Assembly: GCA_009773765.1 (NCBI GenBank)
Contig: WTWZ01000042.1
Location: 1-43,973 of the forward strand
Reading direction: 5' to 3'
Length of the DNA stretch: 43,973 nucleotides
DNA from: Prolixibacteraceae bacterium
GTDB taxonomy: Bacteria; Bacteroidota; Bacteroidia; Bacteroidales; Prolixibacteraceae
Position numbers and translations under genes: made by a program. This document shows, piece by piece, positions 1-43,973 of the stretch. Under the pieces are notes generated by a model that was not told where the DNA came from, ran no database searches, and saw only the letters and a program-made list of their open reading frames with translations. Numbering within the stretch: position 1 is the stretch's first letter; each line of letters begins with the position of its first letter.

Positions 1-11
1 TCCACACTGAT

Positions 12-1454
12 TCACTTTCCCCTCCCTTTTATACTCACCATAATGGTGTAAATCAGGATTTTAAAATCGATATACAACGAAATGTTTTTCAGGTACATCA
101 TATCATACGGAAGTCGCTCAAGCATTTCGTCAACATCCGAGGCGTAACCGTATCTAACCTGTCCCCATGAGGTTATTCCGGGACGAAGTTTATGCAGGTG
201 TGTGTAGTGTGGCGCTTTTTTAACAATCTGGTCGATGTAGTATTGTCTTTCGGGGCGCGGTCCTACCAGCGACATATCTCCAATGATGACGTTGTAAAAC
301 TGCGGAATCTCATCCAAATGGGTTTTGCGCATAAACTTACCGATTTTTGTAATCCGCCCGTCATTTTCCGACGAAAGGGCAGGGGTCCCGTTTTCTGCGC
401 CGGCAACCATGCTTCGCAGTTTATAAATGCAAAAAGGTTTGCCAAACCGGCCAATTCTTTCCTGTTTATAAAAAATCGGGCCTTTCGATGTTGCTTTGAT
501 TATTATGGCAAGCGCAATAAAAACAGGAAATAAAATTACAGAAGCCGCAAACGACAGGGTTACATCTAAAAGTCGTTTCGTATTTTCCTGCCATCCCGGC
601 ATCAATCCGTTCGATATTTTAATCAGGGGGCTACCATAAATCGTGTTAGTTTTTACCATCCCCGACAGGAAATCGTACAAGTCGGGTATTCCCCAAATGG
701 TTACCTGACGGTTTTCAATTACGGTAAGTATTTCGCTAAGCCTTTTGTGTTCAATAGTTTCAATGGCGATAACCACTTCCTCGATTCGGTTTTTTTGAAT
801 AATATCAGTTAACTCGGTAAAATTTCCAAGTTTCGGTAAATATTTGCTCAAAAGTGCATCATTGTTTTTTTCCAAACCCACAAAACCAACAAACAGATTT
901 CCCGCCGGGTATTTTTGGTTGCTCATTTCGTTAAAAATATTTAAAGCTTTTTCGTTGCTGCCAATAATCAGGGTGTTGAACCCAATCTTCCGCCGGTGTA
1001 TTTTATGCACGGTTTGCGTTGTAATTATCAGCCTGAATATGTAAGTAAACGAAAAATGCAATATAAATAATGTAAAAAACAACTGATAGTAATTTTTGTA
1101 CGTGTGTATAAAATCGTCGAGAATTAAAGTAAAAAATATGAAAATTACACCCACCAGCGAAATGGTAATTGTGTTCCACAATTCAATTAACCGCGAGCGG
1201 CGATATATATTTTTATAAAAACCGGTAATGTAATAAATGGTAACCCAGAAAGCCGGTATAAAAATAAGCCCCATGTAAAACCGGTGATTGAATTCTATCG
1301 GGATATCAATGCCGAAACGCTGCGGTTCGATGATGGCTTTGCGGTATATAAAGAAAACAACCCAACTGATTGTGGCCGCTAAAATGTCGAAAGTTAAGTA
1401 TTTGACGACTTGCCAGGTCTTATTCATTCTTTCATAAAAAGTTAAGTTCAGCAT
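12..1454 (-). CDS. Exopolysaccharide polyprenyl-phosphate sugar-1-phosphate transferase (WcaJ/WbaP type)
   Basis: Predicted to start a lipid-linked glycan by moving a sugar-1-phosphate from a nucleotide sugar to undecaprenyl phosphate at the inner membrane. The 480-aa protein has hydrophobic N-terminal membrane segments (about residues 15-150), a nucleotide-binding-like middle domain (about 155-275, beginning FNTLIIGSNEKA), a further membrane helix near 300, and the C-terminal bacterial sugar transferase domain. Family motifs seen there are KRLLDVTLS, YKQERIGRFGKPF, KLRSM, SLVGPRPERQYY and RPGITSWGQV. The length is normal for the full-size family. The start is ATG at 1454, about 50 nt below a TACTTTTG box. 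The upstream neighbour on the same strand is a Gfo/Idh-like gene, which suggests the edge of a surface-polysaccharide locus lying to the left of the window. The sugar specificity cannot be read from sequence. Confidence 0.93.
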   Translation of the reverse strand: MLNLTFYERMNKTWQVVKYLTFDILAATISWVVFFIYRKAIIEPQRFGIDIPIEFNHRFYMGLIFIPAFWVTIYYITGFYKNIYRRSRLIELWNTITISLVGVIFIFFTLILDDFIHTYKNYYQLFFTLFILHFSFTYIFRLIITTQTVHKIHRRKIGFNTLIIGSNEKALNIFNEMSNQKYPAGNLFVGFVGLEKNNDALLSKYLPKLGNFTELTDIIQKNRIEEVVIAIETIEHKRLSEILTVIENRQVTIWGIPDLYDFLSGMVKTNTIYGSPLIKISNGLMPGWQENTKRLLDVTLSFAASVILFPVFIALAIIIKATSKGPIFYKQERIGRFGKPFCIYKLRSMVAGAENGTPALSSENDGRITKIGKFMRKTHLDEIPQFYNVIIGDMSLVGPRPERQYYIDQIVKKAPHYTHLHKLRPGITSWGQVRYGYASDVDEMLERLPYDMMYLKNISLYIDFKILIYTIMVSIKGRGK

Positions 1455-1504
1455 AAAAAAGTACAGTCGCTAACATAAACGGAACTTTAAAAAAAATATT
1501 GCCG

Positions 1505-1512
1505 CAAAAGTA
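1505..1512 (-). promoter_or_regulatory. Bacteroidetes-type -7 box TACTTTTG for the sugar transferase
   Basis: Read on the minus strand this is TACTTTTG, an exact match to the Bacteroidetes sigma-ABfr consensus TAnnTTTG. It lies about 50 nt upstream of the ATG at 1454. A TTTG (minus strand, 1535-1538) lies 22 nt further upstream and could be the -33 element. The match is short, so placement and orientation carry most of the weight. Confidence 0.5.
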
Positions 1513-1526
1513 AAATTTTATGAATG

Positions 1527-2396
1527 TTACTGTGCAAAAAACTGGGTTATCTTTTTGTTGATTTTTTGTACCAGGTACATGGAAATTAAATAATCTTCAA
1601 GACAGCTTTTTTTTCTTTTTTTTTGTTGAATTGTATCCACAAAATAATCCATTTCACTCACCGTTTCAAATCCTGAAAGGTCAATGGGGTTATTATTGCA
1701 GAGGAAACTGTTTTGGGTAATGTTCAAATTAATAAACTGGTTGCGGGAATAAACCATGATTTTAAATTCTTCCAGCGATTCAAGCGTTCCGTAACTGATA
1801 TTTACCACCGAAGCATCGCCAAATTCAAGTCTTACATTGGTGAAATCAGATTTGTTTGGGTTAGAATTAAAAGTTACAGCCCCAACTTTTTTCGGACTTG
1901 TTCCCGTGATTTCAAGCAGCATTAAAATGATGGGGTAAAGCAGGTTACTGTTGTGGTTGTGAACTCCTGTAAAATCCAAAACATCAATATAAACCGGCGA
2001 CGAAATATTGTTGTTTAACCATTGAATTGCAGGCGTAAAAAAGAAAGGATTACTAACCTGGACCACCGAACCCGATTCATGGGCCAGTTTTACAATCTGT
2101 GTGCATTCGTCAATGGTCAGGTTCAAATAACCGGCTGTATAAACATGCTTCGATTTTTTTACAATCTCCGAAAGAATTTTAAAAGGCAACAACGAAGAAT
2201 TGTCGATAACCAAAACATCAGCGCGTTCAATCACTTCAATCCGGTTCAGTTCAGGTATCGAGAAATGAAAGCTGTCCATACGCTCACTGATTCCTACTGT
2301 GGCCTTGCCTATTATATTAATGTATTTGTTTTCCCTGAGACACTTAACAAAAGGTTCAAGAATATCGGTGTTCCCAATCAATCCAACATTTAGCAT
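1527..2396 (-). CDS. Gfo/Idh/MocA-like oxidoreductase-fold protein, divergent
   Basis: The 289-aa product opens with MLNVGLIGNTDI, a strand-loop-helix start typical of a dinucleotide-binding Rossmann fold. It continues with the layout of Gfo/Idh/MocA proteins: a cofactor domain to about residue 120 (VLVIDNSSLLP, HVYTAGYLNLT) and a following alpha/beta domain. It is shorter than the usual 330-400 aa. The glycine motif GLIGNT is not the classical GxGxxG, and the E-K-P motif usually found at the end of the cofactor domain is replaced by YTAGYLN. An enzymatic role in sugar metabolism is possible, but a binding or regulatory role is equally open. It starts 72 nt upstream of the sugar transferase gene and on the same strand. 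The start is ATG at 2396. Confidence 0.6.
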   Translation of the reverse strand: MLNVGLIGNTDILEPFVKCLRENKYINIIGKATVGISERMDSFHFSIPELNRIEVIERADVLVIDNSSLLPFKILSEIVKKSKHVYTAGYLNLTIDECTQIVKLAHESGSVVQVSNPFFFTPAIQWLNNNISSPVYIDVLDFTGVHNHNSNLLYPIILMLLEITGTSPKKVGAVTFNSNPNKSDFTNVRLEFGDASVVNISYGTLESLEEFKIMVYSRNQFINLNITQNSFLCNNNPIDLSGFETVSEMDYFVDTIQQKKRKKSCLEDYLISMYLVQKINKKITQFFAQ

Positions 2397-2421
2397 TTTG
2401 CTTTTTTATTTGATACTGATA

Positions 2422-2429
2422 CAAATATA
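2422..2429 (-). promoter_or_regulatory. -7 box TATATTTG for the Gfo/Idh-like gene
   Basis: The minus strand reads TATATTTG (consensus TAnnTTTG), 26 nt upstream of the ATG at 2396, in the intergenic gap shared with the divergent pcm gene. No clear -33 TTTG was found. Confidence 0.4.
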
Positions 2430-2553
2430 GTTATCGTTAACATTTCATTCATTTATTCTGACTGTAACTTATCAACGCTTAATGTTAATATTGAATCTGA
2501 AATTCAACTGTAAAAATGATTTTTAGGTTAATTTAGCGCAATATTTTTTCAGA

Positions 2554-3207
2554 ATGGTTACAAATGAAACTCCGCGTCATCAGGGGATGCGTAAAAAATT
2601 GATTGACGGCTTAAAAATAAAAGGCATTCGAAACGAAAAAGTGCTCGAAGCCATCGGAAAAGTTCCGAGGCACCTTTTTATGGAAAGCACTTTTATTCAA
2701 TTTGCATATAAGGACCAGGCATTTCCGATTGGCGCCGGACAAACCATTTCGCAACCTTACACCGTAGCCGTTCAAACCCAGCTTTTGGAAATTGAAAAAG
2801 GCGATAAAGTGCTGGAGGTTGGAACAGGCTCAGGGTATCAGGCTGCAGTTTTGCTTGAAATGGGCGCCAAAGTTTTTACAATTGAACGGCAAAAGGAGCT
2901 TTACATGAAAGTTCACAAATTTTTGCCCGAAATCGGGTACAATCCCGCTTGCTTTTTTGGCGACGGTTACAAAGGCCTGCCCAACTTTGCACCTTTCGAC
3001 AAAATTATTGTTACGGCAGGCGCTACTTCTGTTCCCGAAGACTTAAAGGAACAACTTGCTGTTAACGGGCGGTTGGTAATTCCCGTAGGGAATGAACACC
3101 GGCAGGAAATGACTGTTATTACGCGTATCTCTGAGAATGAATTCAGAAACGAAAAACATGGCGATTTTGTATTTGTCCCGTTATTAAAGGGCACTGTAAA
3201 TTTCTGA
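2554..3207 (+). CDS. pcm: Protein-L-isoaspartate O-methyltransferase
   Basis: Repairs aged proteins in the cytoplasm by methylating L-isoaspartyl residues with S-adenosylmethionine. The 217-aa length is normal for bacterial Pcm. Visible family features are the N-terminal RHQGMRKKLIDGLK helix, VPRHLFM (residues 38-44), the substrate loop AGQTISQPYTVA (61-72), the SAM-binding motif I VLEVGTGSGYQ (86-96), the post-I acidic strand VFTIER, and motif FDKIIVTAGA with VNGRLVIPVG near the C terminus. The start ATG at 2554 is the first in frame after an AT-rich gap. The downstream hydrolase gene begins 2 nt after the stop codon, so the two are probably cotranscribed. Confidence 0.94.
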   Translation: MVTNETPRHQGMRKKLIDGLKIKGIRNEKVLEAIGKVPRHLFMESTFIQFAYKDQAFPIGAGQTISQPYTVAVQTQLLEIEKGDKVLEVGTGSGYQAAVLLEMGAKVFTIERQKELYMKVHKFLPEIGYNPACFFGDGYKGLPNFAPFDKIIVTAGATSVPEDLKEQLAVNGRLVIPVGNEHRQEMTVITRISENEFRNEKHGDFVFVPLLKGTVNF

Positions 3208-3209
3208 TT

Positions 3210-3848
3210 ATGATTAAAGTTGAAAAATTTGTGGTAAATCCGCTGGGTGAAAATAGTTACATTTTGTATGACGAAACCGGAGATTGTATTTTTATCGACC
3301 CCGGTTTTTATTACGAGGAAGAACATCAGGAAATAAAGGATTACGTAAGGGAAAATAATTTAACCCCGGTTAAAATCACAAATACCCACTGCCATTTCGA
3401 CCATATTATGGGAGTTGAATTTGTCCGAAACGAGTTTAAAATCCCGTTTTACGCACACGCTGCTGATGTTTTTTGGGTTGAAAAAGCAGTTGCACAAGGC
3501 CAAATGTTTGGATTCGAAATGAATGAGGTGGCGCCAGCGGATGCTTTTTTATTGGAACACGAATTTGTTGAATTTGGAAATTCCAGGTTGCAGATTATTC
3601 ATGTTCCGGGCCACTCTCCCGGCCATGTGGTTTTTTATGGCGAAAAGGATAAAATTCTGATTGCCGGTGATGTTCTTTTTTATGGTAGCATTGGGCGGAC
3701 CGATTTACCCGGTGGAAACTACGAAACTCTAATCTCGAATATCAAAAATAAACTGTTTGTTTTACCCGATGACACAACGGTTTTTTGTGGACATGGGCCT
3801 GAAACAAAGATAGGTTTTGAAAAAAGGACAAATCCGTTTTTAATATGA
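3210..3848 (+). CDS. Metallo-beta-lactamase-fold hydrolase (glyoxalase II-like)
   Basis: A 212-aa cytoplasmic metal-dependent hydrolase of the glyoxalase II-like subgroup. The metal site is complete: THCHFDH (residues 59-65), the second histidine in HVPGHSPGH (H135), the bridging aspartate in IAGDVLF (D153) and the last histidine in FCGHGPET (H195). GRTDLPGG after the aspartate is typical of the YcbL-like short members, which lack the C-terminal glutathione-binding domain of true glyoxalase II. The substrate is therefore a small thioester or similar ester and is not known. The gene starts 2 nt after pcm and likely shares its transcript. Confidence 0.88.
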   Translation: MIKVEKFVVNPLGENSYILYDETGDCIFIDPGFYYEEEHQEIKDYVRENNLTPVKITNTHCHFDHIMGVEFVRNEFKIPFYAHAADVFWVEKAVAQGQMFGFEMNEVAPADAFLLEHEFVEFGNSRLQIIHVPGHSPGHVVFYGEKDKILIAGDVLFYGSIGRTDLPGGNYETLISNIKNKLFVLPDDTTVFCGHGPETKIGFEKRTNPFLI

Positions 3849-3949
3849 GCAATATCCTGAAAATTACTTGTTCAGACTGGTTTAAAATCATTTTTTCAGT
3901 TCAGCGGTTTTTTTAACATTACAAATTATTTCAAATAATAAAATTATAT

Positions 3950-6829
3950 ATGGCTCACGACAGATTTGTAAACCGTCATTTAGGCCCCAGGGCAAATGAA
4001 ATCAATGAAATGCTCGAATTTGCCGGCGTTTCTTCAATGGACGAATTAATTAATCAAACCATCCCGTCGAACATCAGGTTAAAAGAACCTTTAAAACTAA
4101 AGGAAGGACTTACAGAAAGGCAATATTTCAGGGAAATACTTAAGCTGGCATCTAAAAACAAGGTTTACAATACCTACATCGGGATGGGGTATTACGATAC
4201 AATTACACCGGCAGTAATCCTGCGTAACGTGTTGGAAAATCCTTCCTGGTACACTTCATATACTCCATATCAGGCTGAAATTTCGCAGGGAAGATTGGAG
4301 GCATTGTTAAATTTTCAAACCATGGTTTGCGAACTTACCGGGATGGAAATTGCCAATGCCTCGTTACTTGATGAGGCTACTGCCGCCGGTGAGGCTATGG
4401 TAATGATGATGAACCTGCGCTCGCGCCAAATGGTGAAGGACAATGTGAACGTGGTTTTGGTTGATGAGAAAATGTGGCCGCAAACCCACGATGTTTTAAT
4501 TACCAGAGCTCAGCCACTGGGAATTGAATTGCGCATTCAATCCAAAGATAAATTTGAATTGACCAGTGATGTTTTTGGAATTTTGGTTCAGTACCCAAAT
4601 TCGGATGGTGAAATAATTGATTATTCCGAACTTGTGAAGCCTGCACATGAAAAAGATATAAAAGTGGCATTTGCTACTGATTTGCTCGCGCTGGCAATCT
4701 TAACCCCCCCCGGCGAGTGGGGCGCCGATATTGTTTTTGGCAGCAGTCAGCGTTTTGGGGTACCAATGGGTTACGGCGGGCCTCATGCAGCCTTTTTTAC
4801 TGCCCGCGACGAATACAAACGATCAATGCCTGGCCGGATTATCGGTGTAACAAAAGATGTGCATGGCAACCGGGCATTGCGAATGGCACTCCAAACCCGC
4901 GAACAACACATTAAGCGCGAAAAAGCCACATCGAATATTTGCACTTCCCAGGCATTGCTGGCCAACATGGCCGGTTTTTTTGCTGTTTATCATGGCCCGG
5001 AAGGGATAAAAATGATTGCCAACCGGGTTCACAGCATTGCAGCATTTTTGGGCGTTGAAATTGAAAAATTGGGCTACAAACAGCTTAACCCTAATTTTTT
5101 TGACACCATCCGCATTCAACTGCCAAAATATGTAAAAAGGGAGGACATTGAATGGCTTTCCCTAGAACTTGAAATGAATTTCCGCTACTTCGAAAACAGC
5201 AACGTTGGAATTAGCATCGACGAAACAACCAACCTCGAAGATATGAACTGGATACTCGAGGTGTTTGCCAAAGCAGCAAACAAACCCTGGCCGGTAATTA
5301 AAGCATATCCTGAAAATGTTGTAACTGATGAAAAATTTGCCCGGACTTCGGAATTCATGTCCCAGGAAGTTTTTAACAAATATCGCTCTGAAACCGAAAT
5401 GGTACGGTACATTAAAAAACTGGAACTGTTAGATATTTCGTTAACTCATTCTATGATTTCGCTGGGTTCGTGTACAATGAAACTCAATGCAGCTACTGAA
5501 ATGTTGCCCTTGAGTTGGATTGAGTTTAACGGAATTCATCCGTTTGTTCCTAAAAACCAGGCGCGTGGTTACCACGAAATGATGGAGGAATTGCGCAGGG
5601 ATTTGGCCGAAATTACCGGAATGGCCGATGTAAGTTTAATGCCCAATTCAGGTGCTGCCGGCGAATATGCCGGATTAATGGTAATTCGCAGGTACCATTT
5701 AAGCCGTGGCGACAATCAGCGCGATGTGGTTTTAATCCCGTCCTCAGCACACGGAACGAATCCTGCAAGTGCAATCAGCGCCGGAATGAAGGTGGTTGTG
5801 GTTGCCTGCGACGAAAATGGCAATATCAGCTTGGATGCTCTTCGTAAAAAGGCTGAGGAACACAAGGAAAACCTTTCGGCGTTTATGGTTACTTATCCAT
5901 CCACGCATGGGGTTTTTGAGTCGGCAATTATTGAAATGTGCAATGTAATACATCAGTATGGCGGCCAGGTTTACATGGATGGCGCCAATATGAACGCTCA
6001 GGTTGGATTAACAAATCCGCGGATTATTGGCGCCGATGTTTGTCACCTGAATTTGCATAAAACATTTGCTATTCCTCATGGAGGAGGTGGCCCTGGTGTA
6101 GGGCCGATTTGTGTTGCCAGCCATTTAATCGAATTTTTACCGTCGCACTCAATCATGAATAACGGCCATATCGGTATTAATGCAGTTTCTGCTGCCCCAT
6201 GGGGAAGCGCTTCGGTTTTGCCTATTACTTACGGATACATTAAAATGATGGGCGCTAGTGGTTTAACAGATGCTACCAAAGTGGCCGTTTTAAACGCTAA
6301 TTATATAGCTAAAGCGCTCGAAAAAAATTATGGCATTCTTTATAAAGGTGAAAATGGACGTGTTGCCCACGAATTGATTTTGGAATGCCGTCACCTGAAA
6401 ACAAATTCTGGCATTACCGAGGAGGATATTGCCAAACGTTTGATGGATTATGGATTTCATGCGCCTACTTTATCATTTCCGGTGCATGGGACTTTAATGA
6501 TTGAACCAACTGAAAGCGAGAGCAAACAGGAACTCGACCGTTTTATTGGTGCTTTAAATAACATTTACGATGAGATTAAAGAAATAGAAAATGGTGAGGC
6601 AGACAAGTTTGACAATGTGTTGAAAAATGCGCCGCACACCGCACAAAAGGTGGTTGCCGATGTTTGGGAATACAACTATTCGCGTGAAAAAGCTGCTTAT
6701 CCGCTTCCCTGGGTCCGCGAAAACAAATACTGGGTTCCGGTCGGAAGGGTGGACAATGCCTGGGGCGACCGAAATTTGATATGCACTTGCGGCTCACCTG
6801 AAGAATACGAATCGTTTTCAAAACAGTAA
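3950..6829 (+). CDS. gcvP: Glycine dehydrogenase (decarboxylating), P-protein of the glycine cleavage system
   Basis: Decarboxylates glycine with pyridoxal phosphate and passes the aminomethyl group to lipoylated H-protein. The 959-aa protein is the fused single-chain P-protein: an N-terminal half that starts FVNRHLGPRANEINEML and carries YIGMGYYDTITPAVILRNVLENPSWYTSYTPYQ-type family sequence, and a C-terminal catalytic half. The PLP lysine is K704 in NLHKTFAIPHGGGG, followed by the glycine-rich loop. SLGSCTMKLN and SAHGTNPASA are also visible. No gcvT or gcvH gene lies nearby. The 101-nt upstream gap shows no glycine riboswitch core. The ispE gene starts 11 nt downstream, implying cotranscription. 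Confidence 0.97.
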   Translation: MAHDRFVNRHLGPRANEINEMLEFAGVSSMDELINQTIPSNIRLKEPLKLKEGLTERQYFREILKLASKNKVYNTYIGMGYYDTITPAVILRNVLENPSWYTSYTPYQAEISQGRLEALLNFQTMVCELTGMEIANASLLDEATAAGEAMVMMMNLRSRQMVKDNVNVVLVDEKMWPQTHDVLITRAQPLGIELRIQSKDKFELTSDVFGILVQYPNSDGEIIDYSELVKPAHEKDIKVAFATDLLALAILTPPGEWGADIVFGSSQRFGVPMGYGGPHAAFFTARDEYKRSMPGRIIGVTKDVHGNRALRMALQTREQHIKREKATSNICTSQALLANMAGFFAVYHGPEGIKMIANRVHSIAAFLGVEIEKLGYKQLNPNFFDTIRIQLPKYVKREDIEWLSLELEMNFRYFENSNVGISIDETTNLEDMNWILEVFAKAANKPWPVIKAYPENVVTDEKFARTSEFMSQEVFNKYRSETEMVRYIKKLELLDISLTHSMISLGSCTMKLNAATEMLPLSWIEFNGIHPFVPKNQARGYHEMMEELRRDLAEITGMADVSLMPNSGAAGEYAGLMVIRRYHLSRGDNQRDVVLIPSSAHGTNPASAISAGMKVVVVACDENGNISLDALRKKAEEHKENLSAFMVTYPSTHGVFESAIIEMCNVIHQYGGQVYMDGANMNAQVGLTNPRIIGADVCHLNLHKTFAIPHGGGGPGVGPICVASHLIEFLPSHSIMNNGHIGINAVSAAPWGSASVLPITYGYIKMMGASGLTDATKVAVLNANYIAKALEKNYGILYKGENGRVAHELILECRHLKTNSGITEEDIAKRLMDYGFHAPTLSFPVHGTLMIEPTESESKQELDRFIGALNNIYDEIKEIENGEADKFDNVLKNAPHTAQKVVADVWEYNYSREKAAYPLPWVRENKYWVPVGRVDNAWGDRNLICTCGSPEEYESFSKQ

Positions 6830-6840
6830 AAACAAGGAGA

Positions 6841-7644
6841 ATGATTGTTTTTCCGAATGCCAAAATAAATATCGGGTTGAATGTGGTTTCAAAGCGGGAA
6901 GATGGATACCATAACCTGGAAACCATATTCTTTCCTGTAAAACTTGCTGATGCCCTGGAGTTTGTTGAAGCGGAAGAGACTAAACTTACAACTTCAGGAA
7001 TTGTTTTAGACAGTGTGCCTGAACAAAATTTAATTTTAAAGGCATACCATCTTTTAAAAGCAGATTTTAATTTACCTCCCCTTCATTTCCATTTACATAA
7101 AGTTATTCCTTTTGGTTCCGGGCTTGGCGGCGGATCTTCCGATGCAGCTTTTACCCTGAAAACTTTGAATGAGTATTATAAACTGGAACTGACTCAGGAA
7201 AGACTGGAAAATTATGCTGCTCAAATTGGTGCCGATTGCCCGTTTTTTTTACACAATAAACCAACATTTGCAACAGGTACCGGAAACCAGTTTCACGAAA
7301 TTGCACTCGATTTTTCAGGTTATGAGATTATAATTTTAAAACCTGATATTGCGGTAAGCACGCCTGAAGCGTATAAAAATGTAATTCCCCGAAATCCAAA
7401 ATTCAGGTTGCCAGAAATTATCAAAAGTCCGGTTAACGATTGGAAAAACCTGATTGTGAACGATTTTGAAAACAGCGTATTCCCTAAATATCCACTGATT
7501 GCCGAATTAAAACAGTTTCTTTATAAAATAGGGGCTGGTTTTGCATCCATGTCGGGAAGCGGGTCTGCAGTATTTGGGATTTTTCATCATTTACCGGCAA
7601 ATATCGAAAATAAAATACCGGAAGGTGTTTTACTTTACCGCTGA
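6841..7644 (+). CDS. ispE: 4-diphosphocytidyl-2-C-methyl-D-erythritol kinase
   Basis: Phosphorylates CDP-methylerythritol with ATP in the non-mevalonate isoprenoid pathway. The 267-aa GHMP kinase shows the N-terminal signature FPNAKINIGL (catalytic lysine K8), the GHMP ATP-binding loop GSGLGGGSSDA (residues 92-102), the catalytic aspartate in IGADCPFF (D132) and the C-terminal SMSGSGSAVFG motif. It is slightly shorter than the E. coli enzyme (about 283 aa), as is usual in this phylum. The ATG at 6841 lies 11 nt after gcvP with an AGGA just upstream (6836-6839), a plausible ribosome site. Pairing with gcvP is probably operon convenience rather than a pathway link. Confidence 0.95.
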   Translation: MIVFPNAKINIGLNVVSKREDGYHNLETIFFPVKLADALEFVEAEETKLTTSGIVLDSVPEQNLILKAYHLLKADFNLPPLHFHLHKVIPFGSGLGGGSSDAAFTLKTLNEYYKLELTQERLENYAAQIGADCPFFLHNKPTFATGTGNQFHEIALDFSGYEIIILKPDIAVSTPEAYKNVIPRNPKFRLPEIIKSPVNDWKNLIVNDFENSVFPKYPLIAELKQFLYKIGAGFASMSGSGSAVFGIFHHLPANIENKIPEGVLLYR

Positions 7645-7789
7645 TTTTTCGCCATCTACCGGCGTTAAAGTTTCATTAACAAGATTCTTCTGTTTTTTAT
7701 AAAAATTCAGTGTAACCTTTGCTCAAGTTATTAGTCTATAATTGCGAAACAAAACAAAGAAACAGAAACGTTATTTAAAAACAGAAAAT

Positions 7790-8194
7790 ATGAAAACTAC
7801 AATGAAACAATTAACAGCAGGAACAATTATCGTTCTTTTATTATTGGCTGGAAATACATACGCAAAAGGAACCAAAGTCAAAGCCTCAAGCCATGAGAAC
7901 ATTGAAACTTCACTTCAAATAGAAAAATGGATGACAAATGAAGTGATTTGGAACAGTGCCACAGAAACAATTTCAACAATTAATCAGGTACCAGAATCAG
8001 TCCTTGAACTTGAAATTTGGATGACCAGTACTAAAACCTGGAATTTGAACGACAGGTTTAAACAAGAAATTGAAACTGGTTTGGAAATTGAAACTTGGAT
8101 GACCAGCATAAAAACATGGAATGTTGAAAAAACAGACGCCGAAACAGAATTAGCAGTTGAAAACTGGATGATGAATAACAGCTTTTGGAATTAG
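7790..8194 (+). CDS. Small secreted protein with four W-x6-W repeats, unknown function
   Basis: The family is not recognised. From the ATG at 7790 the product has 134 aa. It begins with a clear signal peptide (MKTTMKQL, a hydrophobic stretch GTIIVLLLLAG, then NTYA before KG). An upstream in-frame TTG at 7742 would spoil the signal by adding a charged extension, so it was not chosen. The mature part consists of four imperfect 18-residue repeats at about residues 38-55, 68-85, 94-111 and 117-134. Each ends in a block like LEIETWMTSIKTWN: tryptophan, six residues, tryptophan, asparagine. The last repeat ends at the stop codon. There are no cysteines and no sorting domain. A strong terminator follows at once, so the gene is probably monocistronic. 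It could be a structural, binding or stress-induced periplasmic protein. Confidence 0.75.
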   Translation: MKTTMKQLTAGTIIVLLLLAGNTYAKGTKVKASSHENIETSLQIEKWMTNEVIWNSATETISTINQVPESVLELEIWMTSTKTWNLNDRFKQEIETGLEIETWMTSIKTWNVEKTDAETELAVENWMMNNSFWN

Positions 8195-8235
8195 TTCAGC
8201 ATTTAGATATACGCGATTAGTTTAGTTAGATTTTT

Positions 8236-8266
8236 AGGGGCTGTAAGAAATTACAGCCTCTTTTTT
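8236..8266 (+). terminator. Rho-independent terminator after the repeat-protein gene
   Basis: The arms GGCTGTAA (8239-8246) and TTACAGCC (8251-8258) enclose the tetraloop GAAA. The stem extends to 8236/8261 with one G-U pair, and a run of six T follows (8261-8266). It lies about 40 nt after the stop codon at 8194. Confidence 0.9.
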
Positions 8267-8300
8267 GTGTAAATATTCCTGTGGGCTTTGTTTTTAAAAT

Positions 8301-8308
8301 TATATTTG
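8301..8308 (+). promoter_or_regulatory. -7 box TATATTTG for the PorP/SprF gene
   Basis: TATATTTG matches TAnnTTTG and lies 25 nt upstream of the GTG start at 8334. If transcription starts near 8313-8316, the out-of-frame ATG at 8321 would have almost no leader, which fits use of the GTG. Confidence 0.4.
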
Positions 8309-8333
8309 GGTTTCTTATCAATGAGGGTAAAAG

Positions 8334-9344
8334 GTGTTTCAAAAATCGCAAAATATTACAATTGGTTTTTTATTATTGTGCAGTTTCGCTGCCTTTTCCC
8401 AGGATATTTCTTTCTCTCAGTTTTATGCAAATCCATTATATCTGAATCCTGCTTTTTCAGGTTCTGTCGGAGTTCCCAGGATTGCATTGCAATACCGCAA
8501 TCAATGGACAGGTTTTGGTAATGCTTTTACAACCTACAGTGCGGCATTCGATATGCCGGCAAGAAAATTACAGGGCGGAATTGGCGGATATTTTTTAAAC
8601 GATTCCCAGGCCGATGGAATTTTAAATACACTGCAGTTTAATTTGTCGTATGCTGTTTTTGTCCGTATTTCTGAAAATTACCGGTTGCATGGCGCTTTGC
8701 AGGCTGGATATAACCAAAATTCACTAAACACAGACAAATTGGTTTTTGCCGATAATCTCGATCCAAATTACGGGGATCATGGTACATCAGCCGAACTGGC
8801 AACCCTTACCGACGCTAATTACAGTTTTGCCGATTTCTCGGGGGGCATATTAATGTACAGTAAACGCCTTTTCTATGGGCTTGCGGTACACCATTTAACC
8901 GAGCCAAATCAGTCGTTTTATTCAGGAAATGAAGATGTTGCCAGGCTCGAAAGAAAATATACAGCACATTTTGGAGCGAGGTTGCCGATTTATATGTATG
9001 GTCATAACCGCAAGAAATTTGATATTTCGCCACAGTTTATCATGCAGTTGCAGGGCGCTTTTCAGCAATTTAATTATGGCTTTTTTGCCACAAAACTCGG
9101 ATTAACGGCAGGCGCCTGGTTTCGGCAGAATTTTGGTTTCAGGTACAATGCAGTAATTTTTATGTTTGGTTTTATGAAAAGAAACTGGCAATTTAATTAC
9201 AGTTACGATTTCACTGTGTCAGGCTTGCGCGCCGATTCTGGCGGAACACACGAAGTTTCGTTTACTTTTCTGTTGAATAGTATTGCGCAAAATAAATTTC
9301 TGCCATTTTTTAACCAGTATGAAGAAGAATTTGGGGTTCGATGA
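8334..9344 (+). CDS. PorP/SprF family type IX secretion system outer-membrane protein
   Basis: A 336-aa beta-barrel-type protein of the PorP/SprF family, which works in type IX secretion and gliding and often anchors or exports specific cargo. After a short signal peptide (GFLLLCSFAAFSQ) it shows the family opening QDISFSQFYANPLYLNPAFSGS, here split as QDISFSQFYANP and LYLNPAFSGS. YRNQW, a Gly/aromatic-rich barrel and YSYDFTVSGL near the end follow. The reading frame has a stop at 8328 and no ATG before the signal peptide, so the start is GTG at 8334; the preceding gaggg at 8323-8327 may serve as a ribosome site. No cargo gene sits beside it, and the downstream neighbour is convergent 5 nt away. 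An OmpA/PD40 partner type lies at 23.7 kb. Confidence 0.88.
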   Translation: MFQKSQNITIGFLLLCSFAAFSQDISFSQFYANPLYLNPAFSGSVGVPRIALQYRNQWTGFGNAFTTYSAAFDMPARKLQGGIGGYFLNDSQADGILNTLQFNLSYAVFVRISENYRLHGALQAGYNQNSLNTDKLVFADNLDPNYGDHGTSAELATLTDANYSFADFSGGILMYSKRLFYGLAVHHLTEPNQSFYSGNEDVARLERKYTAHFGARLPIYMYGHNRKKFDISPQFIMQLQGAFQQFNYGFFATKLGLTAGAWFRQNFGFRYNAVIFMFGFMKRNWQFNYSYDFTVSGLRADSGGTHEVSFTFLLNSIAQNKFLPFFNQYEEEFGVR

Positions 9345-9349
9345 TTCAA

Positions 9350-9934
9350 TCAGTAATATCCCATCTCAATTTTTCTTACAACCTCTTCAAGAATTTTGTC
9401 TTCTTCCTCAGGATCGTAGCCATCTTTTAAATTATTTTTAAAGAGCCTTGCAATTCCCTGCCAGAAAACCGCGCTGAATTCGCCCCTGAAATCTTTGATA
9501 ATGCTGTAAGCGTTGCGGTTGGTTTCACGGTTAATCAGTTTTAACAGTATTTTACCGTCAGAAATCGACCATTTTTTTAACTCCTCTTTGTGTTTGTCGA
9601 GCAGTTCTTTTTCCAGGTTTTTCATCAGCTTTCTTTTGTCGCGCTGGTTGTTGAGAGAGTAATATACTGGTTCGTATTTGTTTAAAAGAACCCGGGCTTC
9701 AACTGCCAACGGATACACTTTTTTAACTTTTTCAACATATTTCGAATATCGCTGCGCTTGTCTTTTACTTGAAAATTCCCGTTCGGGGAAAACCCAAACG
9801 TCGCCAATTTGTATATGTATAATTGTATCGTTTCCTTCGATAATTCCCATAACCCACTGGCCTGGGCCCTGTTGTTGTGCATTCGAGCCCAACCTCAAAA
9901 ACGACAAAATCAATATGAATAATAATTTTTTCAA
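9350..9934 (-). CDS. DUF4294 family exported protein
   Basis: A 194-aa protein of the Bacteroidetes-specific DUF4294 family; its function is unknown. It opens with a signal peptide (KKLLFILILSFLRLGSNAQ). The conserved-looking parts are IGDVWVFPEREFSSKRQAQRY, seen as IGDVWVFPE and FSSKRQAQRY, then YPLAVEARVLLNKYEP and a C-terminal lysine-rich helix with KLINRETNRNAYSIIKDFRG. There is no ATG upstream of the signal peptide (in-frame stop TAA just before), so the start appears to be TTG at 9934. The gene converges on the PorP/SprF gene with a 5-nt gap, and no hairpin is seen between them. Confidence 0.8.
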   Translation of the reverse strand: MKKLLFILILSFLRLGSNAQQQGPGQWVMGIIEGNDTIIHIQIGDVWVFPEREFSSKRQAQRYSKYVEKVKKVYPLAVEARVLLNKYEPVYYSLNNQRDKRKLMKNLEKELLDKHKEELKKWSISDGKILLKLINRETNRNAYSIIKDFRGEFSAVFWQGIARLFKNNLKDGYDPEEEDKILEEVVRKIEMGYY

Positions 9935-10003
9935 ATTTTAACTTTAACCGTATAAAAGTAGAACGTTTAATTCAAACGGCAATTATGGCTCAGGCAAAGT
10001 TTA

Positions 10004-10011
10004 TATCTTTG
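10004..10011 (+). promoter_or_regulatory. -7 box TATCTTTG upstream of the arginine deiminase gene
   Basis: TATCTTTG matches TAnnTTTG on the plus strand, about 124 nt before the ATG at 10135, which implies a leader of roughly 115 nt. A weaker box nearer the gene cannot be excluded. Confidence 0.33.
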
Positions 10012-10134
10012 AGATTGGTATTTTTAATATAAATTGAATTTAATGAAACGAGCATGACAAAATTTTGCCACACAGCTTGAACATTATAAAGCGAGATACA
10101 TCGAATACCTTTAAAAATTAACTATTATAATGAG

Positions 10135-11397
10135 ATGAAAACCTGCATCAATTCAGAATTTGGAAAACTGGAAGGCGTTATCGTTCATAAACCGGGTTCC
10201 GAAGTTGAAAACATGACCCCCGAAAATGCTGAACGGGCTTTATACAGTGATATTTTGAACCTCGCGGTTGCTTCAGGGGAATTTGCACAGTTGGAAGGGG
10301 TTTTGAAAAAAGTTACTTCAGTATTTTACGTTAAAAACCTTTTAACCGAAATTTTACAGGATGACAATGTGAAAATAAACCTGATGAAGGACATCTGTAA
10401 TAACGAAGGAATAGTTTGCAATCCAAATAAACTGGCCGAAAACCAGGCTGAAAATCTTGCAAAATTATTGATAGAGGGCGTGTTTCTTCTAAAAAACAAT
10501 TTAACCAACTATTTAAGCAACGAGCGTTTTCTTTTACGTCCGCTGCACAATCTGTTCTTTACCCGTGACTCTGCAATGGGTATGAATGGCCACATGATTA
10601 TCGGGAAAATGGCCAATCCGGTACGCGAAAGGGAAGCATTGATTATGGAAGCCATTTTCAAACATCATCCAATGTTCGAAACAGAAACCTTAAATTCGGA
10701 TAATCCAAAAAATGGAATTTCATTCAATCCAAAATCTACCATTGAAGGGGGCGATTTTCTGGTGGCGCGAGAAAATGTTTTTGTAATTGGGACCGGTGTC
10801 AGGACCAGCACGCAAGGAATTGATTTTATTATCGAAAGTATAAAACAACTGAAAACCGGATTGCAGCACATTGTTGTTCAGGAGCTGCCTTCAACTCCCG
10901 AATCGTTTATTCATCTCGACATGGTTTTTACTTTTTTAAATACCGATTCGTGTATGATTTATGAGCCCCTGATAACAAAAATGAACCGGCTTAGAACGAT
11001 TCATATTCAAATTGAAAACCGGAAAGTGACAAAAATTGAAGAGGAGCCCAATATTTTAAAGGCTTTGCAAAAAACAGGCATCGATTTAAGGCCAGCGTAT
11101 TGCGGGGGCAACACCGATTCATGGGTTCAGGAACGCGAACAGTGGCACAGCGGCGCCAACTTTTTTGCATTTGCACCCGGAAAGGTTATTGGTTATGAGC
11201 GCAACAACCACACCATCGACCAATTGGACAACAATGGTTTTGAGATTTTGAAGGCCGGTGATGTAATTGAAGGAAAAATTTCTGTTGACGATTATAAAAA
11301 ATGTGTGGTACTGATTCCCGGATCAGAACTTGCCCGCGGCGGCGGCGGCGCCCGTTGCATGACGATGCCGGTGAGAAGGGGAGAAGTAATATGGTAA
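10135..11397 (+). CDS. arcA: Arginine deiminase
   Basis: Predicted to hydrolyse arginine to citrulline and ammonia in the cytoplasm. The 420-aa protein has the guanidino-group-modifying fold and the expected catalytic set: FTRDSAM (D145), IEGGDF (E204), the H-x-D pair in IHLDMVFT (H260, D262), and the nucleophile cysteine C408 in ARGGGGARCMTMPVRR. The N terminus has the family stretch GKLEGVIVHKPGSEVENM. The part after SDILNL diverges from classical ArcA (no HDEF-type segment), so it belongs to a distinct subfamily. No ornithine carbamoyltransferase, carbamate kinase or antiporter gene is adjacent, so a complete deiminase pathway is not shown here. The start is the ATG at 10135; the ATG at 10130 runs into TGA after two codons. 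Confidence 0.85.
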   Translation: MKTCINSEFGKLEGVIVHKPGSEVENMTPENAERALYSDILNLAVASGEFAQLEGVLKKVTSVFYVKNLLTEILQDDNVKINLMKDICNNEGIVCNPNKLAENQAENLAKLLIEGVFLLKNNLTNYLSNERFLLRPLHNLFFTRDSAMGMNGHMIIGKMANPVREREALIMEAIFKHHPMFETETLNSDNPKNGISFNPKSTIEGGDFLVARENVFVIGTGVRTSTQGIDFIIESIKQLKTGLQHIVVQELPSTPESFIHLDMVFTFLNTDSCMIYEPLITKMNRLRTIHIQIENRKVTKIEEEPNILKALQKTGIDLRPAYCGGNTDSWVQEREQWHSGANFFAFAPGKVIGYERNNHTIDQLDNNGFEILKAGDVIEGKISVDDYKKCVVLIPGSELARGGGGARCMTMPVRRGEVIW

Positions 11398-11492
11398 TTA
11401 TAAGTCCATTTTTTTCCTTTTATGTTAAAGGATCGCCAAAAGAGAGATAATATTTACTGTTCTTTTAATGCAAATAATCAGAATAAAAACTA

Positions 11493-12344
11493 ATGATAAT
11501 GGCAAAAATTAAGGTCTTCAAAGTAAATGATTATGAAATTGTAACATTTTCACAAAACAGTGAAGATTATATTTCCTTAACCGATATGGCCAAATTCAAA
11601 AATGCTGAAACAACTGGTCTTGTTATTTCTCATTGGCTTAGTACAAGATACACTGTCGAATTTATGGGTTTGTGGGAAAAAATGAACAATCCGCTTTTTA
11701 ATGTTACTGAATTCAGTAACATTAAAAACGAAAGTGGAAGTAATGGATTTGTTTTGTCTGCAAAACAATGGATTGAAAAGACCAAAGCTGTAGGCATAAT
11801 TTCGAAACCTGGCAGGTATGGCAGTGGTACTTTTGCCCATAAAGACATTGCTTTTGAGTTTGGATCATGGATTTCTCCAGAATTCAAATATTACCTCATA
11901 AAAGAATTTCAACGATTGAAAGCAGACGAAAACGATCGGCTCAAACTGGAATGGAATCTTCAGCGAACTCTGGCAAAGGTGAACTATCACATTCATACTG
12001 ATGCTATTAAAGAAAATCTAATTCCTGTGGAGTTGACCAAATCTCAAATTTCTTTTGTTTACGCCAACGAAGCCGATTTGCTAAATGTAGCTTTGTTTGG
12101 AAAAACCGCTTTGCAATGGAGAATCGAAAATCCTGATTCAGAAGGAAATATCAGGGATATGGCAAACATTGAGCAATTAGTGGTTCTTTCAAATATGGAA
12201 AGTATTAATGCAGTATTAATAAGGCAGGGGTTGCCTCAATCAGAACGTTTAGTTCAGTTAAATAAAATTGCAATTGCACAAATGACCTCGCTGGTAAATG
12301 CAAAAAGTCTGAACTCGCTTAAGAAATTAGCACCAAAAACATAA
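11493..12344 (+). CDS. KilA-N domain DNA-binding protein
   Basis: A 283-aa protein with an N-terminal KilA-N-like domain (about residues 10-120): the start YEIVTFSQNSEDYISLTDMAK, seen as DYISLTDMAK, then ISHWLSTRYTVEFMGLWE and the closing part GRYGSGTFAHKDIAFEFGSWISPEF, seen as GTFAHKDIAFEFGSW. The rest is helical (ALQWRIENPDSEGNIRDMA), as in many stand-alone Bacteroidetes members. KilA-N proteins are common in phages and large DNA viruses and bind nucleic acid. No other phage gene is present here. The gene ends 7 nt before an RNA methyltransferase gene, so it may be cotranscribed with it. Two ATGs two codons apart (11493, 11499) could start it. Confidence 0.82.
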   Translation: MIMAKIKVFKVNDYEIVTFSQNSEDYISLTDMAKFKNAETTGLVISHWLSTRYTVEFMGLWEKMNNPLFNVTEFSNIKNESGSNGFVLSAKQWIEKTKAVGIISKPGRYGSGTFAHKDIAFEFGSWISPEFKYYLIKEFQRLKADENDRLKLEWNLQRTLAKVNYHIHTDAIKENLIPVELTKSQISFVYANEADLLNVALFGKTALQWRIENPDSEGNIRDMANIEQLVVLSNMESINAVLIRQGLPQSERLVQLNKIAIAQMTSLVNAKSLNSLKKLAPKT

Positions 12345-12351
12345 TATTATC

Positions 12352-12894
12352 ATGCGGAAACTTAAAAATCCCGAATTAAACCGTTTAACGGCTGAAGAAT
12401 ACAAAACGATTTCGAAAACCCCTGTAGTGGTAGTTCTCGACAATATCCGAAGTTGCAATAACATTGGTTCGGTGTTTCGCACTTCGGATGCACTGTTAAT
12501 CGAAAAAGTTTATTTATGCGGAATAACCGCAACCCCTCCAAATGCCGAAATTCATAAAACAGCGCTCGATGCAGAAAAATCGGTGGAGTGGGAGTACTTC
12601 GAAAAAACTGAAGATGTTGTAATTGAACTTCAAACCCAAGGGTATAAAGTTTATGCTATCGAACAGGTAGAGAACAGCATTTTGCTTCCTGACTATTTTC
12701 CTGCTGTCGGCGAAAAAGTGGCAGTTGTTTTTGGAAACGAAGTAAAAGGAGTGCAGCAAAAAGTTGTGAATATCTGCAATGGAAGCATTGAAATTCCTCA
12801 GTTTGGCACAAAACACTCGTTTAATGTTTCGGTGAGTGCAGGCATTGTATTGTGGGATATTTTTCAGAAATTACAATCTCATTTCAGAACCTGA
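12352..12894 (+). CDS. SpoU/TrmH-family RNA 2'-O-methyltransferase
   Basis: A 180-aa SPOUT-fold RNA ribose methyltransferase. The three family motifs are in order: VLDNIRSCNNIGSVFRTSDA (motif 1, about residues 29-48), VAVVFGNEVKGV (motif 2, SAM-binding knot) and SIEIPQFGTKHSFNVSVSAGIVLW, seen as IEIPQFGTKHSFNVSVSAGI (motif 3). It is a minimal catalytic domain without the N-terminal RNA-binding domain found in RlmB-type enzymes. The target nucleotide, tRNA or rRNA, cannot be read. It lies 7 nt after the KilA-N gene, and the DUF2851 ATG follows 14 nt downstream. Confidence 0.9.
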   Translation: MRKLKNPELNRLTAEEYKTISKTPVVVVLDNIRSCNNIGSVFRTSDALLIEKVYLCGITATPPNAEIHKTALDAEKSVEWEYFEKTEDVVIELQTQGYKVYAIEQVENSILLPDYFPAVGEKVAVVFGNEVKGVQQKVVNICNGSIEIPQFGTKHSFNVSVSAGIVLWDIFQKLQSHFRT

Positions 12895-12908
12895 TAAATT
12901 ACAACGCT

Positions 12909-14183
12909 ATGCCCGAAGAATTTCTGCAATACATATGGGAAAACAACCTTTTTGAAACTGAAAAACTGAAAACTACGGACGGTCAGCCAGTAGAAATTAT
13001 AAGTACCGGAAAGCGAAACACCGATTCAGGTCCCGATTTTTTTAACGCCCGTATAAAAATTGATAGTACAATTTGGGTTGGAAATGTGGAGATTCACCGT
13101 CTTGCAAGCGACTGGGAACGCCACAACCACAACGCCGGTGCAGCTTACAACAGCGTCATCATGCATGTGGCCGAAATTATCGACAAACCAGTTTTCAGAA
13201 GTAACGGTGAAGTAATTCCCGCTATGGTTTTGCACTATCCTGCCGCCTTGAAAACCAATTACCAGAAACTGCTTGATGCAAAAACCTGGATTGCCTGTCA
13301 AAATTTATTTCATAAAATAGACCCCATAATTTTGCAACTGGGATTTAACCGTTTAATGATTGAACGGCTGGAAGACAAAACCAACGAAATTTTGGCCAGG
13401 CTTCAACAAAACAACAACGACTGGAACGAGACTTTTTACCAGATGCTGGCCCGGATGTTTGGCTTCAAAGTAAATTCGATTCCGTTTGAAATGTTGGCAA
13501 AGTCTCTTCCAATTGGCATTCTGGCAAAACATAAAATCAGTCTTTTTCAATTGGAGGCGCTGCTTTTTGGAAATTCGGGATTGCTGAACGACCGGCTTTT
13601 GGGCGACGATTATTACCTCAACCTCAGAAATGAGTATTCGTTTTTATACAAAAAATACCAGTTAAAAGGAATTGAAAGTCACTTGTGGAAATTCATGCGG
13701 TTACGACCGGGTAATTTTCCGACTGTTAGAATCTCGCAACTGGCCGCTTTGATTCATCGTTCACATGGATTGTTTTCAAGAATTATTGAAATTGAAAGTC
13801 TGGACGAATTAAAGAAACTTTTTGAAGTGCAGGCTTCAGATTACTGGAATGCACATTACAGCTTTAATAAAACTTCAACCCGTAATTCGGTTAAAGAGTT
13901 GGGGGAGAACTCTATTAATACAATAATTATCAATGTTGTAATACCATTCCTTTTTGTTTATGGCGAAAAACAAAATAAGGAATATCTGAAAAACCGGTCG
14001 CTGGAGTTTTTGGAACAATTACCTTCCGAAAGAAATTCAATTGTTGAAAAATGGGGTAAAATGGGTGTTGAATCGCGGTCGGCATTTGAAAGCCAGGCAC
14101 TGCTTCAGCTTAAAAATAAATACTGCGAGCTAAAAAAATGCTTAAATTGCCAAATCGGGGTTAAACTTGTAAGAAGCAACTAA
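12909..14183 (+). CDS. DUF2851 family protein
   Basis: A 424-aa protein of the Bacteroidetes-typical DUF2851 family; its function is unknown. It opens MPEEFLQYIWENNLF and soon shows the family core GKRNTDSGPDFFNARIKID, seen as NTDSGPDFFNARI, WVGNVEIHRLASDWERH and VIMHVAE, which reads like a small nuclease-like or metal-binding beta fold (inference only). Near the end is KNKYCELKKCLNCQIG with three cysteines. A GTG at 12852 in frame would extend the gene over the end of the methyltransferase. The ATG at 12909 is preferred because the family sequence begins there. Confidence 0.82.
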   Translation: MPEEFLQYIWENNLFETEKLKTTDGQPVEIISTGKRNTDSGPDFFNARIKIDSTIWVGNVEIHRLASDWERHNHNAGAAYNSVIMHVAEIIDKPVFRSNGEVIPAMVLHYPAALKTNYQKLLDAKTWIACQNLFHKIDPIILQLGFNRLMIERLEDKTNEILARLQQNNNDWNETFYQMLARMFGFKVNSIPFEMLAKSLPIGILAKHKISLFQLEALLFGNSGLLNDRLLGDDYYLNLRNEYSFLYKKYQLKGIESHLWKFMRLRPGNFPTVRISQLAALIHRSHGLFSRIIEIESLDELKKLFEVQASDYWNAHYSFNKTSTRNSVKELGENSINTIIINVVIPFLFVYGEKQNKEYLKNRSLEFLEQLPSERNSIVEKWGKMGVESRSAFESQALLQLKNKYCELKKCLNCQIGVKLVRSN

Positions 14184-14191
14184 ACTGAAAA

Positions 14192-15226
14192 ATGAACCAT
14201 CAGCAATTCAATAAATTTCAGCAGGCTTCGAGCCTGACCATTAAAATTGGCATGGGGGTGCTTTTAACATTAATCGTTGTCGGAACGGTTGGTTATCATA
14301 TCATCGAAGGCTGGAAAATTATCGACTGTCTTTACATGACCATCATAACCATTACAACTGTGGGGTTTAAAGAGGTTGAACCTCTTTCACAGGGAGGTAA
14401 AATATTTACAATGGGTCTGATTATAACCAGTCTCAGCAGTTTGGCTTACGTCGGTGCAACTCTGGCAAGGTTTGTATTCGACGGTGATTTGGCAAATTAT
14501 ATCAAAACATACAGAGTGGACAAAAAAATTGCAAAACTAAAAAACCACGTGATTATTGTTGGTTATGGCCGCAATGGCGAGCAGGCAGCCATTGAACTGG
14601 CCGAGCATGGTGTTGAATTTGTTATTGTGGACAAACGTGATAATGTGATTTCGAGGGTACGCGAAAACCGCGAACTGCTCTATATTAAAGGGGATGCAAC
14701 ACATGAAGAGGTGCTTGAACAGGCCGGGATTTATGAAGCGCGCGCGTTAATTGCCACTACGCCCAATGATGCAGATAATGTATTTGTTGTGCTCACTGCC
14801 CGGAGCATGAACCCGGGTTTAACTGTAATCAGCCGCGCTTCGGAAATGGGTTCGCAAATGAAACTGAAACGTGCCGGCGCCACCAATGTAATTATGCCCG
14901 AACGTATTGGCGGGCAACGAATGGCAAAACTGGTTCATCAGCCCGATGTTGTTGAATTTTTTGAATCGATACTTTTGCAAAAAACCCAGGATGTAAGTTT
15001 GGAAGAAATTTCATGCAGAAACCTGGCACAGCAATTTGTCGGAAAATCGATACTCGATTTAAGGATACGTGAACTTTCGGGGGCAAATATCGTGGGGATA
15101 AAAACCGGTGGCGCACGTTATATTTTTAATCCCGACCCAAAAATGATTATTTCCCGCCATGACCAGCTTTTTGTTTTGGGAAATCCAGGGCAGATAAAAA
15201 AACTGAGGGAAATGCTGGAGATGTAA
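14192..15226 (+). CDS. Two-helix potassium channel with KTN (TrkA-N/TrkA-C) domains
   Basis: A 344-aa ion channel subunit of the MthK/Kch kind: two membrane helices (about residues 17-35 and 70-93) flank a pore loop with the filter TITTVGFKEVEPL (TVGF at 56-59). An RCK/TrkA-N domain starts LKNHVIIVGYGRNGEQAA (GYGRNG 124-129), with acid residue VDKRDN at the end of the second strand. The C-terminal TrkA-C-like domain covers about 250-340 (SILDLRIRELSG, DQLFVLGNPGQI). It probably forms a ligand-gated tetramer in the inner membrane. The filter has lysine where most K+ channels have the second glycine of TVGYG/TVGFG. It begins 8 nt after the DUF2851 gene. Confidence 0.9.
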   Translation: MNHQQFNKFQQASSLTIKIGMGVLLTLIVVGTVGYHIIEGWKIIDCLYMTIITITTVGFKEVEPLSQGGKIFTMGLIITSLSSLAYVGATLARFVFDGDLANYIKTYRVDKKIAKLKNHVIIVGYGRNGEQAAIELAEHGVEFVIVDKRDNVISRVRENRELLYIKGDATHEEVLEQAGIYEARALIATTPNDADNVFVVLTARSMNPGLTVISRASEMGSQMKLKRAGATNVIMPERIGGQRMAKLVHQPDVVEFFESILLQKTQDVSLEEISCRNLAQQFVGKSILDLRIRELSGANIVGIKTGGARYIFNPDPKMIISRHDQLFVLGNPGQIKKLREMLEM

Positions 15227-15256
15227 ATAGTTTTTTTTAAGTTTTACCTCTTTGAT

Positions 15257-15784
15257 TTACCATTTTCTTCCATCGCTGTCAATTTCGAAATTACCATTTG
15301 TTACAACTACACTATCGTGTTGATTATCGGTTACTAAATTAGCAGTAAAGGAGAATGTACCTTTATATCTTTGATTTTCAAGGGAAGTAAACGTTATAGT
15401 ACTTGTATATTCTGAGTTATTCGAATTTGTTGATTTTGTAATGTAAGCGGTTTGTTTATAATCATAATAGTTTCCTATCCATGTTCTAAACATACACGAG
15501 GTATGGTATGTAATTCCTTTCGTTGGATTTAAAGGAAAATCGATTTGGATTTCATAACCTGATACATCCATTTTCGTCATTCCAACAATATAAAGAATTC
15601 CCGACCATTTCAAGTCCTCCCCCAGTCTCCGGTTGCCATAGGCTTCATCAAATATTATCAAATTGTCATTAATACGTGCGTCCATAGTTCCATTAAAATT
15701 ATCTTCTTCATTAAGAAAACTGCAACCAGTAAATACCCCTGTGAAAAAAATGATGACTAAAATGTTTTGAATATTTGTTTTCAT
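15257..15784 (-). CDS. Lipoprotein of unknown function
   Basis: Family not recognised. From the ATG at 15784 the 175-aa product starts MKTNIQNILVIIFFTGVFTGCSF, seen as IIFFTGVFTGCSF: a type II signal peptide with lipobox FTGC, so it is probably a lipid-anchored periplasmic or outer-membrane protein. An in-frame ATG ten codons upstream (15814) would give the signal a longer acidic lead and is less likely. The body is rich in beta-strand, Thr and Tyr (YDYKQTAYITKSTNS, KGTFSFTANLV), resembling small exported beta-sandwich proteins. It converges with the channel gene across 30 nt and has no operon partner. Confidence 0.7.
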   Translation of the reverse strand: MKTNIQNILVIIFFTGVFTGCSFLNEEDNFNGTMDARINDNLIIFDEAYGNRRLGEDLKWSGILYIVGMTKMDVSGYEIQIDFPLNPTKGITYHTSCMFRTWIGNYYDYKQTAYITKSTNSNNSEYTSTITFTSLENQRYKGTFSFTANLVTDNQHDSVVVTNGNFEIDSDGRKW

Positions 15785-15885
15785 AAATTCAAGATTTACA
15801 GAATAAAACAACAAGTTACAATAATTTCATTAAAATCAAGTCCGATTTTTACTCACTTTATTCTTTACATTTTTATACCCAGCCC

Positions 15886-15934
15886 AAAATACAATGCCAT
15901 GTTCAGAATTAACCCGAACATGGCATTGTATTTT
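15886..15934 (-). terminator. Long perfect palindrome, terminator of the V-ATPase operon
   Basis: Two perfectly complementary 19-nt arms (15886-15904 and 15916-15934, core CAATGCCATGTTC and its complement) surround an 11-nt spacer. The outermost pairs are AAAAT/ATTTT, which provide a T-run in either direction. The element lies 37 nt after the stop codon of subunit K and also blocks transcription towards the lipoprotein gene. Confidence 0.8.
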
Positions 15935-15971
15935 AATACAGGAAATTTTCCTGTAAAAGCATTATCTGATT

Positions 15972-18387
<2,416 letters not shown>

Positions 18388-18391
<4 letters not shown>

Positions 18392-18984
18392 GCGTATTCC
18401 TCCTGCTCCTGTTGACGGTTTTTTACAATTTTTTGCGACGATTTCGAAAGATTTTCTTCATCTTCCAAAAAGCGTTTAATTTTACGAATCGCATCCTGGT
18501 AACCGGGTATTTGAACTTTTTCGTAAAGGTTTACTTTTTGCGTTGTTTTTTTACGCGCCAGGTAAAGCAACTCGCTTTTGCGATAATTAACTTCGCGTTC
18601 AATGGCTTTGGTAGTAAGTTCTTTAAGAATGTTTATTCCGGTAAAAAACCATTGCGGGTTGTTAAAAAGGCTAAACTCTTTGGTTTCAAAAACAATATTT
18701 TCCAAAAGCGGAATTTTTACCCCGGCAACTTTTTTTACTGATAATTCCAAATCTTTTACTGCAAGCAATGTAATATCAAATTCGCCCCAAATACGGATGA
18801 ATTTTTCATATTCGGCAATTTTTTGTTTCAGTTTGTTTTCCAATTCTGCCGTTTCATCTTTGGCACGTTTAACTTCAACGCGAAGCGCTGCCTCCTTGTT
18901 TTTAATGGTAGGCAATGCCCTGACACGCATTTTTAAATGCTTGTCCAATTCCTGAAGCGCCGTTTTATTGTATTGAAACTTCAT
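18388..18984 (-). CDS. ntpD: V-type ATPase subunit D (central rotor stalk)
   Basis: The 198-aa central shaft protein that turns inside the A3B3 head. It starts KFQYNKTALQELDKHLKMRVRALPTIKNKEAALR, seen as NKTALQELDKHLKMRVRALP, then runs as a long coiled coil (VKRAKDETAELENKLKQKI). The other half of the antiparallel hairpin is at the C terminus (VNLYEKVQIPGYQDAIRKIK, then FLEDEENLSKSSQKIVKNRQ). The length is normal. The gene starts 4 nt after subunit B and overlaps subunit I by 4 nt. No subunit F gene, the usual partner of D on the stalk, is found in the operon. Confidence 0.92.
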
Positions 18985-18987
18985 AGG

Positions 18988-20310
18988 TTATTCACCTTTC
19001 CAGTATTTGTCCATAAATTCACTTCTGATTGCTACTTCGGCTTTGCTGAAATATTTTGCAAATAAACCCCATGCAGTATCCAACATCATGTCGATATCGA
19101 TATTAACGTCGATTGCCAAAAGTTTATCAGAATATTCTTTTCCAAATTTCAATGTACGTTCGTCGTAGTCGGTGAGGTCAAAACCATTTTCGAGTTTGGT
19201 TTTAGCCAAGGCAGCATCGGCGTATAACCGTATTGCCGTGTTCATCACCTGCGGATGGTCTTTACGGGTTTTATCGCCAATAACCAATTGTTTTAACCTC
19301 GAAAGGCTTCGGAACGGGTCAACGATTACTTTTCCAATATCAGAGTCTTTTCTGAGGAATAACTGTCCTTCAGTAATATAACCCGTATTGTCAGGAATTG
19401 CATGTGTAATGTCGCCGCTCGAAAGCGTTGTAACAGCTATGATAGTAATTGAACCGCCATCGGGAAACTGAACCGCTTTTTCATAAATTTTTGCCAAATC
19501 GGAGTAAAGTGAACCGGGCATACTGTCCTTCGATGGAATTTGGTCCATGCGGTTAGAAACGATGCTCAGCGCATCGGCATAAAGTGTCATATCAGTTAAT
19601 AAAACCAGTACACTTTGTTTTTTGTCAACTGCAAAATATTCGGCAGCGGTCAAAGCCATATCGGGCACCAAAAGACGCTCAACCGGCGGGTTTTCGGTGG
19701 TATTTACAAAACAGATGATTCGGTCGAGCGCGCCTGCATTTTCGAATACATTTTTGTAAAACAGATAATCGTCGTTGGTGAGACCCATTCCACCCAAAAT
19801 AATTTTGTCGGCTTTGGCGCGCATGGCAACCATGGCCATTACCTGGTTAAAAGGCTGGTCGGGGTCGGCAAAGAATGGTATTTTTTGTCCGGTAACCAAC
19901 GTATTGTTCAGGTCGATTCCCGCGATACCAGTTGCAATCAATTCTGAAGGCTGTTTTCTTCGCACCGGATTCACTGATGGGCCGCCGATTTCACGTTCTT
20001 CACCTTCCACTTCAGGACCTCCGTCAATCGGGGTTCCAAAGGCGTTGAAGAACCTTCCGGCCAAATCATCGCTAACTTTCAGCACGGGTGGTTTACCCAT
20101 AAAAACAACTTCAGCATTGGTCGGGATTCCCTCGGTGCCCCCAAATACCTGCAACGTAACTACATCGCCAATAATTTTTACCACTTGTGCCAGTCGTCCG
20201 TTAACCATAGCCAGCTCTTCGTAGCCAATTCCGTTTGCCCGGAGCGAACAGGTGGCTTTGGTAATCTGAATAACTTTTGTGTATATTTTTTGAAATGCTT
20301 TTGTTTCCAT
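18988..20310 (-). CDS. ntpB: V-type ATPase subunit B (non-catalytic head subunit)
   Basis: The 440-aa nucleotide-binding-fold subunit that alternates with A in the head. Signature parts are ANGIGYEELA near the N terminus, GRFFNAFGTPIDGGPEV, PSELIATGIAGIDLNNTLVTGQKIPFF (seen as ELIATGIAGIDLNNTLVTGQ) and, near the interface, PSKDSMPGSLYSDLAKIYEKA (seen as PGSLYSDLAKIYEKA). It lacks a canonical P-loop (GGMGLTNDDY at that place), as expected for B. It is slightly shorter than archaeal B (about 460 aa). It lies 4 nt after subunit A. Confidence 0.95.
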   Translation of the reverse strand: METKAFQKIYTKVIQITKATCSLRANGIGYEELAMVNGRLAQVVKIIGDVVTLQVFGGTEGIPTNAEVVFMGKPPVLKVSDDLAGRFFNAFGTPIDGGPEVEGEEREIGGPSVNPVRRKQPSELIATGIAGIDLNNTLVTGQKIPFFADPDQPFNQVMAMVAMRAKADKIILGGMGLTNDDYLFYKNVFENAGALDRIICFVNTTENPPVERLLVPDMALTAAEYFAVDKKQSVLVLLTDMTLYADALSIVSNRMDQIPSKDSMPGSLYSDLAKIYEKAVQFPDGGSITIIAVTTLSSGDITHAIPDNTGYITEGQLFLRKDSDIGKVIVDPFRSLSRLKQLVIGDKTRKDHPQVMNTAIRLYADAALAKTKLENGFDLTDYDERTLKFGKEYSDKLLAIDVNIDIDMMLDTAWGLFAKYFSKAEVAIRSEFMDKYWKGE

Positions 20311-20314
20311 TCTT

Positions 20315-22081
20315 TTATTTCCTTTCGTCGATAATGGTGCTTAATTCGGTAAGATAGTTGTTGAATTTATCCGATTCGTATTCTGAATAATTCATTTGTT
20401 TCAAAACGTTAATAATTCGTTTGAAATAGGGATTTACTTCGTCGAAAGACTCGAATTTGAAATCGATTTTGCAAATATCAAGTACTTTCTCCAAAAGGAA
20501 TTTTTGTCGTTCCAGTGAAGTTCTTTTATCAATTTCGTCAAAAGCATCCTGCTGAAGTATAACAAAGTCAATAACTTCACCTCTCCAGAAACTGAGGTGG
20601 TATGAAATCGGAACTCCGTCATCGCCAAGAATATTAATTTGTTCCGATGATTCCTTGCTTCGTAGCAGATAGTTTTTGGCGTCCAAAACTTTATCAATCC
20701 AGGTTTCGCTGATATTCTTTTTGAGATATTCCTGTAATTCGGGATATTCGAGGTATTTTGAATAGCTGTCAATCGGGTCAACTGCAGGATATCTTTTACT
20801 ATCGGCACGTTGCTGTGAGAGAGCATAAAAACAGCGTGCCGCTTTTTTTGTAGATTCGGTAACAGGTTCTTTCAGGTTTCCGCCAGCCGGCGAAACAGTG
20901 CCTATAAATGTAATAGAGCCGGTTTGGCCGTTATTCAGGTAAACATAACCTGCGCGCGAGTAAAAGTTCGAAATAATGGCGGGTAAGTCCATCGGGAATG
21001 CGTCCTGGCCCGGAAGTTCTTCCATTCGGTTCGACATTTCGCGCAGAGCCTGCGCCCAGCGCGAAGTAGAGTCGGCAAGCAGCAGCGCTTTTAAACCCAT
21101 CGAGCGGTAATATTCGGCAATGGTCATAGCCGTGTAAACCGATGCCTCGCGGGCAGCAACCGGCATGTTCGATGTATTTGCAATAATTGTTGTACGTTCC
21201 ATTAATTTTCTGCCGGTACGTGGGTCGTCTAATTCGGGGAATTCTGTGAATATTTCCACTACTTCGTTTGCGCGCTCACCACAGGCAGCCACAATTACGA
21301 TATCGGCTTCCGCTTGTTTTGATAAGGCGTGCTGAAGAACGGTTTTTCCGCTTCCAAAAGGTCCCGGAATAAACCCTGTTCCACCTTCAACAATCGGGTT
21401 CATTGTATCGATGGTCCTTACACCGGTTTCGAGCAATTTGAACGGACGTGGTTTATTTTTAAAAGTTTTTATCGGAATTTTTACCGGCCATGTTTGTGTC
21501 ATGGTCACTTTTACTTCGTTGTTTTTACTGTCGGTTAGTACAGCAATAACTTCATTCACATTGAATTGTCCGGCTGCTGTAATTTCCTTAACGGTGAATT
21601 TTCCTTCGAATTTAAAGGGTACCATAATTTTATGCGGCATCACATTTTCGATAACTTCCCCAAGCCAGTCGCCGGCCAATACAGTGTCGCCTACATTTGC
21701 AAGTGGCGTGTATTCCCAAAGTTTTTCATAATCAAGCGCCTGTGTGTAATCGCCGCGTTTCAGGAAAACACCTTCCATTCTGTCAAGGTCGTGCTGCAAT
21801 CCGTCGTAGTTTCGTGAAAGGATTCCGGGACCGAGCGTTACCTCAAGCATTGCACTTGTAAATTCAACGTCCATTCCTACTTTCAAACCACGCGTGCTTT
21901 CAAAAACCTGAACAAATACTTTCTTTTCAAATACTTTAATAACCTCGGCCATTAAGTCAATGTCTGCCAATTTGATATAGCATATTTCGTTTTGCGATAC
22001 CGGTCCGTCAACCTCAACCGTAACAAGGTTGGCAATAATTCCGGCTATTTTTCCCTGTGTTTGTTTACCTTCTTTTTTCAT
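20315..22081 (-). CDS. ntpA: V-type ATPase catalytic subunit A
   Basis: The catalytic head subunit; hydrolyses or makes ATP. The 588-aa chain has the N-terminal beta barrel (GKIAGIIANLVTVEV), the A-specific insert (about residues 110-200), and the P-loop GPFGSGKTVLQ (240-250). The catalytic glutamate motif ACGERANEVVEI, DSTSRWAQALREMS and the C-terminal helical domain follow. Its ATG overlaps the end of the DUF2764 gene by 17 nt. The sequence does not tell whether the complex mainly pumps or makes ATP; the rotor suggests Na+ as the coupling ion. Confidence 0.96.
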   Translation of the reverse strand: MKKEGKQTQGKIAGIIANLVTVEVDGPVSQNEICYIKLADIDLMAEVIKVFEKKVFVQVFESTRGLKVGMDVEFTSAMLEVTLGPGILSRNYDGLQHDLDRMEGVFLKRGDYTQALDYEKLWEYTPLANVGDTVLAGDWLGEVIENVMPHKIMVPFKFEGKFTVKEITAAGQFNVNEVIAVLTDSKNNEVKVTMTQTWPVKIPIKTFKNKPRPFKLLETGVRTIDTMNPIVEGGTGFIPGPFGSGKTVLQHALSKQAEADIVIVAACGERANEVVEIFTEFPELDDPRTGRKLMERTTIIANTSNMPVAAREASVYTAMTIAEYYRSMGLKALLLADSTSRWAQALREMSNRMEELPGQDAFPMDLPAIISNFYSRAGYVYLNNGQTGSITFIGTVSPAGGNLKEPVTESTKKAARCFYALSQQRADSKRYPAVDPIDSYSKYLEYPELQEYLKKNISETWIDKVLDAKNYLLRSKESSEQINILGDDGVPISYHLSFWRGEVIDFVILQQDAFDEIDKRTSLERQKFLLEKVLDICKIDFKFESFDEVNPYFKRIINVLKQMNYSEYESDKFNNYLTELSTIIDERK

Positions 22082-22907
22082 TGATATTAAAGTCTTTGGA
22101 AAATTGGAAACTGTTTTCTAAATCGTTAAGCATTTTTTTGAAGATTTCTTTGCTTTGCTCTGTGTCGAGTTTGGCCCAGCGTTCAACCATCATAAATTTG
22201 ATGACAAACCCCAATATTTGTTCAATGGTGAAATAGTTGAACGTATTTAATCTGTCTAAATAATTCCATTTTAGCAGGTCGAAAGTCAATTCCTGCTCAA
22301 CAAGGTCAGTATTCTCGTGTATGCCAATAATCTGATCTATATACGGCAGTTCGTTAGCCATCCCGAAATCTTTGGCCGCAGTTCTTTTTGCTGCTTCGGT
22401 TAATTCATAATCGCCAATCATTTGGGTTTCAATATCAATCCCAAACTTTCGGGAATTATAAACAGAAAAAATATTTTTAAAGTCGCGCAATGAAGTAAAC
22501 CACTCTTTCAGGAATTCATTCTTTTGCGAAATCATAAAATCATAGTACAGCCAGGTGAGCTGGTTTTCAAGGCTCAGCTTTGGCTGTTCAGGATTTTCTT
22601 CGCGATACCCCTCAAGGAATTTTTTTATGTAAACGGGCAAATTTTCAGGTTCTATTATTTCTTCAATCAAAAAATTTTGATCGTAATTACCCAGCGGTAT
22701 GAATTCTGCCTCCTTTTTTTGCAACAGGTTTAAAAAATTGATATTGTCGTATTCCAAAAACAGATATTCAACCAGCCGATAATCATCAGCATGAAGATGA
22801 TATTTAAGTTCTTGTTTTAACTCAGCCAGTGAGAAAGGAATTTTTTTCTGATCAAGAACAATATCCGGGAATCCAGCTACCAGGCAATAATAATTTCTCT
22901 TTAACAT
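22065..22907 (-). CDS. DUF2764 family V-ATPase operon protein, candidate C-like connector
   Basis: A 280-aa protein of the DUF2764 family, found between subunits E and A in V-ATPase operons of this phylum. It starts RNYYCLVAGFPDIVLDQKK and is otherwise helical and acidic, with no membrane segment or catalytic motif. The operon has no recognisable subunit C (the funnel linking stalk to rotor). The opening YYCLVAGFPDI and all-helical body would suit that role, but this is an inference. It starts 3 nt after the subunit E stop codon and overlaps subunit A by 17 nt, so it is firmly part of the operon. Confidence 0.82.
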   Translation of the reverse strand: MLKRNYYCLVAGFPDIVLDQKKIPFSLAELKQELKYHLHADDYRLVEYLFLEYDNINFLNLLQKKEAEFIPLGNYDQNFLIEEIIEPENLPVYIKKFLEGYREENPEQPKLSLENQLTWLYYDFMISQKNEFLKEWFTSLRDFKNIFSVYNSRKFGIDIETQMIGDYELTEAAKRTAAKDFGMANELPYIDQIIGIHENTDLVEQELTFDLLKWNYLDRLNTFNYFTIEQILGFVIKFMMVERWAKLDTEQSKEIFKKMLNDLENSFQFSKDFNINEKRR

Positions 22908-22910
22908 TCA

Positions 22911-23532
22911 TTATTCTTCTCCGTAAAGCAGGTTTGCTGTTTGAGCCCTTAAATAGGATTTAAAAAAGTTATCGAAATCTTCCTGTGCGAAATTAATAAT
23001 GTAGCTGTTGTCTTTAGGAGCGATTTTAAAACCCGATTTGAAATTATCTTCAAAGTTTACAGTCAATCCTTGAGTAAGCAGATGATTGATTTTATCCTTG
23101 ATATATTTGTTAAAATTGTCCTTTTTTTCCAGTGGGAGAATAATCTGAAGATTGGTACTTTGGGCGTCATCGGGTTGCCATTTTTTTACCATAAGTTCGA
23201 TAACCGTTCTGATGAAATCGTTATCGGCCAGGTTTTTTTCAATATCTTTTGATAGCAAATCCTGCACAACAAGGTTGGTAACCTGGTTTTTTACAGTTGC
23301 AATAACCTGTTTTGAAGAAAGTTTCAGCTCCGACTCGGTTTTCTTTTTTAATTCGGCGCTTTCTTTTTTTGCATTGCCGATAATTGTTTCAGCATCAGTT
23401 TCAGCATTTTTGATTAACTGTTCTGCTTTCCTTTTCGCCTCCGAAATAATAATTTCTCTCAGCCTCGTTTTTTGCTTTTTCTACTCCTATTGTATATAGC
23501 TTTTGGGTAAGCTCCTGAAGCTTGTTTTCCAT
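22911..23532 (-). CDS. ntpE: V-type ATPase subunit E (peripheral stalk), interrupted by an apparent frameshift
   Basis: First gene of the V-ATPase operon. From the ATG at 23532 the frame reads MENKLQELTQKLYTIGVEKAKNEAE and then leaves the coding sense, ending at a TGA after QKC. In the next frame the sequence continues as a normal stalk coiled coil (EIIISEAKRKAEQLIKNAE, then TDAETIIGNAKKESAELKKK) and the globular end, closing AQTANLLYGEE at 22911. That second frame has no start codon before a GTG at 23267, and a TAG lies upstream, so the two parts must be one gene. Skipping one base near 23457, in GAGAGAAA, restores about 206 aa, the normal size. A sequencing error, a recent mutation or a programmed shift are all possible. 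The rest of the operon is intact. Confidence 0.85.
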
Positions 23533-23683
23533 TTGTATATATGGTTTTTTATTAAAATTAGATTAAAGTTGACTCTATTTTGAAAGGGGGCTAAAATAAT
23601 AAACTTTTTAAATGTTTAATTCCAAACGTGTGTTATTTAAATGTAAACAACAGATGTTGTAAAACAATTTTTAAAAAGAGATT

Positions 23684-25672
23684 TTACTTCTCCGGCTCAG
23701 CGTCAAACCTTTCAATAAAATCGGTTGAAAGCACCCTGAATTCGGTGCGGCGGTTGATGGCATTTGCAATTTGCTGTTGTTCAGGCGTCAGTTTTTTTAT
23801 AAATTCTTCGGTCAGAACATCGTTTCTTTTCAGAAAATCATATTGTCTGGCCAAATCGCGTGTTACTTCCTTCGGCCAGGTTTCGCCGTATCCTTTTGCC
23901 ACAAGGCGTTGCGGGCTTATTCCTTTTTCGATTAAATAATCAACTACGCTTTGCGCCCTTTTCTGAGACAATTCGAAGTTTGCATTATCACTGCCCACAT
24001 AATCGGTGTGGGCCATTAACTCGATGGTAATTGTGGGATTAAAAATCAAAACCTGGTACACAGTATCGAGCGCTGTTTTCGATTCGGGCAGCAATTCGAA
24101 ACTGGCAAATTCATAATTAATATTATCAACTTTAATTGGTGAATCAGTTGGCGTTAAAAACAATTCGAATACAAAATCCTTGCTGTCGGCCAAACCTATT
24201 GTGCTTGCAGAGGCTTTATCTCGTAAATAACCGTCCTTAAATGCTGCAAAAACATATTCGGTTTCGGGTTTCAGTTTCATTTTGAATTTGCCGTTTTGTG
24301 TACGCATTTTCATATTGGTTCCATCGGTTCCAATAATTCTTACAGTTGCTCCGTCAATATGAGTATTGTTTTCCTTGTTAAATACTTCGCCTTCAACCTC
24401 ATAAATTTTTGGTGGAACCAGGAATGAATAAATATCGTCGCCACGCGAACCTTTGCGGTTGCTGGTAAACATTCCTTTATCCTCGCCTTTTACATAAGCA
24501 ATCCCGAAATCGTCGAGGGGAGAGTTAATTGGCGATCCCATATTTTCAATTTTCCAGTTACCATCTTCATCTTTTACAGCCATGAAAAGATCGAATCCGC
24601 CCATGCCGGGATGATAATTTGATGCAAAGTAAAGTTCTCCGTTATCGCGGACATACGGAAACATTTCATCGCCGGGAGTATTTATTGTTTCGCCCAGGTT
24701 GACAGGCGACGAAAAACTTCCCCCGGTTTTTTCTGCAACCCAGATATCTTTTCCACCAAAACCTCCTTCCATATCAGAAACAAAATAAAGCAGGCTTTCA
24801 TCCTGGTTAAATGCAGGATGAGCGGCAACAATACTATCGCCAACTACCTGCACCCTTACCGGCTCTGAAAATGAACCCCGCGATTGCGATGTTGAATACA
24901 ACTCGGCCCCCAGCGGTTGGGTTTTATCGAAACGGCAACGGGTAAAAATCATTTGTTCGCCGGTTGACGTCAGCGTGGTTGCCCCTTCCTCGTCTTCAGT
25001 GTTTATAATTAAATTTTCGTCGAGTAATTTGGGTACTTCCCATTTTTGTTTTTGCACCCCGAAAGTGCTTCTGAAAATATCAGTGTAACCTTGCCCGGTT
25101 ATCATGCTTTTTCTTTTACCGGTAACTCCTTTTCTTGAAGAGGTAAAAATAATTTCGTTATCGCGGCCGGCAACAAAAACAGGGGAATAATCGCTTTCGC
25201 GCGAGTTGATTTCTTTTATCGGGTTAATGATGTGGCGGGTTGGATTGGCCACCCAGTCCTGGGTTTTACGAATTGATTCCAATCCAATTTGTGCCCGTTC
25301 GTCTCCGGGAACAGAATCGAGATACATGCGGTAACTTTCAATGGATTCTTCATATTGCTGTGTAGCCCTAAGCATATCGGCGTGGTGTAAAAGTGCAATA
25401 TTGTCGGGATATCCGCGTCGTATAGCATTTTTATAATACAGTTCTGCTCTTTCGTAATCGCCAATGTAACGGTAACATTCGGCAGTTTGAAATGCGTAAA
25501 CGACACGTTTTTCACGGTCTTTTTCCTTTCGGGTAGCTTTGCGGTATCTTTCAATGGCTTTGTAGTATTCGCCAATATCCTGTGAAAGCATTGCATCGCG
25601 GCCGAATTTTGCCGATCCGCAACTACTTAAAATGATTACCATTAATAAAAAAACAACAAACCTGAAGTTCAT
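23684..25672 (-). CDS. OmpA/PD40/TPR outer-membrane lipoprotein (PorE-like)
   Basis: A 662-aa envelope protein from the ATG at 25672. Domains in order: type II signal peptide with lipobox LSSC (VVFLLMVIILSSCG); TPR-like helices to about residue 140 (YAFQTAECYRYIGDYERAELYYKNAIRRGYP, seen as DYERAELYYKNAIRRGYP); WD40-like PD40 beta-propeller repeats about 165-400 (SDYSPVFVAGRDNEIIFTSSR, seen as NEIIFTSSR; LLYFVSDMEGGFGGKDIW; GELYFASNYHPGMGGFDLF); a carboxypeptidase-regulatory-like domain; and a C-terminal OmpA peptidoglycan-binding domain (AHTDYVGSDNANFELSQKRA, KGYGETWPK). This architecture is that of type IX secretion/gliding accessory proteins such as PorE and often accompanies PorP/SprF. Two ATGs upstream (25726, 25678) would only lengthen the signal. 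Confidence 0.88.
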   Translation of the reverse strand: MNFRFVVFLLMVIILSSCGSAKFGRDAMLSQDIGEYYKAIERYRKATRKEKDREKRVVYAFQTAECYRYIGDYERAELYYKNAIRRGYPDNIALLHHADMLRATQQYEESIESYRMYLDSVPGDERAQIGLESIRKTQDWVANPTRHIINPIKEINSRESDYSPVFVAGRDNEIIFTSSRKGVTGKRKSMITGQGYTDIFRSTFGVQKQKWEVPKLLDENLIINTEDEEGATTLTSTGEQMIFTRCRFDKTQPLGAELYSTSQSRGSFSEPVRVQVVGDSIVAAHPAFNQDESLLYFVSDMEGGFGGKDIWVAEKTGGSFSSPVNLGETINTPGDEMFPYVRDNGELYFASNYHPGMGGFDLFMAVKDEDGNWKIENMGSPINSPLDDFGIAYVKGEDKGMFTSNRKGSRGDDIYSFLVPPKIYEVEGEVFNKENNTHIDGATVRIIGTDGTNMKMRTQNGKFKMKLKPETEYVFAAFKDGYLRDKASASTIGLADSKDFVFELFLTPTDSPIKVDNINYEFASFELLPESKTALDTVYQVLIFNPTITIELMAHTDYVGSDNANFELSQKRAQSVVDYLIEKGISPQRLVAKGYGETWPKEVTRDLARQYDFLKRNDVLTEEFIKKLTPEQQQIANAINRRTEFRVLSTDFIERFDAEPEK

Positions 25673-25831
25673 GCCCATTCCAAAGATTTCGGGTTGTAAA
25701 AGTAAATTAATTTTAAATGACTGCAAGTATAACGTGAGTTTGGAAATTAAAGTATGAAAACAACAGATGTAAAAAGAAAAACCACCAGGAAAATCATTTC
25801 CCGATAGTTAAATTTCTTATCCGAAAGTAGC

Positions 25832-27160
25832 TTAAGACTTTATTTTCCTGATAAATTCTTCAAGAACGTCATTCAAATCCGGTTTGCCGATTTCCTGTAA
25901 ATCATAACCCACCTGCACGGTTGGTTTGTTGATTTTTACAACACGGTTAAGGTCGATTGGAGTAGCAATTACCACCGTATCGCAGGGAGTCAGCTCAATT
26001 GTTTTTTCGAGGTCGGCGACCTGCTCTTCACCATATCCCATGGCAGGGAGCAGAGTACCGATGTTGGGGTAAATCCTGAATGTTTCGGCAAGTTTTCCAA
26101 CAGCGTAATTGCGTGGATCAACCAATTCAGATGCTCCAAATTTCATGGCTGCAACAGTTCCTGCTCCAATTTTCATTTCACCATGAGTCAATGTCGGGCC
26201 ATCTTCAACCACAAGCACCTTTTTACCCCTGATAAGTTCGGGTTTGTCAACGGTTAACGGAGATGCCCCATCGATAACTATTGCTTTTGGGTTTACCTTA
26301 AAAATACTGTTACGAACGATTTGGATATTTTCAGGCGATGAACTGTCGATTTTGTTGATGATTACCACATCGGCCATTCTCAGGGTTGTTTCACCGGGGT
26401 AATAGTTCAGCTCGTGGCCGGCCCGGTGAGGGTCGGCAACGGTTATGGTAAGGTCGGAATGATAAAATGAAAAATCGTTATTTCCGCCATCCCAAAGAAT
26501 AATATCGGCTTCTTTTTCAGCTTCACGTAAAATTGCTTCGTAATCGACACCTGCATAAATCACGTTTCCGCGAATCACATGTGGTTCATATTCTTCCATC
26601 TCTTCGATGGTGCATTTGTGTTTTTCCAAATCCTCTAATGTTGCAAACCGCTGAACTTTCTGCTCAACCAGGTTTCCATAAGGCATTGGGTGACGAATGG
26701 CAACTACTTTAAGTCCTTTGGCCATCAGAATTTCGATAACCCGGCGCGATGTCTGGCTTTTCCCGCAACCTGTCCGCACAGCAAGGATTGAAATAACGGG
26801 CTTTGTGCTTTTAACCTGCGTCTGATTCGGGCCAAGCAGCATAAAATCGGCCCCGGCGGCATTTACAACAGAACTCACGCTCATTACTTTCTGATAAGTA
26901 ACATCGCTGTAAGAAAACACACAGATTTGAACTTCCAAATCTTTGATGAGCCGGATTAACTCACTTTCTGGATAAATCGGAATCCCGTCAGGATAAAACG
27001 TTCCGGCCAGTTCTGCCGGGTATTTGCGGCCGTCGATATTTGGAATCTGCGCAGCGGTAAAGGCAACCACATTAAATTCTTCCCTGTTCCTGAAGTAAGT
27101 ATTAAAGTTATGGAAATCCCTGCCTGCAGCGCCCAGAATGATTACGTCTTTACGGTTCAT
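25832..27160 (-). CDS. Cyclic 2,3-diphosphoglycerate synthetase-like P-loop protein
   Basis: A 442-aa cytoplasmic protein resembling archaeal cyclic 2,3-diphosphoglycerate synthetase, a family name that is widely carried by bacterial homologues of unknown role. It begins with a Rossmann-like domain (VIILGAAGRDFHNFNTYFR) and then a P-loop domain with AVRTGCGKSQTSRR (GCGKS at 131-135), VVAIRHPMPYG, the Walker-B-like region ADIILWDGGNNDFSF and VVIINKIDS, which looks like the G4 NKxD guanine-specificity motif. GTPase activity is therefore plausible. The bacterial product has not, to my knowledge, been shown to be cyclic diphosphoglycerate. The gene stands alone, with a -7 box in the upstream gap. 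Confidence 0.72.
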   Translation of the reverse strand: MNRKDVIILGAAGRDFHNFNTYFRNREEFNVVAFTAAQIPNIDGRKYPAELAGTFYPDGIPIYPESELIRLIKDLEVQICVFSYSDVTYQKVMSVSSVVNAAGADFMLLGPNQTQVKSTKPVISILAVRTGCGKSQTSRRVIEILMAKGLKVVAIRHPMPYGNLVEQKVQRFATLEDLEKHKCTIEEMEEYEPHVIRGNVIYAGVDYEAILREAEKEADIILWDGGNNDFSFYHSDLTITVADPHRAGHELNYYPGETTLRMADVVIINKIDSSSPENIQIVRNSIFKVNPKAIVIDGASPLTVDKPELIRGKKVLVVEDGPTLTHGEMKIGAGTVAAMKFGASELVDPRNYAVGKLAETFRIYPNIGTLLPAMGYGEEQVADLEKTIELTPCDTVVIATPIDLNRVVKINKPTVQVGYDLQEIGKPDLNDVLEEFIRKIKS

Positions 27161-27189
27161 AAGTGATTTTAATTAAAAGTTTTATATAA

Positions 27190-27197
27190 CAAAATTA
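27190..27197 (-). promoter_or_regulatory. -7 box TAATTTTG for the cDPG-synthetase-like gene
   Basis: The minus strand reads TAATTTTG (TAnnTTTG), 30 nt upstream of the ATG at 27160. Confidence 0.38.
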
Positions 27198-27294
27198 TTG
27201 TATAAATATTCATTTACTATGATTTATCTTAGGTTTAATGCCTTTGGTTAGGGCATTTTCAATACTTTTCAAATGCCTGTTTTTATTAAAAATG

Positions 27295-27339
27295 AAAAGA
27301 GCATGAACTCCGTTTTATTGCCGTTTTTCATGCCCTTTT
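27295..27339 (-). terminator. Terminator of the GSIII gene
   Basis: Arms 27295-27307 and 27327-27339 (AAAAGGGCATGAA and TTCATGCTCTTTT on the minus strand) pair over 13 positions with one G-U. The stem ends in a T-run and lies about 45 nt after the stop codon of the glutamine synthetase III gene. Confidence 0.7.
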
Positions 27340-27383
27340 TACTGCTTCAGTTTTATTCTGAAGCGAAAACCCTGACAATGTAA

Positions 27384-29573
27384 TTATCGTGTAAACAAAA
27401 GTTCCCTGTATTTTGGCAATGGCCATTTTTCGTCGTCAACAATCAATTCCAGTTTGTCGATGTGGTCCCTGATTTCCTCCAGATAGGGTTTAACAGATTT
27501 GTCGTAAGCTTTTGCCTTCGATACCATATTCTCGATTACATTGGCTTTCCTGCGCTCTTCGATCATTTCCTCCCGTTTGGCTTTTATTGCAGAAACATGT
27601 GAGCCGATATTTCGAATCAGTTCAATTCGGGCGCCAGCCAATTTTTTAAATTCCTCAGGAGAAAAAACATCTTTCATATATTTTACATTTTCCAAAAGCA
27701 AAGTCTGATACGCAATGGCTGTAGGAACAATGTGATTAATAGCTATATCGGCAAGCACCCGCGATTCAATCTGAATTTTTCTGACAAACTTTTCATACTC
27801 AACCTCAACGCGGCCACGTAACTCTTTTTCGCTGAAAATCTCCAGTTTTTCAAACATCTCTTTGAATCCGGGGCGTTGATAAGCCTCCAGTGATTCCGGC
27901 ACAGTTTTGATGTTGGTAAGCCCGCGCCTGGCAGATTCCTTAACCCATTCTTCGCTGTAACCGTCGCCATTGAAACGGATGGGTTTTGACTGTACAATTA
28001 AATCTTTCAGTACCTGGAAAATGGCTTCATCCTTTTTTACGTTCTTTTCGATAAGGGCGTCAACCGCAGCCTGAAACTTTAGTAACTGGTTGGCAACAAG
28101 GGCATTTAAAACAATAAGTGCAGATGCATTGTTTGCCGAAGAGCCTACTGCGCGGAATTCAAACCTGTTGCCGGTAAATGCAAATGGCGATGTGCGGTTA
28201 CGGTCGGTGCTGTCGAGAATAATTTCGGGGATGCGGCCAATATTCAGTTTCAGTGCGGTTTTTTCGTCGGGCGTCATTTTACGGTCAACCACGGCTTCTT
28301 CCATCAGGTCGAGCATGTTCGAAACCTCGGTTCCTAAAAATACCGATAAAATTGACGGCGGCGCTTCGTTTGCTCCCAAACGGTGTGTGTTCGAGGCAGT
28401 TAAAATACTTGCCCTCAGCAAATCCTGCCCATCGTAAACAGCTTTTAAAGTATTGATTACAAAGGTGAGGAACTGCAAATTCGATTTGGGGTTTTTACCC
28501 GGCGAGTACAAATTTACATCGGTGTTGGTTGTCAGCGACCAGTTGTTGTGTTTCCCCGAACCGTTAATTCCTTTAAAAGGTTTTTCATGAAATAAAACCC
28601 TGAAATGATGCCTGCGGGCAATTTTTTGCATAATATCCATCATCAACTGGTTGTGATCGTTGGCAAGGTTTGCTTCCTCGTAAATGGGCGCAAATTCAAA
28701 CTGGTTGGGCGCAACTTCGTTGTGACGTGTTTTTACAGGTATTCCTAATTTGTATGCCTCGTTTTCAACATCCTGCATAAACCGGTTGGCACGGGTGGGA
28801 ATCGATGAAAAATAATGGTCGTCAAGTTGCTGATCTTTAGATGATGCGTGCCCCATCAAAGTGCGGCCTGTTAAAACCAGGTCGGGACGCGCCATGAACA
28901 ACGCTTCGTCAATCAGGAAATATTCCTGTTCCCAACCCAGATTGGTGCGCACCGAAGTAACATTTTTGTCGAAATACTGGCAAACTGCGGTTGCGGCTTT
29001 GTCAACCGCATTAATTGCCCTTAAAAGAGGGGTTTTATAATCAAGCGCTTCGCCGGTGTACGATATAAAAATAGTTGGGATGGTTAGCGTAGTTTCGCTT
29101 ATAAATGCTGGAGAAGTGGGGTCCCAGGCTGTGTAACCACGGGCTTCGAAAGTTTGCCGGATACCGCCGCTTGGAAACGACGAAGCATCGGGTTCCTGTT
29201 GTGCGAGCAAATTTCCCGAAAACGATTCAATAACCGAACCTTCGGCGCCATGCACAATAAATGCGTCATGTTTTTCCGCTGTTCCGTCGGTTAACGGGTG
29301 AAACCAATGCGTATAATGGGTCGCCCCGTTTTCTATCGCCCATGTTTTCATTCCCTGCGCCACCTGGTCGGCCATTTTACGATTAATGGTAGTGCCATTT
29401 TCAATAGCGTCCATCACTGCCTTGAAAGCTTCTTTCGAAAGGTATTTCTTCATTTTGACCTGGTTAAACACCAGCATTCCATAATAGTCTGATACCAGGT
29501 TTTCTTCCCTGGCTATTTCGTTTGGTTTGCGGTTGAGAACTTCGGTCAAAGCGTTTAATCTGAATTGTGCCAT
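27384..29573 (-). CDS. glnN: Glutamine synthetase type III
   Basis: Makes glutamine from glutamate, ammonia and ATP in the cytoplasm. The 729-aa length is that of GSIII, well above GSI or GSII. Family features include VFNQVKMKKYLSKEAF, THYTHWFHPLTDGTAEKHDAF (seen as THYTHWFHPLTDGTAEKHD), the catalytic segment GWEQEYFLID, KTRHNEVAPNQFEFAPIYE (seen as RHNEVAPNQFEFAPIYEEA), FHEKPFKGINGSGKHNNWSL (seen as NGSGKHNNWSL) and NRTSPFAFTGNRFEFRAVGSS. A long helical C-terminal domain follows. It is divergent from the GS-like operon (274-nt gap) and lies within 10 kb of a third, type II, glutamine synthetase. Confidence 0.96.
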   Translation of the reverse strand: MAQFRLNALTEVLNRKPNEIAREENLVSDYYGMLVFNQVKMKKYLSKEAFKAVMDAIENGTTINRKMADQVAQGMKTWAIENGATHYTHWFHPLTDGTAEKHDAFIVHGAEGSVIESFSGNLLAQQEPDASSFPSGGIRQTFEARGYTAWDPTSPAFISETTLTIPTIFISYTGEALDYKTPLLRAINAVDKAATAVCQYFDKNVTSVRTNLGWEQEYFLIDEALFMARPDLVLTGRTLMGHASSKDQQLDDHYFSSIPTRANRFMQDVENEAYKLGIPVKTRHNEVAPNQFEFAPIYEEANLANDHNQLMMDIMQKIARRHHFRVLFHEKPFKGINGSGKHNNWSLTTNTDVNLYSPGKNPKSNLQFLTFVINTLKAVYDGQDLLRASILTASNTHRLGANEAPPSILSVFLGTEVSNMLDLMEEAVVDRKMTPDEKTALKLNIGRIPEIILDSTDRNRTSPFAFTGNRFEFRAVGSSANNASALIVLNALVANQLLKFQAAVDALIEKNVKKDEAIFQVLKDLIVQSKPIRFNGDGYSEEWVKESARRGLTNIKTVPESLEAYQRPGFKEMFEKLEIFSEKELRGRVEVEYEKFVRKIQIESRVLADIAINHIVPTAIAYQTLLLENVKYMKDVFSPEEFKKLAGARIELIRNIGSHVSAIKAKREEMIEERRKANVIENMVSKAKAYDKSVKPYLEEIRDHIDKLELIVDDEKWPLPKYRELLFTR

Positions 29574-29608
29574 TTTTTGTATTATTTTGTATGTTGTTTT
29601 TTAGATAC

Positions 29609-29616
29609 CAAAAATA
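29609..29616 (-). promoter_or_regulatory. -7 box TATTTTTG for GSIII
   Basis: The minus strand reads TATTTTTG, 36 nt upstream of the ATG at 29573. The same octamer precedes the type II glutamine synthetase gene at 37872-37879. The rest of the 29574-29847 gap, shared with the divergent GS-like operon, is AT-rich and shows no clear operator. Confidence 0.42.
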
Positions 29617-29847
29617 GATAATTTAGATTGATTTTGGTGGTAATTTTAAGTACCCATTTGTTAAAAATAACAGATATTTTACGAACAATGGTATTTAAAA
29701 AGAGGGGGTTTGTTTAAGATTGTTTTAATTTGTACCGTGTATCCTTTCGAAAAAAATTAAAATGAAAGATTGTTTTAAAATTTTACTGAAAAAGGATTTG
29801 ACAGATATGATAACATCAACTACTTTTCTTCAAATTTTAGGTAAGAA

Positions 29848-31206
29848 ATGAATACGGAAAAAATAATTGATATCATTGAAAAAGAAGATTCATCGAAAAT
29901 TAAAATTGCCATTGCCGATATCGATGGGATTCTCAGGGGGAAATATATCCACAAAAAGAAATTCCTTGATTCTGTTAACAACCAGCTTGGAATTTGTGAT
30001 GTTGTTTTTGGCTGGGATGCCGGAGATGCGTGTTATGACAACAGCCTGATTACCGGCTGGCACACCGGCTACCCCGATGCAAGGGCAAAAATCGATATTT
30101 CAACTTTCAGGAAAATTCCCTGGGAGAATTCAATGCCTTTTTTTCTGGCCGATTTCAGCGAACATGAAGTTTATGCAAAGACCACCTGTTCACGAAGTTT
30201 ATTAAAAAGGGTGGCAGCCGAATGTGAAAACATGGGATTTACACCAAAATTTGCGCAGGAATTCGAATGGTTTAATTTTAGGGGGACACCGTCGGAAATC
30301 AACCAGGCAGGATTTGATAATCTGCAGCCAATCACCCCCGGAATGTTTGGCTATTCGGTTTTACGAACCTCATTAAACAGCGCTTTTGTAAACGAACTGA
30401 TTGATTTTATGGACGCTTTCAAAGTTTCGCTGGAAGGGCTTCATACTGAAACAGGCCCCGGGGTTTTTGAAGCAGCAATTTTTTACGATGATGTTTTGGC
30501 TGCTGCCGACAAAGCTGTTCTTTTCAAAACGGGAGTGAAGGAAATTGCATACAGGCACAATATGGTAGCCAGTTTTATGGCCAAGTGGAACAGTAAACTT
30601 CCAGGTTGCGGAGGTCACCTTCACCAAAGTTTGTGGAATAAAAACGGAACCTCAAATTTGTTTTTCAACGATACTAAAAATGGAAAAATGAACCAACTGC
30701 TTGAGCAATATATTGCCGGCCAGTTGATTTGTTTGCCCGAAATACTGCCCATGTTTGCGCCAAATGTAAACAGTTACAAAAGAATAGGGCACGGCGACTG
30801 GGCTCCTGCAAATGCTACGTGGGGACTTGACAACCGGACTACGGCAGTTCGCGTTATTCAGGGCAGGATGGAATCTGCACGCATTGAATCGCGTGTTCCA
30901 GGGGCCGATACAAATCCGTATCTGGCAATGGCTGCAGCCCTGGCATCGGGCCTTTTCGGAATTAAAAACAAACTGAAACTTGATATCCCTGAAACAATTG
31001 GAAACGGATACAACACGGCAAAACAGGGCGGTTTGCCCAAAAATCTTATGGATGCAACTGAAAAAATGGCAAATTCGGAGATTGCAAAACAGTTGTTCGG
31101 AGCTCCATTTGTTGACCACTTCACCCGGACCCGTGAATGGGAATGGCGCCAGTTTGCGGGTAGCGTAACCAACTGGGAGTTAAAACGTTATTTCGAAATT
31201 ATTTAA
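29848..31206 (+). CDS. Glutamine synthetase-family ligase (PuuA/GSI-like), probably not a true glutamine synthetase
   Basis: A 452-aa gamma-glutamyl ligase-fold protein. The N-terminal beta-grasp domain contains IADIDGILRGKYI, the form seen in PuuA-like gamma-glutamylamine ligases. The catalytic domain has FAQEFEWF (metal-binding acids), LEGLHTETGPGVFEAAIFYDD (seen as HTETGPGVFEAA), MVASFMAKW, GCGGHLHQSLW (the usual GSGxHxHxS with small changes) and SRVPGADTNPYLAMAAALASG (seen as ADTNPYLAMAAALASG). There is no adenylylation-type loop. The genome neighbourhood already has GSIII and GSII, and this gene is coupled to a kinase and a HAD hydrolase, so it more likely joins glutamate to an amine or related small molecule. 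The amine acceptor is unknown. It is the first gene of the operon. Confidence 0.85.
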   Translation: MNTEKIIDIIEKEDSSKIKIAIADIDGILRGKYIHKKKFLDSVNNQLGICDVVFGWDAGDACYDNSLITGWHTGYPDARAKIDISTFRKIPWENSMPFFLADFSEHEVYAKTTCSRSLLKRVAAECENMGFTPKFAQEFEWFNFRGTPSEINQAGFDNLQPITPGMFGYSVLRTSLNSAFVNELIDFMDAFKVSLEGLHTETGPGVFEAAIFYDDVLAAADKAVLFKTGVKEIAYRHNMVASFMAKWNSKLPGCGGHLHQSLWNKNGTSNLFFNDTKNGKMNQLLEQYIAGQLICLPEILPMFAPNVNSYKRIGHGDWAPANATWGLDNRTTAVRVIQGRMESARIESRVPGADTNPYLAMAAALASGLFGIKNKLKLDIPETIGNGYNTAKQGGLPKNLMDATEKMANSEIAKQLFGAPFVDHFTRTREWEWRQFAGSVTNWELKRYFEII

Positions 31207-31218
31207 TTTATCCGGTAA

Positions 31219-32262
31219 ATGCACAAAGCTGATTACATTCAAATTATAAAACACGCCTGGAAAGAATTCGACGACAGGCACGAAATCCGGGGGGTTTACG
31301 ATGTCAGCGCTTACGTTTCTACAAATCAGGTATATAAAATATCGTTTTTCAAACGTGAACCTGTTTTTGCCAAACTCTCAGATTACGGAAAGTACGACGA
31401 TTTCCGCGAAGATCACATCATTATTAATAACCTGGCGAACAATCTTGAAGCGCCTTACCAGAATTTCCTGGCCCAGTCGCTGGTCAAGAAAAACGAACTT
31501 TTCATTTACCGTTATCACCAGGAGGAAAGCAGCGCGTGGGTAGTTTTTTACAATCCCATTCAAACCAAATTGAAATTGCCCCGCCGGCCCGATGAAAAAC
31601 TAATCCGTAAACTGGGGCGAGAACTGGCCCGTTTTCACATTGCCTGCACCAACATTTGCACCCAGTTGCCCAATCCGTCGAAAACTGTGGTTACCGACAT
31701 TCATAAGTTGATTAAATCGGTTAACAATAACGAAATAAAAATGTGTGAAAACCATAAATCAATGGTACTCAAACATTGTGATATCTTTCTGAATAATGCC
31801 GACAAGGTGAACTACATGAGTGAGTTTGAAACCATCCCGGTTTTTATCGATTGGAACATCGGAAATTTTTCAATTACGGGTGAGGGAAAATTTTTTTCAC
31901 GCTGGGATTACGACTGGTTCAGAATGTCATCGAGGGTAATGGATTTTTATTTTTTCAGCCGGGTTGTTTCCAATACTGGCGACCGCACCGTTTTTAGTTA
32001 CCTGGTTGATCCGTTGATGGAAGACCGGTTTATGATGTTTCTGAAGGAATATCACCGTATATATCCGCTTACCGGACCCGAGGTGCACTTCATCATTGAG
32101 GCATATCGTTTTTTTATACTGAATTACGTTATCAAGGACGGGCCCTATTTTTTCAGGAAAACCTATTCGAACAAGCTGGTGAAAGAAGCATACGATACTT
32201 ATTTCCCGGCTATCGACGCCAATTACAATGTGGATAAAATTTTACGAACATTAAAAATTTAA
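31219..32262 (+). CDS. APH/choline-kinase-fold phosphotransferase
   Basis: A 347-aa kinase of the aminoglycoside phosphotransferase/choline kinase/homoserine kinase II fold. The N-lobe has VYKISFFKREPVFAKLSDYG, seen as YKISFFKREPVFAKL with a possible ATP lysine, then ELARFHIACT. The catalytic loop reads VFIDWNIGNFSI, a variant of the usual HxDxxxxN with W in place of the first conserved residues, and the metal-binding loop is SRWDYDWFRMSSRVMDFYFF, seen as WDYDWFRMSSRVMDFYF. The substrate is probably a small alcohol or amine. Resistance is unlikely given the setting. It starts 12 nt after the GS-like gene and ends 3 nt before the HAD gene. Confidence 0.75.
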   Translation: MHKADYIQIIKHAWKEFDDRHEIRGVYDVSAYVSTNQVYKISFFKREPVFAKLSDYGKYDDFREDHIIINNLANNLEAPYQNFLAQSLVKKNELFIYRYHQEESSAWVVFYNPIQTKLKLPRRPDEKLIRKLGRELARFHIACTNICTQLPNPSKTVVTDIHKLIKSVNNNEIKMCENHKSMVLKHCDIFLNNADKVNYMSEFETIPVFIDWNIGNFSITGEGKFFSRWDYDWFRMSSRVMDFYFFSRVVSNTGDRTVFSYLVDPLMEDRFMMFLKEYHRIYPLTGPEVHFIIEAYRFFILNYVIKDGPYFFRKTYSNKLVKEAYDTYFPAIDANYNVDKILRTLKI

Positions 32263-32265
32263 GGT

Positions 32266-33123
32266 ATGCACCGAAGGATAAAAACTTTTAAGAGTATTGT
32301 TACCAACTACAAAGCTGTGTTTTTTGATGCTTTTGGGGTGTTGAAAAATCACCAGGGATTAATACCAGGCATTGTAAAAACCTTCGAATTTCTCGATCGG
32401 AAAGGAATTAAATATTACATTTTAACCAATGATTCGTCGCGCAGCCCCGAAATGCTGGCCAAATGGTACCAGGACAGGGGAGTGTGGCAGGTAACCAGCG
32501 ATAAAATCCTTTCGTCGGGGATGCTGGCCATGGAGTATTTTAAAGTTAAAGTGGCCAACGGGAATGCAGTTGCATATCTCGGGACCGAAAATTCTGCACA
32601 CTACATCGAAACGGCTGGTTTAAAAACGGTTGCTGTAAAAGATATTGATTTAAACGACCTCGGCCATATCGAATCTTTTGCATTTCTCGATGACGAAGGA
32701 TTTAACTGGAACGAAGATATAAACAAAACCATCAACCTGCTGAGAAAGAAAAACATGACAGTGGTAGTTGCCAACACAGATATTAATTATCCGGTGAGTC
32801 AGAACGAAATTTCGGTGGCGGTGGGCAGTTTGGCTAATATGGTTGAAAAAATTATCGGAAAAATGTTTATCAGGTTCGGGAAACCCGATGCCCAGATGTT
32901 TTTACTGGCTTTCGAAAGGGCGTTGCTTGACATCAATGTAAAAAGAAATGAGATACTAATGGTGGGGGATACATTATATACAGATATTATTGGCGGCAAC
33001 AAATTTGGTTTGGACACGGTATTGGTTTTGTCGGGAAATACTTTGCCCGATATGGCATTAATCCGTATCAGCAGTTCAGGGATTATTCCAACATACATTT
33101 GCGAATCGGCGGTAATCGAATAA
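32266..33123 (+). CDS. HAD-superfamily class IIA hydrolase with atypical motif I
   Basis: A 285-aa NagD-like HAD protein. Motif I is AVFFDAFGVL (nucleophile D21), but the second catalytic aspartate (general acid) is replaced by phenylalanine, F23. A D-x-W-G-V variant at this point is typical of one HAD-IIA subgroup, so this is more likely a subfamily trait than decay. Motif II is YYILTNDSS (T54, N55); FGKPDAQMF carries the lysine; motif IV is EILMVGDTLYTDIIGGNKFG. The cap is of the C2 type. It is the last gene of the GS-like/kinase operon (3-nt gap). Its final 27 nt and stop are duplicated at 36721 across an inserted islet. Without the second aspartate, phosphatase activity is uncertain. Confidence 0.82.
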   Translation: MHRRIKTFKSIVTNYKAVFFDAFGVLKNHQGLIPGIVKTFEFLDRKGIKYYILTNDSSRSPEMLAKWYQDRGVWQVTSDKILSSGMLAMEYFKVKVANGNAVAYLGTENSAHYIETAGLKTVAVKDIDLNDLGHIESFAFLDDEGFNWNEDINKTINLLRKKNMTVVVANTDINYPVSQNEISVAVGSLANMVEKIIGKMFIRFGKPDAQMFLLAFERALLDINVKRNEILMVGDTLYTDIIGGNKFGLDTVLVLSGNTLPDMALIRISSSGIIPTYICESAVIE

Positions 33124-33141
33124 AAAAAGCTGTTCACCTGC
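33097..33141 (+). repeat. Left copy of a 45-bp direct repeat flanking the islet (3' end of the HAD gene)
   Basis: This stretch encodes the last residues of the HAD protein, its TAA and the beginning of the old terminator (AGCTGTTC). It recurs at 36721-36766 with one extra A in the A-run and one T/C change. Confidence 0.9.
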
Positions 33142-33214
33142 GCTGCCCCTCGTTTGCAACGAGGGGTGGGCTGTTCAGCATTTGCAATGCATAAATTCCG
33201 ACCAGTAATTGAAA

Positions 33215-33375
33215 TATTATAATTGAGTCCGCTCCGAAAAGTCCTTTGACCCCCTATCCCCCAAAGGGGGGACTTTTTAATTCAATGATTTTCAGATGTT
33301 CCCCTTTGGGGTTAGGGGTCAAACAGATGAAAATTATTGAATTTCATACTTTTTGGAGTAGGCTCATAATTGAAT
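33215..33375. repeat. Nested imperfect palindrome upstream of the RAYT gene
   Basis: The outer arms (about 33219-33243 and 33347-33371, sharing GAG.C...CTCC.AAAAGT in inverted form) enclose inner G/C-rich arms (33245-33270 and 33300-33323). The inner arms share TTTGACCCC and CCCCAAAGGGG-like sequence. It resembles the short CCCC/GGGG palindromes of Bacteroidetes genomes and may be a separate insertion in the element. Confidence 0.6.
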
Positions 33376-33395
33376 TACTATTTTTAAAACAAAAA

Positions 33396-33947
33396 ATGTC
33401 AGCCGACAACTATTTTATAACCGATCAGAATGCCGTTTATTTCCTGACTTTTACGGTTACCGACTGGATTGACGTATTCACCCGGAAAGAATATAAAATT
33501 GAAATTATTAATTCGCTGAATTACTGTATTGAGAAAAAAGGGCTTGTTGTTTTCGCGTGGTGCCTGATGTCTAATCATATACATCTGGTGTGCAAAGCAA
33601 ACGAAGGGTTCAGAATCAGCGATATTATCAGGGATTTTAAAAAGTTTACTGCCAAAGCGATTGTTAAATTAATTAGCGAAATTCCTGAAAGCAGAAAAGA
33701 GTGGTTGTTGTACCGTTTCGAGTTTGCCGGAAAATTCGATAGCCGAATTAAAAAGTACAAATTTTGGCAGGATACAAATCATGCTGTTTTACTTGACAAT
33801 AATGAAATGATAGACCAGCGGATTAATTACACTCATGAAAATCCGGTACGTGCATTAATTGTTGCAGAACCGAATGAATACCTTTTCAGTTCGGCACGTA
33901 ATTTTGCAGGTGAAAAAGGATATGTTAATGTACAAACTGAAGTTTAA
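33396..33947 (+). CDS. REP-associated tyrosine transposase (RAYT, Y1/HUH family)
   Basis: A 183-aa single-strand DNA nickase of the IS200-like RAYT family. The metal-binding HUH motif is at residues 61-63 in CLMSNHIHLV, and the catalytic tyrosine is Y145 in INYTHENPVRA; both are intact, so the enzyme could be active. A longer reading frame opens at 33246, but the family sequence starts at the ATG at 33396 (MSADNYFITDQNAVYFLTFT). RAYTs act on REP hairpins, and here the gene sits between inverted hairpin pairs. It carries no accessory TnpB. Confidence 0.9.
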   Translation: MSADNYFITDQNAVYFLTFTVTDWIDVFTRKEYKIEIINSLNYCIEKKGLVVFAWCLMSNHIHLVCKANEGFRISDIIRDFKKFTAKAIVKLISEIPESRKEWLLYRFEFAGKFDSRIKKYKFWQDTNHAVLLDNNEMIDQRINYTHENPVRALIVAEPNEYLFSSARNFAGEKGYVNVQTEV

Positions 33948-34027
33948 CATGCTATAAATGAAAAATTGTGAGTTGCAAACTCAAAGACAGCTTACCCCTC
34001 GTTGCAAACGAGGGGCAGGGGGGGTAA

Positions 34028-35864
34028 ATGAAAACCCGTTTCAGCATAAACGGCACCGGAGAGATATTAATGTCGGGGAATAATTACAACGAGGCAGAAA
34101 ACCTGGCCACACAATACCTGCACTCGGTAAGTGGAGGTACTTTTCTTCAGAAGAATGATTATCTGTACAATATCAGGGGGTGGATGACACAGTTAAATAA
34201 TCCTTCATCATTTACCGAAAACGATGTGTTCGGGATGAAACTCGAATACAACCTGGCAAGTACTCCGTTGTACAATGGTAATATCTCAAAATTTACCTGG
34301 GCGTATTCGGCCGCTGCAATCAGGACATACACATTTACTTATGACGGGAATAACAGAGTTACGGCTGCCAACTTTAATGCAACCGGCAAAACCGGAAATG
34401 AACTGGATGAAGTTTTTGCTTATGATTTTAACGGAAATATCACGAAAACATCGAGGTACGATTACAACGGCGTTTTAACCGACAGTATGAAATTTACCTA
34501 CGCGGGAAACCGCATTACCGGCTTTTACGACAAACAGGGAGACATAGCTTCTGTCGTTGACTATCCGGGAAGTGCCACCTCAAAATATCCAATTTACGAT
34601 TATAACGGTAACGAAACCACCGAACCCCACAAACTACTGGGCATTGGGTATAACATGATTAACCTGCCCTATGTAATAAACTGGAACGGGCTGAACCGCA
34701 AAGTCAGTTATTTTTATACTTTTGATGGCATTAAAAGGCGCAAAACAGTTGAGGACAACGGGACCATTACCAAGCTTGATTACTGCGGCCCGTTTGTTTA
34801 CGAAACAGTAAGCGGAACACGTTCTTTAAAATACATTTTAACACCACATGGCAGGGCGGTTAAAAGCGGAAGCTCGTGGGTTTACAATTAACATTACCGA
34901 CCATTTAGGCAATGTAAGGGCTGAGATTACACCTTATATCGGGGGGGCGCCATTGGTAACCCAAGCCAGGAATTATTATACTTTTGGTATGTTGAAGCGA
35001 AGCGGAAATCCCGATGAAATCGGGAGTGATGAGCCAGTTGAACAGTGGCTCCACCACCAATAAATACCAATACAACGGCAAGGAGTTACAGGATGATTTT
35101 GGTTTGTACTGGTACGATTACGGGGCTCGGTACTATGACCCGATGATTGGGAGGTGGCATACGGTGGACCCAAAGGCGGAATCATATTATTCTTTTTCTC
35201 CTTTCCATTTTTCAGGAAACAACCCAATGAAATTTCTTGACCTGAATGGAATGAATTATGATTGGGTAGAAAAAGCACTGGTGGAGGGGAGTTGGTATGG
35301 GATGATAAAGTTACAAGTGCAAATGATGAGGATCTTCAAAAAGGAGATAAATATTTGGGGAAAAATGTTCTTGTTGGCACTCATAACAGAGATGCAAATT
35401 TGAATGAACCAATTAACAGTGCAAAGTTTGAGTTATATCTTGAAAGTAATAAAGAAGGACCTTCAGCAACTATTATGGGGAATACGGTGCCTGCTGATGT
35501 AACTAAGCAAGGAACTCTTGCCGAAGGATTATATTCTGCAAGGTCTCAAGGTAGAGCAGGTATTTTAGCAGAGGGTAAGCAAGATTTGGCTTTAATTATA
35601 AACGAAGGTAAATCAGTGCCAACAGCCCCGGGAAGTCCTAAGTCTTCGATGAGTGAGATATTTTTTCATTCAGGAAATTATAATAGGTTAAGTTTAAGCA
35701 CTAATACCCCTGGGCAATATATATCTAAGGGTTGCCAAACAAGTGGTTGTGGCCCTGGTTCTCGCCCTTTGCATAATCAATTTATGAAAGCGGTAGGCAC
35801 AGACTTTAAAGGCTCTTACTATTTACGCTCACAACCAAAATTAGAAGTTCCAAAATCTCAATAG
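34028..35864 (+). pseudogene. RHS/YD-repeat gene remnant with intact toxin-like C-terminal tail
   Basis: The 5' part is missing: the sequence begins inside the repeat region directly after the RAYT right end. Clear RHS parts are YNIRGWMTQLNN, FGMKLEYN, the repeats YDFNGNI and YDYNG, ITDHLGNVRAEITP, NKYQYNGKELQDDFGL, YDYGARYYDPMIGRWHTVDP and NGMNYDWVEK. Three frame breaks interrupt it: about 4 extra bases at 34888-34891 (TTAA), a 34-nt palindromic insertion at 34995-35028, and loss of one A in the A-run at 35270-35274. After the last break the tail runs open to 35864. The tail holds IFFHSGN (His at 35667) and ISKGCQTSGCG (Cys at 35733 and 35748), a spacing that recalls the His/SxGC pattern of L,D-transpeptidase-like folds. 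That resemblance is tentative. A lipoprotein gene follows 2 nt later. Confidence 0.85.
34995..35028 (+). repeat. Short palindromic insertion inside the RHS gene
   Basis: About 34 nt with the hairpin TCCCGAT-GAA-ATCGGGA (35009-35025) sit between the codons for YTFGML and MSQLNSGS of the RHS core. Removing them restores the frame, so the insertion itself causes one of the three frame breaks. Confidence 0.65.
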
Positions 35865-35866
35865 TT

Positions 35867-36271
35867 ATGAATTATATACTTTTATTCTTCCTGCTATTGT
35901 CCTGTAATGTACAGGAACAACAAGGGCTTCCATCATTGGTAAATACTAAATGGGAATATAAAGTTGCCGAAGACTGTGTAAGTTATATTGCTTTTAAAGC
36001 AGATAGTACTTATGAGGACTATAATTGCGAATTAGATTTTCCTTTTAGTGGAAATTACAAAGTAAAAAAAGATACTTTATATTTAACAGAAATAGGTTTA
36101 GCTTCTGAATTGCCAGGAACAACTCAAAAAATTGTTAAACGTAAAAGCAAAGGGATATTGACAAATGGTCAATTAAAATTTATAGATGGAGAAGAGCTTG
36201 ATGATGGGAAATGGATAAAGTCTGATTATAAGCCAACACAAGAAGTACTTTATAAGAAAGTAGTAAAATGA
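35867..36271 (+). CDS. Small lipoprotein, candidate immunity protein for the RHS tail
   Basis: Family not recognised. The 134-aa product starts MNYILLFFLLLSCNVQEQQG: a type II signal peptide with lipobox LLSC, so it should be lipid-anchored in the periplasm or outer membrane. The rest looks like a small beta-rich domain (TKWEYKVAEDCVSYIAFKAD, seen as TKWEYKVAEDC; FPFSGNYKVKKDTLYLTEIG), similar to lipocalin-like or META-like folds by general pattern only. The ATG is 2 nt after the end of the RHS tail, the position usual for immunity genes of RHS toxins. An envelope location would suit protection against a wall-targeting toxin. By eye the region is more AT-rich than its neighbours, which hints at transfer. 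Confidence 0.65.
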   Translation: MNYILLFFLLLSCNVQEQQGLPSLVNTKWEYKVAEDCVSYIAFKADSTYEDYNCELDFPFSGNYKVKKDTLYLTEIGLASELPGTTQKIVKRKSKGILTNGQLKFIDGEELDDGKWIKSDYKPTQEVLYKKVVK

Positions 36272-36272
36272 C

Positions 36273-36305
36273 AAACGCCCGGGAAGACCGGGCGTTTTGC
36301 TTTTT
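36273..36305 (+). terminator. Terminator after the lipoprotein gene
   Basis: The arms AAACGCCCGG (36273-36282) and CCGGGCGTTT (36288-36297) enclose GAAGA, and a T-rich run follows to 36305. It begins 2 nt after the stop codon. Confidence 0.9.
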
Positions 36306-36350
36306 ACATCAGGCTAATTTTAGCAGCTTTAATAAAATGGTCAACAGTAA

Positions 36351-36502
36351 TTAAAAGACATTCTTTTTCTTTTCGGGCAGTACCTGAATATCCTGAAAGC
36401 GTTGTAGCATTTTAGGGTCTTTAAAAAGGTCGGCTTCGTCATTCTCTCCTAATAGATAACCAACGGTAGTACCTAAAATCTTAGCCAGTTTTTTAGCGGC
36501 CA
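36351..36502 (-). pseudogene. Remnant of an XRE-family HTH regulator
   Basis: Reading on the minus strand gives AVAAKKLAKILGTTVGYLLG, ENDEADLFKDPKMLQRFQDI and LPEKKKNVF: the end of a Cro/C1-type helix-turn-helix domain and the linker typical of small Bacteroidetes XRE regulators. The N-terminal helices are missing, replaced by the terminal repeat of the small element at 36503-36715, and the frame stops early at 36351. No function is expected. Confidence 0.75.
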
Positions 36503-36715
36503 CCGCTCCTGCGCGATTGCATCGCGTGGTTAAGAAGCAGGTCATAAAAATTTCTTAATTTTATCCATTCCTGAAAATAAACTGTTTCATGAGCCGGAAT
36601 TACAAATTTTTTAATACTGATGGTGTATATTTATAAGTTTTGCTGGTGAAAAAAGAATTCTGGGAGATGTTATTGTTGTTAAGTATTGCCACGTGATGCA
36701 ATCGCGCGGGAGCGG
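36503..36715. mobile_element. Small MITE-like element with hairpin-bearing terminal inverted repeats
   Basis: The 27-nt ends at 36503-36529 and 36689-36715 are reverse complements with two mismatches. Each holds a hairpin with a TGC or GCA loop: left CGCGAT-TGC-ATCGCG, right CGTGAT-GCA-ATCGCG. The interior of about 160 nt is AT-rich and codes for nothing. It has cut the XRE regulator gene. The CTG-hairpin-TGG setting of the left end matches the left end of the RAYT element. Confidence 0.65.
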
Positions 36716-36720
36716 AGTTT

Positions 36721-36766
36721 ATTTGCGAATCGGCGGTAATCGAATAAAAAAAAGCTGCTCACCTGC
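36721..36766 (+). repeat. Right copy of the 45-bp direct repeat
   Basis: It repeats the last codons of the HAD gene, its stop and the start of the terminator (see 33097-33141), with 8 instead of 7 A and one C for T. It contains no gene of its own. Confidence 0.9.
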
Positions 36767-36782
36767 CAGCGAACAGCTCTTA
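36746..36782 (-). terminator. Terminator of the GSII gene, formerly shared with the HAD operon
   Basis: The arms AGCTGCTC (36753-36760) and GAACAGCT (36771-36778) pair with one mismatch. On the minus strand the stem is followed by eight T. The left direct-repeat copy at 33130-33137 has AGCTGTTC, which would pair perfectly with GAACAGCT; this suggests the islet was inserted next to this hairpin. Confidence 0.75.
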
Positions 36783-36803
36783 AGTATTGTGTATTTGAAA
36801 CTT

Positions 36804-37823
36804 TTACAGTTTCAATTTGGCATGGTGTACAGTTTTAATAATACGTGCCCCAACTTTATATGGGTCTGCGTTTGAAGCCGGACGACGATCTTCCAGACGA
36901 CCTTTCCATCCGTTTTCAACAGTTCCAATCGGGATACGGATAGACGAACCACGGTCGGAAACCCCGTAACTGAAATCGTTAATTGATGCAGTTTCGTGTT
37001 TTCCTGTTAAGCGCTGGTCATTATATGCTCCGTAAACAGCAATGTGTTCCTTAATATTTTTTCCGAATTCTTCGCATATAGCGTTAAATACTTTTTCATC
37101 GCCGCAGGTTCTCATTAAACCATTCGAGAAGTTGGCATGCATACCAGAGCCGTTCCAGTCGAGGTCTTTGCCCAGTGGTTTCGGGTGCCATTCAACATCA
37201 ACGCCGTATTTTTCGGCAGCTCTTTCCATTAAAAAGCGTGCTACCCAAATCTGGTCGCCTGCATTTCCGGCGCCTTTGGCAAAAATCTGGAATTCCCACT
37301 GGCCTGCGGCAACCTCAGCGTTTATGCCTTCAATGTTTAATCCTGCTTCGAGGCACATGTCGAAATGTTCCTCAACAATATTACGTCCAAATACTTTCGA
37401 ACCGCCAACACCGCAGTAATACGGGCCTTGCGGAAGTGGAAAACCGCCTGCAGGGAAACCCAGCGGAAGCCTGGTTTGCGGATCGTACAGAAAATATTCC
37501 TGTTCATATCCAAACCAGAAATCATCGTCATCTTCTTCAATTTGTGAACGGCCATTGGTGGAGTGCGGGGTTCCGTCGGAGTACAAAACCTCGGTCATCA
37601 CCAAATATGCACTTTTGCGGTCAGGGTCAGGACAAATAAAAACCGGTTTTAGCAAAAGGTCCGATTTTCCACCTTCGGCCTGGTTTGTTGAAGAACCGTC
37701 AAACGACCAAATCGGACAATCTTCCAGCTTACCGCTGAAGTTGGCCTCAACACGGGTTTTTGCCCTTAATTGCTGGGTTGGAACCGAACCATCCAGCCAA
37801 ATGTATTCCAATTTTGATTTCAT
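36804..37823 (-). CDS. glnII: Glutamine synthetase type II (eukaryote-like)
   Basis: A 339-aa GSII enzyme, much shorter than GSI and GSIII. Landmarks are LEYIWLDGS at the N terminus, IWSFDGSSTNQAEG, SDLLLKPV, FGYEQEYFLYD (metal-binding glutamates), GPYYCGVGG, AEVAAGQWEFQIF, LDWNGSGMHANFSN and DRGSSIRIP near the C terminus. An in-frame ATG at 37874 adds 17 residues, but the family starts at the ATG at 37823 (MKSKLEYIW). A TATTTTTG box lies about 50 nt upstream. It is the third glutamine synthetase-type gene within 10.5 kb and is convergent with the GS-like operon. Confidence 0.95.
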   Translation of the reverse strand: MKSKLEYIWLDGSVPTQQLRAKTRVEANFSGKLEDCPIWSFDGSSTNQAEGGKSDLLLKPVFICPDPDRKSAYLVMTEVLYSDGTPHSTNGRSQIEEDDDDFWFGYEQEYFLYDPQTRLPLGFPAGGFPLPQGPYYCGVGGSKVFGRNIVEEHFDMCLEAGLNIEGINAEVAAGQWEFQIFAKGAGNAGDQIWVARFLMERAAEKYGVDVEWHPKPLGKDLDWNGSGMHANFSNGLMRTCGDEKVFNAICEEFGKNIKEHIAVYGAYNDQRLTGKHETASINDFSYGVSDRGSSIRIPIGTVENGWKGRLEDRRPASNADPYKVGARIIKTVHHAKLKL

Positions 37824-38248
37824 GTTGTAATAATTTATGATTAAAAATAGATATTTTCTTTTATTGTGACACAAAAATAGGGTTAAATGAAATTTATGAA
37901 ACTGAAATTATGACAATTTGTAAAAATTTAATACAAATTTTACATTAAAATCAAAAATTTAGCGATACCCCTATTAAAAAACTACCCTTTTTCAATAAAA
38001 TAGTATGTTTATTTGATAATGTGCATTTTATTAACAGGTGTTTATTTAAATTAGTTCATTAAATTATTTTTTAACCCCAAAAATTGACGCCCTTTGTAAT
38101 TTAAACCGGAACATGATTTTAAATGGTATAATTTTTTAAAAAACATCAGTAACAAATCATGGTATCCGGAGTCATATTAGTAAACATTTTATTTTTTAAA
38201 AACTTAAGTTGTATAATTGTGTTATTTTGAATATTTAATTCGAACAAA
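37824..38248. other. AT-rich intergenic region between divergent GSII and tldD
   Basis: These 425 nt hold no credible gene. They are strongly AT-rich, carry the GSII -7 box at 37872-37879 and presumably the tldD promoter near the right end; a TTATTTTG there (38221-38228 region) is only a partial match to TAnnTTTG. No hairpin, riboswitch or repeat was recognised. Confidence 0.6.
37872..37879 (-). promoter_or_regulatory. -7 box TATTTTTG for GSII
   Basis: The minus strand reads TATTTTTG, 49 nt upstream of the ATG at 37823. A TTTC 18 nt further upstream may be a weak -33 element. The octamer is identical to that of the GSIII gene. Confidence 0.45.
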
Positions 38249-39775
38249 ATGAAAGTAAACAGGCGCAATTTTATTAAAACGGGCAGTGCCGTGGTAGCCG
38301 GGAGTATGGTTTTACCCCCGTTTATGCAGAGTTGCCAAAACTTACAAATTTCAGAAAACGTGAAAAGTTATTTAGATCATTTCGAGGTTTCGTCCGGAAT
38401 GTTGCAAAAAGTGGTTGCAGCGGCTATGAGTAAAGGCGGCGATTATGCCGATTTGTTTTTTGAGCACAAAATATCGAACAACATCAGTTTGCAGGATGGC
38501 AAGGTAAACAGGGCATCTTCAAACATCGATTTTGGCGTTGGAATCAGGGTGTTGAAGGGCGACCAAACCGGTTTTGCCTATTCCGAAAATGTAAGTTTGG
38601 ACGATATGCTGAATGCGGCAAAAATGGCCGCAAACATTGCCAGTGAAAATGTCACTTTCAAAACCGGCCCGTTAACCGAAAAAATCCCTTCTGTATATTA
38701 CAAAATAGCCCGGCAATGGGAAGATGTTTCGGTTAAAGATAAGGTGCCTTTTGTTCAGAAAATCAACGATAAAGTTTTTGAACTGGATCAGAAGGTGATT
38801 AAGGTAAATGCATCATTAAATGACGAAACCAGCTACGTTCTTTTTTATAATTCAGAAGGCCGGTTAACTTACGATTATCGTCCAATGGTCAGTTTTAGCG
38901 CATTTTGTGTTATGCAGAAAGGCGATAAAATTGAGAACGGTTATGCAGCCCGATCATTCAGAAAGGGTTTTGAATGGATGGACGATAATCTTGTTGCAGA
39001 AATTGCAAAAGAAGCGGTTGACAGGACCAACATTTTATTTGAAGCCACAAAACCGAGGGCAGGTGAAATGCCTGTTGTAATGGGCGCTGGAGGTTCGGGT
39101 ATTTTACTTCACGAAGCCATTGGCCATACTTTTGAAGCCGATTTTAACCGCAAGGGGACTTCGATTTTCAGTGATAAAATGGGCAAAAAAGTGGCCGAAA
39201 GTTTTGTCAATATCATTGACGACGGAACACTTGAAAATAACCGCGGCTCGCTTAATATTGACGATGAAGGAAACGATGCAGAAAAAACCTACCTCGTAAA
39301 GGACGGTGTTTTAAACAGTTATATCCACGACCGCATCAGCGCAAATTTTTACAAGGTTAACCCAACCGGAAACGGTCGGCGCGAATCATTCCGCGATATT
39401 CCCCTGCCCCGCATGCGCGCAACATACATGGAACCCGGGCCTCATTCAAAAGACGATATTATTTCGAATGTTGAGTACGGCGTTTTTGTGGATAATTTTA
39501 GTAACGGACAGGTGCAGATTGGCGCCGGCGACTTTACTTTTTTTGTAAAATCAGGCTACCTGATTGAAAAGGGAAAAATTACCCAGCCCATAAAAGACAT
39601 CAATATCATAGGAAACGGCCCACAGGCGCTGGCCGATATTTCGATGGCCGCCAGTGATTTTCTGATTGATAATGGTACATGGACTTGCGGAAAAAACGGC
39701 CAGTCGGTGCCGGTAACCTGCGGTTTGCCAACGGTTTTGGTTAAAAAATTAACGGTTGGCGGCACAAATGCATAA
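38249..39775 (+). CDS. tldD: TldD-family metalloprotease subunit with twin-arginine signal
   Basis: The catalytic half of a TldD/TldE-type protease, which in other bacteria trims unfolded or modified peptides. The 508-aa product starts MKVNRRNFIKTGSAVVAGSM, a twin-arginine (RRNFIK) signal with a hydrophobic core, followed by PPFMQSC, which might also be a weak lipobox. The zinc motif HEAIGHTFEADF is complete, and IGAGDFTFFVKSGYLIEKGK, seen as GDFTFFVKSGYLIE, is typical of the C-terminal domain. E. coli TldD is cytoplasmic and has no signal, so export is predicted here. The partner gene begins 27 nt downstream. Confidence 0.9.
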   Translation: MKVNRRNFIKTGSAVVAGSMVLPPFMQSCQNLQISENVKSYLDHFEVSSGMLQKVVAAAMSKGGDYADLFFEHKISNNISLQDGKVNRASSNIDFGVGIRVLKGDQTGFAYSENVSLDDMLNAAKMAANIASENVTFKTGPLTEKIPSVYYKIARQWEDVSVKDKVPFVQKINDKVFELDQKVIKVNASLNDETSYVLFYNSEGRLTYDYRPMVSFSAFCVMQKGDKIENGYAARSFRKGFEWMDDNLVAEIAKEAVDRTNILFEATKPRAGEMPVVMGAGGSGILLHEAIGHTFEADFNRKGTSIFSDKMGKKVAESFVNIIDDGTLENNRGSLNIDDEGNDAEKTYLVKDGVLNSYIHDRISANFYKVNPTGNGRRESFRDIPLPRMRATYMEPGPHSKDDIISNVEYGVFVDNFSNGQVQIGAGDFTFFVKSGYLIEKGKITQPIKDINIIGNGPQALADISMAASDFLIDNGTWTCGKNGQSVPVTCGLPTVLVKKLTVGGTNA

Positions 39776-39802
39776 TTAGTTCAGAGTTTAAAGTTTAAAG
39801 AA

Positions 39803-41119
39803 ATGACAAAAGAAGAAAAATATACATTGGCAAAATGGGCAATGAATTATGCCCTCGAAAATGGGGCACAACAGGCAAGTGTAAATATTTCGAACAGCCG
39901 GACCAGCAGTGTCGAAGTTCGCGAAGAAAAAATTGACAAACTGGAACAGGCGATTCAGAACGGCCTGACAATCCGTTTGTACGTCGATAATAAATATTCC
40001 GCACATTCAACCAACAGGTTAAAAAAGGAAGAACTTGCACGTTTTATTGAACAGGCAATTGAAGGAACGCGGTTTTTATCCGAAGACGAATTCCGTACAC
40101 TTCCCAATCCTGAATTGTATTATAAAGGTGGAATCGACGATTTAAAAACATTGGATTCAGGTTTCGGCGAAGTTGATCCGCAGAAAAAAATAGAGCTTGC
40201 TTTTGCTGTTGAAAAGGAAGTTTTGGGGAAAGACGACCGTGTAATCTCTGTTTCAACCGGCTATTACGATGGCCTTGAGGAAAGGGTGATGGTTACCAGT
40301 AATGGTTTCGAAGGCGACAGCGCCAATTCTCAATTTGGCTTGTATAGTTCAGTTTCTGTGAAAAGTGGAGATGCCCGGCCTGAATCTTCATGGAGTGAAA
40401 GTTCAGTCTTTTTCGACAAACTTAAAAAGGAAAATATCGGCTTAACTGCTTTAAAACGTGCGGCCAATAAAATAGGACAGGCAAAAATTGCATCGGCAAA
40501 AATGACGATGATTGTGGAGAACAAGCAGGTTGCCCGACTGTTTAGCCCGCTCATTCAGGCTTTAAATGGTTCAGCGATTCAGCAAAAAAACTCTTTTTTA
40601 ATTGATAAAATCAACGAAAAAGTAGCATCCGAAAATCTCACCATTACAGACGATCCGTTTATAGTTTCAGGCCGCGGATCAAGATTGTTTGACAGCGAGG
40701 GCCTTGCAACTAAAAAACGTTTAATTTTTGAGAAAGGAGTTTTAAAAACTTATTATATCGACACATATTACGGCAAAAAACTGCAAATGGCGCCAACCAG
40801 CGGAAGCTCGACCAACCTGGTTTTCGAAACCGGGAATAAAGATTTGCAGGGTTTGGTCGCAACGGTAAAAAAAGGAATTTTAGTTACCGGGTTTAATGGA
40901 GGAAATACAAATGGTTCAACCGGCGATTTTTCTTTTGGTATCGAAGGATTTCTGATTGAAAATGGTGCAATTGTTCAACCGGTTTCAGAAATGAACATCA
41001 CCGGAAATATGAAGGAACTCTGGTCGAATGTTGGTGAAATTGGAAACGATATCAACGACAGTTCTTCGTGGCTGACTCCGTCGATTGTTTTTGAATGGGT
41101 TGATTTTAGCGGGATTTGA
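39803..41119 (+). CDS. tldE: TldE/PmbA-family partner subunit
   Basis: The non-catalytic half of the TldD/TldE heterodimer. The 438-aa product has the N-terminal family pattern (KWAMNYALENGAQQASV, SVEVREEKIDKLEQAIQNGL seen as EEKIDKLEQAIQNGL) and the C-terminal domain with FETGNKDLQGLV, GNTNGSTGDFSFGIEGFLIENG (seen as STGDFSFGIEGFLIENG) and MNITGN. It lacks the HExxxH zinc motif, as expected of TldE. It has no signal peptide, unlike its partner. The last 7 codons lie in a 349-bp block that is repeated at 43361. Confidence 0.9.
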   Translation: MTKEEKYTLAKWAMNYALENGAQQASVNISNSRTSSVEVREEKIDKLEQAIQNGLTIRLYVDNKYSAHSTNRLKKEELARFIEQAIEGTRFLSEDEFRTLPNPELYYKGGIDDLKTLDSGFGEVDPQKKIELAFAVEKEVLGKDDRVISVSTGYYDGLEERVMVTSNGFEGDSANSQFGLYSSVSVKSGDARPESSWSESSVFFDKLKKENIGLTALKRAANKIGQAKIASAKMTMIVENKQVARLFSPLIQALNGSAIQQKNSFLIDKINEKVASENLTITDDPFIVSGRGSRLFDSEGLATKKRLIFEKGVLKTYYIDTYYGKKLQMAPTSGSSTNLVFETGNKDLQGLVATVKKGILVTGFNGGNTNGSTGDFSFGIEGFLIENGAIVQPVSEMNITGNMKELWSNVGEIGNDINDSSSWLTPSIVFEWVDFSGI

Positions 41120-41447
41120 AAGGAAGCCCCACCCAACCTCCCCGGTGGGGAGGTGGGAAGAAAGAAGAAAAAAAACGGATTGGTGAAAGTCAATCCGTTT
41201 TTTATTTAAGGGACACGGACTTTCCAAAGTCCGTGATTTGGAATATGTAAAATTAAAAGGGTAAAGTTTATTTTTATGTTCCCGATAGGCTAATTCTTAA
41301 CCAGTTTTCTTACTGCTATCGTCTCTTTTTGTGGTATCCGAATAAAGTAAATACCACTTTTTAGGTCTGATATGTTATAGGTATTTATGCCATTCTCAAG
41401 GGGCAGGGTTTTTACCAATTTTCCGGTTGAATTAAAAAGCTGTGCAG
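41099..41447. repeat. First copy of a 349-bp direct repeat
   Basis: It spans the tldE 3' end, a CCCC/GGGG palindrome (41127-41157), two hairpins and the sorting-domain end of the cargo gene. The same block, equal in length and differing by scattered substitutions, stands at 43361-43709. Confidence 0.9.
41170..41203. terminator. Bidirectional terminator between tldE and the type IX cargo gene
   Basis: The arms AAAAAACGGATT (41170-41181) and AATCCGTTTTTT (41192-41203) form a perfect 12-bp stem with a T-run in both directions. It serves tldE and the converging cargo gene. A second perfect hairpin (41214-41235; CACGGACTTT and AAAGTCCGTG) follows. Both recur in the second copy at 43432-43465 and 43476-43497. 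Confidence 0.88.
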
Positions 41448-43272
41448 TATTAATTTCTGTATTTTGTATTTCAATTGTAAAGGTTTCATGGGCGGGGTTG
41501 GGATAAATGTTCAAATTTTCCGGTTTGAAATCTAATATTCCGGTGCCATTTTTACTAAAGGCCAACAACACACTTTTAAAGAAATCGATATCAATACTAT
41601 CTTCATGTTGGTAATGGAAAAAAATTGCATAATTATCGATAACTCCGGTAGCAGAAAAAAATGCTGTAGGATGAGATAAAACCCACGGCCATTTTTCAAA
41701 TGCCTGAGCCATAGAATCCTTGTTTGCTAATTGACAGAAAGGGCTAAAAGCCCCGCTTAAAGTATCTCGTTTTTGCCCAACCATTTCTGCATCAGCTTCA
41801 TTTGCAAGTCGTACAATATCCATTGTGAAAGAAGATTTTTCTTTTGCCCATTGCTTTCTTAGCCCCATTATTAAACTGTCTTCCGAATACACCCATTTTG
41901 TATCGTCTGTTTTAAATTCTGAATAATTATTATCGGATAGTAAATTGGAGGATTTAGCGGTCAACAGGTTGTATTCCAATTTCTGGATTTGGTTTTGCTT
42001 CAATACTTCATCTTTTAAAATATATGATTTGGGAATTGAATCATTTATTTTCTTAAGTATTTTTTTTGAGAGATTAACTAGGCCATATTGAGTGTCATCA
42101 AAAAAAATTGATGGTCCAAATATTTTAAATCCAATGTTCCATTTTTGTATAGAATAAGCAGAATTGCCACCAACATAAGAAGTATTTCCTGTAATTTCGC
42201 CAGTGGGCGAACCAAAATAGTATGGTCCACTATAACTATGTGCATCATACATCGTCCCTGAAATGGCTTTATGCTCATTTTCAAATGCAAAATATTGGAT
42301 ATAAATATACTTATCACCTTCAGGTGTGGTTGTTTTCCACCGTTGTTGAATGCCGGATATTCCAATATTCCAGCCTACTAACCAGCTATGGATATTTGTA
42401 TAAATTAAGTCACAATCGGGTAAATCATTTTCAGTTAGCATGAATTTTCCCGGATAATTCATAAAGTAAATTTTCTTTTCAACGGATGCTACAATATGAT
42501 TTTCGTTCCAAACCCAAACTTTTATTTGAACTCCGGGATAGTCACTTGTTGAATCTGTATTTTTATTTAACGATGTTGTAAGCGCTCCTGTTTCTGAATA
42601 AAGTCCATAGCCGGTGCCATATTTTCTCACATAAAAATTTTGATTATCGGGATTAGTAGCTTCGATTTTGATTTTGACCATATCATCCCAGTTTTTAGGA
42701 TAATAGGTAATGTCTGATTTTGAAATTTCAGGCGCAGGAATCTGATCTCTTTTTCTAACTTTTTCAGATGCTACCAGCACTGAATCTATTTTTCGGGCAC
42801 TTTGCTCAATCATTTTTGCATCAAAAGAATTGCTGTTTTCGGGAGTAATAAAAACCACAGCATTATTTCGGGCAAACAAAACCGAGCCGGTTTCTGTAAA
42901 GGACTGCCAGCAATTATTTCCAATAGGCCCATCTTCCAACGGAAAATCAATCGTGTTTTTAAGTAATAAAGATGTCAGTTCAAGTCTTTCCACCATCGCC
43001 ATTTCTACATTAATAATTGAAGTATGAATCCAGTAATCAATATTTAGTTCATTGAAATTCTCGTCTCCTAATACTTCTCTAATACTTTCCAATGGGAAAT
43101 AAGTCAGATATTCGCTAATTAAAATATCCCTGAATTCGTATTGATTGGGTGGATCGCCCCAAACGCCACTGCGAATATGGGTTCCATCCGATATTTTTGC
43201 TTGCAGCGGGATTAAATTTGAAAAGAGAAATATGATTAGTACCGAAGGTAATATATGATTTGTTTTTTTCAT
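41290..43272 (-). CDS. Secreted protein with type IX C-terminal sorting domain, unknown function
   Basis: A 660-aa protein from the ATG at 43272, where a signal peptide begins (MKKTNHILPSVLIIFLFSN, then LIPLQAK). The ATG at 43320 would place 16 extra residues before it. The C terminus is a type A sorting domain: LNIYPNPAHETFTIEIQNTE, seen as IYPNPAHETFTIEI, then AQLFNSTGKLVKTL, YNISDLKSGIYFIRI and the basic end VRKLVKN. It is therefore exported through the outer membrane by type IX secretion and probably attached to the surface. The long middle part is not recognised; it has many aromatic residues (SGPYYFGSPTGEITGN, NTSYVGGNSAYSIQKW) and no catalytic motif I can name. Its 3' end is partly duplicated at 43552. 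Confidence 0.82.
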   Translation of the reverse strand: MKKTNHILPSVLIIFLFSNLIPLQAKISDGTHIRSGVWGDPPNQYEFRDILISEYLTYFPLESIREVLGDENFNELNIDYWIHTSIINVEMAMVERLELTSLLLKNTIDFPLEDGPIGNNCWQSFTETGSVLFARNNAVVFITPENSNSFDAKMIEQSARKIDSVLVASEKVRKRDQIPAPEISKSDITYYPKNWDDMVKIKIEATNPDNQNFYVRKYGTGYGLYSETGALTTSLNKNTDSTSDYPGVQIKVWVWNENHIVASVEKKIYFMNYPGKFMLTENDLPDCDLIYTNIHSWLVGWNIGISGIQQRWKTTTPEGDKYIYIQYFAFENEHKAISGTMYDAHSYSGPYYFGSPTGEITGNTSYVGGNSAYSIQKWNIGFKIFGPSIFFDDTQYGLVNLSKKILKKINDSIPKSYILKDEVLKQNQIQKLEYNLLTAKSSNLLSDNNYSEFKTDDTKWVYSEDSLIMGLRKQWAKEKSSFTMDIVRLANEADAEMVGQKRDTLSGAFSPFCQLANKDSMAQAFEKWPWVLSHPTAFFSATGVIDNYAIFFHYQHEDSIDIDFFKSVLLAFSKNGTGILDFKPENLNIYPNPAHETFTIEIQNTEINTAQLFNSTGKLVKTLPLENGINTYNISDLKSGIYFIRIPQKETIAVRKLVKN

Positions 43273-43360
43273 TTTGCGAGTTTTAAGTTGAAGTATCTTT
43301 GAATATGTAGTAACAAACAACGATTTAAAATTAATAAAAATTTATGACCAATTTGATGGA

Positions 43361-43709
43361 GTTGATTTTAGTGGGATTTAAAGGGGAGCCCCACCCAACC
43401 TCCCCTGTGGGGAGGTGAGAAGAAAGAAGAAAAAAAACGGATTGGTGAAAGTCAATCCGTTTTTTATTTAAGGGACACGGACTTTCCAAAGTCCGTGATT
43501 TGGACTATGTAAAATTAATAGGGTAAAGTTTATTTTTATGTTCCCGATAGGCTAATTCTTAACCAGTTTTCTTACTACTATAGTCTCTTTTTGTGGTATC
43601 CGAATAAAATAAATACCACTTTCTAATTCTGAAATGTTGTATGTATTTATTCTGTTTTCAAGCAGTAGGGTTTTTACCAATTTTCCGGTTGAATTAAAAA
43701 GCTGTGCAG
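43361..43709. repeat. Second copy of the 349-bp direct repeat
   Basis: It copies 41099-41447 at a distance of 2262 nt, including the last tldE codons (VDFSGI with the stop changed in context), both hairpins and the sorting domain. Similarity ends abruptly at 43709, next to an ISAzo13-like transposase end. Confidence 0.9.
43552..43709 (-). pseudogene. Truncated duplicate of the type IX sorting domain
   Basis: The minus strand reads AQLFNSTGKLVKTLLLENRI, then NTYNISELESGIYFIRI and VVRKLVKN before the stop at 43552-43554. It differs from the intact gene by several substitutions. The frame is closed upstream by TAA at 43735-43737 and has no start, so only this fragment remains. Confidence 0.85.
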
Positions 43710-43755
43710 AAGAGAATTCATTATTTAGTAACTGTTAAATAATAATCGATACATT

Positions 43756-43973
43756 TTAAGGATTTATTGTATAATTCCAATCACCTCTAAAAGGATTTTT
43801 TTCAATCTTGTTTTTCTCAAATTCTTTGTCCAACACTTTGATGCCTTTTTTATATTGTTTTTGGTCAGAACTAGCTTTTACAATTAGCCCTTTCTGAGTC
43901 CTGGTATTGGCTATAAGATTTACCACAACCTGCAAACTAACCAGTGGTTTTGCCCTCCAATTTTTAGTGATAT
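43756..43973 (-). CDS. ISAzo13-like (Rhodopirellula-type DDE) transposase, C-terminal part, cut by the window edge
   Basis: The minus strand is open from the right edge to TAA at 43756-43758 and reads ITKNWRAKPLVSLQVVVNLI, ANTRTQKGLIVKA, KGIKVLDKEFE and FRGDWNYTINP. The K-P-L-V/L-S-L-x-V-V-V-N-L-I stretch and the ending W-N-Y-T-I-x-P are typical of the C terminus of ISAzo13-family transposases. The rest lies outside the window. The element end should lie between 43709 and 43756. Confidence 0.75.
   Translation of the reverse strand, partial: ITKNWRAKPLVSLQVVVNLIANTRTQKGLIVKASSDQKQYKKGIKVLDKEFEKNKIEKNPFRGDWNYTINP

Follow-up and report, generated by a model that had tools for sequence, protein, structure and literature searches.

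Structure of the HAD-GSII locus

The window, that is, the whole stretch of DNA analysed here, is a complete contig of 43,973 bp from a draft genome assembly of 118 contigs. A HAD-like hydrolase gene and a convergent glutamine synthetase (GSII) gene are separated in it by an islet of accessory DNA with a REP-associated tyrosine transposase (RAYT) element at its left edge. The locus comprises the following features.

32266-33123, + strand: HAD-like hydrolase gene, the insertion target (Pfam Hydrolase_6, Hydrolase, and Hydrolase_like above cut-off)
33097-33141, + strand: direct repeat, left copy, with the last HAD codons, the stop, an A-tract, and the first terminator arm and loop
33142-34027, + strand: RAYT A element, bounded by inverted REP palindromes (33146-33166 and 33995-34015); position of the edges uncertain by a few nt
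33224-33366, no strand assigned: MITE-like repeat nested in RAYT A, with terminal inverted repeats (TIRs) and flanking 4-bp TAAT
33396-33947, + strand: RAYT A gene, 183 aa, open (NCBIfam NF047646, 88.9 bits; cut-off, 80)
34028-35403, + strand: RHS remnant in three frames (34028-34891, 34848-35063, and 35014-35403), 5' part missing
35262-35864, + strand: RHS tip piece, with a similar piece in genome G303
35867-36271, + strand: lipoprotein gene, product a probable (immunity-like) partner of the tip, which it adjoins in G303
36351-36502, - strand: C-terminal fragment of an XRE/RstR-like repressor gene (weak NF041951 match)
36503-36715, + strand: RAYT B, deletion remnant of a second REP-RAYT element, by comparison with contig C56
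36721-36766, + strand: direct repeat, right copy, the native junction, running into the rest of the terminator
36752-36779, no strand assigned: terminator hairpin common to HAD and GSII (fold, -7.1 kcal/mol)
36804-37823, - strand: GSII gene, convergent neighbour (Pfam Gln-synt_C and Gln-synt_N)

Comparison of the two repeat copies demonstrated that 33097-33128 and 36721-36752 match exactly over 32 nt, and that the register carries on to 33141 and 36766 apart from an additional A and a T/C substitution, giving two differences overall. Because only about 5e-11 exact 32-mer pairs are expected in random sequence of the same length, the repeat is not a chance match. The left-copy AGCTGTTC pairs with GAACAGCT adjoining the right copy, whose coding part ends 59 bp ahead of the GSII stop codon and is followed by the second terminator arm. 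In four relatives, HAD, a single hairpin, and GSII are arranged with spacings of 54 bp (locus L021), 56 bp (L081), 69 bp (L104), and 74 bp (L103), and the agreement of the 59-bp distance with these values identified the right copy as the native junction. These empty sites, together with the pairing between the flanks, bear out what the original prediction had claimed, namely a direct repeat at the HAD 3' end with one indel and one substitution, flanks that were once contiguous, and an insertion that duplicated the end of the gene. Insertion with duplication of the HAD end is the simplest reading of the locus.

The right-copy hairpin folded no better than shuffled sequences (-7.1 kcal/mol; z, -0.86), and its counterpart in L081 reached -9.3 kcal/mol with a z of -4.2. 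Rfam gave no matches at gathering score across 32200-37900.

Our survey of HAD covered 29 loci of named genomes, 27 of which contained at least 825 bp downstream. GSII was convergent behind HAD in 20 of the 29, at distances from 56 to 2344 bp. No HAD-end repeat beyond weak 18-22-bp matches (L081, L088, and L099) was present in the 27 loci with sufficient downstream sequence, and a downstream match at the HAD locus L092 was a simple repeat. Neither a further carrier of the repeat nor two repeat copies without the islet, an arrangement that would speak against an insertion, was seen in these 27 loci. The GSII next to HAD in G022 (L002:1932-2945) was 69% identical to that of the window, as compared with 78-90% in the other 19 loci, and is possibly a replaced gene. 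The HAD-GSII gap is about 1.2 kb in many relatives (e.g., L080:6847-8064) and probably contains an extra gene.

RAYT A and the cargo of the islet

By its NF047646 score, the RAYT A gene belongs to the REP-associated tyrosine transposase family, and its score with the IS200-type transposase model was 24.2 bits, below the cut-off of 55. The HUH histidines H61 and H63 and the tyrosine Y145 were invariant across six aligned RAYT A members, and we take these to be the catalytic residues. They agree with the motifs of PMC6006769. With respect to the motif set of subclass 2.6 (NH[LIV]H, WQ, and YIH[QN]NP), NHIH and WQ are present and YTHENP deviates. The gene is an ordinary RAYT whose motifs lie near those of the Bacteroidetes subclass 2.6 as defined in the available part of PMC6006769.

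The edges of the element were set by the REP copies in contigs C89, C5, and C100 of the same genome and by comparison with G035, whose RAYT A element is identical to that of the window at 83% (DNA) and 90% (protein). The REP_A palindrome occurs at nine places in the genome, two in the islet, five in C89, and one each in C5 and C100. The five-palindrome array (L074:1139-1688; C89:28638-29187) contains no RAYT gene of that family. The nested 143-bp MITE-like repeat, which has TGAGTCCGCTCCGAAAAG as its TIR and TAAT (4 bp) at either side, is absent from the RAYT A element of G035; copies of it (90-95%) were found in C23 and C12 of the same genome, and several more in G022. The RAYT of the original prediction was thus present, but as a full element with inverted REPs and a nested MITE.

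The RHS stretch starts at the right end of RAYT A, where homology to a 1093-aa RHS ORF of G034 begins at residue 1 of the 34028 ORF; the G034 ORF has about 480 residues upstream of this point. The RHS core was recognised (TIGR03696 Rhs_assc_core, 58.4 bits; cut-off, 32.5), and the predicted RHS remnant, left over from a polymorphic toxin, is real, with the addition that it is broken into several frames and lacks these roughly 480 upstream residues and is not a complete open gene. Copying of the remnant from elsewhere in the same genome was rejected, since only 32-35% matches exist there.

The RHS tip piece was 71-72% identical to that of G303; it had no match in Pfam or NCBIfam, and its sole match in the PDB was at chance level (E, 0.21). 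The lipoprotein, 47-50% identical to its G303 counterpart, had been described as an orphan, but it adjoins the RHS tip in G303 as well, so that, judged from sequence and gene order, it is probably the immunity-like partner of the tip. G303 carries two tandem RHS tip cassettes (L209:135-3929), the first of which shares its tip and lipoprotein with the islet.

The XRE fragment (NF041951, 20.6 bits; cut-off, 80) exists as predicted, but it ends at RAYT B, the deletion remnant that cuts it at 36503-36715. RAYT B matched C56 of the same genome at 88% over 165 nt and 91% over 78 nt; C56 has 451 nt more between these segments, and this longer version is itself split over two frames. With RAYT A at the left edge and the RAYT B remnant at the right, both outer edges of the islet are REP hairpins. 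No integrase family in Pfam or NCBIfam matched the islet ORFs scanned, in line with the original description of an islet devoid of integrase.

Similar arrangements at two other genes

Arrangements similar to the islet occur at two other genes of the genus. In G035, ppdK is followed by RAYT A, a small ORF, and the remnant of an RHS core. The duplicated segment extends from 6 to 183 nt past the ppdK stop (about 180 bp) and consists of the non-coding terminator region. Past the right copy, the sequence runs on like that of the RAYT-free G022 site, and the terminator type of the left copy resembles that of G000, that of the right copy G022. A search of 20 RAYT loci (up to 18 kb) found an RHS core in G035 alone, and in none of the 29 HAD loci. 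The ppdK loci of 20 relatives, drawn from 29 RAYT-free ones, showed neither the repeat nor a RAYT; 19 of these included 5.5 kb downstream and one 1.5 kb, and a downstream stretch of 1.5 kb or less would miss the G035 repeat. As a positive control, the same test detected both repeat and RAYT in G035.

In G008, a one-contig genome, RAYT A lies behind an arsM-like gene, the last 165 bp of which occur three times. The region (L247:1249-2998) comprises two tandem units of gene end, REP, RAYT, REP, and spacer, the second without the RAYT gene, and the arsM-like gene stands on the opposite side of the RAYT element. Within the arsM-like family, 20 of the 21 other loci (1.2-1.5 kb downstream, many of them distant paralogues) had neither a RAYT nor a gene-end repeat. 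In G002, RAYT A lies behind an arsM-like gene and the gene-end repeat is absent, which weakens a strict duplication rule.

Survey of direct repeats at RAYT elements

A search with the RAYT A protein yielded 43 matches in 27 of the 37 genomes of the genus group. Some matches were pieces of one element, and 29 distinct elements were tested; those omitted were L251, L265, L266, and L268, the fragmentary L219 and L220, and smaller fragments of G029, G010, G002, and G009. We scored a direct repeat as left-flush when it lay no more than 22 bp from the left REP's outer foot, with an identity of at least 85% and a score of at least 60 bits. Such repeats were found at five of the 29 elements (the window, G035, G008, G003, and G014) and not at the remaining 24; since eight of the 29 were covered by only 0.7-1.5 kb on the right, the misses are upper bounds. 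G029 has an exact 26-mer that stays under the threshold and occurs twice on the right-hand side. In G003, G014, and G029, the repeats either do not code or contain sequence that is itself repeated, and we placed weight on the window, G035, and G008 rather than on G003 and G014. Behind RAYT A in G029 stands a tandem series of partial RAYT 3' ends, every one accompanied by its REP (L196:1605-2250).

Controls gave no left-flush repeat at 420 random points in the same loci (with 16 weaker matches) or at 520 random points in the HAD loci. Gene ends gave two at 369 points, both RAYT-associated (the G008 arsM-like locus itself and the tandem RAYT fragments of G029). The excess at RAYT elements over the controls was significant (Fisher p = 1.7e-8), also when the window and G014, which had suggested the idea, were removed (p = 1.9e-5) and when G003 was removed in addition (p = 7e-4). 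Under the same threshold, repeats flush to the right REP were found in G010 and in G014, the latter having flush repeats at either side, with a control frequency of one in 828 points; the left-side polarity is thus not strict and amounts to a tendency.

The class-level set comprised 30 loci, one of them without a recognisable RAYT ORF; among the 29 tested, two of which lack an inverted pair and have estimated ends, none reached the left-flush threshold. L309 (84.7%, 198 bits) and L312 (82.7%, 25 bp off) came close, and L317 had a strong right-flush repeat, but a tandem pair of RAYT genes is located there. The effect may be limited to the genus group or hidden elsewhere by decay.

Origin of the islet

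The locus displays an inserted islet, a duplication, a native junction on the right, and a RAYT element at the left edge. We tentatively explain these by one RAYT-led, cargo-carrying insertion with a long, variable target duplication, to which we assign a probability of roughly 0.48. RAYT A and neighbouring RHS-locus DNA would have entered the terminator hairpin just 3' of HAD, with the left REP hairpin as the sharp joint. The right joint would lie beyond RAYT A, at the outer hairpin of the decayed RAYT B, and would have joined the target at a point 45 bp upstream of the left one, which accounts for the two copies of these 45 bp and for the native HAD-terminator-GSII junction on the right. The flush left joints suggest that the RAYT nuclease may act at its own left hairpin; the neighbouring DNA may have been carried along in a one-ended insertion, and host repair or template switching may account for the offset of the right joint. 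The RHS tip and lipoprotein would be decayed passengers. Judged from the sequences compared, a one-ended insertion would fit the sharp single hairpin joint, the cargo past the other REP, and the unequal duplications.

This RAYT-led reading is supported by the intact RAYT A at the left edge, the RHS stretch starting at its right end, the XRE fragment ending at RAYT B, the empty sites, the parallel loci of G035 and G008, the absence of the repeat from the RAYT-free ppdK loci, and the flush repeats at 5 of 29 elements versus none of 420 and none of 520 control points. Counting against it are the 24 elements without a repeat, G002, the class-level result, the right-flush repeats of G014 and G010, and the non-coding or repeat-containing nature of the duplications in G003, G014, and G029. 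The existence of right-flush repeats and the non-coding duplication of G035 lowered our odds slightly. A sequence of RAYT insertion, tandem duplication, and loss of one RAYT was rejected: it leads one to expect a continuation of the target behind the right REP, and inspection of the window, G035, and G008 revealed none.

The serious rival, and the main one although we rate it below the RAYT-led reading, is import by one-sided homologous recombination (homology-facilitated illegitimate recombination). A donor HAD 3' end with RAYT A and the RHS remnant would have recombined within HAD, and the two copies of the HAD end would be the outcome of the donor's other end joining the recipient's own HAD end illegitimately. 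The lack of a close copy of the RHS remnant in the genome agrees with import, as do the differing terminator types of the G035 copies, and the mechanism has been put forward to explain effector/immunity arrays and is also cited for Rhs loci in the available part of PMC5361080. However, no clear ancestry break was seen in HAD or ppdK, a comparison of low power, and import by itself does not predict the flush left-hairpin joints, above all in G008, where the gene stands on the other side. The three G008 copies also differ from each other at fewer of 168 positions (9-13) than from G010 and G002 (13-18), with one tie at 13, although these sequence distances are not decisive.

Template switching or another hairpin repair process independent of the RAYT protein, in which replication stalled at the terminator, copied a stretch rich in REPs, and restarted 45 bp further upstream, appears considerably less probable. 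Such a process would agree with the palindromes at the two outer edges of the islet and with the hairpin at the target, but it predicts the same joints at REP hairpins without RAYT genes.

The original prediction had likened the islet to site-specific integration, and an integrative island with its attachment site at the HAD 3' end, since decayed and deprived of its integrase, would account for a repeat that restores the gene end. We regard this as very unlikely: no integrase family was matched, the HAD-end repeat is missing from all 27 other HAD loci, and the repeat differs between loci, since related RAYT islets duplicate other sequences (the ppdK terminator region in G035 and the arsM-like end in G008) and the repeat is thus not a fixed attachment site. 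An assembly artefact fusing two loci, conceivable in a draft of 118 contigs, is still less probable, given that the two copies differ at two positions, that both joints are internal to a 44-kb contig, and that the G008 analogue belongs to a one-contig genome.

Implications and comparison with known systems

The mobility of RAYTs is described as unproven and the manner of REP spread as unclear in the available parts of PMC2817692, PMC6006769, and PMC8266576, and REPIN excision reads are reported in that of PMC3116915. The titles and abstract beginnings returned by an open literature search described no long target duplications at RAYT insertions. The parallel patterns in two relatives matter because they concern a transposase family without proven mobility. 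A broader proposal, which we rate as doubtful, is that Bacteroidota RAYTs are not merely domesticated and drive insertions with one hairpin as the precise end and the other end running into neighbouring DNA. RHS tip-partner remnants and other cargo would thereby be delivered to the 3' ends of genes, and the target duplications left there would be long and of variable length. If true, this manner of insertion would have no described counterpart among Y1 HUH enzymes in the available parts of the literature cited here, and RAYTs would provide a route for accessory DNA to gene ends without an integrase. Insertions in which the empty site can be read, one hairpin joint is sharp, and the target duplication is long leave a footprint that lends itself to sequence searches and in vitro tests.

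The element resembles known RAYT/TnpA_REP systems in its score for the REP_Tyr_transpos family (above cut-off), its HUH and tyrosine motifs, the inverted palindromes around the gene, and the palindrome copies elsewhere in the genome, but differs in that it borders a cargo-bearing insertion of 3.6 kb with 45 bp of the target duplicated. Integrative islands that occupy the 3' ends of genes restore the gene end and are flanked by direct repeats on both sides. The islet shares both properties, whereas no integrase was found in it and the repeat varies by locus. With IS200/IS605 elements it shares the Y1 HUH superfamily and hairpin ends, but its 45-bp duplication contrasts with the absence of larger target duplications for IS200/IS605 in the available part of PMC2817692. 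Finally, an RHS tip with a partner remnant as foreign DNA recalls Rhs effector/immunity displacement, as set out in the available part of PMC5361080, although the islet is located outside any RHS locus, behind HAD and beside a RAYT.
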